A stretch of 48,073 nucleotides of DNA from NCBI GenBank assembly GCA_022425195.1, contig JAKMFX010000012.1:116160-164232 (forward strand), read 5' to 3'. This stretch comes from Flavobacteriales bacterium. Lineage in GTDB: Bacteria > Bacteroidota > Bacteroidia > Flavobacteriales > UBA7430. This document shows, piece by piece, positions 1-48,073 of the stretch. The notes under the pieces are model-generated. The model was not told where the DNA came from. It did not search any database and saw only the letters and a list, made by a program, of their open reading frames with translations. Position numbers and translations under genes: made by a program. Within the stretch, counting starts at the first letter, position 1. Every line of letters begins with the position of its first letter.

Positions 1-3000
1 GAGCCTTTAGAACTCAAGAAGGTGTTTACACCAATAATAGGATATTCACCTGTATGCTTTAAAGTTTCATAATAGAGACTTTCCTCCTGGATCTTTCCTC
101 TTTGATACATGGTTTCCATCGCACCCAATACACCGCCTCTTTCATTGATACGATCAAACTCTTCCAAAACAGCGGCTTCAACCAAATCGGTAAGCTCCTC
201 TATAATAAATGAACCCTGAATTGGATTTTCGTTTTTCGCCAAGCCCAATTCGCGATTGATGATCAACTGAATGGCCATCGCTCTTCGAACAGACGCTTCG
301 GTAGGGGTAGTAATGGCTTCATCGTATGCGTTGGTGTGAAGCGAATTACAATTGTCATAAATCGCATATAAAGCCTGAAGCGTGGTACGAATGTCATTAA
401 AGTCAATCTCTTGTGCGTGTAAGGAACGCCCAGAAGTTTGAATGTGGTATTTCAATTTCTGAGCACGCTCACCGGCACCGTATTTATTCTTCATTGCCTT
501 TGCCCATATTTTCCGTGCAACCCTTCCTATAACAGAGTATTCGGGATCGATACCATTAGAGAAAAAGAAAGATAAATTCGGGCCGAAGTCATTAATATCC
601 ATACCACGACTTAAATAATACTCTACATAGGTAAAACCATTACTTAAAGTAAATGCCAGTTGTGTGATCGGATTTGCCCCAGCCTCGGCAATATGGTAAC
701 CGGAAATGGATACCGAATAAAAATTACGAACGGTCTGCTCTATGAAATACGCCTGAACATCTCCCATCAAACGCAAAGCGAATTCCGTAGAGAATATGCA
801 GGTGTTTTGTGCCTGATCTTCTTTTAAAATATCTGCCTGTACCGTTCCTCTCACCTGAGACAAAGTGCGTTTCTTAATGTCGTGGTACACAGCCTCAGGA
901 AGAACCAGATCGCCTGTAAGACCCAACAACATCAATCCTAAACCATCATTCCCTTCCGGAAGATCACCCTGATAGGTCGGTCTGGCAACACCTTTTTGTT
1001 TAAAAATCGCTTGGATCTTGGCTTCAACTTCTTTTTCTAAACCCTGCTCTTTAATGTACAATTCACACTGCTGATCGATGGCAACATTCATAAAGAAAGC
1101 CAATAACATGGGGGCAGGACCATTGATGGTCATAGAAACAGAAGTGCTTGAAGCGGTTAGATCGAAACCAGAATATAATTTTTTAGCATCATCCAAACAA
1201 CAAATTGAAACGCCAGCATTACCAATCTTCCCATATATATCGGGACGGTACCCAGGATCATTACCATACAAGGTAACCGAATCAAATGCTGTGGAAAGAC
1301 GCTTGGCGGGCATCCCCAAACTTACGTAGTGAAATCTCCGGTTCGTTCGCTCGGGACCACCTTCACCAGCGAACATTCGTGTGGGATCCTCCCCCTCTCT
1401 TTTAAAAGGGAACAATCCAGAAGTAAATGGAAATTCGCCAGGCACATTTTCCTGAAGTGACCAGCGGAGAATGTCGCCCCATCCTTTGTATTTCGGAAGG
1501 CAGACTTTTGGTATTTGAATGTGAGAAAGTGATTCAGAGTGTGTTTGAATAGCTAATTCTCTGTCTCTTACTTTGAACTTATACAAAGGTGCTTTGTATT
1601 TCTCAAGCTTTTCTGCCCATTGCTCAATGATAAGCATGTTCTTAGGTGAGAGGTCAAGAGCAATTTTATCGAAAGTTTCCTGAAGACCTTTCATCAAAAG
1701 GTCTTTATCTTCATGTCCCGAAGTTTTAAAGGTCGACATCGACTCATTTAAGGCATACAGTTTCTGAGCAACTTCAACCTGACCATCGACCCAAGTATCA
1801 TATGCTCTGTTATTTTCTGCAATCTCAGAAAGATAACGCACACGTTTGGGTGGAATAATATAGATCTTTTCAGATTGTTCTTCTGAAGGAACAAAATTAG
1901 AACTTAGACCAGCCCCTGTCTTTTCATCGATTTTATCAATGACCGCTCGGTAGAGAGAATTCATCCCAGGATCATTGAACTGAGAGGCGATGGTTCCATA
2001 AACTGGAAGTTCATCATCATTCACTTCCCATAAATTATGGTTGCGCTTGTACTGTTTCTTTACATCACGCAGTGCATCCAAAGCACCCCGCTTATCGAAT
2101 TTATTTAAAGCGATTACGTCGGCAAAGTCCAACATGTCTATTTTCTCCAACTGTGTAGCTGCCCCGTATTCAGGGGTCATCACATATAAACTCGCATCAG
2201 AAAATTCTTCAATTTCTGTATCAGATTGACCAATCCCAGAAGTTTCTAGAATGATCAGATCAAAATTCGCTGCTTTTAAAACTTCCAAAGCTTCAGAGAC
2301 ATGCTTTGAAAGTGCAAGATTGGATTGGCGCGTAGCCAAAGATCGCATATAAACCCGTTCATTATTGATGGCATTCATACGAATACGATCGCCCAATAAA
2401 GCCCCACCTGTCTTTCTTTTGGAAGGGTCTACGGAAACAATAGCAATCTGCTTGTCCTCAAAATCAATTAAAAAACGACGAACCAATTCATCTACCAAAG
2501 AAGACTTCCCCGCACCACCGGTACCTGTAATTCCCAATACCGGAACCTGGTTTTTAGCAGACAGTACATGAATACTTTTTAAAATGTCTTCATGAATGTC
2601 GGGAAAGTTTTCCGCTGCAGAGATGGCCTGAGCGATCATTTTTTTGTCTTTGGCTTGTATTTTATCAAGTACATCTTCAGGAAGATGCTCGCCTGTGGCG
2701 AAATCACTCTTTTCTATCAGATCATTGATCATTCCCTGCAAACCCATTTCACGTCCATCATCAGGAGAATAAATTCTTGTGATTCCGTAATCCATTAAAT
2801 CCTTGATCTCCTCAGGAAGAATTACGCCTCCTCCACCTCCAAAGATTCGAATATGTCCGGCTCCTTTTTCATGAAGCAGATCATACATGTACTTGAAGTA
2901 TTCGTTGTGCCCCCCTTGATAGGAAGTCATGGCTATAGAATTAACATCTTCTTGTATGGCAGTATTTACAATCTCCTCGACCGATCGATCGTGACCAAGA

Positions 3001-3140
3001 TGGATCACCTCTACACCTGATGCCTGAATGATGCGACGCATGATATTGATCGCTGCATCATGCCCATCAAACAGGGAGGCTGCAGTGACCATACGTATTT
3101 TATTTTTTGATGAATAGGGTCTTTTTATATCCATAATCAT
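1..3140 (-). CDS. icmF: Fused isobutyryl-CoA mutase IcmF (3' end outside the window)
   Basis: The visible 1046 residues have the IcmF order: a B12-binding domain at about residues 15-140, a MeaI-type G-protein chaperone at about 195-480, and the acyl-CoA mutase barrel from about 560. The cobalamin-ligand motif DGHDAA (His27) lies in the first domain. The Walker A segment [12 protein letters not shown] is at 203-214, and NKFDKRG gives base recognition. The barrel holds [10 protein letters not shown], typical of acyl-CoA mutases. The family interconverts isobutyryl-CoA and n-butyryl-CoA with adenosylcobalamin, and the G domain gates cofactor loading. IcmF proteins are usually about 1,100 residues, so perhaps 50-100 C-terminal residues are missing. 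The start is ATG at 3138-3140, with a second ATG two codons later. The gene is divergent from the next gene across 90 bp. Substrate preference (isobutyryl versus pivalyl) cannot be read here with certainty. Confidence 0.93.
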
Positions 3141-3230
3141 AAAATTATAACATTAATGTATTTATTATCTAAGTAAAATTACAAAAATTGAAACCAATAC
3201 TGAAGTGCAAAATTACCTACTTTTGCGAAG

Positions 3231-3680
3231 ATGGAATCATGGGCTATATATGGATATTGGGGACTGTTTTTTTCTGCTTTTTTGGCGGGTTCCATCATTC
3301 CTTTTGGGGCAGAAATCTTACTTGGAATTCTACTTTATAACGGCTTCCCTCTGATTCCGTTGGTGCTTGTAGCAACTCTAGGGAACTGGTTGGGCGGCTA
3401 CACTGCCTTTTTCATGGGATATTACACCCGATGGGATCTGATTGAAAAATACCTAAAAATAAGCCCTGAAAAACTCGAAAAGATTACCTGGACAAAAAAG
3501 TTTCCTACCGAAATCCTCGCCTTGTTCTGTTGGATTCCCATATTGGGCTCTGTCATGTTAATCAGCTTAGGGCTATTAAAAAGCTCCATCTATAAAACAG
3601 GTGTTTTCATGTTCATTGGACGTTTATTAAGATACCTGGTATGGGCTTTATTAAGTACCGAATTAATTCAGATCATTTAG
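3231..3680 (+). CDS. YqaA/DedA-like small integral membrane protein
   Basis: This 149-residue protein is almost wholly hydrophobic, with likely membrane segments at about 8-28, 34-60, 92-112 and 122-146. Its pattern (AGSIIPFGAEILL near the N terminus, GNWLGGYTAFFMG in the middle) fits the YqaA branch of the DedA/SNARE-associated family. Family members are inner-membrane proteins, some of them linked to lipid carrier recycling; the substrate of this branch is not established. A TACTTTTG element at 3218-3225 matches the Bacteroidota -7 box and sits just before the ATG, but no -33 box is correctly spaced. It stands alone between icmF (divergent) and the transketolase genes. Confidence 0.8.
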   Translation: MESWAIYGYWGLFFSAFLAGSIIPFGAEILLGILLYNGFPLIPLVLVATLGNWLGGYTAFFMGYYTRWDLIEKYLKISPEKLEKITWTKKFPTEILALFCWIPILGSVMLISLGLLKSSIYKTGVFMFIGRLLRYLVWALLSTELIQII

Positions 3681-3685
3681 AAAAG

Positions 3686-3706
3686 TTTATGACGTGATTT
3701 CACGCA
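3686..3706. repeat. Short inverted repeat after the yqaA-like gene
   Basis: CGTGA-TT-TCACG (3693-3704) forms a perfect 5-bp inverted repeat, and pairing extends outward as ATG/CAT with one bulged base. There is no T-tract behind it, so it is not a standard intrinsic terminator. It could be a processing hairpin or chance. Confidence 0.25.
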
Positions 3707-3798
3707 TTAAAAGCAGTCTTTTGACCATAGATATGCCTGAGATTTAAAACAGGTGTAAAATCGTATTATCGAAACCTTCCATATCTTCTTTTTTATTG

Positions 3799-3806
3799 TA
3801 TTTTTG
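3799..3806 (+). promoter_or_regulatory. Candidate -7 box of the transketolase operon
   Basis: TATTTTTG matches the Bacteroidota -7 consensus TAnnTTTG and lies 23 bp before the transketolase ATG. I see no TTG at the expected -33 distance, so this rests on the -7 box only. Confidence 0.35.
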
Positions 3807-3829
3807 GTTCGAAAATTTTCTAAAATCTC

Positions 3830-4675
3830 ATGGCAAACATCCAAAAACTCGAACAAACTGTAAGTCAAGTACGCAGAGACATTGTACGCATGGTTCATGC
3901 TAATAATTCTGGTCATCCTGGTGGATCACTAGGTTGTACTGAATTTTTAGTCGCATTGTACTTCGAAGTAATGAAACACGACCCTTCCTTTGACATGGAT
4001 GGTAAAGAAGAAGATTTATTCTTTTTGTCTAACGGTCATATTTCTCCAGTATTTTATAGTGTCTTAGCGCATTCAGGCTACTTTGATGTAGCTGAACTAG
4101 CAACCTTCCGAAAAATAGACTCTCGACTACAAGGGCACCCAACTACGCACGAAGGTCTGCCTGGAGTTCGAATGGCATCTGGGTCTTTAGGACAAGGGAT
4201 GTCTGTTGCCGTAGGAGCCGCTGAAACAAAGAAATTAAATGGTGATGACCGAATTGTTTACTCTCTTCACGGTGATGGTGAGTTGCAAGAAGGTCAGATC
4301 TGGGAAGCAGCCATGTATGCCTCTGCAAAGAAAGTTGACAACCTCATCTGCACAGTTGACCTCAATGGACAACAAATCGACGGTAGTACTGACGAAGTGA
4401 TGAACATGGGAAGTCTTGAAGCTAAATTTACGGCATTTGGTTTTGACGTTCTGGTAGAGAAAGAAGGTAACAACATGAGTAAAGTTGTTGCAGCCCTTGA
4501 AGAAGCAAAATCCAGGACTGGAAAGGGAAAACCTGTTTGTATCTTACTACACACCGAAATGGGGAATGGAGTCGACTACATGATGGGTTCCCACAAATGG
4601 CATGGCGTTGCCCCTAATGACGAAGAACTAGCTAACGCATTGGCCCAAAACGAAGAAACATTAGGAGACTACTAA
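3830..4675 (+). CDS. Transketolase, N-terminal (thiamine diphosphate-binding) subunit
   Basis: This 281-residue protein is the first half of a split transketolase. The motif SGHPGGSLG (27-35) and the thiamine-diphosphate fold GDG (148-150), ending in Asn179 of CTVDLNG, are intact. With the next gene it would move two-carbon units between sugar phosphates in the pentose phosphate pathway in the cytoplasm. The length fits the subunit form, not the fused enzyme of about 660 residues. It ends 13 bp before the C-terminal subunit, so both are surely cotranscribed. Split transketolases are common in Bacteroidota and other lineages. Confidence 0.95.
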   Translation: MANIQKLEQTVSQVRRDIVRMVHANNSGHPGGSLGCTEFLVALYFEVMKHDPSFDMDGKEEDLFFLSNGHISPVFYSVLAHSGYFDVAELATFRKIDSRLQGHPTTHEGLPGVRMASGSLGQGMSVAVGAAETKKLNGDDRIVYSLHGDGELQEGQIWEAAMYASAKKVDNLICTVDLNGQQIDGSTDEVMNMGSLEAKFTAFGFDVLVEKEGNNMSKVVAALEEAKSRTGKGKPVCILLHTEMGNGVDYMMGSHKWHGVAPNDEELANALAQNEETLGDY

Positions 4676-4688
4676 AAAAGCCCCTCAA

Positions 4689-5642
4689 ATGAAAAAATAC
4701 ACCTACACAGAAACAAAAGATACCCGTTCGGGATTTGGTGCTGGTCTTCTTGAAGCCGCTCAAAAAAATGAAAATGTTGTTGGCTTATGCGCCGACCTTA
4801 CCGGTTCATTGAAAATGAATGCTTTCGAAAATGAATTTCCAGAACGATTTTTTCAAGTGGGAATTTCTGAAGCCAATATGATGAGTATGGCTGCTGGTAT
4901 GACCATTGGTGGTAAAATTCCTTTTACAGGAACCTTTGCCAACTTTGCAACATCTAGAGTTTATGATCAAGTAAGGCAATCCATTGCTTACTCGAATAAA
5001 AATGTGAAGATATGCGCTTCTCACGCCGGATTAACATTGGGTGAAGATGGGGCAACACATCAAGTATTGGAAGACTTAGGCATGATGAAAATGTTACCGG
5101 GAATGGTGGTTATCAATCCTTGTGACTACAACCAAACCAAAGCAGCCACCTTGGCCATTGCAGAATACGAAGGTCCTGTTTATTTGCGTTTTGGGCGTCC
5201 TAAAATGCCCGTTTTCACTCCTGAAAACCAAGAATTTAAAATTGGTGAAGCCCTAATGCTTAATGAGGGAACTGATGTAACCATCTTGGCAACTGGACAC
5301 CTTGTATGGGAAGCTATTGAAGCCGGTCACATACTTGCAGACATGGGGATTGATGCAGAAGTAATTAATATTCATACCATCAAACCTTTAGACGCAGATG
5401 CTATTTTGAAATCTGTACAAAAAACGGGTTGTGTAGTTACTGCAGAAGAGCATCAGATGAATGGTGGTCTAGGTGACAGCGTAGCTCAGCTGTTAGCTCG
5501 TAAAAACCCAACTCCAATCGAAATGGTTGCAGTAAACGACAGTTTTGGAGAATCTGGTGTTCCTGCACTTCTTATGGAGAAATATGGGTTGACACGAAAA
5601 GACATCGTAAAATCTGTTGAAGCGGTAATAAAACGCAAGTAA
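4689..5642 (+). CDS. Transketolase, C-terminal subunit
   Basis: This 317-residue protein carries the pyrimidine-binding domain at about 5-170 (VGISEANMMSMAAG with the catalytic Glu, then TGTFANF) and a transketolase C-terminal domain at about 185-310. It pairs with the preceding subunit to form one complete transketolase. The 1-deoxyxylulose-5-phosphate synthase family has a related fold, but the split gene pair and the length favour transketolase. The gene ends 30 bp before a strong intrinsic terminator. Confidence 0.95.
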   Translation: MKKYTYTETKDTRSGFGAGLLEAAQKNENVVGLCADLTGSLKMNAFENEFPERFFQVGISEANMMSMAAGMTIGGKIPFTGTFANFATSRVYDQVRQSIAYSNKNVKICASHAGLTLGEDGATHQVLEDLGMMKMLPGMVVINPCDYNQTKAATLAIAEYEGPVYLRFGRPKMPVFTPENQEFKIGEALMLNEGTDVTILATGHLVWEAIEAGHILADMGIDAEVINIHTIKPLDADAILKSVQKTGCVVTAEEHQMNGGLGDSVAQLLARKNPTPIEMVAVNDSFGESGVPALLMEKYGLTRKDIVKSVEAVIKRK

Positions 5643-5667
5643 ATATCCACCCAATATATTCATGAAA

Positions 5668-5697
5668 AAAGAGAGGCTTTCGCCTCTTTTTTTTTTG
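5668..5697 (+). terminator. Intrinsic terminator of the transketolase operon
   Basis: AGAGGC (5672-5677), loop TTTC and GCCTCT (5682-5687) are followed by about ten T residues. This is a classic Rho-independent terminator placed just after the C-terminal transketolase gene. Confidence 0.9.
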
Positions 5698-5747
5698 TGT
5701 TTATATCACACCTTTTTTTCGTGAAAAACACCCCCAAGTAACACCTC

Positions 5748-6161
5748 TTAATGACCCTCAAAATATGGCGCGATTTTTTGTTTAAAATCATCTGGAATCA
5801 AACAGGGTTTTCTGGAATCTTTATCCACGAAAACTAATGTCGTTTCAGCTAAAGTGGTCAGAAGTCCCTCAGAGTTAATCAGTTCATATTCAAAATAAAT
5901 TCTGGTCCCTGGCTTCTTAATTATTTTTGTCTTTAAAATAACTTCCTCATCATAATACAAGGGTTTGATATACTTTAATTTAAGATCCAAAACAGGCATT
6001 ATAAGCCCAGAATCTTCCATATGCCTGTACGACAGACCCAAGTCCCTCAACAACTCTACCCTACCCATTTCTAGATACTTAGCGTACCTACCATAGTACA
6101 TGTAACCCATTTTATCGGTATCGGAATACAAAACCCTGAACTTTAACTGATGTGCTAGCAT
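5748..6161 (-). CDS. Acyl-CoA thioesterase, hotdog fold (YbgC/FadM-like)
   Basis: This 137-residue protein contains the signature YSDTDKMGYMYYGRYAKYLEMGR-like stretch (residues about 13-35), with the Asp of the 4-hydroxybenzoyl-CoA thioesterase group. Members hydrolyse acyl-CoA thioesters in the cytoplasm, usually as tetramers. The length is typical of a single hotdog domain. It is read away from dnaA and converges with the transketolase operon across a 50-bp gap. The exact acyl chain is unknown; no tol-pal genes are adjacent, so a YbgC role with Tol-Pal is not supported by context. Confidence 0.88.
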   Translation of the reverse strand: MLAHQLKFRVLYSDTDKMGYMYYGRYAKYLEMGRVELLRDLGLSYRHMEDSGLIMPVLDLKLKYIKPLYYDEEVILKTKIIKKPGTRIYFEYELINSEGLLTTLAETTLVFVDKDSRKPCLIPDDFKQKIAPYFEGH

Positions 6162-6462
6162 AATTGTAAATTTAGATGTGAATAAGTTTTATTACAAAAA
6201 CAATTATCTGAGTATTTAAAAAGTAAATCGTAAAAAACTAAACTTAAATTCCATCAAATTCAGTAAGTAAAATAATCTCAAATTATCTATTTTATTTTAT
6301 ACGATGATAAACCCTTAGTTAAGGAAAAGAAAGTTAATTATCAATAGCAATTTTATTTTTTTCTTAACTTTTTTGTTCACACATTTGTCTAAACAAAAGA
6401 CGCGAAAAAAACGTCTAAATAAAACAAGGTACGAACCCCCTTTTTAACTCGTCATTCTATCA
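6162..6462. other. AT-rich divergent intergenic region before dnaA
   Basis: These 301 bp hold the divergent promoters of the thioesterase gene and dnaA. I searched for TTATCCACA-type DnaA boxes and found only a loose match (TTATCAATA near 6338), so I do not call an origin here. No complete TTG/TAnnTTTG promoter is clear. Confidence 0.5.
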
Positions 6463-7899
6463 ATGAAAAATACACCTGAACTCGTATGGGAAAATTGCTT
6501 GACTTTTATAAAGGATAATATATCTGAACAAAGTTTTAAAACATGGTTTCTTCCAATTCAACCGGTCAAATTAAAAGGTAGAACCCTAAACATACAAGTA
6601 CCTAGTAAATTCTTTTACGAATGGATTGAGGAGCACTATATTAAACTCTTAAAGACAGCCGTAGGAAAAGAGCTTGGAGAAGAAGCAAAATTGGTGTATT
6701 CCATCGTCATGGAAAATACATACGGAAACTCCAATCCTTATACCGTAAAAATACCGAGTAACAACAGACCTCCCATCAACAATCCTAAAGTAGCCGTGCC
6801 GGTTGAAGTTGCAGCTGCTGGTGTGAAAAACCCATTTGTTATTCCTGGATTAAAAAAGGTCAATATAGAGTCGCAATTAAATCCAAATTACAGCTTTGAA
6901 AATTTCATAGAAGGAGATTGCAACCGCCTGGCGAGATCTGCGAGCTATGCCGTAGGTAATAACCCAGGAGGAACCTCCTTCAATCCTTTACTTTTATACG
7001 GAGGAGTAGGCTTGGGTAAAACACACCTAGCACACGCTATTGGTATTGAAATTAAAGACAGTTACCCCGAAAAGACGGTACTTTATGTTTCTGCCGAAAA
7101 ATTCACGCAGCAATTCATCGACTCTATCAGAAACAACACCAGAAATGACTTTGTTCATTTCTACCAAATGATTGATGTATTAATTATTGATGATGTTCAA
7201 TTTTTTGCAGGGAAAGAAAAAACACAAGACGTATTCTTCCACATATTCAACCACCTTCACCAACAGGGTAAACAACTGATTCTAACATCAGATCGAGCTC
7301 CTGTTGACTTACAAGGTATGGAGCAAAGATTATTGTCACGATTCAAATGGGGCCTCTCTGCTGACCTACAAACACCGAGTTTGCAAACCCGAATCACCAT
7401 ACTTAAGAAAAAACTATACACCGACGGCATTGAAATGCCTGAAGATGTTATTGAATATCTTGCCTACAGCATTACGTCAAACATTCGCGAACTAGAGGGG
7501 GCCTTAATTTCACTTTTAGCACAGTCTTCATTGAACAAAAGAGACATCAATTTGAGTCTTGCCAAGGAAATGATTGACCGCTTTGTGAAAAACACCACCC
7601 GTGAGGTTTCCATTGACTACATCCAAAAGGTGATTTGCGACTACTTTGACTTAAGCTTAGAAGTGTTAAACTCGAAGACCAGAAAACGTCGTATTGTTCA
7701 GGCCCGACAACTGGCCATGTTCTTTTCTAAAAAGCTAACCAAATCTTCACTGGCTAGTATTGGAGCTCAATGTGGAGGTAAAGATCACGCCACGGTACTT
7801 CACGCCTGTAAAACGGTTAACAACTTAGTCGATACGGATAAGCAATTCCGGTCCTATGTTGATGACCTTAGTAAAAAGTTAGAACTACAACAACTCTAA
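6463..7899 (+). CDS. dnaA: Chromosomal replication initiator DnaA
   Basis: This 478-residue protein has the full DnaA layout. Domain I is at about 1-85, a variable linker with poorly conserved sequence at about 86-135, the AAA+ ATPase at about 140-350, and the DNA-binding helix-turn-helix at about 385-475. Walker A is GGVGLGKT (180-187) and Walker B is LIIDDVQF. The C-terminal signature GGKDHATVLHACK contacts DnaA boxes. ATP-bound DnaA opens the origin and also acts as a transcription factor. The gene has its own terminator at once downstream. Neighbours are not the dnaN/recF genes seen in many phyla, as is usual for Bacteroidota. Confidence 0.98.
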   Translation: MKNTPELVWENCLTFIKDNISEQSFKTWFLPIQPVKLKGRTLNIQVPSKFFYEWIEEHYIKLLKTAVGKELGEEAKLVYSIVMENTYGNSNPYTVKIPSNNRPPINNPKVAVPVEVAAAGVKNPFVIPGLKKVNIESQLNPNYSFENFIEGDCNRLARSASYAVGNNPGGTSFNPLLLYGGVGLGKTHLAHAIGIEIKDSYPEKTVLYVSAEKFTQQFIDSIRNNTRNDFVHFYQMIDVLIIDDVQFFAGKEKTQDVFFHIFNHLHQQGKQLILTSDRAPVDLQGMEQRLLSRFKWGLSADLQTPSLQTRITILKKKLYTDGIEMPEDVIEYLAYSITSNIRELEGALISLLAQSSLNKRDINLSLAKEMIDRFVKNTTREVSIDYIQKVICDYFDLSLEVLNSKTRKRRIVQARQLAMFFSKKLTKSSLASIGAQCGGKDHATVLHACKTVNNLVDTDKQFRSYVDDLSKKLELQQL

Positions 7900-7902
7900 A
7901 TA

Positions 7903-7933
7903 CATAAGCAGGAACTTTTCCTGCTTTTTTTTT
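7903..7933 (+). terminator. Intrinsic terminator of dnaA
   Basis: AAGCAGGAA (7906-7914), loop CTT and TTCCTGCTT (7918-7926) form a perfect 9-bp stem followed by a run of T to 7933. It ends five bases before the phosphatase ATG, so downstream transcription needs readthrough or a promoter inside dnaA. Confidence 0.9.
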
Positions 7934-7937
7934 GCTC

Positions 7938-8411
7938 ATGAAGAAAAAGAAAATCTTAATGGTCTGTTTGGGAAACATCTGCAGATCTCCATTAGCAGAA
8001 GGGATCTTGGCTCACAAATGTAAGTCACTGCCCGTAGAAGTAGACTCCGCAGGTACCGCAGCCTACCATGTAGGTAATGCACCGGACCCCAGATCTCAAT
8101 ATATCGCCAGCATAAATAATATAGAAATTCAAAATCAAAAGGCCAGAGCACTAGAAAGTAATGACCTTGAAGAGTTTGACGCGATATATGTAATGGATAA
8201 ATCCAATTACAAAAACACCCTCAAGTTGGCTGTAAGCAATGAGCAAAGAAGTAAAGTTCATTTGATTTTAAATATGTCTGACCCCGGCAGTAATAAGGAT
8301 GTTCCCGACCCCTACTATGGAGGTGATGACGGATTTAAGCTGGTATTTGATTTATTAAACGAAGCTTGTGAAATCATAAAAAATCAACTTGAATCAGAAC
8401 TAAATGTCTAA
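7938..8411 (+). CDS. Low-molecular-weight protein tyrosine phosphatase
   Basis: The 157-residue product opens with the active-site loop CLGNICRS (Cys10 to Arg16), and the general-acid motif DPYYGG is near residue 120. These are the two hallmarks of LMW-PTPs, which remove phosphate from tyrosine in bacterial regulatory proteins; some members act on arginine phosphate instead. I use ATG 7938: an in-frame TTG at 7932 lies inside the dnaA terminator T-run and would add only two residues. The 3' end overlaps the next gene by 8 nt, indicating translational coupling. Confidence 0.93.
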   Translation: MKKKKILMVCLGNICRSPLAEGILAHKCKSLPVEVDSAGTAAYHVGNAPDPRSQYIASINNIEIQNQKARALESNDLEEFDAIYVMDKSNYKNTLKLAVSNEQRSKVHLILNMSDPGSNKDVPDPYYGGDDGFKLVFDLLNEACEIIKNQLESELNV

Positions 8412-9117
8412 GGGTAAGCTTTACATGATTCCGACTACGCTAGGGGAATGTGAACCCTCTAAAGTATTACCCTCAGCTGTAAAAGAAACCATCAGTAATC
8501 TGGATGAGTTCATCGTCGAAAATAGCAAAACAGCAAGAGCCTTTTTAAAGTTGATGGAAATACCTACTCCCCAGAAGGCCTTAAAAATTCACGTGCTAAA
8601 CAAACACACAGAACCCCAAGAGTTTTCTGGATTTTTAAATGCATGTAGAAAAGGTAAAAACATCGGCTTAATCTCTGAAGCCGGGTGCCCTGGAGTTGCC
8701 GACCCTGGTGCAGAAATCACAAATATCGCTCATACAGAAGACATTCAGGTGATTCCCCTGGTAGGTCCTTCCTCTATACTTCTATCCTTGATGGCTAGTG
8801 GAATGTGTGGCCAATCATTCACCTTTCATGGATATCTTCCTATTGACAAACAAGATGCAAAGCGAAGACTAAAGGAGCTAGAGCAAGTTTCTAAAAGAAA
8901 CCAACAAACGCAATTGTTTATTGAAACGCCCTACCGAAATAATAAACTATTAGATCTGTTGTTTCAAAACCTACAAAAACACACCAAACTATGTATCGCT
9001 TGCGACATCAGCCTAGGTAGTGAATACATCAAAACTAAGACGATTGAAGCTTGGATAAAAAGCAAGAAGCCCGATTTACATAAAAGACCCTGTATCTTTC
9101 TCATAGAAGCAGAATAA
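8404..9117 (+). CDS. SAM-dependent methyltransferase of the tetrapyrrole-methylase (RsmI-like) family
   Basis: This 237-residue protein has the tetrapyrrole-methylase fold motifs SEAGCPGVADPG (about residues 93-104) and VIPLVGPSSILLSLMASG (about 117-134). These correspond to the RsmI motifs SDAGTPGxSDPG and xxPGPSA. RsmI 2'-O-methylates C1402 of 16S rRNA with S-adenosylmethionine. The protein is shorter than RsmI (about 280 residues) and its N terminus (YMIPTTLGE instead of the usual VxTPIGN) differs, so it may be the second, less studied Bacteroidota paralogue. It overlaps the phosphatase gene by 8 nt. The RNA target is an inference I cannot settle. Confidence 0.8.
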   Translation: MSKGKLYMIPTTLGECEPSKVLPSAVKETISNLDEFIVENSKTARAFLKLMEIPTPQKALKIHVLNKHTEPQEFSGFLNACRKGKNIGLISEAGCPGVADPGAEITNIAHTEDIQVIPLVGPSSILLSLMASGMCGQSFTFHGYLPIDKQDAKRRLKELEQVSKRNQQTQLFIETPYRNNKLLDLLFQNLQKHTKLCIACDISLGSEYIKTKTIEAWIKSKKPDLHKRPCIFLIEAE

Positions 9118-9177
9118 GGTCCTGTTTTGTTTTTAATCCTTGGGTTTTAATCTGTAACTTGCAACATTTATAAAAAT

Positions 9178-9714
9178 ATGCAGTTACAGGAAACCGGTTT
9201 TGAAGGACTACTCTTACTTCAACCCAACACATATGAAGACGAAAGAGGCTCTTTTACAGAGAGTTGGAATCAAGAGACCTTTAAGGAAATGAATCTCAAC
9301 ATCTCCTTCGTACAAGACAATCAATCCATTTCTCATAAAAATGTGCTCAGAGGATTGCATTTTCAAAAAGAACCTTACGCTCAAGGGAAACTTGTTCGAG
9401 TGAGTCATGGCCGAGCTTTAGATGTCGTTGTTGACTTGCGAAAAGAATCCGAGACCTACGGAAAGCACTTCAAGGTTGAACTCGACGGCAAGCAAGGAAA
9501 CATGCTTTGGATACCCGCAGGATTTGCGCATGGCTTTGTAGCAATTGAAAACCATACCGTATTTCAATACAAGTGCGACGCACCCTATCATCCTCATTCT
9601 GAAGAGTGCATCCTTTGGAACGATCCTAGCTTAGGAATCCATTGGGAGGTAGAAAACCCGATAATTTCCCCAAAGGATCTTCAAGGAAAATTACTCCATG
9701 ATGTGAAACTATAG
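9178..9714 (+). CDS. rfbC: dTDP-4-dehydrorhamnose 3,5-epimerase
   Basis: This 178-residue cupin enzyme shows the RmlC signatures: VQDNQSISHKNVLRGLHFQ (residues about 46-63, with the catalytic His), GKLVRVSHGRALDVVVDLR, and WIPAGFAHGF (about 117-126). It epimerises C3 and C5 of dTDP-4-keto-6-deoxyglucose on the way to dTDP-L-rhamnose for surface polysaccharide. The length is standard. The other three rhamnose genes (rfbA, rfbB, rfbD) are not nearby, so the pathway must be completed elsewhere or the epimerase serves another deoxysugar. Confidence 0.95.
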   Translation: MQLQETGFEGLLLLQPNTYEDERGSFTESWNQETFKEMNLNISFVQDNQSISHKNVLRGLHFQKEPYAQGKLVRVSHGRALDVVVDLRKESETYGKHFKVELDGKQGNMLWIPAGFAHGFVAIENHTVFQYKCDAPYHPHSEECILWNDPSLGIHWEVENPIISPKDLQGKLLHDVKL

Positions 9715-9760
9715 ATCACTCTTACGTTAAAAGTTAATGGTAAAAAGAAAGTAATCGTAA

Positions 9761-12592
9761 ATGGCAAGCCAGCAAGAGTACATTGAAGTGGAAGGAGCGA
9801 AAGTTCACAACCTCAAAAATATTGATGTTAAAATTCCCCGTGACAAACTTGTGGTGATTACAGGCCTTAGCGGTAGTGGAAAATCATCGCTTGCTTTTGA
9901 CACGATATATGCAGAGGGCCAACGTAGATACATAGAAACTTTCTCTGCTTATGCACGACAATTCCTGGGAGGATTGGAACGCCCTGATGTAGACAAAATT
10001 GACGGCCTGAGCCCAGTCATTTCCATAGAACAAAAAACAACAAGTAAGAACCCACGATCCACCGTAGGTACAATTACTGAAATTTACGATTTCCTCAGGC
10101 TTCTCTATGCCAGGATCTCCTACGCATACTCCTATAAAACTGGGGAGAAAATGATCAGCTACACGCTAGATCAAATTAAGGACCTCATCCTTGAGTCATA
10201 TCACAACCAAAAGATTTTACTGTTGGCACCCGTTGTGAAGGCGCGAAAGGGTCATTACAGAGAGTTGCTAGAGCATATACTCAAACAAGGATTCATCAAA
10301 GTTCGAATTGATGGAGAAATCCAAAACATCATGCCAAACATGAAATTGGATCGCTACAAAAATCATGACATAGAAATCGTAATCGATCGAATACAAATCA
10401 AAGGAGATGTCGAAAAAAGACTTAAAGAATCCCTTGAAGTAGCTCTAAAATACGGGAAAGGCATCATGCAAGTTTACGCTCCCGAGCATGAGGAAGTGAG
10501 ATACTTTAGCAAAAACTTAATGTGTCCTTCGTCGGGAATCGCCTATGATGATCCCGAACCAAACAACTTTTCATTCAATTCACCAAAAGGCGCGTGTAAA
10601 GCCTGTAACGGTTTGGGGATAGAAATGAAAATCGATGAACAGAAAATCTTTCCCGATAAGAACCTATCCATAGAAAGAGGGGGCTTAGCCCCTTTGGCAG
10701 ATCGCAAGAGCCCATGGATACACAAACAACTCACACTCATAGCAAAGCGATATAATTTTGATTTGAAGGACCCCATTCACTCCATCCCACCAAAAGCAAT
10801 GGATGTGATCTTAAATGGATCTGAAGAATCTTTTAAAATCTCAAACAAAACACTTGGGATTACTCAAGACTACAAGATCAACTACGAAGGAATTTCCAAC
10901 TTTATTAGTTATCAATACCACCATTCTGATTCCAAAAGCTTAAAACGTTGGGCAAAAAATTTCATGCTCCAAAAAAGTTGCTCTAAATGTTCCGGAAATC
11001 GCCTAAAGAAAGAGTCTCTTCATTTTAAAATTGATGGGAAGAACATTTCTGAGCTGGCTCAATTGGACATCTCTGAGCTCTATGAATTTTTCAGTCGTTA
11101 TGAAACACTTTTAGACGATCGGCAAAAAGCCATTGGTCTTGAAATCATCAAAGAACTAAAAACACGATTAAAATTCCTTCTTGACGTCGGCCTGGATTAT
11201 TTAAACCTCAACAGGAGCTCCAAATCATTGTCGGGTGGTGAGGCGCAAAGAATTCGTTTGGCTACACAAATTGGTTCTCAACTGGTCGGTGTACTGTACA
11301 TTCTTGACGAACCGAGTATTGGCCTTCATCAAAAAGACAACACAAGACTTATCAAGTCCCTCCAAAACTTACGTGACATTGGAAATTCAGTACTCGTAGT
11401 TGAACACGACAAAGAAATGATTGAATGTGCCGATCATGTTCTTGACATAGGACCAGGTGCAGGAAGACATGGAGGAGAAATTGTCTGCGAAGGAAGCCCA
11501 GAGGAAATCTTAAAAAAACACACCCTCACCACCCAATACTTAAATGGGGAGAAAGAGATAAACATGCCTAAGATTCGAAGAGAAGGGAATGGTAAGTCAA
11601 TTCAATTAAAGGGGGCTGAAGGCAATAACCTTAAAAACGTTGATCTAAAATTACCTTTAGGAAAACTCGTATGCGTTACAGGAGTGTCGGGAAGCGGAAA
11701 GTCAACTTTAATCAATGAAACCCTCTACCCCATTCTGAATTCCCATTTCTTCAGAGCCCTAAAAAAACCCCTACCCTACAAAAGCATAAGTGGACTTGAG
11801 CATATTGACAAGGTCATTGACATCGATCAATCACCTATCGGACGAACACCGAGATCCAACCCCGCTACCTACACAGGCGTTTTGAGTGAGATACGAAAAG
11901 TATTTTCTGAAGTACCAGAAGCCAAAATAAGAGCATACAAACCCGGTAGATTCTCCTTTAATGTAAAAGGAGGAAGATGTGAAACCTGTGAAGGTGGAGG
12001 TATGCGCGTGATAGAGATGAATTTCTTGCCTGACGTTCACGTGAAGTGCGAGACCTGTAACGGAAAAAGATTCAACAGAGAAACATTAGAGATTAGATAT
12101 AAGGGTAAGTCAATATCAGACGTGTTGGATATGACCATTAATCAGGCAGTTGATTTTTTTGAGCCCATTCCAAAAATCTATAGAAAAATCAAAACACTCC
12201 AAGAAGTCGGTCTCGGATACATCACTTTAGGTCAACAATCAACCACCTTATCTGGTGGGGAGGCTCAGCGTGTAAAGCTCGCTACTGAACTGAGTAAAAG
12301 AGATACTGGGAACACCCTATTCATTCTGGATGAGCCCACCACTGGTTTACATTTCGAAGACATCCGTGTTCTAATGGAGGTCCTGAATAAATTGGTGGAA
12401 AAAGGCAACACCGTGCTTATCATTGAACACAATATGGATGTGATAAAATTAGCCGATCACATTATTGACCTAGGCCCTGAAGGAGGTAAAAATGGTGGTA
12501 TCATACTGTGTGAAGGAAAACCTGAAGAACTTCTAACGAATAAGAAAAGCCATACCATAAGCTACTTGAAATCGGAATTTAACATGCTTTAA
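9761..12592 (+). CDS. uvrA: Excinuclease ABC subunit A
   Basis: This 943-residue protein has two ABC ATPase halves. The first Walker A is GLSGSGKS (35-42) and the second is GVSGSGKST (about 648-656). Both signature motifs (LSGGEAQR) and both Walker B segments ([20 protein letters not shown]) are present. The second zinc module (CETC...CETC) is intact. The first begins CPSS where most UvrAs have CPxC, and ends normally with CKAC; I recall this variation from Bacteroidota UvrAs. UvrA scans DNA for bulky lesions and loads UvrB in nucleotide excision repair. The gene stands alone, 46 bp after rfbC, and converges with the STAS-like gene across a 10-bp gap. Confidence 0.97.
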
Positions 12593-12602
12593 ATTGACTT
12601 CT

Positions 12603-12986
12603 TTATTCCTGCTTAAGCAACCATTCTCTTGCTTTCTCTATGTTGGTGAATGAGCTGATGACAAAATTAGGCTTATTGATGCCCAAAAAAAAGTTGGCAA
12701 TCAATCTGGACAATGAATTGTGTACCAACATAGCACAGGCCTTGTGAGCTACAACCATTCGATGGGTATTGATAAATTTTCTAGAAAACTTATCCATCCC
12801 CACAAGGTTTTTAAAATGTACCAAAAGCAAAACACCCTGCCCTGTTTCATCCAACTCCTCTACCCCTTCTAAATGTTCTTTGATGGTTTTTAAATTGTGT
12901 TTCGTCTTAACTGGGAATTTCAAATGAACAATCCCATCTACATCTAGAGTTAACAACTCATTACTTGTTTTTACTTCCTTTATCAT
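12603..12986 (-). CDS. Small STAS-like (SpoIIAA-fold) domain protein
   Basis: This 127-residue soluble protein has no signal peptide or membrane segment. Its alternating beta-alpha pattern and the central GQGVLLLVHFKNL-type strand, followed by a helix and FTNIEKAREWL at the end, resemble the STAS/SpoIIAA-like domains found widely in Bacteroidota (a DUF7793-type group, from memory). It lies 11 bp behind a PAS histidine kinase, so the two are cotranscribed. A partner or output role next to the kinase is plausible because no response regulator is adjacent. This is inference from fold-like features and context. Confidence 0.55.
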   Translation of the reverse strand: MIKEVKTSNELLTLDVDGIVHLKFPVKTKHNLKTIKEHLEGVEELDETGQGVLLLVHFKNLVGMDKFSRKFINTHRMVVAHKACAMLVHNSLSRLIANFFLGINKPNFVISSFTNIEKAREWLLKQE

Positions 12987-12997
12987 AATTTCTAATT

Positions 12998-14080
12998 TTA
13001 GGGGTTTGGGAAAAATAACTGAATGATTGTCCCTTCATTCTCCTTTGACACAACATCAATGGTTCCCTTTTGAAGCTCTATCAATCTTTTAGATATAGAA
13101 AGCCCAAGGCCAGTAGATTTCTCTCCCTGAGTACCCAACCTTTTGGTGGAGGTGAAAACATCAAATATAAAGGGCAAATCGTCCTCGGGAATACCTATTC
13201 CTTTGTCGGAGATATTTATGGTTAATCCACGATCTGTGGTCTCTAAGTAAACACTAATGACACCCGAAGAATTACTAAACTTTATAGCATTGGACATCAG
13301 GTTGGTTAATATTTGTGAAAACCGAAGGGAATCCAACGAAAATAAGGTCTGTGTATGGGGCAGATGAACGGTGATTTCTTTCTCTGTGATTTCGGCTAAA
13401 AATGATTCTGCAACAAAGTGAATTCGCTCCTCTACAATAAACTCAGAAATATGTAGCTGAATGTAATCAACATCGGTTTGGATGTAGGACAATAAATCTT
13501 CCATAAGCAAAAGGGTTTCCTTACAATTACTTACGATTTGACGGATATCATTGACAGCAAGGTCCTTTTTATTTGTCCTGAGGAAAGACTCCGCTATGAT
13601 CTTAACTCCAGAAATAGGGGTTCGTAAATCATGAGCCAACATCTTGACGACATCACCTTGAACTTTGTATAAATTATTAAGCCTTAATTCTTCTTCTTTT
13701 CTCTGAGTTACATCCGCAGAAATACCCACCATATGAGTGACGAAACCATCCGCAGAAATTACGGGTATAAATTTACCATACAGCCAGTAGACATGCTCAT
13801 TGGGTTTGATGATTCTGAAGTCAAAGTCTACAGGTTTTTTATTTTTTAAGGAAGTGATGAAAGATCGAATAAGCATCCTTTTATCGTCGGGATGTATGAC
13901 CATTTTAAAAAACAGATAGGGATCAGATGATAAAAATTCCTTGTCTACTCCGAAAGTTTCAAAAGTATCATTGATGTGTAAAATTTTTAAATCCAATCCA
14001 TCAACATTGGTCACAAAAACCACATGATCGATATTATCAAAAATAACATCAAGCATTTCATAGGTGCTAATCTGTCTCAT
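12998..14080 (-). CDS. PAS-domain sensor histidine kinase (hybrid-free, apparently cytoplasmic)
   Basis: This 360-residue protein has a PAS domain with a PAC tail at about 10-128, a HisKA dimerisation helix with the phospho-accepting His150 (MLAHDLRTPISG), and an HATPase domain to the end. The N box (LTNLMSNAIKFS), G1 (DKGIGI, 292-297) and G2 (GLGLS, about 324-328) are all present. No membrane helix is visible, so it should sense a cytoplasmic signal through PAS. It has no receiver domain and no neighbouring response regulator. A small STAS-like gene follows at 11 bp. The 504-bp region upstream probably holds its promoter; a TAATTTTG element on the minus strand (14132-14139) fits a -7 box, but without a matching -33. 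Confidence 0.92.
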   Translation of the reverse strand: MRQISTYEMLDVIFDNIDHVVFVTNVDGLDLKILHINDTFETFGVDKEFLSSDPYLFFKMVIHPDDKRMLIRSFITSLKNKKPVDFDFRIIKPNEHVYWLYGKFIPVISADGFVTHMVGISADVTQRKEEELRLNNLYKVQGDVVKMLAHDLRTPISGVKIIAESFLRTNKKDLAVNDIRQIVSNCKETLLLMEDLLSYIQTDVDYIQLHISEFIVEERIHFVAESFLAEITEKEITVHLPHTQTLFSLDSLRFSQILTNLMSNAIKFSNSSGVISVYLETTDRGLTINISDKGIGIPEDDLPFIFDVFTSTKRLGTQGEKSTGLGLSISKRLIELQKGTIDVVSKENEGTIIQLFFPNP

Positions 14081-14584
14081 TATTTAAAACATTACATTAT
14101 GAAGGATAGGAGAAGATAACTCGTCCCAACCCAAAATTATATCAATACAGGGTGGCTTACTTTTAATTCCTCATGTTATGAGAACAAAGAAACCCATATG
14201 CATTTGCAGAATGCTTTTGTGCATTCAAGTAAAAACACATTTCAACGATACTAGAAAATCAATGAGGGAAATCATTTATTGAATCCGTCATACTCACATT
14301 AATACTAATTATTAAAATCAATAATACATTATATTACAGGCTATTGTAAATATATAAATTCTTTTGTGAGCAAAAAGGATTATTACATCAAAAATGCCGT
14401 AATACACATAAATTCAGGTCGTTAAGACCAATAGGACTAAAGGGTTTGAAGTGTTCAAGACAAAATGTATTCTTAATCATCTTCAAAGATTAATGCGTCA
14501 CTACAAGCCACAGCAAACTTATTTTCATTTACATCGCAAAAAAATCATAGAATAAAGTATAAATTGCGGGCATTAACAAAATTC
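14081..14584. other. 504-bp divergent intergenic region without a recognised gene
   Basis: I see no convincing coding frame. There is one short hairpin, GAATGC-TTTTGT-GCATTC at 14209-14226, with no T-tract. The region must hold the start signals of the histidine kinase (minus) and plsY (plus), and is long for this compact genome, leaving room for an undetected small RNA. Confidence 0.4.
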
Positions 14585-15220
14585 ATGGATTACCTATTTT
14601 TCTTATTGGCTTATTTAATTGGATCGATTCCCAGTTCTGTATGGATAGGGAAAAGGTTCTACAATCTTGATGTTCGAGAACATGGAAGTGGAAACGCAGG
14701 TGCCACAAACAGTTTCAGAATATTGGGGAAACGTGTGGGGAGTATCGTATTGATTATTGATATTTTTAAAGCTTGGTTCTCAACGTATGTCCTAAGCTAC
14801 ATGGCAAACGATCAATCTACAGAAAACATGCTAGGATTAGGAATGGTTGCTGTACTGGGGCACATCTTCCCTATTTATATTGGTTTTAGAGGTGGGAAAG
14901 GAATTGCGAGCTTGCTAGGGGTGATTATAGCCATACAACCTACTGCTGCCCTGTTTTCTATCCTTACATTTCTAATCTCTCTTATTTTTAGTCGCTACGT
15001 ATCCTTGAGCTCCATACTTGCAGCCTGCACCTTTCCAGCAACGATTATACTCTATCTGAAAAGCGACAACAATGCCTTGATTATTTTTTCAATCATGGTC
15101 AGTGTACTCGTTTTATTCACCCATAAAAAAAACATTGAAAGACTTTTCAAGAAAGAAGAATCAAGAGTAAAACTTCCAAGAAGAATTTTTAGAAGAAAAT
15201 TAAAAAGAAAGAGAAATTAA
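14585..15220 (+). CDS. plsY: Glycerol-3-phosphate acyltransferase PlsY
   Basis: The 211-residue membrane protein has the three PlsY motifs: GSIPSSVWIGK near the N terminus, HGSGNAGATNSFRILGK at about 31-47, and GHIFPIYIGFRGGKGIAS at about 94-111. PlsY transfers acyl groups from acyl phosphate to glycerol-3-phosphate, the first step of phospholipid synthesis at the inner membrane. I start at ATG 14585, which puts the first hydrophobic helix at the N terminus. A TTG seven codons upstream (14564) would add a charged tail unlike the family. The basic C-terminal tail (RRIFRRKLKRKRN) is cytoplasmic. Confidence 0.95.
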   Translation: MDYLFFLLAYLIGSIPSSVWIGKRFYNLDVREHGSGNAGATNSFRILGKRVGSIVLIIDIFKAWFSTYVLSYMANDQSTENMLGLGMVAVLGHIFPIYIGFRGGKGIASLLGVIIAIQPTAALFSILTFLISLIFSRYVSLSSILAACTFPATIILYLKSDNNALIIFSIMVSVLVLFTHKKNIERLFKKEESRVKLPRRIFRRKLKRKRN

Positions 15221-15255
15221 CTTTCACATAGAAAGAGAAATCTCAAAAGCTTTCC

Positions 15256-15263
15256 TATATTTG
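15256..15263 (+). promoter_or_regulatory. Candidate -7 box of the tRNA-Arg gene
   Basis: TATATTTG is a perfect TAnnTTTG match 16 bp before the mature tRNA 5' end, which fits a short leader removed by RNase P. No well-placed -33 TTG is visible. Confidence 0.45.
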
Positions 15264-15279
15264 CACCCGTATTAAAAAT

Positions 15280-15353
15280 GGCCCCGTAGCTCAACTGGAT
15301 AGAGTATCACACTACGAATGTGACGGTTGCAGGTTCGAATCTTGCCGGGGTCA
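15280..15353 (+). tRNA. tRNA-Arg (anticodon ACG)
   Basis: The 74-nt sequence folds into a full cloverleaf. The acceptor stem is GGCCCCG with CGGGGTC, including one G-T pair. The D arm is GCTC/GAGT, and the anticodon stem TCACA/TGTGA closes the loop CTACGAA with ACG at 15314-15316. The T arm is GCAGG/CTTGC around TTCGAAT. The discriminator is A and no CCA is encoded. A34 is expected to become inosine through TadA, so the tRNA reads CGU, CGC and CGA. Confidence 0.95.
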
Positions 15354-15359
15354 CTCAAA

Positions 15360-15400
15360 CGGAGAATTGGTTAACAAAAACCAGATCTTCGTTTTTTTTT
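15360..15400 (+). terminator. Intrinsic terminator after tRNA-Arg
   Basis: A 13-base arm (15360-15372) pairs with 15379-15391 through 12 pairs, two of them wobble, with one mismatch. A run of nine T (15392-15400) follows. Confidence 0.85.
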
Positions 15401-15421
15401 AGACCTAAAGTGAAGCAAACA

Positions 15422-15448
15422 AAAAGCCCACTCGATGAGTGGGCTTTT
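15422..15448 (-). terminator. Terminator of the TonB receptor gene, probably bidirectional
   Basis: AAAAGCCCACTC (15422-15433) and GAGTGGGCTTTT (15437-15448) are a perfect 12-bp inverted repeat around GAT. A-rich and T-rich flanks let it work on both strands. It lies 27 bp after the receptor stop codon. Confidence 0.88.
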
Positions 15449-15475
15449 AAATAACCATCTAAATTATCTATAGAT

Positions 15476-17944
15476 CTAAAGTTTAAATACGACTCTAGCT
15501 AAGAAATTTCGGCCCGCCTGTGGGTAATAGAAGTTTTCAACGGTTCTAACTTCCACGCCTTGATGTTCATAGGTACCTCCCCAGTTATAACCATTCGTTT
15601 CATAGGTTTCATCTAAAAGATTATTCACCAACAAACCGAAAGTCATCTCTTCAAACAACACCTTTTTTAAGGTGTAATCCAACTGAAGGTTAACCGTGGT
15701 ATATGCATTCAATTTTTGGGTTTCTGTAGAGGTATTATCCAAGTATTGGTCTCCTACATGCTTTCCTGAAAGATTGATACTCAAATCTTGTAAAGGCTCA
15801 TAAGTCACACCTAAATTAGCAACGATATTAGGAGAGAATGACAAATCTGTATTTTTGTGAGCAATGGTATTCTGCAAACCGGTATCCCAATTATCAACAA
15901 ACTCATTGAACTCCTTAATTTTATTACGACTAAAGCTTGCATTCGCCATCACACTTAATTGATTAGATAGGCGGTAACCTGCTTCCAACTCAATACCTGA
16001 ACGGTAACTAACACCCACATTTCTACGTGTGTAATCACCCACATCATTAATCTGTCCGGTTAGAACCAACTGATCGTTGTAATGCATATAGTACAGATTT
16101 GCATTCAGAATCAAATTCTTTCCTTTAAAACGATATCCTGTCTCAAGATTAACTAATTTTTCTACTTTGGGTTGATTTTGTGGGGTATTTTCTCTAAAAT
16201 CTTTTCTTACCGGCTCACGATTCGCAACCGCAAGAGAGGCGTAAGCATTGTTTCGCTCATCAAAATCATACATCAATCCGAATTTTGGGTTGATAAAATT
16301 GAAGGTCTTTGTTTGCTGAACGTCTTTGATCTCACCAGCAACTTCATCAACACCCAAAAATGTATAGTCAATGTATCTGTATTGCAGATCCCCATAAAAG
16401 GTTAAGGGACCGTTATTATAAGTTCCCTTTATGTAAGAGTGAGCTTCTTGTTTCTTCGCGTCATTGTCGTAGTAACGATCTCTAATATCGCTATCTGATG
16501 CGTATTCTGACCAAATCACCTCACCGAAATGCCCTCCTTCATATTGGTTGGCTCCACCACCAAAGGTTATATCGAGTCCATTCTCAGCATAAGCAAAAGA
16601 AAAGATTCCTCCATAAAAATGGTTATCAAGCCACTTTCTTCGTATCAAATCGGTTGTACTGATGGTGTCTTGAGAAAAAATTAGTGTTTTGAAGCCGTAG
16701 TCGCTAAAATCTTCATCTGCCTTATATTGCTCATAATATCCTCTTCCTCGGGTGTAATGTGCCGCAGTACTGAACTTCAAATGTTCATCAATCAAATGAG
16801 AAAAGTGCAGTTGATAATGATCTTGCTGATAATTGTCTATCTCGTTGTCGTAGGTATAGTAGTTATAGGTTCTGCCCGAAATAAGTAAGTTTTCTCTATC
16901 GTCGCCAAAAATATAATTTCGGTCAGCATAGGCCGAAATTTCGTCTTTATCACCATTGATGACCGATTCAGGGGTACCGTACCATGCTTGAGCTGTTTTC
17001 TCCTTACCACTAAAAAGAGTCGCTCTAAGATTCGATTTTGATCCCAACCAAACACCAGAAAGGTAGTAAGACTTTAACTCCGATGCAGAGCGATCTATAT
17101 AACCGTCAGACTGGATCGCAGATAATCGCGCATCAATGATAAACTTATCATTAAGCAGGCCAGTACCTACCTTAACTGTATTTTTAAACGTATTAAAGGA
17201 TCCAAAAGAATTGTCTAATACGCCATAAGCTTCCTTGTTTAGACTGTTGGTCTCCATATTAATGCTAGCCCCAAAAGCAGCGGCACCGTTTGATGAGGTT
17301 CCCACTCCTCTTTGAACCTGAATACTATTTAAGGAAGAGGCAAAATCCGGCATATTTACCCAGTAAACACCATGAGATTCAGAATCGTTAAGAGGAATCC
17401 CATTAATGGTCACATTGGTTCTGGTAGGATCCACCCCTCGAATACGAATCCCAGAATAACCAACACCAGCACCGGCATCTGAAGTCACAACAGTAGATGG
17501 TAGAGCGTTTAATACATAAGGAATGTCTTGACCGAAATTGTTTTCCTCGATTTCTTCCACATCGAGCTCAGAATAGGTCGTAGGAATTTTTGGATTGGCT
17601 CGAGTGGCAGACACCGTAACCTCATCAAGAAGTAATGCTTTCTTACTCAAAACAACCGTGACTTCTTGATCGGCATTTGGAACCTCTACTATTTGAGACA
17701 AAGAAACAAAACCCTCTGAAGAAAAATTAAGCTGGTAAGTCCCCGAATCTAGTTTACCAAACTCAAAAACACCCTCAAGGTCGGTGTAAGTTTTGAAGTA
17801 CGTTTGTTGGATTTCTACTTCAACATTGGAAATGCGACTTCCATCGATTCCTTTTACGATTCCAGTGATGTTGTTTTGAGAAAATCCGACTAAGGGCATA
17901 AAGAGCATTAAGCCACAAACTTTTGAAAAAATTCTTGTTTTCAT
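15476..17944 (-). CDS. TonB-dependent outer-membrane receptor under a TPP riboswitch (putative thiamine receptor)
   Basis: The 822-residue precursor begins with a signal peptide (residues 1-22, ending GFSQ). A carboxypeptidase-regulatory-like domain at about 25-108 is usual for Bacteroidota receptors, and the plug at about 125-235 includes RIRGVDPTRTNVTINGIPL and VQRGVGTSSNGAAAFGASINM. The rest is the beta-barrel, ending in an aromatic-rich strand and a terminal Leu (FLARVVFKL). Such receptors import scarce ligands with TonB-ExbBD energy. There is no SusD partner, which argues against a glycan role. A thiamine pyrophosphate riboswitch directly precedes it, so thiamine or a derivative is the probable cargo; this is inference from regulation. 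Upstream on the same strand are a PnuC-type transporter and a NadR-like kinase. Confidence 0.93.
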   Translation of the reverse strand: MKTRIFSKVCGLMLFMPLVGFSQNNITGIVKGIDGSRISNVEVEIQQTYFKTYTDLEGVFEFGKLDSGTYQLNFSSEGFVSLSQIVEVPNADQEVTVVLSKKALLLDEVTVSATRANPKIPTTYSELDVEEIEENNFGQDIPYVLNALPSTVVTSDAGAGVGYSGIRIRGVDPTRTNVTINGIPLNDSESHGVYWVNMPDFASSLNSIQVQRGVGTSSNGAAAFGASINMETNSLNKEAYGVLDNSFGSFNTFKNTVKVGTGLLNDKFIIDARLSAIQSDGYIDRSASELKSYYLSGVWLGSKSNLRATLFSGKEKTAQAWYGTPESVINGDKDEISAYADRNYIFGDDRENLLISGRTYNYYTYDNEIDNYQQDHYQLHFSHLIDEHLKFSTAAHYTRGRGYYEQYKADEDFSDYGFKTLIFSQDTISTTDLIRRKWLDNHFYGGIFSFAYAENGLDITFGGGANQYEGGHFGEVIWSEYASDSDIRDRYYDNDAKKQEAHSYIKGTYNNGPLTFYGDLQYRYIDYTFLGVDEVAGEIKDVQQTKTFNFINPKFGLMYDFDERNNAYASLAVANREPVRKDFRENTPQNQPKVEKLVNLETGYRFKGKNLILNANLYYMHYNDQLVLTGQINDVGDYTRRNVGVSYRSGIELEAGYRLSNQLSVMANASFSRNKIKEFNEFVDNWDTGLQNTIAHKNTDLSFSPNIVANLGVTYEPLQDLSINLSGKHVGDQYLDNTSTETQKLNAYTTVNLQLDYTLKKVLFEEMTFGLLVNNLLDETYETNGYNWGGTYEHQGVEVRTVENFYYPQAGRNFLARVVFKL

Positions 17945-18007
17945 ATTTTAAAAAATATTATCCAAGAACAGGGGCTAATTCTATGGTGTTAGTTTTAGCA
18001 CTTTTTT

Positions 18008-18089
18008 ATCACTTCCCTTCGCAGGCATTATCCTGAGCAGGTTAAATGGGTGTAATCTCAGCCGCTCAAAAGCAGCACCCCTTAGAGAT
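18008..18089 (-). promoter_or_regulatory. TPP (THI-box) riboswitch
   Basis: On the minus strand the conserved elements appear in order: CTAAGGGGTGC, then GCGGCTGAGATTACACCC (the pyrimidine-sensing arm with CTGAGA), then CAGGATAATGCCTGCGAAGGG (the pyrophosphate-sensing arm), with closing stem ATCTCT / AGTGAT. This is a near-textbook TPP aptamer. About 63 nt separate it from the receptor ATG. I see no clear terminator hairpin in that leader, so control may act on translation. It lies after the stop codon of the upstream kinase gene, so it can control the receptor but not the transporter and kinase ahead of it. Confidence 0.95.
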
Positions 18090-18103
18090 GAGGCAAAATT
18101 ACA

Positions 18104-18610
18104 TCAAACTTTCATAAGAGCGTCAATCTCTTGCCAACTTTTTTTCAATCTTTCTTCGTGAGTTCCAGAAACAATGATAAAATTCTTACCGTGCTTATTC
18201 AAGGATTCTAGATACAGTTCAAACAGCTCATTTCGGGAATCAGGACTCTCCCTGAGCGGATCTTTTTCCCAGGGGATGTCTGGGCTGCATAAGATGTGTA
18301 AGTCGAATATATCTTTGCGGATAAATTCATTTATTAAAGCTGAAACCTTTTTGTATTTGTACATCGACCACACTTCCAAAACCAAAAAATCAGTATCGGA
18401 AATCAAGATGTCTTCAGAAGATAAAAGCAAGCTTTTAAATTGCCCTTGAGCAATTAAGTCGAGATCTTTTTGGTCGTAAACACCTTGGGTTTTCTCCAAA
18501 TGCATACGCGCATACTCAGAAACGTATGAAACGCCATAGTGCGCAGAAAGTGAGGCACACAATGTGGTCTTGCCTGAAGATTCAGGTCCTGTTATGGCCA
18601 CCTTCATCAT
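18104..18610 (-). CDS. NadR-like P-loop kinase next to a PnuC transporter (putative vitamin kinase)
   Basis: This 168-residue protein has Walker A GPESSGKTT (8-16) and then YVSEYAR near residue 35, the pattern of the AAA_28 / NadR ribosylnicotinamide-kinase group. The nucleotidyltransferase and helix-turn-helix domains of full NadR are absent. A Walker-B-like ISDTDFLVLEVW segment follows. It starts inside the stop codon of the transporter gene (ATGA overlap, or one codon later with TGATG), so the two are translationally coupled. Next to a PnuC carrier such kinases trap the vitamin by phosphorylation. The TPP riboswitch beside it makes thiamine as likely a substrate as nicotinamide riboside. 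Substrate unproven. Confidence 0.75.
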   Translation of the reverse strand: MMKVAITGPESSGKTTLCASLSAHYGVSYVSEYARMHLEKTQGVYDQKDLDLIAQGQFKSLLLSSEDILISDTDFLVLEVWSMYKYKKVSALINEFIRKDIFDLHILCSPDIPWEKDPLRESPDSRNELFELYLESLNKHGKNFIIVSGTHEERLKKSWQEIDALMKV

Positions 18611-19206
18611 GACAATTGACGCTTGTACTCCTTTTTCCAGGCCATGAAACCGTAAATGGCCAAAAGGGTGAATATTCCGTATTGAACAGCTGTTAAGTAA
18701 TAATCCTGTTGCGTGTAGAGGTATATAGAAACCAAATCAATGACAATCCAATAAATCCAATTCCCCATAATTTTTCGAGTCACCATAAAGGTTGCTGATA
18801 AACTGTAGCAGGTCGTGAATGCATCCACATAAGGGTTGGCCTGAAGGGTGTAATGATCAAAAATAAAACCAAGCAGCAGTGCTACAAAGCCACTGACAAC
18901 AATATTTAGAACATGATTTTTAAAACTCCATGTTTTTATTTCAACATCGTCTGCTTTAGACAGCTTCCAACTGAACCAACCCACCACAGCCATAACCACA
19001 TAAAAAAGCTGTAAAATAGATTCTATATATAAATGACCAACATAACATAGATAAACAAATAAAGATGAGCCTATAAAAGCGAACCACCAACAGATCAGCA
19101 TTCGCTTTGCGGCAAGCACTACGTAAGTGAGGCTAGACAAAACTGCCAGCCATTCAATAATGGATGTCGCTTTAATACCTTCCCATAAAAGTGTGAAAAA
19201 TGACAT
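18607..19206 (-). CDS. pnuC: PnuC-family vitamin transporter (probably thiamine, PnuT type)
   Basis: This 199-residue membrane protein has about seven hydrophobic segments. It carries the PnuC-family pattern: LQLFYVVMAVVGWFSW near residue 65-80, WIYWIVIDLVSIYLY near 151-165, and the late MAWKKE. PnuC proteins are facilitators for nicotinamide riboside, and relatives named PnuT and PnuX carry thiamine and riboflavin. Position next to a TPP-riboswitched TonB receptor favours thiamine; the sequence alone does not decide. The gene is first in a minus-strand unit and overlaps the kinase gene by 4 nt. No riboswitch is visible in the 215 bp before it. Confidence 0.85.
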   Translation of the reverse strand: MSFFTLLWEGIKATSIIEWLAVLSSLTYVVLAAKRMLICWWFAFIGSSLFVYLCYVGHLYIESILQLFYVVMAVVGWFSWKLSKADDVEIKTWSFKNHVLNIVVSGFVALLLGFIFDHYTLQANPYVDAFTTCYSLSATFMVTRKIMGNWIYWIVIDLVSIYLYTQQDYYLTAVQYGIFTLLAIYGFMAWKKEYKRQLS

Positions 19207-19421
19207 TAAAATTGGGTTCTAAGATTCGTTGATTGTGTAAAAATACATCAAAAATGGTCCTCAACATTAATTATTTAGAACAAGTTAAAAGCAGTGAAAT
19301 ATGGAAAACGGTAGGCTTTTATCAAAAAAAAAGTAAAACTTTAAAATATAAGATTAAATAATTCGGTTTTTCTTGAGGAATTCTCACAGCTTAGCTATTT
19401 TTGTGCAAAACCATAGCTATT
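19207..19421. other. Divergent intergenic region between the transporter and TPR-like genes
   Basis: AT-rich, with no gene. It holds a well-formed plus-strand promoter at 19373-19403. I found no TPP aptamer on the minus strand here. Confidence 0.5.
19373..19403 (+). promoter_or_regulatory. Bacteroidota-type promoter of the TPR-like membrane protein gene
   Basis: TTG (19373-19375), a 20-bp spacer and TATTTTTG (19396-19403) match the Bacteroidota -33/-7 pattern. It places the transcript start just before ATG 19422 and rules against a GTG at 19401 as start. Confidence 0.6.
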
Positions 19422-19934
19422 ATGTATAACAAACAAATTAAAATCGCTTTATCGCTACTCATCCTTTCAGCGAGTATATACCTCTTTAACGAAAATGAAA
19501 TCGGATATGGTATTGTCGTACTCCTCCTCATGGGTCTTGTTATACTGTCAATTTTCAAAGACGAGCGAATCATAAAAGCCTTTTACCATCTCAGAAAAAA
19601 TGAGATGGAAAAAGCTCAGAATACACTCAACAAAATCAAACATCCTGAAAAGCTTGTAAGGTCTCAAGAAGCCTACTTCCACTATTTAAATGGCTTGGTA
19701 CGCTCTCAGACACAAATGAATCAAGCGGAAAAGTTCTTTAAAAGAGCATTATCCATAGGTTTACGGAACAATACCGACAAAGCCGTAGCCAAGCTCAACC
19801 TCGCTGGGCTAGCCCTTTCTAGGAGGAGAAAAAGAGAGGCTACTACACTCCTCTCAGAAGTTAAAAAGCTCGACAAACACAATATGTTAGACGATCAATT
19901 GAAAATGATGAAACAGCAATTGAAAAGAATCTAA
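19422..19934 (+). CDS. Membrane protein with a TPR-like cytoplasmic domain, function unknown
   Basis: From ATG 19422 the product is 170 residues. Two hydrophobic helices fill about residues 8-50, with a short polar loop between them. The rest is helical and basic: KNEMEKAQNTLNKI, AYFHYLNGLVRS and NQAEKFFKRALSIGL have the spacing of tetratricopeptide-like helices. I do not recognise a specific family function; protein-protein contact at the membrane is the usual role of such folds. The gene has its own promoter and terminator, separating it from the mutL cluster. Confidence 0.75.
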   Translation: MYNKQIKIALSLLILSASIYLFNENEIGYGIVVLLLMGLVILSIFKDERIIKAFYHLRKNEMEKAQNTLNKIKHPEKLVRSQEAYFHYLNGLVRSQTQMNQAEKFFKRALSIGLRNNTDKAVAKLNLAGLALSRRRKREATTLLSEVKKLDKHNMLDDQLKMMKQQLKRI

Positions 19935-19935
19935 A

Positions 19936-19964
19936 GAAAGCAGCCTAAGGGCTGCTCTTTTTTT
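19936..19964 (+). terminator. Intrinsic terminator after the TPR-like gene
   Basis: AGCAGCC (19939-19945), loop TAAG and GGCTGCT (19950-19956), followed by C and seven T. Confidence 0.88.
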
Positions 19965-19977
19965 GAATTAATTATGC

Positions 19978-19985
19978 TATTTTTG
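19978..19985 (+). promoter_or_regulatory. Candidate -7 box of the mutL cluster
   Basis: TATTTTTG lies only 4 bp before the ATG of the 87-residue protein, so a transcript from it would be leaderless or nearly so. No -33 TTG sits at the right distance. Confidence 0.3.
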
Positions 19986-19989
19986 ATAT

Positions 19990-20253
19990 ATGAATGCTCC
20001 TAAATTGCCTTCCTTTTTTAAGTCACCAAGCCATAAACAGTTTCAAATGGCTACTCGTTATTACGACGAAAAGAAAGAACGCGTTCAAAGAGCAAGAATG
20101 AAAGCAGAAAGAAAAGAAGAGCAAATTGAAAAAGGTCGTTTTACTAGCACATGGAAGGAGAAATCCAACTTAAAATCTAGTTCATCCTCGTGGCGCGTCC
20201 TGTTTGTCGTATTTGTTCTTTGCCTATTCACCTATTGGATCTTAAAATTCTAA
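19990..20253 (+). CDS. Small single-pass membrane protein upstream of mutL, function unknown
   Basis: This 87-residue protein is strongly basic and probably coiled for residues 22-55 (KKERVQRARMKAERKEE), then has a serine-rich linker and one C-terminal membrane helix at about 68-86. This tail-anchored layout recurs before mutL in Bacteroidota genomes. Database names that call it a riboflavin synthase subunit (from memory) are not supported by the sequence, which has no enzyme motif. Its stop codon is three bases before the TTG start of mutL, so the two are cotranscribed. Confidence 0.75.
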   Translation: MNAPKLPSFFKSPSHKQFQMATRYYDEKKERVQRARMKAERKEEQIEKGRFTSTWKEKSNLKSSSSSWRVLFVVFVLCLFTYWILKF

Positions 20254-20256
20254 GTA

Positions 20257-22104
20257 TTGATTACCCTACTACCCGATCATGTTGCCAACCAAATTGCTGC
20301 TGGTGAAGTTGTTCAAAGACCCGCGTCAGCCGTAAAAGAATTGATGGAAAATGCCATTGACGCTCAGGCAAGTGATGTAAAACTCATTCTCAAAGATTCG
20401 GGTAAAACACTGATACAGGTGGTCGATGACGGAATGGGAATGAACGAGGTGGATGCTCGGATGAGCTTTGAAAGACATGCAACTTCAAAGATCACCAAAG
20501 CAGACGATCTTTTTGCACTCAAAACCAAAGGCTTTAGAGGAGAAGCCCTAGCATCTATAGCGGCTATTGCACAGGTAGAACTGAAGACAAAAAAGGAGGA
20601 TGTCGAACTGGGGCTTCAACTGATCATAGAGGGTTCTGAATTCAAATCCCAAGAAGTATGCACCTGCCCTAATGGATCGACTTTTACGATAAAGAATCTT
20701 TTTTTCAATGTACCCGCAAGGAGGAATTTTTTAAAGTCTGACAGAGCTGAATATAAATACATCCTCGATGAGTTCATTCGCATTTCACTGGCACATCCTG
20801 AGGTTTCTTTTTCACTCACACACAATGACAAAGATCAATATAGACTTCCCAAACAAACCTTAAGACAAAGGTTGGTAAGTATCTATGGTAAAAATTACAA
20901 CACAAGGTTGGTTCCTGTAGAAGAAAAGACAGACATCGTAACGGTTTCTGGATTCGCTTGCAAACCAGAGTTTGCCAAAAAAACACGGGGGGAACAGTTC
21001 TTCTTTGTCAACGATCGTTTCATAAAATCGTCATACATGAATCATGCTGTGACCAATGCCATGGAAGGATTGCTTCCAAACAATCACCATGCTTCCTATT
21101 TTCTATTTCTAGAAATAGATCCGGCAATGATTGATGTGAACATTCACCCGACCAAAACAGAAATTAAATTTGAAGATGAGCGAAGTATCTATGCCATAAT
21201 TAGATCAGCCTTAAAACGTTCTTTGGGACAATACAACATAAGTCCAAGTTTAGACTTTAGCTTAAATCCCGACTATCAGGTTCCGATAAGTCCTAAAGGG
21301 AAAACCATAAAAACACCTACGATACAGGTAGACCCAGACTATAACCCTTTTGAACAAAGTAAAATAGACCCAAAAAATACATCCGCAAATGATAAGGGTG
21401 CATTTCGTGATAAACGATTCATAAACAGAGGGAAAGGACAACATTGGGAAGCTATTTTTGAAGAGGTTCAAGACGACATGAATGCTGCCATCCCAGAGAT
21501 GGAAGCCAGTATTCCATTGGAAGCTGAATTCGAAATGAAAGAGAACAGACTTGCCTTCCAACTCAAGAACCGCTTCATCTTAACCCAATTAAAATCAGGT
21601 TTATTAATCATTGATCAACAGAGGGCTCACGAGAAGATTCTCTTCGAACAATACGCAAAGTCTCTCAAAAACAAAAGACCGCTAAGTCAGCAACTTTTAT
21701 TCCCTCAAGAAGTACACCTAACTCCCTCAGATATGGAAGTCTTTAAGGAAGTTATGGAGGACATCGAAAGCCTTGGATTCGACCTAACAATACCTAACAA
21801 TCAATGCCTAATGGTGAATGGCGTGCCCATCGACACTGAAGCGAACCAAGTTCAAAATATTATTGAGTCTATGCTAGACGCCTATAAAAATGAAAGCGAT
21901 GTCTGGAAATTAGATCGGCAAAACTACATGGCAAAAAAATTAGCACAGAGCAATGCCATCAAATCGGGAAAAATACTTGCTATCGAAGAAATGAATCAGT
22001 TGATTGATGAATTGTTTGCTTGTGAAATGCCATTTACATCTATTCACAACAAACCTACATCTATTGTCATAGAAATTAATGAATTACTAAAACGCTTTCA
22101 ATAA
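20257..22104 (+). CDS. mutL: DNA mismatch repair protein MutL
   Basis: The 615-residue protein has the GHKL ATPase at the N terminus: IAAGEVVQRPASAVKELMENAIDA (about 13-36, including the catalytic Glu and metal-binding Asn), DDGMGM and TKGFRGEALASI. It also has the MutL transducer domain, an acidic linker at about 335-420 and a C-terminal dimer domain. The start is TTG 20257: the preceding in-frame codons are GTA and the upstream stop, so no ATG is possible. The endonuclease motif, normally DQHAxxExxxxE, reads DQQRAHEKILFE (453-464), with Gln in place of His. The last metal motif, usually CPHGRP, reads SIHNKP. Nicking activity is therefore uncertain. It overlaps the rhomboid gene by 1 nt. Confidence 0.96.
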   Translation: MITLLPDHVANQIAAGEVVQRPASAVKELMENAIDAQASDVKLILKDSGKTLIQVVDDGMGMNEVDARMSFERHATSKITKADDLFALKTKGFRGEALASIAAIAQVELKTKKEDVELGLQLIIEGSEFKSQEVCTCPNGSTFTIKNLFFNVPARRNFLKSDRAEYKYILDEFIRISLAHPEVSFSLTHNDKDQYRLPKQTLRQRLVSIYGKNYNTRLVPVEEKTDIVTVSGFACKPEFAKKTRGEQFFFVNDRFIKSSYMNHAVTNAMEGLLPNNHHASYFLFLEIDPAMIDVNIHPTKTEIKFEDERSIYAIIRSALKRSLGQYNISPSLDFSLNPDYQVPISPKGKTIKTPTIQVDPDYNPFEQSKIDPKNTSANDKGAFRDKRFINRGKGQHWEAIFEEVQDDMNAAIPEMEASIPLEAEFEMKENRLAFQLKNRFILTQLKSGLLIIDQQRAHEKILFEQYAKSLKNKRPLSQQLLFPQEVHLTPSDMEVFKEVMEDIESLGFDLTIPNNQCLMVNGVPIDTEANQVQNIIESMLDAYKNESDVWKLDRQNYMAKKLAQSNAIKSGKILAIEEMNQLIDELFACEMPFTSIHNKPTSIVIEINELLKRFQ

Positions 22105-22835
22105 TGTACGCAGGAAGAGGGGTCTCAAATATGCCTATGGTGGTCAAAAACCTTATCATCATCAATGCCTTATTCTATTTGGCTAGATACACCCTAGCAA
22201 GTCTTTTTAATTTTGATTTAAACAGCACATTAGGCCTTTACTACTATGACTCACCAGAGTTTAATCCCTGGCAAATCGTATCCTACATGTTCATGCATGG
22301 GAGTATCACACACATTTTCTTCAACATGTTTGCCCTATGGATGTTTGGCTCACAAATTGAAAACCTGTGGGGACCTAAACGCTTTTTAAACTATTACTTG
22401 ATTACCGGATTTGGAGCTGCATTCATTCATTACCTCATCATTCATTTTCAAATCTCAGAACTGGAATCCTTTTTCACCGAAAATCAAATACAAGGAATTG
22501 TGAACAGTGGAACTTTTGACGCCTCTAGTCCTTTATTTGCCAAAGCAAGAGCACTTTACAGCCTAAACCACACGCCTGTTGTTGGTGCATCAGGTGCCGT
22601 TTTTGGGTTGCTTTTGGCCTATGGGATGAGTTTCCCTAACCAAATCATTTACTTAAATTTCTTCTTCCCCATAAAGGCAAAGTACTTCGTCATCATCTAC
22701 GGATTGCTGGAGTTTGTTATGGGTATACAAAACAACGCAGGAGATAATGTGGCTCATTTCGCTCATATAGGAGGAATGATCTTTGGTTATATCATCATTA
22801 AGTATTGGCAGAAAAATGACCTCAATTTTTACTGA
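22104..22835 (+). CDS. Rhomboid intramembrane serine protease (first of two)
   Basis: This 243-residue, six- to seven-helix protein has the rhomboid dyad Ser163 in VVGASGAVFG and His221 in AHFAHIGGMIFGY. The upstream HGSITHIFFNMFALWMFG motif (about 65-82) carries the conserved His and Asn. Rhomboids cleave membrane helices inside the bilayer. An insertion of about 30 residues lies between the early helices and the Ser helix (about 118-150). ATG overlaps the mutL stop (TAATG) and its own stop overlaps the next start (TGATG). Confidence 0.93.
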   Translation: MYAGRGVSNMPMVVKNLIIINALFYLARYTLASLFNFDLNSTLGLYYYDSPEFNPWQIVSYMFMHGSITHIFFNMFALWMFGSQIENLWGPKRFLNYYLITGFGAAFIHYLIIHFQISELESFFTENQIQGIVNSGTFDASSPLFAKARALYSLNHTPVVGASGAVFGLLLAYGMSFPNQIIYLNFFFPIKAKYFVIIYGLLEFVMGIQNNAGDNVAHFAHIGGMIFGYIIIKYWQKNDLNFY

Positions 22836-23698
22836 TGCTGAACGATTTAAAAAACCGATATAGACAAGCTTCCCCGCTGTATAAATTAATCTACATCAAT
22901 GTAGCCGTATTTGTATTGGTTCAAATGGTTCACACCTCATCGTTTTTGTTTCAAAATTCTAGTATGGATATTATCTCGATTTTGGGAGTATCCTCAAAAC
23001 CGCAAGAACTTCTGAGTAAACCTTGGTCCATAATTACCTACATGTTTACCCATAGCGGGCTCATGCACATTTTATTCAATCTGATGTGGTTGTATTTCGC
23101 AGGTCAAATATTCTTACAATATTTCACCCCTAAAAAACTGTACAACATCTACCTATTGGGGGGCATAGCAGGTGCTGCGACCTACCTGATCGCCTACAAC
23201 CTATTCCCTGCACTTACAGAACAAGACAGCCAATTAATTGGTGCGTCAGCTTCTGTTTTGGCGCTTTTGTTTGCGGTTTCCGCCTACGTCCCCAACTATA
23301 AGGTAAACTTCATATTACTCGGAGCTATTCCTATTAAATATTTGGCCATTGCCTCCGTATGTATCGACATCATTAGCATTCCTAAAGGGAATGCTGGAGG
23401 GCACATCGCTCATCTAGGGGGCGCTTTTATTGGCGTACTTTTTATTCAACAATGGAAGAAAGGCAAAGACATCACAACACCCTTAGAGCAGCTTATTAAT
23501 AAAAGCATGGCGCTTTTCAAAAAGAAAAAACTAAAAACGGTCCACAAAAGACCGAAATCAGACGATGAGTTCCGATCAGAAAAAGTAAATCGGTCTGTGA
23601 AGATTGATGTTATATTAGATAAAATTGCCAAGTCGGGATACGACAGTTTATCGGACAAGGAAAAAGAATACCTTTTTAAGAACAGTAAAAAAATGTAA
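22835..23698 (+). CDS. Rhomboid intramembrane serine protease (second of two) with cytoplasmic tail
   Basis: This 287-residue protein has Ser138 in the variant motif IGASASVLAL and His193 in GGHIAHLGGAFIG, plus THSGLMHILFNLMW at about 72-85. The GASA form still has the catalytic Gly-x-Ser. After the last helix comes a basic, soluble tail of about 75 residues ending KSGYDSLSDKEKEYLFKNSKKM, a small helical module seen on Bacteroidota rhomboids. The pair is probably a gene duplication followed by divergence. It begins 1 nt inside the first rhomboid's stop codon. Confidence 0.93.
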   Translation: MLNDLKNRYRQASPLYKLIYINVAVFVLVQMVHTSSFLFQNSSMDIISILGVSSKPQELLSKPWSIITYMFTHSGLMHILFNLMWLYFAGQIFLQYFTPKKLYNIYLLGGIAGAATYLIAYNLFPALTEQDSQLIGASASVLALLFAVSAYVPNYKVNFILLGAIPIKYLAIASVCIDIISIPKGNAGGHIAHLGGAFIGVLFIQQWKKGKDITTPLEQLINKSMALFKKKKLKTVHKRPKSDDEFRSEKVNRSVKIDVILDKIAKSGYDSLSDKEKEYLFKNSKKM

Positions 23699-23700
23699 AC

Positions 23701-24750
23701 TTGAAAAACCTTTCCTTCCTCAATAAGCTGATTTACATCTTTAACCTGATTCTTTTTATACTATGGGGCATCGCTTTTATGGCACCCTACCTAAATCCTA
23801 AAAGCTTCTCTATTCCCGCCCTACTTGCCATTAGCTATCCATTAATTCTAGGTTTTCATCTACTGTTTGTGGCATATTGGATCATGCGATTTAACCGAAA
23901 AATTCTATTATCCCTCTCGGTCTTAGCAGTAAGTTACTTTTTTTCAATTCCAATTTTTCAAGCCAAGAGTTCATTCAAGGCCTTGGCCAAGGACCAGTCC
24001 TTTTCCGTTTTGAGCTTCAACAGTCAATTGGCCTATTTTTCAGGAGGTAAAAAAGAAGAAGTCGAAGGGCATCAATCAAAAATTGCACACTTCATCAAGC
24101 AAGAAAATGCAGACATCATTTGCCTACAAGAAGTTCGAAAAGGGATGTCCTCCCAGCTAAACTACCCGCACAGTAAAACCTTTGGATTTAGCCAGATTCA
24201 CAGCAATTATGAAATTATTGCTTCCCAAAAGATTGAGTTTTATGAAAACTCAACAAACAACTCCTGTTTTGCAGACCTTAAAGTCCATGACGATACCATC
24301 CGTGTGTATAACCTGCATTTAGAATCCCTTCACTTAGGGAATGAAGATTATAACTTATTAAAAAAGCGAAGTGATATAGAAGTACAAACTGAGTTTCAAG
24401 ACAAAACAAAAAAACTGAAACAAAAAATTCGTTTGGCCACATCAAAGCGTGTCAATCAAGTAGATCGTATCTTAAAATCAATAGCCAATAGCCCCTACCC
24501 AAGCCTAGTCTGTGGAGACTTTAACGATGTTCCACAAAGTTATATCTACAGGAAGTTGACAGAGCAGCATAAAGATGCATTTATTGAGTCTGGAAAAGGC
24601 TATGGGGCGACATACCGTCAATTGATTTTCCCATTCAGAATCGACTATATTTTGCCTTACAAACATTGGAATGCTTTCAATTTTGAGGTTTTGGAAGACA
24701 AAGTATCTGATCATCAAGCCATTAGATGCGACATTGAATTCAAGCACTAA
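23701..24750 (+). CDS. Membrane-anchored endonuclease/exonuclease/phosphatase-family protein
   Basis: The 349-residue protein has three N-terminal membrane helices (about 8-28, 36-58, 66-86) and then an EEP domain. The EEP residues are in order: Asn in LSFNSQ, Glu in DIICLQEVRKG, His in NLHLESL, Asp-x-Asn in VCGDFNDVP, and the final SDHQAIRC. EEP enzymes hydrolyse phosphodiester or phosphomonoester bonds; the anchored domain would face the periplasm. The start is TTG 23701, two bases after the rhomboid stop; the next Met would destroy the first helix. It meets the convergent lipoprotein gene with a 4-nt stop-codon overlap. Confidence 0.85.
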   Translation: MKNLSFLNKLIYIFNLILFILWGIAFMAPYLNPKSFSIPALLAISYPLILGFHLLFVAYWIMRFNRKILLSLSVLAVSYFFSIPIFQAKSSFKALAKDQSFSVLSFNSQLAYFSGGKKEEVEGHQSKIAHFIKQENADIICLQEVRKGMSSQLNYPHSKTFGFSQIHSNYEIIASQKIEFYENSTNNSCFADLKVHDDTIRVYNLHLESLHLGNEDYNLLKKRSDIEVQTEFQDKTKKLKQKIRLATSKRVNQVDRILKSIANSPYPSLVCGDFNDVPQSYIYRKLTEQHKDAFIESGKGYGATYRQLIFPFRIDYILPYKHWNAFNFEVLEDKVSDHQAIRCDIEFKH

Positions 24751-26345
24751 TTTTCAGAGAATTTAACTCTTTTTAGATCCAGTAAGTTCATCGAATTCGA
24801 GCCCAAACCTTGCACATAATTGTGTTGGAAGCGCATCACATTATCATAGTATAGTGGGATAATCGCTGCTTTTTCCATAATGATTCGATCCATTTTTTCA
24901 TAAATGGGAATACGTTCAGTAATGTGGGGAATCTGAAGACTCGATTCGTAAAGAGCATCAAACAAAGAATCTGAAAAATGTGTGTAATTCGGTCCGTTAG
25001 GACTGTGGTTTTTAGAATAAAACAATGCCAAGTAATTTTCTGAATCTGCATAATCTGCAATCCAAGAACCCCTAAAAATAGACAATTGAGATTTTGAAAC
25101 TTGCTGCCGATGTGTGGAAGGTGGGCTTACATTAACTTCAACCTCAAACCCTATTTCTTGCCAAGCATGCTGAATGTATTCACAAAGATCTACATAGGAA
25201 CTGGTTGTATTTAATTGAATCTGAGGAATTCCTTGTGCGTTAGGATGACCCGCATCCAACAATAGTTGCTTGGCAATTTCGGGCTGAAAACCATACCCTA
25301 TTCCCTCTTGATGACCCGGTAGACCTTTGGGAATAAAACCGCTATTTGCTGGTGTACCAATGTCATTTCTTAGATATCGCATCATCTGTTTTCGGTCAAA
25401 AGACAAATTCAAGGCTTTGCGAACTCGAACGTCTTTAAGCGCTTTATTGGATTGATTGTCATCCATAAGTATTCCCAAATACTCTGTATTCAGATAGTCT
25501 TGTTTACGATACTTTAACACCTTTTGATATTTCTTTTGAAGACCACCATTAGCGTCTAAGAGCTCATCTTTATAGGAGGCATCAATCCCTGAGAGAAAGT
25601 CAAAATTACCTTTAATAAACTCCAAAAAAGCGGTTTGTTTATCGGGAATAAATCGAATGGCTACCGCATCTAGGTAGGGCAATTGCTCAGCACCTTCATA
25701 TTCAAAATAGTCTGGATGCTTTCGCAGCACCAACTTCACATTATTTTTGTGATACTGAAATTGAAAAGGCCCGGTACCAATAGGTGCATCAAAGAAGTCA
25801 GAAATCGTATCGGACTCCAAAGGAAGTATAGAGCAATATTGCATCGACAAGAGGCCTAAAAAAGCGGGGTTGGGCTCTGATAAATTCATCCTTAAGGTAC
25901 TGTCGTTAATCACAGAAATACGATCCAAGCTCGACAACACCCAAGCGCCTGGGGATGCAATTCGTTTGTCAAGTAATCGATTTAAAGAATAAACAACATC
26001 GTGAACATTTACCATTCTGGAGCCTTGCGATCCAAAAATCGATTTGTCTTCATGAAAACTGACATCATTGCGAAGAATAAAGTCGTATTGCATGGCATCT
26101 TCTGAGACCTCCCAGCGTTTGGCTATAGAAGGTTTTACCTGTAAATTGGAATCCAGCTGCAACAAACTGTTGTAAATTTGATGGCAAAACCAAATTCGGG
26201 CTTGGTCTTTGGCGAAAGCTGGATCAAAGGAGTGAATACCTGCTGATTCGTTATAAGAAAAAATCATTTTGGACGCATCAGTCTTATCTTCTGATAGACA
26301 GGAGGATAAAGTAATGATGCTCACAAAAAAGACGATCAAACGCAT
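24747..26345 (-). CDS. Peptide/oligopeptide-type ABC solute-binding lipoprotein
   Basis: The 532-residue precursor has a lipoprotein signal peptide with Cys16 (TLSSC) and a family-5 solute-binding domain throughout. Typical segments are HSFDPAFAKD, YDFILRNDVSFHED, GTGPFQF and VRKALNLSFDRKQMM. Family members deliver peptides, nickel or other ligands to an ABC permease. No permease or ATPase gene lies beside it, so it is an orphan whose partner must be elsewhere; related orphans also occur as peptide scavengers. Its stop overlaps that of the convergent EEP gene. Confidence 0.9.
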   Translation of the reverse strand: MRLIVFFVSIITLSSCLSEDKTDASKMIFSYNESAGIHSFDPAFAKDQARIWFCHQIYNSLLQLDSNLQVKPSIAKRWEVSEDAMQYDFILRNDVSFHEDKSIFGSQGSRMVNVHDVVYSLNRLLDKRIASPGAWVLSSLDRISVINDSTLRMNLSEPNPAFLGLLSMQYCSILPLESDTISDFFDAPIGTGPFQFQYHKNNVKLVLRKHPDYFEYEGAEQLPYLDAVAIRFIPDKQTAFLEFIKGNFDFLSGIDASYKDELLDANGGLQKKYQKVLKYRKQDYLNTEYLGILMDDNQSNKALKDVRVRKALNLSFDRKQMMRYLRNDIGTPANSGFIPKGLPGHQEGIGYGFQPEIAKQLLLDAGHPNAQGIPQIQLNTTSSYVDLCEYIQHAWQEIGFEVEVNVSPPSTHRQQVSKSQLSIFRGSWIADYADSENYLALFYSKNHSPNGPNYTHFSDSLFDALYESSLQIPHITERIPIYEKMDRIIMEKAAIIPLYYDNVMRFQHNYVQGLGSNSMNLLDLKRVKFSEN

Positions 26346-26439
26346 AAATAAAATTTGAAGGAACTAAAATAGAACATTGTTTATTGATTTGAAATGCATC
26401 GTCTCTTATTTTATTAACTTTACGCCCGATTTTCGTACT

Positions 26440-27750
26440 ATGAAAAAGGTTGCATTTCACACTTTAGGTTGTAAACTCAATTTTTCTGAGACTTCTACCA
26501 TTGCTCGCTCTTGTGAAGAAGAAGGGTACCACAAGGTAGATTTTAAGGAGAATGCAGACATCTATGTACTCAATACCTGCTCGGTGACCGAAAATGCAGA
26601 TAAAGAATGTAAGCGATTGGTTCGTCAGGTTTTAAAAATTAATCCAGATGCTTATGTGGTTATTATCGGGTGTTTTGCGCAACTAAAGCCCGAAGAGATT
26701 GCAAAATTCGATGGGGTCGACTTGGTCCTTGGAGCGACCGAAAAATTTAAGCTTCCCTCTTATCTAAACGACCTAAGTAAGCAAGATATTGCTGAGGTTC
26801 ATGCCTGCGAGATAGAAGACGCTAATTTTTTTGAAAGCGCCTACTCTATTGGTGATAGGACCCGTGCATTCCTAAAAGTTCAAGACGGCTGCGATTACAA
26901 GTGTACGTATTGTACCATCCCCTTAGCCAGAGGCTTATCTAGAAGTGATGAACTTCAAAACATACTCAATAATGCCAAAGAGATATCCGATAGAGACATC
27001 AAAGAGATTGTCTTGACCGGTGTTAATATTGGAGATTTCGGTAAAGGGGAATTCGGAAACAAAAAGCACGAACACACTTTCCTTGAACTGGTAAAAGCCT
27101 TAGACGATGTGGAAGGCATCTCAAGACTTAGGATTTCGTCTATAGAGCCGAACTTACTGAAAGATGAAACCATTGATTTTGTTTCTACTTCCAAAACCTT
27201 TGTCCCCCACTTCCACATTCCTCTTCAATCAGGTTCTGATGAGCTCTTAAAGAGAATGAAAAGACGCTATAGGACTCAACTGTATAGAGATCGAATTGCG
27301 AGAATAAAAAATAAAATGCCCGACTGTTGTATTGGTGTTGACGTGATTGTAGGCTTTCCCGGGGAAACCGAAGAACTCTTTCAGGAAACTTATGACTTGC
27401 TCAACGAATTAGATGTATCCTACTTACACGTATTCACCTATTCCGAAAGAGCCAATACAGAGGCCGCAGAAATGGGTGGGGTTATTGACAAAGGAATACG
27501 ACACCAAAGAAGTAAAATGCTACGGATTTTGTCAGCCAAAAAGAAAAGAGCTTTCTATGAGAAAAATCTTGGAACCACCCGTACAGCCCTATTTGAACAT
27601 GAAAATAAAAACGGATACATACAAGGCTTTACAGAAAACTACGTTAAGGTAAAGGTGGCATATGATCCTGGATTAAGAAATCAAAATATAAAAGTTAAAC
27701 TAAATGAATTTGCTGATGATGGAAACATCTATGCTGAAATTTTAAATTAA
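26440..27750 (+). CDS. mtaB: tRNA t6A37 methylthiotransferase MtaB-like
   Basis: From ATG 26440 the product is 436 residues. The N-terminal domain carries Cys11, Cys47 and Cys78 for one 4Fe-4S cluster. The radical-SAM domain has Cys151, Cys155 and Cys158 (CDYKCTYC) for the second. A TRAM-like C-terminal segment follows. This is the MiaB/RimO/MtaB group; the opening KVAFHTLGCKLNFSE is typical of MtaB, which converts t6A37 to ms2t6A37 in tRNA. A TTG 21 codons upstream (26377) would add an unlike N terminus, and a loose -7 element (TAACTTTA, 26415-26422) lies between the two. lgt follows 8 bp after. Confidence 0.92.
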   Translation: MKKVAFHTLGCKLNFSETSTIARSCEEEGYHKVDFKENADIYVLNTCSVTENADKECKRLVRQVLKINPDAYVVIIGCFAQLKPEEIAKFDGVDLVLGATEKFKLPSYLNDLSKQDIAEVHACEIEDANFFESAYSIGDRTRAFLKVQDGCDYKCTYCTIPLARGLSRSDELQNILNNAKEISDRDIKEIVLTGVNIGDFGKGEFGNKKHEHTFLELVKALDDVEGISRLRISSIEPNLLKDETIDFVSTSKTFVPHFHIPLQSGSDELLKRMKRRYRTQLYRDRIARIKNKMPDCCIGVDVIVGFPGETEELFQETYDLLNELDVSYLHVFTYSERANTEAAEMGGVIDKGIRHQRSKMLRILSAKKKRAFYEKNLGTTRTALFEHENKNGYIQGFTENYVKVKVAYDPGLRNQNIKVKLNEFADDGNIYAEILN

Positions 27751-27758
27751 AATAGATC

Positions 27759-28913
27759 ATGTTTCCAACATTAAGTCACTTAATAGAATACCTCACGGGT
27801 GTTTTTATTCCACTGCCATTCAAAACCTTCGGCTTTTTTATTGCTATTGCTTTCTTATCAGGAAGTTATTTCATTTCAAAAGATCTCGCAGAAAAAAATA
27901 AAGCGGGGATCATTCCAACAACTCGTAGAAAAGTCGTCGTAGGCAAACCAACAAGTACAAAAGACTTTATAAGAAACGCAGTTCTGGGCTTAATCATAGG
28001 CTTTAAAGGCTTATTCGCCTATCAAAACTACCACGATTTCATTGATGACACCTTAGCCTTCATCTTATCATCAAAAGGCTCTGAAATAGGCGCTTTTATC
28101 GGTCTTGCCACTGGGCTCATTTACACTTACTATTTAAAAACCCAAAACAAATACTCCAAAACGGTTACACAGGACCAAGACCTTAGGCCTCAAGAATTGA
28201 CAGCAAACTTCCTACTCATATCTGCCGTCGCAGGATTGGTGGGGGCTAAAATTTTCCACCAGCTCGAAAATTGGAATGATTTCATTGCGGATCCTATGGG
28301 CCAACTATTTTCTGGAGGCGGACTCACCTTCTACGGTGGACTGATTGGTGGAGCAATAGCAGTTATCCTATATGCAAGAAAGTATGGCATTAAAACGGGG
28401 ATCATTGCAGATGCGATGGCAGCACCCCTAATGCTTGCCTACGGAATAGGAAGAATCGGTTGTCACACTTCAGGTGATGGAGATTGGGGCATCCCTAACC
28501 TCAACCCCAAGCCAGACTGGTTGTCTTTCTTACCTGATTGGGCCTGGGCCTACACCTATCCAAACAATGTGATTCGAGCAGGAGAGCGAATGGTGAATTG
28601 TACAGAACCCTTGGGAGTCTACTGCTATGAACTGTCCTTACCCGTCTACCCAACATCAGTATATGAAGCGATTATGGGTGTATTACTATTTACCATCATC
28701 TGGAGACTGAGAAACAGCTTTAAAGTCCCAGGCATGTTATTTGCCGTCTACCTTATCTTTAATGGCTTGGAACGTTTCTCAATTGAGAAAATTAGAATCA
28801 ATAATGAATTGTACCAACAACTCACCCAAGCAGAAATGATATCATCCGGTCTTATCGTAGGTGGTTTAATCCTTTTCTTCCTCTTAAAAAGAAATGCAAA
28901 CAAGCCTAAATAG
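27759..28913 (+). CDS. lgt: Prolipoprotein diacylglyceryl transferase (Lgt) family protein
   Basis: This 384-residue multi-pass membrane protein has Lgt landmarks: GGGLTFYGGLIGG at about 187-199, GIGRIGCHTSGDGDWG at about 228-243 (replacing the usual GRxGNF), and YPTSVYEA at about 296-303. Lgt attaches diacylglycerol to the lipobox Cys of prelipoproteins in the inner membrane. It is longer than the usual 260-300 residues because of an extra N-terminal membrane region and inserts around residues 245-295. This form, with GRIGC instead of GRxGN, is the Bacteroidota type. The gene is cotranscribed with mtaB. Confidence 0.88.
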   Translation: MFPTLSHLIEYLTGVFIPLPFKTFGFFIAIAFLSGSYFISKDLAEKNKAGIIPTTRRKVVVGKPTSTKDFIRNAVLGLIIGFKGLFAYQNYHDFIDDTLAFILSSKGSEIGAFIGLATGLIYTYYLKTQNKYSKTVTQDQDLRPQELTANFLLISAVAGLVGAKIFHQLENWNDFIADPMGQLFSGGGLTFYGGLIGGAIAVILYARKYGIKTGIIADAMAAPLMLAYGIGRIGCHTSGDGDWGIPNLNPKPDWLSFLPDWAWAYTYPNNVIRAGERMVNCTEPLGVYCYELSLPVYPTSVYEAIMGVLLFTIIWRLRNSFKVPGMLFAVYLIFNGLERFSIEKIRINNELYQQLTQAEMISSGLIVGGLILFFLLKRNANKPK

Positions 28914-29310
28914 GTAACTTTATCTCCTATTTTATGGATAAAATCATTCCATTTATGAAGTGCTTTTTCTGCTATAGCCCCTCGTAAGTGATACAGTAAA
29001 ATAATTCATCTAGCGAGATACGATACGACAAACATTATTTAATCAACTCTTTTTGGTAAGAATTAAGTGTGGAGATTTATGGGTTAAAATGGCATGAAAA
29101 ATCAATGTTAATTTAATGTTAATTAAAATATTAAATTTCTATAAATCAATAATTTAATAACTTTACTTGAAGTAAAGTATTAAGTACATAAATCCCACCC
29201 AACAAACAACTAAATAGACATCATATAAATACCTCAACAGATAAGATGCTATTTCATTAAAGAATTTTAAATTTGAAAGAGTGGTAAAACGCACCTACTA
29301 AAACAGAATC
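28914..29310. other. 397-bp intergenic region with AT-rich direct and inverted repeats
   Basis: No gene is seen. Just after lgt, AAATAGG (28909-28915) can pair with CCTATTT (28926-28932), a weak terminator candidate. Two copies of AATGTTAATT lie next to each other at 29104-29124. A perfect 19-bp palindrome stands at 29160-29178. These sit upstream of the permease gene at 29311. Confidence 0.5.
29160..29178. promoter_or_regulatory. Perfect 19-bp palindrome upstream of the permease gene, candidate operator
   Basis: ACTTTACTT-G-AAGTAAAGT reads identically on both strands around a single central base. It overlaps a TAACTTTA element (29157-29164) that resembles a -7 box. Its position 133 bp before the ATG fits a dimeric repressor or activator site. 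No regulator gene is adjacent, so the binding protein is unknown. Confidence 0.4.
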
Positions 29311-30354
29311 ATGCAAGAAAAAACAATTAGAAATATTTTTATCATATCCATAATAGGATATCTGACTTACAAACTAGAAAGTGTGCTCACCCCTTTTTTT
29401 ATTGCATTATTCATTGCCTACCTTATCAACCCTTTGATAAACTTTATTCAAAACAAGTTGCGGGTAAAAAGACGAGGTCTTTCCGTGGCGATAGGTCTAG
29501 TCACCTCTACTCTTCTCGTCTCCTCTATAATTCTTGCCAGCATACCGTCCATCAATGAAGAGTTTCAAAGCGCTACGAAGCTCGTTGGAGAATATGCTGA
29601 ATTCATCCCCCCAATCCCCATAGAGATTAACGACCAGATTAACGAATTCATTCACTCAGATCAAGCAAAAGACCTCATCAACAGTGAGTCTATCAGTGAA
29701 ACAATAAGTAAAGTTACCCCATTAATCGAAAATCTATTTTCCGAGTCTATCCATCTACTCATGGGTGTTTTCGGCCTCTTTTTCATCCTCCTATACCTCA
29801 TCTTCATCTTACTTAGCTATCCCAAGCTCAAGGAAAATTGGACCAGCTGGATTCCTGCAAAGTACAGAACTACAGCAAAAGATATAACCACAGACCTAAA
29901 CTTAGGTATGCGAGCCTACTTCAGAGGACAAGCCACCATCGCCTTCATTGTTGGGGTATTATGCTGCATAGGATTTAAACTAATAGGACTCCCATTGGCC
30001 ATACTCTTAGGAATCTTGATTGGCTGCCTAAACCTCGTACCCTATCTGCAGGTGTTGGGATTCATCCCCGCTTTTTTACTCAGCATACTACACAGTCTTG
30101 AAACTGACATCAGTGTTTGGACTTCTCTTGGAGCTACCCTCCTCGTACTGATTGTCGTTCAGATCATCCAAGAGAGCCTCCTTGTTCCTAAAATAATGAA
30201 GAAAGTCACCGGCCTGAACCCCGCAATCATACTCTTATCACTCTCTATTTGGGGGAGCCTACTCGGCGTTACAGGTCTAATTATCGCACTTCCGGTAACA
30301 ACACTACTGATCTCCTACTACAAAAGAGAGGTGTCAAAAAATCTAATCGAATGA
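29311..30354 (+). CDS. AI-2E-family (PerM-like) membrane permease
   Basis: This 347-residue protein has about seven to eight helices in the AI-2E/PerM arrangement: two helix pairs near the N terminus, a soluble segment at about 75-145, and a helix bundle from about 145. The stretch GILIGCLNLVPYLQVLGFIPAFLL (family pattern NxIPYLG) and the late LLGVTGLIIALPVT are characteristic. Family members have been linked to autoinducer-2 export, Na+/H+ exchange and other transport, so the substrate cannot be given. It converges with, and overlaps by 12 nt, the protoporphyrinogen oxidase gene. Confidence 0.88.
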   Translation: MQEKTIRNIFIISIIGYLTYKLESVLTPFFIALFIAYLINPLINFIQNKLRVKRRGLSVAIGLVTSTLLVSSIILASIPSINEEFQSATKLVGEYAEFIPPIPIEINDQINEFIHSDQAKDLINSESISETISKVTPLIENLFSESIHLLMGVFGLFFILLYLIFILLSYPKLKENWTSWIPAKYRTTAKDITTDLNLGMRAYFRGQATIAFIVGVLCCIGFKLIGLPLAILLGILIGCLNLVPYLQVLGFIPAFLLSILHSLETDISVWTSLGATLLVLIVVQIIQESLLVPKIMKKVTGLNPAIILLSLSIWGSLLGVTGLIIALPVTTLLISYYKREVSKNLIE

Positions 30355-31683
30355 TTGCCCTGCCAACTCTTTTGATTTGGATATAATATCAATCAGGGAA
30401 ACACCGTACATGTAACTTCCCAGAACACTCAGCTTTTCAGGACTTAAAGACGCTATCTTTCTCACCTTTTCAACATGCCCTAATTCGTATTGCGGAATGG
30501 CCCTGGACATAAGGATTAACTCTTGATTATCTATAAACAATGACTTCCCGAAAACGCCATTTAAAAAAGCAATGGCTTCCTTTTCCAAGTCCATTGCATT
30601 TAGATCTTCCTCGGAATAACGGGCACCTCCCATCATCACCGTATAGACCGACTTATTGGGTGCGGCATGAGACGGAAAGGTATTGCTGTTGGCAACCATT
30701 CCCAACACAACCGATTGTTCCTTTGAAGGAACCAAAAACCCAAAACCATCAAAAGACAACTCTGACTTGGGAAGAATTAAATTCAGCACAGCGACTGGTG
30801 CGTAAAATATTGAATCTAAGACCCTAGCCAAATCGGGTTTAACAAAAGCACTAAGCTGATGCGCAGGCAGGGTTGAAACCAATTCGTCAACGCAAATGGA
30901 AGCATCCTCAAAGTGAATTTCAACTTGGTCAGAAAAATCAATCTTCTCAATGGCAACATCGTGTTGAATGGAGTCCGACAAAACATCATTAAGCGCATCT
31001 GTAAGCGACTGTAATCCCTTTTTAAAACTAAACAATGCTTTGGAAGTAAACTCTTTCGGGTATTGCTTACTGTCAGAAATACTGGACTTATGCCCAATAA
31101 GAGACCTCAACAGTGATCCTCTTTTCGATTCGAGCTTTTTAAGAATCGGGAAAGCGGCAGAAACACTCATTTTAGTCACATCTCCGGCCCAAACCCCACT
31201 CACCAAACTATCAAAAAATAAAGCCCTGAATGACGCACCAAAATGACGATCAACAAATGCTGCAATTGTTTCATCCTCATCAATTTTCTTAGCGCCTAAA
31301 TCTTTGTAAAAAGCCTTCAAAAACAACCCCAAATAAGGAGATGTCATGAAAGACCTCAAAGAGTGTGGCAAAACCTGAAGTTTTCCGTCATGATACAAAT
31401 AACGCTTCTTTGCTTGATCGTTTGCAAAAACCAACTCGTCCCACAAGCCCAACTCCTCAATCATTTCGAGGACGACCTGCCCATTACCATTGGGCCTAAC
31501 CCCTCTGGGGCCCCACTCAAAGACACACCCCTCCGTAATTTCTGAAAAAACAAGACCTCCCGACTTACTTGAAGACTCAAGAATAACGAATTCAACATCA
31601 GGCTTGTACTTTTTTAGATAGTAGGCATAAGACAAACCTGCAATTCCAGAACCCAATATGGCAACTTTCTTTTTTGACATCAT
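30343..31683 (-). CDS. hemG: Protoporphyrinogen oxidase (FAD-dependent, HemY-type)
   Basis: This 446-residue flavoprotein has the dinucleotide motif GSGIAG (11-16) and the early PPO segment EWGPRGVRPNG. SLVSGVWAGD (about 160-169) corresponds to the conserved GVYAGD, and a C-terminal FAD segment reads VLGSYMYGVSLIDII. The enzyme oxidises protoporphyrinogen IX, or coproporphyrinogen III in related enzymes, in haem synthesis. The product is close to the usual length of 450-470. It starts within the stop codon of the DUF493 gene (TAATG), with a second ATG directly after the first. Confidence 0.9.
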   Translation of the reverse strand: MMSKKKVAILGSGIAGLSYAYYLKKYKPDVEFVILESSSKSGGLVFSEITEGCVFEWGPRGVRPNGNGQVVLEMIEELGLWDELVFANDQAKKRYLYHDGKLQVLPHSLRSFMTSPYLGLFLKAFYKDLGAKKIDEDETIAAFVDRHFGASFRALFFDSLVSGVWAGDVTKMSVSAAFPILKKLESKRGSLLRSLIGHKSSISDSKQYPKEFTSKALFSFKKGLQSLTDALNDVLSDSIQHDVAIEKIDFSDQVEIHFEDASICVDELVSTLPAHQLSAFVKPDLARVLDSIFYAPVAVLNLILPKSELSFDGFGFLVPSKEQSVVLGMVANSNTFPSHAAPNKSVYTVMMGGARYSEEDLNAMDLEKEAIAFLNGVFGKSLFIDNQELILMSRAIPQYELGHVEKVRKIASLSPEKLSVLGSYMYGVSLIDIISKSKELAGQSFD

Positions 31684-31952
31684 TACAAAGCTATTACACC
31701 TTCAATTTTTGAACATTTAAGATAAACCTCAATAATCTCATCAGCACCTAACATCACCTCCTTAACACTTATCGACACAAAGGCTCCCTTGGAAGATTCC
31801 TGAAGTCGAATCTCGGCCTTCTCAGAGTGAAACAAAGACTCTATTTGTGCAATCTTTTTAAGATCCGATTTCACAATAAACTTAAAGAGATATATACTGG
31901 GAAAAGACAATTGTTCCAATTTCTCACGCAAACCATTAAAATCTTGTTTCAT
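31683..31952 (-). CDS. DUF493 family (YbeD-like) protein
   Basis: This 89-residue protein has the compact ACT-like pattern of DUF493: FPSIYLFKFIVKSD, then a Ser/Lys-rich helix and SSKGAFVSISVKEVML, ending in a long helix. YbeD-like proteins are small cytoplasmic proteins thought to bind small molecules; no activity is established. It is translationally coupled (1-nt overlap) to protoporphyrinogen oxidase, which suggests a shared transcript but does not prove a haem-related role. Confidence 0.85.
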   Translation of the reverse strand: MKQDFNGLREKLEQLSFPSIYLFKFIVKSDLKKIAQIESLFHSEKAEIRLQESSKGAFVSISVKEVMLGADEIIEVYLKCSKIEGVIAL

Positions 31953-32014
31953 AATCGTAATTTATACAAAAATACAAAGCATCTTCAACATAAAGCTCTG
32001 CTCATGCTTTTTTA

Positions 32015-32022
32015 TACATTTG
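32015..32022 (+). promoter_or_regulatory. Candidate -7 box of the ATPase-recQ-fmt operon
   Basis: TACATTTG matches TAnnTTTG and lies 4 bp before the ATG, which would give a very short leader. The -33 position has no TTG. Confidence 0.35.
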
Positions 32023-32026
32023 TTAT

Positions 32027-32554
32027 ATGACAAAACGCATTCTAATTTCTGGAGCACCAGGTACGGGTAAAACCAGTATTATAAATGAATTATCCAACAA
32101 AGGATACCCTTGTCATTTTGAAGTATCAAGAGAAATCATCTCTAATCAAATAGCCTCAAAAGGTAAAATAACCCCATGGCAAGACCTAGAGACTTTCAGT
32201 CAAATCGTTTTTAAAAAACGAAGGATTCAGTTTGACAATACAACAGAAAAAATCACCTTTTATGACCGAGGCATCATTGATGTCATTGCCTACATGCGGA
32301 AAGAAGGTTTGAAAATCAATCCCGAATGGATTCGGATAGCAAAAGAATATCGCTATTTTAACAAAGTTTTTATCGCTCCTCCATGGGAAGATATTTACCA
32401 AAATGACGAAGAAAGAATGGAGGACTTTAACACAAGTATAGAAGTACACAAATACATGGTAAGTACATACGAATCATTTGGTTATGAGATTGTATTGATC
32501 CCCAAAGTCAGCGTAAACAAAAGAATTATTTTCATACAAAGGGAAATTGAATAA
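32027..32554 (+). CDS. AAA_28-type P-loop ATPase/kinase of unknown substrate
   Basis: This 175-residue protein has Walker A GAPGTGKT (9-16), then EVSREII near residue 36 (compare YVSEYAR in the kinase at 18104-18610), TFYDRGIIDV as a Walker-B-like segment, and a lid APPWEDIYQNDEERMED with charged residues. This is the pattern of the AAA_28/TTD14-like family, which resembles nucleoside and vitamin kinases. The gene is first in a tight run with recQ (8-nt overlap) and fmt. The substrate is unknown; no transporter is adjacent. Confidence 0.8.
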   Translation: MTKRILISGAPGTGKTSIINELSNKGYPCHFEVSREIISNQIASKGKITPWQDLETFSQIVFKKRRIQFDNTTEKITFYDRGIIDVIAYMRKEGLKINPEWIRIAKEYRYFNKVFIAPPWEDIYQNDEERMEDFNTSIEVHKYMVSTYESFGYEIVLIPKVSVNKRIIFIQREIE

Positions 32555-34457
32555 AAATAACATCCATCATTTACTCAAAAAGCATTGGGGCTTCGATGCT
32601 TTTCGCCCCAAGCAAGAGGCTGTTATTACTGAAGTATTAGCAAAACGAGATACATTAGCACTCCTCCCCACTGGAGGGGGCAAGTCTATTTGCTATCAGA
32701 TTCCTGCACTAAGCATGGATGGAGTATGCTTGGTTGTATCCCCTTTAATCGCCTTAATGAAAGACCAAGTCGCAGAGCTGCAAAAAAGGAACATCAAAGC
32801 CATAGCATTAAGCGGCAGGATGAGCCCTAACGAACTCGATATTGCTCTTGACAATTGCATATACGGAACCACAAAACTTCTTTACATATCACCAGAGCGC
32901 TTACAGTCTGAACTTGTTCGTGAACGCATTCAAAAAATGAAAATCAGCTTTATAGCTGTAGATGAAGCACATTGCATCTCACAGTGGGGCTATGATTTCA
33001 GACCCGCCTATCTTCAAATTTCTGAGATTCGAAAACTAAAACCTAAAACTCAAATACTTGCCCTTACCGCGACAGCGACAAAAAAAGTCGTTAAAGACAT
33101 CCAATCTCAACTGCTATTCAAAACGGAGAATGTCATCAAGAGCAGTTTTGAAAGGGCCAACCTCGCCTACATGGTTTTAGAAGAAAAGCACAAGACACAG
33201 CGAATTGAAAGCATGCTCAGTAAAATAAAAGGGTCAGCCATCATATATGTCCGCAGTCGAAAAAAAGCCTATGAAACAAGCTTAGAACTTCATAGGATGG
33301 GGATTAGCTCCAGCTACTACCACGCCGGAATAAGCGTTGAAGATCGAAATGAAAACCAAGACAAATGGATGAACAACGAAGTGAGAGTGATGGTCGCCAC
33401 CAATGCCTTTGGTATGGGGATAGACAAGTCGGACGTTCGCCTCGTCATTCATCTTGACACCCCCGACACGCTCGAAGCCTATTTCCAAGAAGCAGGAAGA
33501 GCAGGACGTGATGGACAAAAATCGTACGCAGTAAACCTATTCCAAAAGTCCGAACTGACCCATACCATGGATAGACTCAAAGCAAGCTACCCTAGCATAA
33601 AGGAAATTCGCACCCTATATCAACACATTTCAAATCATTTACAAATTGCTGTTGGTGACGGCTACGAGGAAACCTTCGATTTCGAGTTGGAGGACTTCTG
33701 CAGTCATTATCAACTAGACAAAGTCAAGTGCATGAAAGCACTACAGATACTTGAAAAGGAGAATTTAATTAAATACGAAAGCTTCAACAAGCAATCATCG
33801 AACATTCATATCCTTAAATCTTCAAATAGCGTCATCAATTACAAATCTCAAAACCCAAAAAAAAACCAACTGCTGCAATTCATCTTAAGAGTTTATCCTG
33901 GAGTATTCGATCAGCCCGCAGAGATAAATGAGAGGCGTATCGCGATTCAACTTGAAAAAGACAGCACTTACATTCACAAATTACTCAAACAATTAGACGA
34001 AGAAAATGTATTGAGGTATACGCAACGATCAAATCAGGGAAAAATAACCTTTAAAGCAGCAAGGTACAACTCTGAACATCTTCCCATTTCAAAAACACAC
34101 CTCAAAGAACGAAAAGCTCTTTTGGAGAACAAACTTCAGAGCATGAATGATTACCTCCTCAACAAAACCTATTGTCGCTCTAGTATACTTCTAAATTATT
34201 TTGGAGAAGAACAACATGAAGACTGCGGTATTTGCGACCTTTGCATTGAGAAGAATAGCGATACCGAATTGTTTAGGAAATCCATTAGAGAAGAACTTTT
34301 AAAAAACGTAGCGCATCATCCGATGGACATCAGTAATTTTATAGCCGGCTATAGTAAGATAAAAGAGGGAATCATTTTCGAAGAAATAAACCAACTATTG
34401 TCTGAGGAATTGATTTCTAAACAAGGAAAAACACTAAGGATTAATGAGCGGAAATAG
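32547..34457 (+). CDS. recQ: ATP-dependent DNA helicase RecQ
   Basis: This 636-residue superfamily-2 helicase has Walker A TGGGKS (42-47), DEAH (139-142) followed by the aromatic-rich loop CISQWGYDFRP, the SAT-like motif LTATATK, and QEAGRAGRDG (motif VI). The zinc module C...CGICDLC is at about 545-585. It is an intermediate-size RecQ; I see no clear HRDC domain. RecQ unwinds forks and recombination intermediates. The start is TTG 32547, within the upstream gene's stop region, because the family start MN-x-LLKKxWGxxxFRPxQ fits exactly and no ATG is available. It overlaps fmt by 14 nt. Confidence 0.95.
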   Translation: MNKNNIHHLLKKHWGFDAFRPKQEAVITEVLAKRDTLALLPTGGGKSICYQIPALSMDGVCLVVSPLIALMKDQVAELQKRNIKAIALSGRMSPNELDIALDNCIYGTTKLLYISPERLQSELVRERIQKMKISFIAVDEAHCISQWGYDFRPAYLQISEIRKLKPKTQILALTATATKKVVKDIQSQLLFKTENVIKSSFERANLAYMVLEEKHKTQRIESMLSKIKGSAIIYVRSRKKAYETSLELHRMGISSSYYHAGISVEDRNENQDKWMNNEVRVMVATNAFGMGIDKSDVRLVIHLDTPDTLEAYFQEAGRAGRDGQKSYAVNLFQKSELTHTMDRLKASYPSIKEIRTLYQHISNHLQIAVGDGYEETFDFELEDFCSHYQLDKVKCMKALQILEKENLIKYESFNKQSSNIHILKSSNSVINYKSQNPKKNQLLQFILRVYPGVFDQPAEINERRIAIQLEKDSTYIHKLLKQLDEENVLRYTQRSNQGKITFKAARYNSEHLPISKTHLKERKALLENKLQSMNDYLLNKTYCRSSILLNYFGEEQHEDCGICDLCIEKNSDTELFRKSIREELLKNVAHHPMDISNFIAGYSKIKEGIIFEEINQLLSEELISKQGKTLRINERK

Positions 34458-35397
34458 AAATATCATTTTCATGGGGACTCCCCAATTTGCTGTAGCGTCA
34501 CTTAAAAAAATTCATGAGGGTGGCTTTGAGGTCAAAGCGGTCGTGTGCCCTCCTGACCGACCTGCTGGTAGAGGCCACAAATTACAATCCTGCGATGTCA
34601 AAAAATACGCTCAATCCCAAAATCTAAAAATCCTTCAACCTGAAAAGCTCAAAGAGCCTAACTTTCTTGCTGAACTTAAAAGCATCGAGGCAGACCTTTT
34701 TGTTGTCGTTGCTTTTAGAATGCTGCCGAAAGAAGTCTGGTCACTACCTAAATACGGCACCTTTAATATACATGCATCACTATTACCGGATTATAGAGGC
34801 GCAGCACCCATTAACTGGGCAGTCATAAATGGAGAATCTAAAACAGGCGTCACGTCTTTCTTAATAGACGAACAGATTGATACTGGAGCCATCCTCCTTT
34901 CAAAGACATGTGAAATAAATCAAAACGAAGATGTTGGTGAAGTACATGACAAACTCATGTATATAGGAGCTGACCTTGCCTTAGAAACTTGTAAGGCTAT
35001 TTTTGAAGAATCCATTCGGCCCACAAAACAAAAAGACCCTCCAACCCACAAATCGGCTCCAAAGCTCTTTAAAAACAACTGTAGAATCGATTGGTCGAAA
35101 TCTACCATAGAAATCTACAACCACATCAGAGGGCTTTCTCCCTACCCCGTAGCGTGGACTGAATTCCTCACATCAAATGACGAAAGGGTTTCCGTGAAAA
35201 TATTTAAAAGTACTTTCTCTCTTGAATCAAGCGGTAAAGAAATTGGAGAAATAGAGTGCCATAAAAAAGGTTTAACCATTTACACAAAAGATGGTGCAAT
35301 TCAACTCTTAGAAATTCAAATTCCTGGGAAAAAGAAAATGGAAATTTCAGCTTTTTTAAACGGAATCGATCCTTCTAAGTACATCAGTGCTTCTTAA
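34444..35397 (+). CDS. fmt: Methionyl-tRNA formyltransferase
   Basis: This 317-residue enzyme has the Fmt opening FMGTPQFAVASL, the loop VVCPPDRPAGRG, and the formyl-transfer site NIHASLLPDYRGAAPINWAVINGE. TGVTSFLIDEQIDTGAIL follows, giving the catalytic Asn-His-Asp set, then the tRNA-binding C-terminal domain. It formylates initiator Met-tRNA with 10-formyltetrahydrofolate. The start ATG lies within the last codons of recQ. The def gene, a common partner, is not here. Confidence 0.96.
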   Translation: MSGNRNIIFMGTPQFAVASLKKIHEGGFEVKAVVCPPDRPAGRGHKLQSCDVKKYAQSQNLKILQPEKLKEPNFLAELKSIEADLFVVVAFRMLPKEVWSLPKYGTFNIHASLLPDYRGAAPINWAVINGESKTGVTSFLIDEQIDTGAILLSKTCEINQNEDVGEVHDKLMYIGADLALETCKAIFEESIRPTKQKDPPTHKSAPKLFKNNCRIDWSKSTIEIYNHIRGLSPYPVAWTEFLTSNDERVSVKIFKSTFSLESSGKEIGEIECHKKGLTIYTKDGAIQLLEIQIPGKKKMEISAFLNGIDPSKYISAS

Positions 35398-35445
35398 GCC
35401 CTGCTACCATTAACTTTGCGTGAAAACCCATTTTTTTAACCAGGT

Positions 35446-35474
35446 TTATCAACATTTGCTCATACTTATCAACA
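35446..35474 (+). promoter_or_regulatory. Two DnaA-box-like 9-mers upstream of hup
   Basis: TTATCAACA occurs at 35446-35454 and again at 35466-35474, exactly 20 bp apart and in the same direction. Each differs from TTATCCACA at one base. They lie upstream of the hup promoter and could bind DnaA as a regulator, or be coincidence. A single inverted copy lies at 38759-38767. Confidence 0.35.
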
Positions 35475-35500
35475 AACCAATGGATTTTACAGGGTCAAAC

Positions 35501-35530
35501 TTGCGCAATCTCAACAATGGTCTATATTTG
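35501..35530 (+). promoter_or_regulatory. Bacteroidota-type promoter of hup
   Basis: TTG (35501-35503), 19-bp spacer, TATATTTG (35523-35530): a full match to the Bacteroidota -33/-7 consensus, about 50 bp before the ATG. A second -7-like TAACTTTG at 35411-35418 has no -33. Confidence 0.7.
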
Positions 35531-35579
35531 TAAAGCATTCGTTAAATAAATTAATCTTTAACCTTAAAATTGTTTTATT

Positions 35580-35852
35580 ATGAACAAGTCAGAATTAATC
35601 GACGCTATGGCTAGCGAAGCTGGAATTTCTAAAGCTGCAGCAAAAAAAGCCCTTGATGCTTTCACAGGATCTGTAGCTTCATCTCTTGCTAAAGGTGGTA
35701 AAGTTGCCCTAGTTGGATTTGGATCTTTCTCTATCTCTAAAAGAGCTGCAAGAGACGGTCGTAACCCACAAACTGGAGCTACCATTAAAATCGCTGCTAA
35801 GAACGTTGTAAAGTTCAAAGCTGGAGCAGACTTAAGTGGAAAAGTAAACTAA
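35580..35852 (+). CDS. hup: HU family DNA-binding protein
   Basis: The 90-residue protein is a standard single-domain HU: helix pair at 1-40, [21 protein letters not shown] (about 46-66) forming the beta-arm with the Pro at its tip, and KVVKFK-like end strands. HU bends and compacts DNA and assists initiation at oriC. It has its own promoter with a 50-nt leader and its own terminator, so it is probably strongly and separately expressed. Codons are notably regular, as in highly expressed genes. Confidence 0.97.
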
Positions 35853-35873
35853 TTTACTACTCCCTAAAAATAA

Positions 35874-35904
35874 AGAAGCCTCGCATTAGCGAGGTTTTTT
35901 TTTA
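35874..35904 (+). terminator. Intrinsic terminator of hup
   Basis: CCTCGC (35879-35884), loop ATTA and GCGAGG (35889-35894), then nine T. The T-run reaches the stop codon of the convergent metallo-hydrolase gene, and the T-rich opposite flank may let it work both ways. Confidence 0.88.
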
Positions 35905-36669
35905 TTCAATTTCTACCTGAAGCCCATCATAAGCCATAAAAACATGGTCAGGCAATTGCTGCGTTACCGATTCATGCCTACCCATTAAATGACTGATGTG
36001 ACTTAGGTACGCTTTTTCAGGTTTGATCAAATCGATCATCTGCAGCGCTTCCTCCAAATTAAAATGGGAAATATGCGCTTCTTTACGCAAAGCGTTAAGC
36101 ACTAAAACCTTTGTTCCCCTCATCTTTTCTATCTCTACAGGAGAAATCGTCTTGGCATCAGTAATATAAGTTAAGTCTTTGATACGATATCCCAAAACAG
36201 GGAGCTTATGATGCATAACCTCAATGGGGGTAAATACGTGCTCACCCATACAAATGTTTTGATTTTTATCTACCAGATTGATGTTTACTTTAGGGACGCC
36301 AGGGTATTTAAAATCACTAAAAACATAAGGATACTCTCTAAAAAGTGCGCGCTGAACATTTTCATCACAATACACATCCATCGCTTTTTGATACTTAAAA
36401 TTAAACGCCCTCACATCATCCATACCAGCCACGTGATCTTTGTGTTCATGAGTGAACAATACAGCGGTCAAATCTTGAACGCGCTCTCGCAGCATTTGCT
36501 GACGAAAATCAGGCCCTGAATCGATGACATAATTGAGCCCATCAATGGTGATCATGACCGAAGTTCTCAGGCGCTTATCCTTTGGGTCTTCAGACAAACA
36601 AACCGAGCAATTGCATGCAATCACGGGCACACCCTGAGAGGTACCTGTCCCTAAAAAAGTTAATTTCAT
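35902..36669 (-). CDS. PhnP-like metallo-beta-lactamase-fold hydrolase
   Basis: This 255-residue enzyme has the MBL motif HEHKDH (74-79) and an early GTGTSQGVPVIAC with Cys-rich NCSVC at 20-24, the extra metal-binding feature of PhnP-type phosphodiesterases. Later ligands include VMHH and the final SHISHLMGRH. PhnP itself hydrolyses cyclic ribose phosphates in phosphonate breakdown, but no phn genes are near. In Bacteroidota this is a common stand-alone gene, and its physiological substrate is unknown. It converges with hup. A minus-strand TAAATTTG element (36675-36682) fits a -7 box. Confidence 0.85.
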   Translation of the reverse strand: MKLTFLGTGTSQGVPVIACNCSVCLSEDPKDKRLRTSVMITIDGLNYVIDSGPDFRQQMLRERVQDLTAVLFTHEHKDHVAGMDDVRAFNFKYQKAMDVYCDENVQRALFREYPYVFSDFKYPGVPKVNINLVDKNQNICMGEHVFTPIEVMHHKLPVLGYRIKDLTYITDAKTISPVEIEKMRGTKVLVLNALRKEAHISHFNLEEALQMIDLIKPEKAYLSHISHLMGRHESVTQQLPDHVFMAYDGLQVEIE

Positions 36670-36727
36670 AAAAACAAATTTATGAGTTTTTAATCAATCT
36701 ATATAGCAATAATAGTAAGCATTAAAC

Positions 36728-36758
36728 TTGGCTATGTAATCTACTCACATTACATTTG
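36728..36758 (+). promoter_or_regulatory. Bacteroidota-type promoter of the 478-residue protein gene
   Basis: TTG (36728-36730), 20-bp spacer and TACATTTG (36751-36758) fit the consensus and end 22 bp before the ATG. Confidence 0.65.
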
Positions 36759-36780
36759 TTGTAAGAAACAATTTACAAGC

Positions 36781-38217
36781 ATGAAAAACATTGTTTTAAC
36801 GCCAGCCCAAAAGGCTTTAGAAGTAAATCTTAACCCAGCAATATACGGTACTTTTGCCGAAATTGGAGCGGGACAAGAGGTCGTACGTCATTTCTTCAGA
36901 GCCGGAGGTGCTTCGGGTACCATTGCAAAAGCGATGTCTGCTTACGACAAAGACTTTAGCGATGCCATTTACGGCAGGGAAGTCAATGGACGTTATGTTT
37001 GTGAATCGCGAACCAAAAAAATGATTGAACACGAATACGGTTTAATCACGGAACGCTTAGACAGGAAAAAACATCCCATCAAAAGATTTTTCTCCTTTGC
37101 GAACAATGTAGAGACGATTAATTTCTCCAAGACCAATGATGGTCATGGATGGATGGGTATTCGCTTTCAACTCGGCCCAGACTCTGAACCTAATGATGTT
37201 GTCCTGCACTACCTGCTCAATGAAAGGGAAGCAAAACAACAGCAGGAAACTGCAGGTATCTTAGGGGTGAATTTGTTGTACGGATGTATGTTTCTCTCAC
37301 ACGATCCTAAAGCCATTATCAAACAGCTGTTTGACAACATCAGCAAGGGATACTTGGAGATTGATATGATCCAAATGAACGGCCCTGATTTTGACTATGT
37401 AGATAACCGACTTTTAAGTTTATACCTCGTTCGTGAAAAGATGACGGATGCTGTTATTTTTAGCCCGGACGGAATCAATCTTCAGCCCTCTGATGTGCTC
37501 TACAAGAAAAACATACTTGCCATTAGAGGTAGCTTTAGACCTGTAACCAAGGTGAATATTGATATGATCAAGAACGGTTACAACAAATTTGTTCTTGAAA
37601 ATAGAGTCTCAAAAGAAAAATTACAAGTCTTGTTTGAAATTACGCTCAGCAATCTCAGCTCTGATGGAGAAATTGACGAACAAGACTTCTTGGATCGAGC
37701 AGACATCTTATGTTCTTTGGGGCAAACCGTATTGATATCAAACTACCAACAATATTATAAACTGCTGGATTACTTTAGCAAGTTTACGAAAAAACGAATG
37801 GGTATCATTCTCGGTGTTCCTAACCTGAAACAAATCTTTGAAGAAAAATATTACCGAGATTTAAGTGGGGGTATCCTTGCTGCTTTTGGACGTATGTTTA
37901 ACAGAGATCTGAAAGTATACCTATACCCCTATCAAAAACAAAAAGAAGGAGAGATTAGCAACTCTAAAAACCTTCAAATTCACCCGAGATTCAGATCTCT
38001 TTACGAATATCTGGTCTACAACAATAGAATTGTTGACATTGGTTACGACCCTAAAGTACTACACATTTTCTCTCCTGTAGTTCTCCGCATGATTAAAAAT
38101 GGAAAAAGTGGATGGGAAAGCATGGTACCCGCTTACGTAGATAACATCATCAAGGAAAAAAGACTTTTTGGATACAAAAAGAAGCCCCAAAAAGTAGAGG
38201 AAACTCCAAAAAGCTAA
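36781..38217 (+). CDS. Conserved soluble protein of unknown function (478 residues)
   Basis: The protein begins with a highly ordered stretch, NLNPAIYGTFAEIGAGQEVVRHFF (about residues 16-39), followed by AGGASGTIAKAMSAYD. From memory, this opening recurs almost unchanged in Bacteroidota and a few other phyla, under misleading names such as nicotinate-nucleotide adenylyltransferase or TonB-dependent receptor. Neither fits: there is no H-x-G-H nucleotidyltransferase motif, no signal peptide and no beta-barrel. The middle and C terminus are mixed alpha/beta with no catalytic signature I recognise. The last 25 residues are Lys/Pro-rich. It has its own promoter and stands alone; its stop overlaps that of the convergent FMN reductase by 4 nt. 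Function unknown. Confidence 0.8.
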   Translation: MKNIVLTPAQKALEVNLNPAIYGTFAEIGAGQEVVRHFFRAGGASGTIAKAMSAYDKDFSDAIYGREVNGRYVCESRTKKMIEHEYGLITERLDRKKHPIKRFFSFANNVETINFSKTNDGHGWMGIRFQLGPDSEPNDVVLHYLLNEREAKQQQETAGILGVNLLYGCMFLSHDPKAIIKQLFDNISKGYLEIDMIQMNGPDFDYVDNRLLSLYLVREKMTDAVIFSPDGINLQPSDVLYKKNILAIRGSFRPVTKVNIDMIKNGYNKFVLENRVSKEKLQVLFEITLSNLSSDGEIDEQDFLDRADILCSLGQTVLISNYQQYYKLLDYFSKFTKKRMGIILGVPNLKQIFEEKYYRDLSGGILAAFGRMFNRDLKVYLYPYQKQKEGEISNSKNLQIHPRFRSLYEYLVYNNRIVDIGYDPKVLHIFSPVVLRMIKNGKSGWESMVPAYVDNIIKEKRLFGYKKKPQKVEETPKS

Positions 38218-38735
38218 AAAGCCAAAAATCCCTGTATTTGAGCATTGATAACTCCTTTGGCTTCGGCGTCGTTTAACTCACCTGCCTCGTTTAGGATCTT
38301 ATTAATTTGTGACAACTTGGGCTTGGATGAATATACTTCAGCCTTCAAGTGGTGAAACAATGCTGTCAGATGATCCATACCTCTCAAATTCCCTATTCTA
38401 CCAGAAGCAACTCCAACTAAAGCCACCTTTTTAGCCTTTATCAATTCGCCACCTGTACAATCGAGCAAAGCTTTAAATACACCTGGATAACTACCGTGAT
38501 ATTCAGGAGATACTACAATGAATTTCTCCGACTGGCCAAAGTACTTTTCAATCATCTCAACAAAAGCTGGCGTTGAAGATCCATAAAAGTTACTAAAAAG
38601 AAAATCTTGAGGTAATTCCGACAAATCCATCACTTGATTTTCTACATTTGACGCATTCAAAATCGCACTGTAAATACCCGCTACTTTAGCTGTAAGACTC
38701 GCTTCTCGGTTTGTTGCTGAAATAATTGTAATCAT
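38214..38735 (-). CDS. NADPH-dependent FMN reductase family flavoprotein
   Basis: From ATG 38733-38735 the product is 173 residues and opens MITIISATNREASLT, the first strand and phosphate loop of the flavodoxin-like FMN-reductase fold. The segment VVSPEYHGSYPGVFKALLD (about 80-98) is the signature flavin contact (PEYxxSxPGxLKNxxD in relatives). Such enzymes reduce FMN, quinones, azo dyes or chromate with NAD(P)H. An upstream in-frame start at 38783 would add 16 residues unlike the family. It lies between the 478-residue protein and parA; no functional link is evident. Confidence 0.88.
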   Translation of the reverse strand: MITIISATNREASLTAKVAGIYSAILNASNVENQVMDLSELPQDFLFSNFYGSSTPAFVEMIEKYFGQSEKFIVVSPEYHGSYPGVFKALLDCTGGELIKAKKVALVGVASGRIGNLRGMDHLTALFHHLKAEVYSSKPKLSQINKILNEAGELNDAEAKGVINAQIQGFLAF

Positions 38736-38847
38736 AAAGTTGAAAATTGGCTGTAAAATGTTGATAAAAGTAGGCAATCCCATTCAACACATCGAATTGA
38801 CTTTTCGTAGTTTTATGGATGTAAAAATAGCTAAATTTTATACATAA

Positions 38848-39621
38848 ATGGGGAAAATTATTGCGATAGCAAATCAAAAAGGTGGCGTTGGAAAAACCAC
38901 AACATCAGTCAACCTAGCTGCATGCTTAGGCGTTTTGGAGAAAAAAGTATTGCTCATTGACGCAGACCCCCAAGCCAATGCCACTTCCTCTTTAGGGATT
39001 GACTCAAATCAAAAGCTAAAAGGCACCTACCAATGCCTTGAACACGAAAACAAAGCCGTAGAATGTATTCAAAAGTCATCCAGCCCTAACGTAGATGTCA
39101 TGCCTTCTCAATTAGATTTGGTTGCGGCAGAAATTGAATTGGTCGACAGGAATGCTCGAGAGTACATGTTAAAAACAGCGCTTGAAGAGGTTAAAAACAA
39201 CTACGACTATATCCTAATTGACTGTGCCCCATCACTAGGCTTAATTACACTTAATGCATTAACTGCTGCAGACTCAGTCATTGTGCCCATACAATGTGAA
39301 TACTTTGCTCTAGAGGGCCTGGGTAAATTAATGAATACGATTAAAAGTGTTCAAAACATTCAAAACACCGAATTGGACATTGAAGGCTTGTTACTCACGA
39401 TGTATGATTCTAGGTTACGCTTATCAAACTTAGTGATTGATGAGGTTAAAACTCATTTTCAAGACATGGTGTTTAAAACCATCATTCAAAGAAATGTAAG
39501 GCTGAGTGAAGCACCTAGTTATGGAGAAAGTATCATTATGTATGATGCTACCTGCAGAGGCGCCATAAACTATCTCAATCTCGCGCAAGAGTTTATTGAT
39601 AAAAATGAAATCGCAGTCTAA
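38848..39621 (+). CDS. parA: Chromosome partitioning ATPase ParA (Soj)
   Basis: This 257-residue ATPase has the deviant Walker A KGGVGKTT (11-18), ALLIDADPQANATSS-type motif A', and YILIDCAPSLG as Walker B. It is the short chromosomal type without an N-terminal DNA-binding domain. ParA forms ATP-dependent gradients on the nucleoid that move ParB-parS complexes, separating the origins. It overlaps parB by 1 nt (TAATG). The Bacteroidota order parA-parB-DUF5683-dapB-lepB is kept. Confidence 0.97.
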   Translation: MGKIIAIANQKGGVGKTTTSVNLAACLGVLEKKVLLIDADPQANATSSLGIDSNQKLKGTYQCLEHENKAVECIQKSSSPNVDVMPSQLDLVAAEIELVDRNAREYMLKTALEEVKNNYDYILIDCAPSLGLITLNALTAADSVIVPIQCEYFALEGLGKLMNTIKSVQNIQNTELDIEGLLLTMYDSRLRLSNLVIDEVKTHFQDMVFKTIIQRNVRLSEAPSYGESIIMYDATCRGAINYLNLAQEFIDKNEIAV

Positions 39622-40520
39622 TGGCAAAACAAAAAAAGGCTTTAGGAAGAGGATTGTCAGCCATTCTTAGCAATCCAAGCACCGATATCACTCAAGGTAA
39701 AAGCAACCCTGAAACATCGATACCACTAGGGGCAATTGGAGAACTCTTAATAGATACAATTGAAGTAAACCCTTTTCAACCCCGAACCCATTTCAAACAG
39801 GAAGCACTAGAGGAGCTTAGCCTATCCATCAAAGAATTAGGTGTGATTCAACCCATCACGGTTCGAAAACTTGGTTACGATAAATACCAACTGATCTCGG
39901 GAGAAAGAAGGTTTAGAGCCAGCCAGTTGGCGGGGTTAACAAAAATTCCCGCTTATATTAGAGTAGCAAACGATCAAGAAATGCTTGAAATGGCATTGAT
40001 TGAAAACATACAACGCGAAAACTTAGACGCCATTGAGATCGCATTGAGCTACCAATTGTTGATGGATGAATGCCAATTAACGCAAGAAAAGTTGGCTGAA
40101 CGAGTAGGCAAGAAAAGGTCTACCGTTGCGAACTACCTTAGGCTACTAAAACTCAATCCCATCATACAAGCAGGGATCAGAGACCAAATGATAGGAATTG
40201 GCCATGCCAGAGCTTTAATCAATATCGATGACGATGGGGAGCAACTTAATCTTTACAAACGAATTATCGTTGAGGCTTTATCTGTTCGTCAAACTGAACA
40301 GCTTTCTCAAAACTTGAAAATCTCAAAACCAAAAATTAACAAACCCACAAAATCGAGGTCACTACCCTTTACGGTTCAACAAATCTCAAAAGAATTCGAG
40401 CGTAAAACCAATTGTAGTACAGAGATAAGACTTCAGAAAAATGGAAAAGGAAAGTTGATTATTTCTTTTGATGATCAAGAACAACTCGAATACATTGCCC
40501 AATGTTTCAAAGAAAAATAG
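39621..40520 (+). CDS. parB: Chromosome partitioning protein ParB
   Basis: The 299-residue protein has the CTPase/nuclease-like N-terminal domain with NPFQPRTHF (about 50-58), the conserved GERRFRASQLAG (about 94-105) and MALIENIQRENL, then the helix-turn-helix around LTQEKLAERVGKKRSTVANYLRLL, and a C-terminal dimer domain. ParB binds parS sites, spreads as a CTP clamp and recruits ParA and SMC. It overlaps the following DUF5683 gene by 19 nt. I did not find a convincing parS site (TGTTTCACGTGAAACA-like) in the window. Confidence 0.96.
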   Translation: MAKQKKALGRGLSAILSNPSTDITQGKSNPETSIPLGAIGELLIDTIEVNPFQPRTHFKQEALEELSLSIKELGVIQPITVRKLGYDKYQLISGERRFRASQLAGLTKIPAYIRVANDQEMLEMALIENIQRENLDAIEIALSYQLLMDECQLTQEKLAERVGKKRSTVANYLRLLKLNPIIQAGIRDQMIGIGHARALINIDDDGEQLNLYKRIIVEALSVRQTEQLSQNLKISKPKINKPTKSRSLPFTVQQISKEFERKTNCSTEIRLQKNGKGKLIISFDDQEQLEYIAQCFKEK

Positions 40521-41032
40521 CCTTACTCCTCTTTATACTCATGTCTTGCAACGCTCCTGTTTTTGCACAAGTAAATGTGCAAGAACATTCTCCAAAAAAG
40601 GCAAGTATTTCCTCTGCAATTCTACCAGGATCAGGGCAATACTACAATGAAAAATATTGGAAGATCCCTGTAATATATGTAGGTTTAGCTGCAGCATTAT
40701 ATTCTGCAAATCAAAATCAAAGTAAATATACGGACTACCATCAAGCCTATGAATTTCGGACCGATGAAGACCCTAATACAACAGATGAATATGTCGACCA
40801 ATACACCGATGCAAATTTACTGACACTAAAAAACAACCACAGAAACAATAGAGATTTGGGCTATATATTATGTGTGGGGATTTATTTATTAAACATCATT
40901 GACGCTTCTGTAGATGCACATCTATTCAAGTTCAATGTGAATGATGATATTAGCTTAAACCTTCAACCAAAAATCATGCAAGGAACCCAAGAAAATACGC
41001 TTGCATTATCATTAAAATTAAACTGGAACTAA
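40502..41032 (+). CDS. DUF5683 domain protein (exported or membrane)
   Basis: This 176-residue protein has an N-terminal signal peptide (residues 1-22, cleavage likely at VFA/Q). The KASISSAILPGSGQYYNEKYWKIP region follows, typical of DUF5683, then a helix at about 56-70, an acidic loop and a second hydrophobic segment at about 122-140. LLFILMSC could also act as a weak lipobox. Function is unknown; in Bacteroidota it lies between parB and dapB, as here. The start overlaps parB by 19 nt and its stop abuts dapB. Confidence 0.85.
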   Translation: MFQRKIALLLFILMSCNAPVFAQVNVQEHSPKKASISSAILPGSGQYYNEKYWKIPVIYVGLAAALYSANQNQSKYTDYHQAYEFRTDEDPNTTDEYVDQYTDANLLTLKNNHRNNRDLGYILCVGIYLLNIIDASVDAHLFKFNVNDDISLNLQPKIMQGTQENTLALSLKLNWN

Positions 41033-41752
41033 ATGAAAATTGCGATTTTAGGATACGGAAAAATGGGGAAAGCCATTGAGAAAATAGCTTTGAATAGGCA
41101 ACATGAAATTGTCTTGAAAATTCATCGAGAAAACCAAGAGCAATGTAATTTACAAAACCTAAGCCAAGCTGATGTCGTAATTGATTTTAGCATTCCAAAC
41201 TCAGCGAAAGAGAACATCCTACTTGCCATTGAGGCGAATACACCCATCATTAGCGGAACCACAGGCTGGTTAGACGATTACGAAGAAGTAGCAGACCATT
41301 GTCGTGAAAAAAAATCGGCATTTTTGTATGCCTCAAATTTCAGTTTGGGTGTGAATTTATTTTTTGAATTGAATAAGAACTTAGCAAAGCTAATGAATGG
41401 GCATGATCAATACCAAATTGATATGACCGAAATTCACCACACTCAAAAACTTGATGCACCCAGCGGAACTGCCATCAGCCTCGCTGAACAAATTATGGAA
41501 GAGAATACTCAAAAAAACAAATGGATTCTCGACGCTGTCAGCACCGAAAAAGAGCTAAATATTGAAGCCCTCAGAGAAGGAAATGTTCCGGGAACACATA
41601 TCGTGAACTATCAATCAGAAATTGATACCATTACCATCAAACACGAAGCTCATTCTAGAGAAGGGTTTGCTTTTGGAGCGGTAATTGCCGCTGAGTGGAT
41701 TCTAAACAGAAAAGGTGTATTTACCATGCATGATGTTCTGTTTTCAAAATAA
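41033..41752 (+). CDS. dapB: 4-hydroxy-tetrahydrodipicolinate reductase
   Basis: The 239-residue enzyme has the N-terminal nucleotide motif ILGYGKMGKAI (3-13), the catalytic EIHHTQKLDAPSGTA region (about 131-145, with the His pair and Lys), and a C-terminal closing segment. DapB reduces the cyclic precursor in the diaminopimelate-lysine pathway for peptidoglycan. It is slightly short compared with 265-275 in other phyla, as is normal in Bacteroidota. It abuts the DUF5683 gene exactly. Confidence 0.95.
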   Translation: MKIAILGYGKMGKAIEKIALNRQHEIVLKIHRENQEQCNLQNLSQADVVIDFSIPNSAKENILLAIEANTPIISGTTGWLDDYEEVADHCREKKSAFLYASNFSLGVNLFFELNKNLAKLMNGHDQYQIDMTEIHHTQKLDAPSGTAISLAEQIMEENTQKNKWILDAVSTEKELNIEALREGNVPGTHIVNYQSEIDTITIKHEAHSREGFAFGAVIAAEWILNRKGVFTMHDVLFSK

Positions 41753-41784
41753 ACGATAACTTGTTTTAAAAATTTAATGAAAAA

Positions 41785-43293
41785 ATGAATTTCAAAAAAC
41801 ACAGTCTATTTATTGTCATTTGCATAGCCTATGTTCTGTTGGTGAAATTATCTGGTTTGAACTGGTTTTACTTCGGTGTTCTGGCCATAGCTGATTATTT
41901 TTACTGGCACTACATCCACTGGGCTTTCTGGAAAAAAAGAGAAAAAAGAGAAAAGAAAAAAAAATCATTCATAGCCGAATGGACCAGCGCCATCTTATTT
42001 GCTGTGGTGGGTGCTACACTGATTCACACATACATCATTCAACCATTTACCATACCCACCTCTTCCATGGAGAAATCCATGTTGATTGGAGACTATCTGT
42101 TGGTTAGCAAACTCAATTATGGCCCTAATGTCCCCAACACTCCGCTATCGATTCCTTTTATGCACAACACCTTGCTTGGAAGTAAGAACACACCTTCTTA
42201 CAGCAAAGCCATTCAATTCGGATACAATAGATTGCCGGGTTTTGACACCATTAAAAACAATGATATTGTGGTCTTCAACTACCCTGTAGATGACATGCAG
42301 GCGAATATGCCCTTTGATAAAAAAACCAATTATGTAAAACGCTGTGTAGGTATTGCGGGTGATTCTCTGGAAATTATTGATCAAAAAATATTTGTCAATA
42401 ATAAAGAACAGGCATTACCAGATCGATCGCACGGACAATTCAGCTATATCGTTACAAGCAGTGGAAATGGGTTTAGACAAAAATTTTTACTGGAAAACGA
42501 AATCACAGAAGTCTACCCACTGCATGAGTATCTATTTTCCTTATCTGACGAAGACGTATTACTCTTTAAAGAGCAGCCCTATATCCGAAATGTTGACCTC
42601 TTAGAAAATCAGTCGGATTCTAACACTTACAAAGTCATCACGCAAGGTGTTAAATTAAACCCAAATGTTTTAAATACATACCAAGGAGTTAAAACAGAGA
42701 ATAACTTATACTTAATGATGCTTACGGATGAAAATGCACAAAAACTCTCTGCATTGTCAAACGTAAAAAGCGTTCTTAAACCCGACCTTTTGGCCAGTCA
42801 AAAGGGAAGCATCATGTTTCCAAAAGGCAACGATTACAACTGGACAACTGATAACTATGGACCTGTTTATATTCCAAGGGCAGGACATTCCATTGATCTT
42901 ACAGAAAGTAACCTTCAGCTTTACCTTGACATCATTAGAAACTACGAAGAGAACCGCCTAGATATTAAAGAGGATGGAATTTACATCAACGATGTTTTAA
43001 GTACAGCATACACCTTTAAAATGAATTACTACTGGATGATGGGTGACAATCGTCACAACTCTCTAGATTCTCGTTTTTGGGGTTTTGTTCCCGAAAACCA
43101 TGTGGTGGGTAAACCCGTTTTTAATTGGATGAGTATTGATCCCAACAAATCAGGCTGGGACAAGATTCGATGGAATCGTTTGTTTACGGTTATTCATGGT
43201 GAGGGAGCGCCAAAATCATACCTAATTCACTTCTTGATATTCATAGCACTTTGGAATATTGGATCTAGGTACCTTCAAAAGAAAAAAGTTTAA
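41785..43293 (+). CDS. lepB: Signal peptidase I (long Bacteroidota form)
   Basis: This 502-residue protein has two or three N-terminal helices (about 8-48 and 64-84), the catalytic Ser94 in IPTSSMEKSM, the catalytic Lys185 in NYVKRCVGIAGDS, and the late box YWMMGDNRHNSLDSRFWGFVP (about 413-433). A final helix (about 476-493) ends KKK. The 230-residue insertion between the Lys box and the GDNR box is typical of Bacteroidota enzymes. It cleaves signal peptides from exported proteins at the outer face of the inner membrane. A second, shorter signal peptidase gene starts 5 bp after its stop. Confidence 0.96.
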   Translation: MNFKKHSLFIVICIAYVLLVKLSGLNWFYFGVLAIADYFYWHYIHWAFWKKREKREKKKKSFIAEWTSAILFAVVGATLIHTYIIQPFTIPTSSMEKSMLIGDYLLVSKLNYGPNVPNTPLSIPFMHNTLLGSKNTPSYSKAIQFGYNRLPGFDTIKNNDIVVFNYPVDDMQANMPFDKKTNYVKRCVGIAGDSLEIIDQKIFVNNKEQALPDRSHGQFSYIVTSSGNGFRQKFLLENEITEVYPLHEYLFSLSDEDVLLFKEQPYIRNVDLLENQSDSNTYKVITQGVKLNPNVLNTYQGVKTENNLYLMMLTDENAQKLSALSNVKSVLKPDLLASQKGSIMFPKGNDYNWTTDNYGPVYIPRAGHSIDLTESNLQLYLDIIRNYEENRLDIKEDGIYINDVLSTAYTFKMNYYWMMGDNRHNSLDSRFWGFVPENHVVGKPVFNWMSIDPNKSGWDKIRWNRLFTVIHGEGAPKSYLIHFLIFIALWNIGSRYLQKKKV

Positions 43294-43297
43294 AGCT

Positions 43298-44188
43298 TTG
43301 AAAATTTTCAAATTAGCGCTTTTAGTTGCACTTATCATACTCGTAAAGCATGGGGTATTCAAACCCACAATGATTACCTCCAATAGCATGAGTAATACAC
43401 TAGAGAAAGGAGACTATACCATTCTTAATCAGTGGCAAAAACCTTTTCTCGGAAACAACATTCAAATTAAAAAAAATCAAGTACTCGCCTTTCACTACCC
43501 TTTAGATAAAGGCCCTGTTGAAGAGAAGATGGTATACATCAAAAGATGTGTAGGACTTCCCGGAGACAGCCTTATCATTAATGAAGGTAAAATAGAAGGA
43601 AATACGCTTCTAAACTTAAAATTTGACTATATCGTAGATGACCCTGAGCATCAGATAAATCAAGAGTTTCTAAAAAAATATAACCTAAACATCGAAGAGA
43701 AAAGGCTCAACAATCTATGTTTATTAAGCATGGATGAACAGCAAATCAAAACACTTTTAGAGGTGTTCCCATCGATGGAGCCAAAAATAATAAGTCAACA
43801 CCAAAATGAATTCGATCCTACTATTTTCCCATCTGACACTTCCATAAAGTGGAATAGAGATTTTTACGGACCTATTTACGTTCCTAAGTCTGGTGACCAA
43901 ATAAATCTAAACATGAAAAATATTAGTCTCTACAAAAAAATTATTGAGACTTACGAAAATCATAAATTAGAAGTTTTAGACAATTCCGTACTTATTGATG
44001 GAACGTCTGTTGAAACCTTCACTTTCCGTGAAAATTATTATTTTTTCATGGGTGACAACCGACATCAATCTATCGATTCAAGGCACTGGGGATTTGTTCC
44101 TGAAGATCACTTGATAGGAACTTGTACTCGAGTGCTTTTTAATATTGAGAATCCGTCTGCAAAACGAATATTTAAGTCCATAAGATAG
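43298..44188 (+). CDS. Second signal peptidase I
   Basis: I start at TTG 43298, giving 296 residues that begin directly with the membrane helix (KIFKLALLVALIILV). A TTG at 43259 would overlap lepB by 35 nt and add a charged tail. Catalytic Ser30 is in MITSNSMSNTL and Lys82 in MVYIKRCVGLPGDS. The box YFFMGDNRHQSIDSRHWGFVP is near 251-271. There is one N-terminal helix and none at the C terminus, so its topology differs from the preceding LepB. Active-site residues are intact, so it should be a working peptidase, perhaps with other substrate preference. Confidence 0.9.
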   Translation: MKIFKLALLVALIILVKHGVFKPTMITSNSMSNTLEKGDYTILNQWQKPFLGNNIQIKKNQVLAFHYPLDKGPVEEKMVYIKRCVGLPGDSLIINEGKIEGNTLLNLKFDYIVDDPEHQINQEFLKKYNLNIEEKRLNNLCLLSMDEQQIKTLLEVFPSMEPKIISQHQNEFDPTIFPSDTSIKWNRDFYGPIYVPKSGDQINLNMKNISLYKKIIETYENHKLEVLDNSVLIDGTSVETFTFRENYYFFMGDNRHQSIDSRHWGFVPEDHLIGTCTRVLFNIENPSAKRIFKSIR

Positions 44189-44809
44189 ATGTCCCAAAAA
44201 ATCATATTGAGCGCACACTATTTCCCTTGCATAGCCTACTTTGCCTACTTAGTGAAAAACCCTTCAGTCTTTATTGATTTAGGAGAACATTTTATAAAAC
44301 AATCATACAGAAATAGATGCATCATCTACACTTCAAACGGCCCGCTCACGATGAGCATTCCCGTGATTAAGAAGAACAATACTGCCATGAAAGATGTTCT
44401 TATTGACAAGAAAGAAAATTGGAAAATAAAACATTGGAGGGCAATAAGTTCAGCCTATAGCTCCAGTCCATTTTTTGAATTTTATTCTGATCTTTTGAAA
44501 GAAGTACTATTCAAAGAATATACATGCCTCACTGACTTAAACAACTCACTCCTCAATCATTTGTGCTCGGAATTAGACATTCCCATACGTTATGAATATT
44601 CAGATGCCTACATAGAAACAAATCAATCAAAAGCGGACTTAAGAACTACGCTACACCCTAAGAAGGCGACACCAGATGCCCTAGTTTTCCCAAGGTACAT
44701 TCAAACCTTTGAGACAAAACACGGTTTTCAAAGAAATTTGAGTATTCTCGACTTACTTTTTCACGAAGGTCCAGAGAGTAAAAACTACCTTGCTCAAGTC
44801 TTGAAATAA
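44189..44809 (+). CDS. WbqC-like family protein
   Basis: This 206-residue protein opens ILSAHYFPCIAYFAYLVKN (WbqC family: xxxxYFPxIxYFxxL), followed by KQSYRNRCIIYTSNGPLTMSIPV and the central HWRAISSAYSSSPFFEFY (about 89-106). WbqC-like proteins were first seen in O-antigen clusters and have no firm biochemical role. The gene starts one base after the second signal peptidase stop, and this placement behind lepB is normal for Bacteroidota. Confidence 0.88.
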   Translation: MSQKIILSAHYFPCIAYFAYLVKNPSVFIDLGEHFIKQSYRNRCIIYTSNGPLTMSIPVIKKNNTAMKDVLIDKKENWKIKHWRAISSAYSSSPFFEFYSDLLKEVLFKEYTCLTDLNNSLLNHLCSELDIPIRYEYSDAYIETNQSKADLRTTLHPKKATPDALVFPRYIQTFETKHGFQRNLSILDLLFHEGPESKNYLAQVLK

Positions 44810-44879
44810 GATGAGCGTCACAACGAAGTAATGAGGCAACAAAACACAATCTACATCGGCTAAACATTATATTTACAGC

Positions 44880-46328
44880 ATGGGAAGACATCGTAACAAA
44901 AGACTCTTTAAAAAAGGGCAACGTATTGAATTAGATATCATCGATTTGGCTTATGGTGGAAAAGGCATCGCCAAAATTCAAACAGAAGAAGGAGAATTTG
45001 TTTGTTTTGTAGAAAACACATTACCGGGACAACATGTATTGGCTTCCGTTCAAAAATGTAAAAAGAAACATGCAGAATGTAAATTGGTTGAAATTTTAAA
45101 AAAATCAGACGCAGAGATAGAAATCCCCTATCAGATGATTCCAGGCGCTCCCTATGCACAACTGCCCATAAGTATTCAAGAAAACAACAAAAAGAATACC
45201 TGTTTCCAACTGTTCAAACGAATTGGGAAAATAGATCATATTGAGGACTATTTTGATGAATTCATAAGTTCCCCATCGGTATGGCATTACAGGAATAAAA
45301 TGGAATACTCCTTTTCGGCCATTCGTTACGACTTCAACCTTAAATCCGACGTAGATGATTTCGCATTGGGATTCAAGCACAGAGGAACATGGTGGATGGT
45401 TGAAAATTTAGACAAAGACTCTGGACTCTTTGATGAAGACCTTGAAAATGCATTCCCAAAATTAAGATCCTTTTTTGAAGACACTCATCTGGCACCTTGG
45501 CATCCCCCAAAAAAAGAAGGGTTTTACAGATTTCTTGTCGCCCGAAAATCCTATGCAAACGATCAAATATTATTAAATCTGGTAACTACCTCAGATGAGC
45601 TACATCAATTTAACACTTCTGCATTTGTCGAGCTACTAAAAACATTATTGGGACCGCGTTTTGCAGGCTTACTACACACCATTAATGACAGTATCGGAGA
45701 TCGCATCCAAGCAAGTGAGGGAAGTTGTAAACTTGTTTATGGGAATGATAAAATCATAGAAAACATATTGGGCTTAGACTTTGAAATTAGCATGCAAAGC
45801 TTCTTTCAGACGAATCCTAAATGTGCGGAAAAACTTTATCAAAAAGTCGTTGATTACGTTCTTGAAACAGATCAAAAACAAGAGGTTATTATGGACCTGT
45901 TCTGTGGCACGGGAACGATTGGTCAAATTTTAGCCAACCAGATTCCTGATGCAGATGTTATAGGAGTAGATATTGTCCCTGAAGCCATTGAAGATGCTAA
46001 TGAGAATGCCAAAAGAAATGGCATCAAAGGCTTGACATTTTTTACTGCTGATGTGGGCAAATTCCTTCAAAACTTCCCTCAATACACAAACAACATATCC
46101 ACTGTAGTGCTAGACCCACCTCGTGCTGGAATCGCACCCAAGACGCTCAAAAAAGTCGTGCAATTAAACGCATCTAGGATTGTTTATGTCTCCTGTAACC
46201 CGGCTACACAAGCCAGAGACTCAGACTATTTATTAAGTGTGGGCTATCAGCTGAAAAAACTGAGTTTTATTGATCAATTTCCACACACCTCTCATGTAGA
46301 AAGCATTGCATTGTTTGAAAAAGTATAA
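44880..46328 (+). CDS. rlmD: RlmD-like 23S rRNA (uracil-C5) methyltransferase
   Basis: This 482-residue protein has a TRAM domain at about 10-70, the SAM-binding segment DLFCGTGTIGQIL (about 338-350), LDPPRAGI and the catalytic Cys in VYVSCNPATQARD (near 438-450), ending in the family tail FPHTSHVESIALF. It should methylate C5 of a uridine such as U1939 or U747 of 23S rRNA. In RlmD a 4Fe-4S cluster is held by a CxxxxxCGGC pattern plus one later Cys. Here that region reads GAPYAQLPISIQ and the cluster ligands are absent. It belongs with the cluster-free RlmD/RlmC paralogues, so the exact target base is open. Next comes the heptamer repeat block. Confidence 0.88.
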   Translation: MGRHRNKRLFKKGQRIELDIIDLAYGGKGIAKIQTEEGEFVCFVENTLPGQHVLASVQKCKKKHAECKLVEILKKSDAEIEIPYQMIPGAPYAQLPISIQENNKKNTCFQLFKRIGKIDHIEDYFDEFISSPSVWHYRNKMEYSFSAIRYDFNLKSDVDDFALGFKHRGTWWMVENLDKDSGLFDEDLENAFPKLRSFFEDTHLAPWHPPKKEGFYRFLVARKSYANDQILLNLVTTSDELHQFNTSAFVELLKTLLGPRFAGLLHTINDSIGDRIQASEGSCKLVYGNDKIIENILGLDFEISMQSFFQTNPKCAEKLYQKVVDYVLETDQKQEVIMDLFCGTGTIGQILANQIPDADVIGVDIVPEAIEDANENAKRNGIKGLTFFTADVGKFLQNFPQYTNNISTVVLDPPRAGIAPKTLKKVVQLNASRIVYVSCNPATQARDSDYLLSVGYQLKKLSFIDQFPHTSHVESIALFEKV

Positions 46329-46330
46329 AG

Positions 46331-46470
46331 TACTTGGTAATGGGTACAATGTACTTGGTACAATGTACTTGGTACTTGATACCTGATACTTGGTACTTGA
46401 TACTTGGTACTTTGTACTTGATACTTGGTACTAAGTACAATGTACTTGATACTTGATACCGGGTACCTTA
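46331..46470. repeat. Twenty-unit, 7-bp-periodic degenerate repeat (consensus TACTTGR)
   Basis: The block splits into exactly 20 consecutive heptamers without a single gap. Six are TACTTGG, five TACTTGA, three TACAATG, and six are singletons; 19 of 20 begin TAC. Unit joins create many GTAC palindromes. It starts 2 bp after the stop codon of the RlmD-like gene and its last unit contains the stop codon of the convergent thiolase gene. It has no terminator hairpin with a T-tract, and no spacer structure of a CRISPR. Confidence 0.9.
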
Positions 46471-47646
46471 AAGGTTTTCAATCACCATAGCTGAGGCTCC
46501 ACCTCCGCCATTACAAATACCTGCTGCACCATACTTAGCACCTTTCTGCTTTAACACATGAATTAATGTGACCACAATTCGCGAACCAGAGCTTCCCAGA
46601 GGATGGCCTAATGAGACTGCACCGCCATTTACATTCACCTTATTGGGGTCCAAGCCTAATTTTTTAATATTAGCCAAACCAACGACAGAAAATGCCTCAT
46701 TAAGCTCCCAATAATCAATAGCATTCATCTCTATACTGGCTTTGGCAAGCGCTATAGGCACAGCTTTAGCAGGTGCGGTAGTGAACCATTCGGGTTGTTG
46801 AGCGGCATCGGCATAAGAAATAATTTTAGCCATCGGCTTAATACCTAACTTAGAAGCTTTGTCTGCAGACATTAGGACCAAAGCTGAGGCGCCATCATTG
46901 AGTGTAGAGGCATTTCCAGCGGTTACAGTTCCCTCCTTTTTGAAAACAGTACGCAGTTTTAAAAACTTCTCTTTGTTCATATTCTTATACTCTTCATCCT
47001 CAGAAACAACAAGAGCATCACCTCGTCTTTGAGGCACTTCTACAGGAACAACTTCATGAGAAAAACTTCCAGAACTCCATGCTTTTGCAGAACGCTCGTA
47101 AGAAGTTAAAGCAAAATGATCCTGTTCTTCCCTAGAAAACTTCATTTCTTCGGCACATTTTTCAGCACAAACTCCCATGTGTACGTTATTGTAGACATCA
47201 GTAAGTCCATCATTCACCAATCCATCAACAATCGTCCCATTGCCCAAACGGTAACCATTACGAGCTTTATCCATGTAGTAAGGAACAGCGGACATATTCT
47301 CCATACCTCCTGCAATCACAATATCATTATCTCCAGCCTTAATACTTTGAGCAGCTACCATAAGTGCTTTCATCCCTGAAGAGCAGACCTTATTTAAGGT
47401 GGTACAAGGAACATGATTAGGAATACCTGCAGCCAGAGCAGCTTGTCGAGCAGGCGCTTGACCCAGGTTGGCCTGCAACACGTTACCCATAATCACTTCT
47501 TGGACCAAAGAAGCATCTAAGGCTATTTTTTCCAGGGCACCACGAATGGCAGTTGCACCCAAAGATGGTGCAGATATTGAAGATAAAACACCACCAAAAC
47601 TCCCCATGGGCGTTCGAACGGCAGAAACAATAACAACTTCTTTCAT
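46468..47646 (-). CDS. Thiolase (acetyl-CoA C-acyltransferase)
   Basis: This 392-residue enzyme has the nucleophile Cys88 (LNKVCSSGMKA), the NEAF-type motif WELNEAFSV (about 315), GGAVSLGHPLGSSGSR (about 340-355, with the active-site His) and the second Cys in GICNGGGGASAMV (near 378). The length and motifs are those of biosynthetic or degradative acetyl-CoA acetyltransferases. Which direction it serves cannot be told; no other beta-oxidation or acetoacetate genes are beside it. Its stop codon lies in the heptamer repeat block. Confidence 0.95.
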   Translation of the reverse strand: MKEVVIVSAVRTPMGSFGGVLSSISAPSLGATAIRGALEKIALDASLVQEVIMGNVLQANLGQAPARQAALAAGIPNHVPCTTLNKVCSSGMKALMVAAQSIKAGDNDIVIAGGMENMSAVPYYMDKARNGYRLGNGTIVDGLVNDGLTDVYNNVHMGVCAEKCAEEMKFSREEQDHFALTSYERSAKAWSSGSFSHEVVPVEVPQRRGDALVVSEDEEYKNMNKEKFLKLRTVFKKEGTVTAGNASTLNDGASALVLMSADKASKLGIKPMAKIISYADAAQQPEWFTTAPAKAVPIALAKASIEMNAIDYWELNEAFSVVGLANIKKLGLDPNKVNVNGGAVSLGHPLGSSGSRIVVTLIHVLKQKGAKYGAAGICNGGGGASAMVIENL

Positions 47647-47798
47647 ATACTTATTTTTTAAGATTAAAATTAAGAATCCATCGCATTAAATATTTTTCAT
47701 ATACATTGACTAAGATACAAAAATGAAGCCTTAATTACGAGTAAATTAACTTTGCAAGGATTGCAAATTTGTTTAAGTTCGTAGGAAATGTATGGTCA
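47647..47798. other. Divergent promoter region between thiolase and the PgpH-like gene
   Basis: 152 bp, AT-rich. TAACTTTG at 47747-47754 is a perfect -7 match for the plus strand, without a clear -33 TTG. Confidence 0.4.
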
Positions 47799-48073
47799 AT
47801 GAAAAAAGTATTCGAACTGATTAGAAATCAGCACAGCTCAATTTACAGAGTGGCTCTTTTTATTTTAGCTATTGGTATTGGTGTTTACATCATGCCAAGG
47901 AAAAAAAGCTTTAAATATGAACCCATAGAAGGAAAGCCATGGCCTCATGAAAATCTGATTTCAGATATGGAGTTTTCCATCAAAAAACCCATGGAAAAAG
48001 TCAATGCCGAAAAGCAACAAGTTCAAAATCAAAAATCTTTCTTTTTCACCCTCAACAAAGAAAGACAACAGGA
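47799..48073 (+). CDS. 7TM-HD (PgpH-type) phosphohydrolase, N terminus only
   Basis: Ninety-one residues are visible, then the window ends. They show a short basic start, one membrane helix (about 17-32), then FKYEPIEGKPWPHENLISD and a charged helix (VNAEKQQVQ). This is the typical opening of Bacteroidota 7TM-HD proteins, where KFKYEFxxGKPWxxExL precedes an extracellular 7TMR-HDED domain. Complete members have seven helices and a cytoplasmic HD domain; some, such as PgpH, degrade cyclic di-AMP. I use ATG 47799; earlier ATGs at 47788 and 47792 run into stops. The domains that would prove the call are outside. Confidence 0.7.
   Translation, partial: MKKVFELIRNQHSSIYRVALFILAIGIGVYIMPRKKSFKYEPIEGKPWPHENLISDMEFSIKKPMEKVNAEKQQVQNQKSFFFTLNKERQQ

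Follow-up and report, generated by a model that had tools for sequence, protein, structure and literature searches.

Why should a TPP riboswitch stand behind the genes of a vitamin transporter and a kinase and in front of that of an outer membrane receptor, and what does the kinase phosphorylate? These questions are raised by a locus in the 48,073-nucleotide stretch of DNA from a Flavobacteriales bacterium analysed here (the window), whose minus strand carries pnuC, a NadR-type kinase gene, a TPP aptamer and a TonB receptor gene in that order. We consider it likely that the locus lets a thiamine auxotroph scavenge the vitamin, with TPP feedback on the receptor only and with the kinase displacing thiamine pyrophosphokinase (TPK). 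With somewhat less assurance, we also hold it to be probable that free-standing NadR-type kinases are a thiamine kinase family which replaces TPK in most genera examined of the order and, in part, in other Bacteroidota orders, and that TPP feedback is confined to the receptor by a dedicated promoter and a C-loop hairpin set against the G-tract of the aptamer. The features are the following:

18607-19206, minus strand: PnuC/PnuT-type inner-membrane vitamin transporter, 199 amino acids (open reading frame; PF04973, 168 bits; TIGR01528, 94 bits, cut-off 42.45)
18104-18610, minus strand: NadR-type P-loop kinase, 168 amino acids, candidate thiamine kinase forming thiamine monophosphate from thiamine (open reading frame; PF13521 AAA_28, 97 bits)
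18094-18101, minus strand: candidate -7 promoter box TAATTTTG (TAnnTTTG) for transcription of the receptor gene, adjoining the kinase stop codon on its downstream side (from sequence; kept in relatives)
17998-18092, minus strand: TPP riboswitch aptamer (RF00059, 58.9 bits, E 4.1e-9)
18077-18082, minus strand: AGGGGU strand within the aptamer, complement of the C-tract in the leader (duplex and fold computation)
17970-17975, minus strand: C-tract GCCCCU of the leader, about 25 nt upstream of the receptor start codon, candidate anti-aptamer strand (duplex energy; minimum-energy fold)
17962-17986, minus strand: candidate hairpin with the C-tract in its loop (-5.8 kcal/mol; covariation among relatives)
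15476-17944, minus strand: TonB-dependent outer-membrane receptor, 822 amino acids, candidate thiamine receptor of the OMthi/Omr1 type (open reading frame; PF00593, PF07715, PF13715)
15422-15448, minus strand: intrinsic-terminator-like hairpin with T-run, 3' of the receptor gene (12-pair stem; consensus scan)

The open reading frames and the RF00059 match confirm the one-strand layout described in the initial annotation, and the aptamer it had placed at 18008-18089 lies inside the match at 18092-17998. The pnuC stop and the kinase start overlap by 4 nt, and only 11 nt lie between the kinase stop codon and the first base of the aptamer model. The receptor has the plug and barrel domains in Pfam and is about 50-71% identical to named records, e.g. 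Cryomorphaceae, Crocinitomix, Fluviicola and Brumimicrobium entries. The window's genome (1.77 Mb, 98.98% complete) is that of a small-genome relative of flavobacteria, and pnuC is its one PnuC-family match. The aptamer scores above the gathering score of the covariance model (54.3 bits) and is the single TPP match of this genome at E 0.001; with no other aptamer, pnuC and the kinase gene would be free of TPP control.

The thiamine genes of the window's genome and of its relatives make it probable that the gene upstream of the aptamer supplies the phosphorylation step otherwise lacking for imported vitamin B1. Profile searches of the window's genome detected ThiL (308.9 bits, cut-off 184.15) and no TPK (PF04263), ThiE-like protein, ThiC or ThiK. 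Across 147 genomes of the order the kinase is present in 92 and TPK in 61, with 81 genomes having the kinase only, 50 TPK only, 11 both and 5 neither, a nearly complementary distribution; the comparison ignores phylogeny, TPK occurs in few clades, and the complementarity reflects few independent events. Three of the five genomes with neither have a ThiE-like protein, one is a 0.3-Mb genome and one is in 340 contigs. All eleven genomes with both belong to f3 g7, and in two TPK-bearing genomes of that group (G062 and G101, loci L150 and L151) the kinase part is missing from a locus that otherwise keeps pnuC, a DUF4301 gene, an RF-1-domain gene, aptamer and receptor (Pfam for L150 only; the L151 aptamer is weak, at 34.1 bits). 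A ThiE-like protein and TPK are both lacking in 76 genomes, 74 of which have the kinase, when three f15 genomes are counted as ThiE-like-negative that reach the cut-off only if neighbouring matches are included. ThiK (TIGR02721) passed its cut-off in none of the 147 genomes and in one of 14 controls, and in 74 of the 147 none of the enzymes searched for, save the NadR-type kinase, is available for the step from imported thiamine to thiamine monophosphate (TMP). The proposal of the initial annotation that the kinase acts on thiamine is thereby given strong genomic support, its substrate being predicted from this gene content.

The protein itself is NadR-like without an adenylyltransferase domain, as had been recognized from the start: its only Pfam match is AAA_28 (PF13521), and its match to the NadR model TIGR01526 (81.1 bits) misses the cut-off of 341.15 and is restricted to the kinase part. 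With no PF04263 match it is not a TPK, and ThiK is not among its NCBIfam matches. Its fold is predicted with a pLDDT of 96 and the nearest structures are NadR kinase domains (Z 23.2 for the predicted structure against PDB 8x7f). Columns G8, G13, K14, E32, R35, D72 and R120 are invariant, whereas 57 of 66 locus kinases have A34, and as many have Q57, where three NadR domains have G and H. In the kinase tree, which omits the short kinase fragments of L096, L105 and L108, the NadR domains fall inside, beside one f9 sequence, and are not separated from the locus kinases; likewise, with profile scores of 104.5 and 109.9 bits, two NadR-like proteins fall in the range of the weakest locus kinases. 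A search for related loci with the kinase alignment yielded no conserved stretch. One locus kinase frame (G113) contains stops. The window's genome contains three AAA_28 matches and no second match to the kinase profile at 1e-9; another AAA_28 gene of the window (32027-32554) was rejected as a kinase of the same type, being at most 23% identical to the locus kinases and having a very long branch. We found no publication in the open-access literature searched that names the NadR-type locus kinase as a thiamine kinase.

The relatives had been proposed as a place to look for pnuC and the kinase beside TPP aptamers, and there the linkage recurs. The kinase gene lies at most 100 nt upstream of the aptamer in 36 of 75 TPP-receptor loci and within about 4 kb in 18 more. 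Counted by genome, 68 have both the kinase and a TPP-receptor locus, and in 54 the two are near each other: within 100 nt upstream in 36, further upstream on the same strand in 13, and convergent downstream in five genomes of one genus, where the pair is pnuC-kinase. Seven genomes keep kinase and aptamer together with PnuC elsewhere. Six groups at family level within the order have the layout with the kinase within 100 nt, so that the arrangement is not the unusual one it had been taken for; a further order of the class shows it too, as do named records, Marivirga among them (TPP motifs by simple pattern, without a covariance model). In the other 14 of the 68 genomes the kinase is away from the aptamer, and pnuC-kinase among NAD genes, the case named in advance as speaking against a thiamine kinase, was not seen in the 12 whose neighbourhoods were read, with gene names assigned mostly by eye (G012, G016, G017, G019, G030, G046, G053, G073, G083 and G118, and within 1.5 kb G036 and G076; G041 and G044 were left out). 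Two genomes have a NadR-like protein with an adenylyltransferase domain adjoining another PnuC, with no TPP match in those 8-kb stretches, and one PnuC of a kinase-free genome is near nadA.

Could the kinase and PnuC then be a salvage pair for nicotinamide riboside (NR) that merely adjoins a thiamine receptor? The kinase is closest in sequence and fold to NadR kinase domains, its nearest characterised relatives phosphorylate NR, the tree leaves the two unseparated, PnuC scores above the NR-transporter model (TIGR01528), and the PnuC tree does not split NR from thiamine transporters. But such a pair would not account for the linkage of the kinase to aptamer and receptor, which extends to loci without PnuC, or for its complementarity with TPK; an NR kinase would leave 74 genomes without a known thiamine-phosphorylating enzyme. 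Moreover, the kinase profile finds no NadR-length protein in the window's genome, although it detects such proteins elsewhere, and the residues at positions 34 and 57 set most locus kinases apart from the NadR domains. We therefore regard NR salvage as quite unlikely. Less probable still, indeed very unlikely, is that the cell imports TMP or TPP and needs no thiamine kinase, ThiL finishing the pathway and the kinase acting elsewhere, for instance on a thiamine precursor. ThiL is over its cut-off in 116 of the 147 genomes, including seven TPK-bearing f5 genomes that have no ThiC, ThiE-like protein or kinase, which would suit such import; its retention there also means that ThiL alone is no proof of a TMP route. 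In six genomes with the kinase (G003, G026, G038, G054, G089 and G137; completeness 86-97%) no protein passes the ThiL cut-off, which tells against the scheme preferred here. Import of phosphorylated forms would, however, explain neither the presence of the kinase in genomes lacking TPK nor its absence from two loci whose genomes have TPK. PnuC-type proteins carry unphosphorylated vitamins, which would speak against it as well.

The remaining rival concerns transcription. Under the reading we prefer, the riboswitch apparently heads a receptor transcript of its own, started from a separate promoter where the kinase gene ends. The box at 18101-18094 matches the -7 consensus TAnnTTTG of Bacteroidota primary sigma promoters, as given in the available parts of PMC6847099 and PMC7366714. 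The window shows no clear -33 element (TTTG or TTG); a TTG, a single site read from the sequence, lies 22 nt upstream of the box. Of the 75 TPP-receptor loci, 63 have the exact box between -18 and -7 relative to the aptamer and 12 do not, against a background of 0.6% in 1796 control windows and 1.8% in 7500 shuffles. It is present whatever gene lies upstream, and in 27 of the 30 loci in which the kinase stop codon is within 35 nt. The 75 loci remain from 87 aptamer loci, the window's included, after removal of 12 with no receptor start inside 400 nt, at least one of them owing to a contig end. Such conservation directly before the aptamer argues for a separate receptor transcript with the riboswitch at its head, and the three genes need not form the one transcript that had been considered; the transcript ends are placed here by sequence. 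A single operon without a separate promoter, in which the internal riboswitch is an intra-operonic attenuator, would be in keeping with the common strand and the close spacing of the genes, and with the rarity of the exact box in front of pnuC, where the 100 nt upstream hold it in just 5 of 37 loci. Then again, it would explain neither the box before the aptamer nor the genomes in which pnuC-kinase is convergent and downstream, and we think it unlikely.

How would TPP act on the receptor transcript? The C-tract and its hairpin likely form the expression platform of the riboswitch, switching itself being predicted from pairing. Most receptor leaders hold a C-tract complementary to the aptamer G-tract, often within a hairpin loop, and in the window's minimum-energy fold GCCCCU pairs with AGGGGU. 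The duplex of the window's leader with its aptamer has -11.6 kcal/mol, as compared to -9.3 for shuffled and -9.8 for swapped leaders; the own leader beats shuffled ones in 68 of 75 loci and swapped ones in 55, and is no better than shuffled in seven, including two of three f6 and all three f11 g34 loci. The window's hairpin, folded as a 40-nt piece, has 8 enclosing pairs; among relatives, hairpins were counted over the 66 of 75 leaders with a C-tract pattern, without a shuffled control. The hairpin shows signs of covariation in relatives; alignments A2 and A3 (15 and 9 leaders) were picked by eye among loci for which a hairpin was predicted, a choice that favours pairing, and in the mixed alignment pairing reaches only 77%. 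Between 15300 and 19300, the scan for terminators found no site between the aptamer and the receptor start and one weak site, at chance level, across the 5' strand of the aptamer; with four sites found and 2.7 expected, the site behind the receptor gene is weak by count alone.

Taken together, these indications suggest the following course. The TonB receptor would carry thiamine over the outer membrane, and the PnuC-family protein, acting as PnuT, would pass it across the inner membrane; the NadR-type kinase would turn it into TMP and so trap it, and ThiL, encoded elsewhere in the genome, would make TPP. The kinase would stand in for TPK by non-orthologous displacement. Feedback by TPP would fall on the receptor alone, the promoter at the 3' end of the kinase gene starting a transcript with the aptamer first, and any read-through from pnuC-kinase would also carry the aptamer. 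The C-tract before the start codon may pair with AGGGGU, which would exclude the TPP-bound form of the aptamer; once TPP is bound, the leader would therefore go over to an off state, most likely at translation. If confirmed, the kinase becomes a marker by which thiamine salvage can be annotated; the locus also suggests that it is possible for feedback to be confined to the outer-membrane step. The available part of PMC10881298 describes several coastal-water Bacteroidota clusters without any described B1 synthesis or uptake system.

A 2019 preprint reportedly deals with the TPP riboswitches of Bacteroides. The action of these riboswitches in Bacteroidetes is called uncertain in the available part of PMC5613172, and Bacteroidota naturally have no Shine-Dalgarno sequences, as stated in that of PMC6847099; the leader offers a concrete and testable expression platform for such a phylum. 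The aptamer belongs to the RF00059 class by its score and differs by the leader C-tract complementary to its G-tract. With the NadR kinase domains (TIGR01526; PDB 8x7f, 6gyf and 1lw7) the window's kinase shares the fold, the P-loop and invariant D and R residues, but it has no NMN adenylyltransferase domain, carries A34 and Q57 instead of G and H and is linked to TPP aptamers. TPK/ThiN (PF04263) and E. coli ThiK (TIGR02721) belong to other families with the same proposed role, phosphorylation of salvaged thiamine. The closest parallel in function is the Bacteroides set of thiamine uptake genes OMthi, pnuT and tnr3 (BT2390, BT2396-2397), which, as far as the available part of PMC5613172 goes, form one operon in most gut genomes and keep the riboswitch, sometimes duplicated, upon splitting. 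Both systems combine a TonB receptor, a PnuC-family transporter, a TPP riboswitch and a phosphorylating enzyme nearby. Different from Bacteroides however, where the enzyme is Tnr3 and the riboswitch precedes all uptake genes, the window has a NadR-type kinase, no TPK, and an aptamer behind pnuC-kinase with a promoter box of its own.

This locus is predicted to import thiamine and trap it in the cell, with control by TPP confined to the receptor; the kinase encoded there is probably the thiamine kinase that has been missing from these bacteria. The gene order pnuC-kinase-aptamer-receptor on one strand, as proposed in the initial annotation, was right, as judged from the open reading frames, the aptamer match and the protein-family matches:

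19206-18607, minus strand: pnuC, open reading frame over the TIGR01528 cut-off
18610-18104, minus strand: kinase, open reading frame of 168 aa with the Pfam AAA_28 domain alone
18101-18094, minus strand: candidate -7 box TAATTTTG, a TAnnTTTG match at the kinase stop codon
18092-17998, minus strand: TPP aptamer, 58.9 bits, exceeding the Rfam gathering score
18082-18077, minus strand: aptamer strand AGGGGU, paired with GCCCCU in the predicted fold
17975-17970, minus strand: leader C-tract GCCCCU, paired with AGGGGU in the predicted fold
17944-15476, minus strand: TonB-dependent receptor, open reading frame
15448-15422, minus strand: terminator-like hairpin after the receptor gene, from the terminator scan

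The aptamer is the sole TPP match in the genome, which contains one PnuC only. Elsewhere in the window, a second AAA_28 protein (32027-32554, plus strand; 175 aa from its ATG) lies, by eye, upstream of a recQ-like gene, and AAA_28 matches in frames of about 180 aa occur in many genomes of the order. At 12603-14080 (minus strand) a gene for a PAS histidine kinase is immediately followed by one for a DUF7793 protein, apparently as a two-gene unit.

The position of the aptamer behind pnuC and kinase had been regarded as unusual, but it is ordinary in the order. This order is taken to be Flavobacteriales on the strength of named records whose receptors share about 50-71% identity and of the lineage of one genus among them. 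The survey covered 147 genomes of the order with completeness of at least 85%, in which TPP aptamers were detected at an E-value of 0.001 in 118 and over the gathering score in 42. We fetched 86 aptamer loci besides the window; in 75 loci, from 75 genomes, a receptor starts within 400 nt downstream. The kinase ends at most 100 nt upstream of the aptamer in 36 of these 75 loci (six family-level groups, 23 genera), and another 13 have it on the same strand at a greater upstream distance. Five genomes, all of one genus, have pnuC-kinase convergent and downstream of the receptor; 14 carry the kinase elsewhere in the genome, and seven have none. Within the family, aptamers were found in 7 of 12 genomes, and all seven, the window counted, have the complete order. 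In G018, G031, G054, G024, G034, G047 and G093 (genome handles) PnuC is encoded elsewhere and kinase, aptamer and receptor still stand together.

Other features were seen at these loci (L, fetched stretch; f and g, family-level group and genus). A block of ahcY on the opposite strand, a phosphopantetheinyl transferase gene and a PcrB-type gene precedes pnuC-kinase in several families (L150:546-5902, L060, L083, L120 and others; Pfam-based for L150 only), and Rfam Flavo-1 RNA matches of 75-76 bits lie near the upstream ahcY end in two f3 g7 loci (L151:8213-8294, L152:188-263). In f3 loci a DUF4301 gene and an RF-1-domain gene stand between kinase and aptamer. The aptamer directly precedes pnuC in L089 and L144-L147 (one f7 and four f5 genomes), whose PnuCs form a single clade in the tree.

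The initial annotation had also considered a single transcript. The shared strand agrees with this, but the aptamer has a candidate -7 box of its own. The Bacteroidota element is TAnnTTTG according to three reports (PMC6847099, PMC7366714, PMC9723704), and in 63 of 75 loci an exact match begins between 18 and 7 nt ahead of the aptamer, as compared to 0.6% of 1796 upstream control windows and 1.8% of 7500 shuffles; the looser TAnnTT[TC]G is found in 69 of 75. The box is present in 27 of 30 loci whose kinase stop codon is at most 35 nt away and in 20 of 26 without an upstream kinase on the aptamer strand; upstream of pnuC it is rare (5 of 37 loci). In the window, its position would place the transcription start near the first bases of the aptamer. 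Conservation of the box directly before the aptamer suggests that the riboswitch most likely heads a separate receptor transcript.

How the leader would act is suggested by a C-tract that is complementary to the aptamer strand AGGGGU and usually lies 20-30 nt upstream of the receptor's start codon. Shuffled leaders form a weaker duplex than the own leader in 68 of 75 loci, representing 43 of 48 genera, and so do leaders taken from other genera in 55 of the 75 loci (35 of the 48 genera; p = 0.0025 by genus); the better pairing of own leaders argues for coevolution. In the ligand-free minimum-energy fold of the window leader the two strands are paired, and the helix is found in three of four f1 leaders folded and absent from one. 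Binding of TPP would close the aptamer over the G-tract with which the C-tract would pair, and since both use the same G-tract the two states would be mutually exclusive. Because the terminator scan found none between aptamer and start codon, translation would be the more likely level of switching. A predicted hairpin encloses the C-tract in 44 of the 66 leaders with the C-tract pattern, a count without control. Two sets, both chosen from leaders with predicted hairpins, were analyzed for covariation: in a set of nine from f11, 95.7% of the stem pairs are standard, both sides have changed in five of eight pairs, and none of 500 shuffles matches the covariation score. The signal is weaker in a mixed set of 15 (77% paired); there, too, none of 500 shuffles reaches the score. 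By eye, several f3 leaders (L065, L080, L083, L085 and L088) show another short inverted repeat, variable in sequence, that seems to end at the receptor ATG.

As for the kinase, the window's genome encodes ThiL (308.9 bits) and a search for thiamine pyrophosphokinase (TPK), ThiC, a ThiE-like protein and ThiK found none, so that with the enzymes searched thiamine could reach TPP only via TMP. A profile built from 33 kinases detected the family in 92 of the 147 genomes (best score per genome 94-231 bits; next protein class 39 bits), and TPK is present in 61. The distributions of the two are nearly complementary, with kinase only in 81 genomes, TPK only in 50, both in 11 and neither in five; by genus, the kinase occurs in 46 of 57 and TPK in 8 of 57, one genus sharing both. 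Fisher tests gave 1.3e-22 by genome and 9e-6 by genus, but they take no account of phylogeny and do not count as independent evidence. All 11 genomes with both belong to f3 g7 and have kinase frames of 733-800 aa, the sole case tested being a kinase-DUF4301 fusion (L152, 3769-5886); G062 and G101, TPK-bearing members of this genus, retain the locus without the kinase (aptamers of 44.2 and 34.1 bits). TPK is also present in the f15 g23 genomes, where neither the kinase nor a ThiL above the cut-off was found. Among genomes with neither enzyme, G020, G022 and G023 have a ThiE-like protein, G025 is a 0.3-Mb genome and G147 consists of 340 contigs. Separately, an f7 g47 locus has the kinase fused C-terminal to a phosphopantetheinyl transferase (L111:1482-2684), and the kinase frame of an otherwise complete locus (G113:C3:155391-155882, L096) has four in-frame stops, a decayed gene or an assembly error.

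But would the kinase act on thiamine, as had been proposed? The near-complementarity with TPK favors this idea, whereas the kinase tree does not settle the substrate. The predicted structure (pLDDT 96) is nearest to NadR kinase domains (Z 23.2), the score of 81 bits against the NadR model is below its cut-off of 341, and three NadR domains group together inside the kinase set, beside one f9 sequence, so clade membership is no guide to substrate. At 104.5 and 109.9 bits, two NadR-like proteins also fall within the kinase range; their genomes carry the locus type as well. The three NadR domains have G and H at positions 34 and 57, whereas locus-type kinases mostly have A and Q (57 of 66 at each position). 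In G125 and G115, NadR-like proteins with an adenylyltransferase domain adjoin a different PnuC, and no TPP match was found beside them in the 8-kb stretches examined. PnuC stands beside a two-domain NadR-like protein in L159:3335-4898 and, with an adjoining receptor gene, in L160:3312-6926, both possible nicotinamide riboside uptake loci. Seven f5 genomes (G058, G082, G102, G116, G126, G131, G136) have TPK and ThiL without ThiC, ThiE-like protein or kinase, and ThiL is thus no strict marker of the TMP route. These f5 genomes, together with six kinase-bearing genomes in which ThiL is not over the cut-off, count against the assignment to thiamine.

Beyond the order, 75 of 296 genomes of the phylum have kinase matches at 1e-20, and most of the matches examined are not near an aptamer. 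In 20 stretches examined, PnuC adjoins the kinase in 13 and a TPP motif occurs in four; for two of these Infernal confirmed the aptamer, immediately downstream of the kinase. Among the 80 loci from named records whose receptors are nearest (3 kb fetched on each side), 34 contain the kinase, which lies at most 200 nt upstream of the TPP motif in 11, Marivirga among them, and 1.4-1.7 kb upstream in eight Pontibacter loci.

What is new here, both as predictions, is the enzyme assigned to the kinase and the mechanism of the leader. In Bacteroides, according to one report (PMC5613172), thiamine genes form riboswitch-regulated operons, whereas in the order studied here an aptamer behind the kinase is ordinary.
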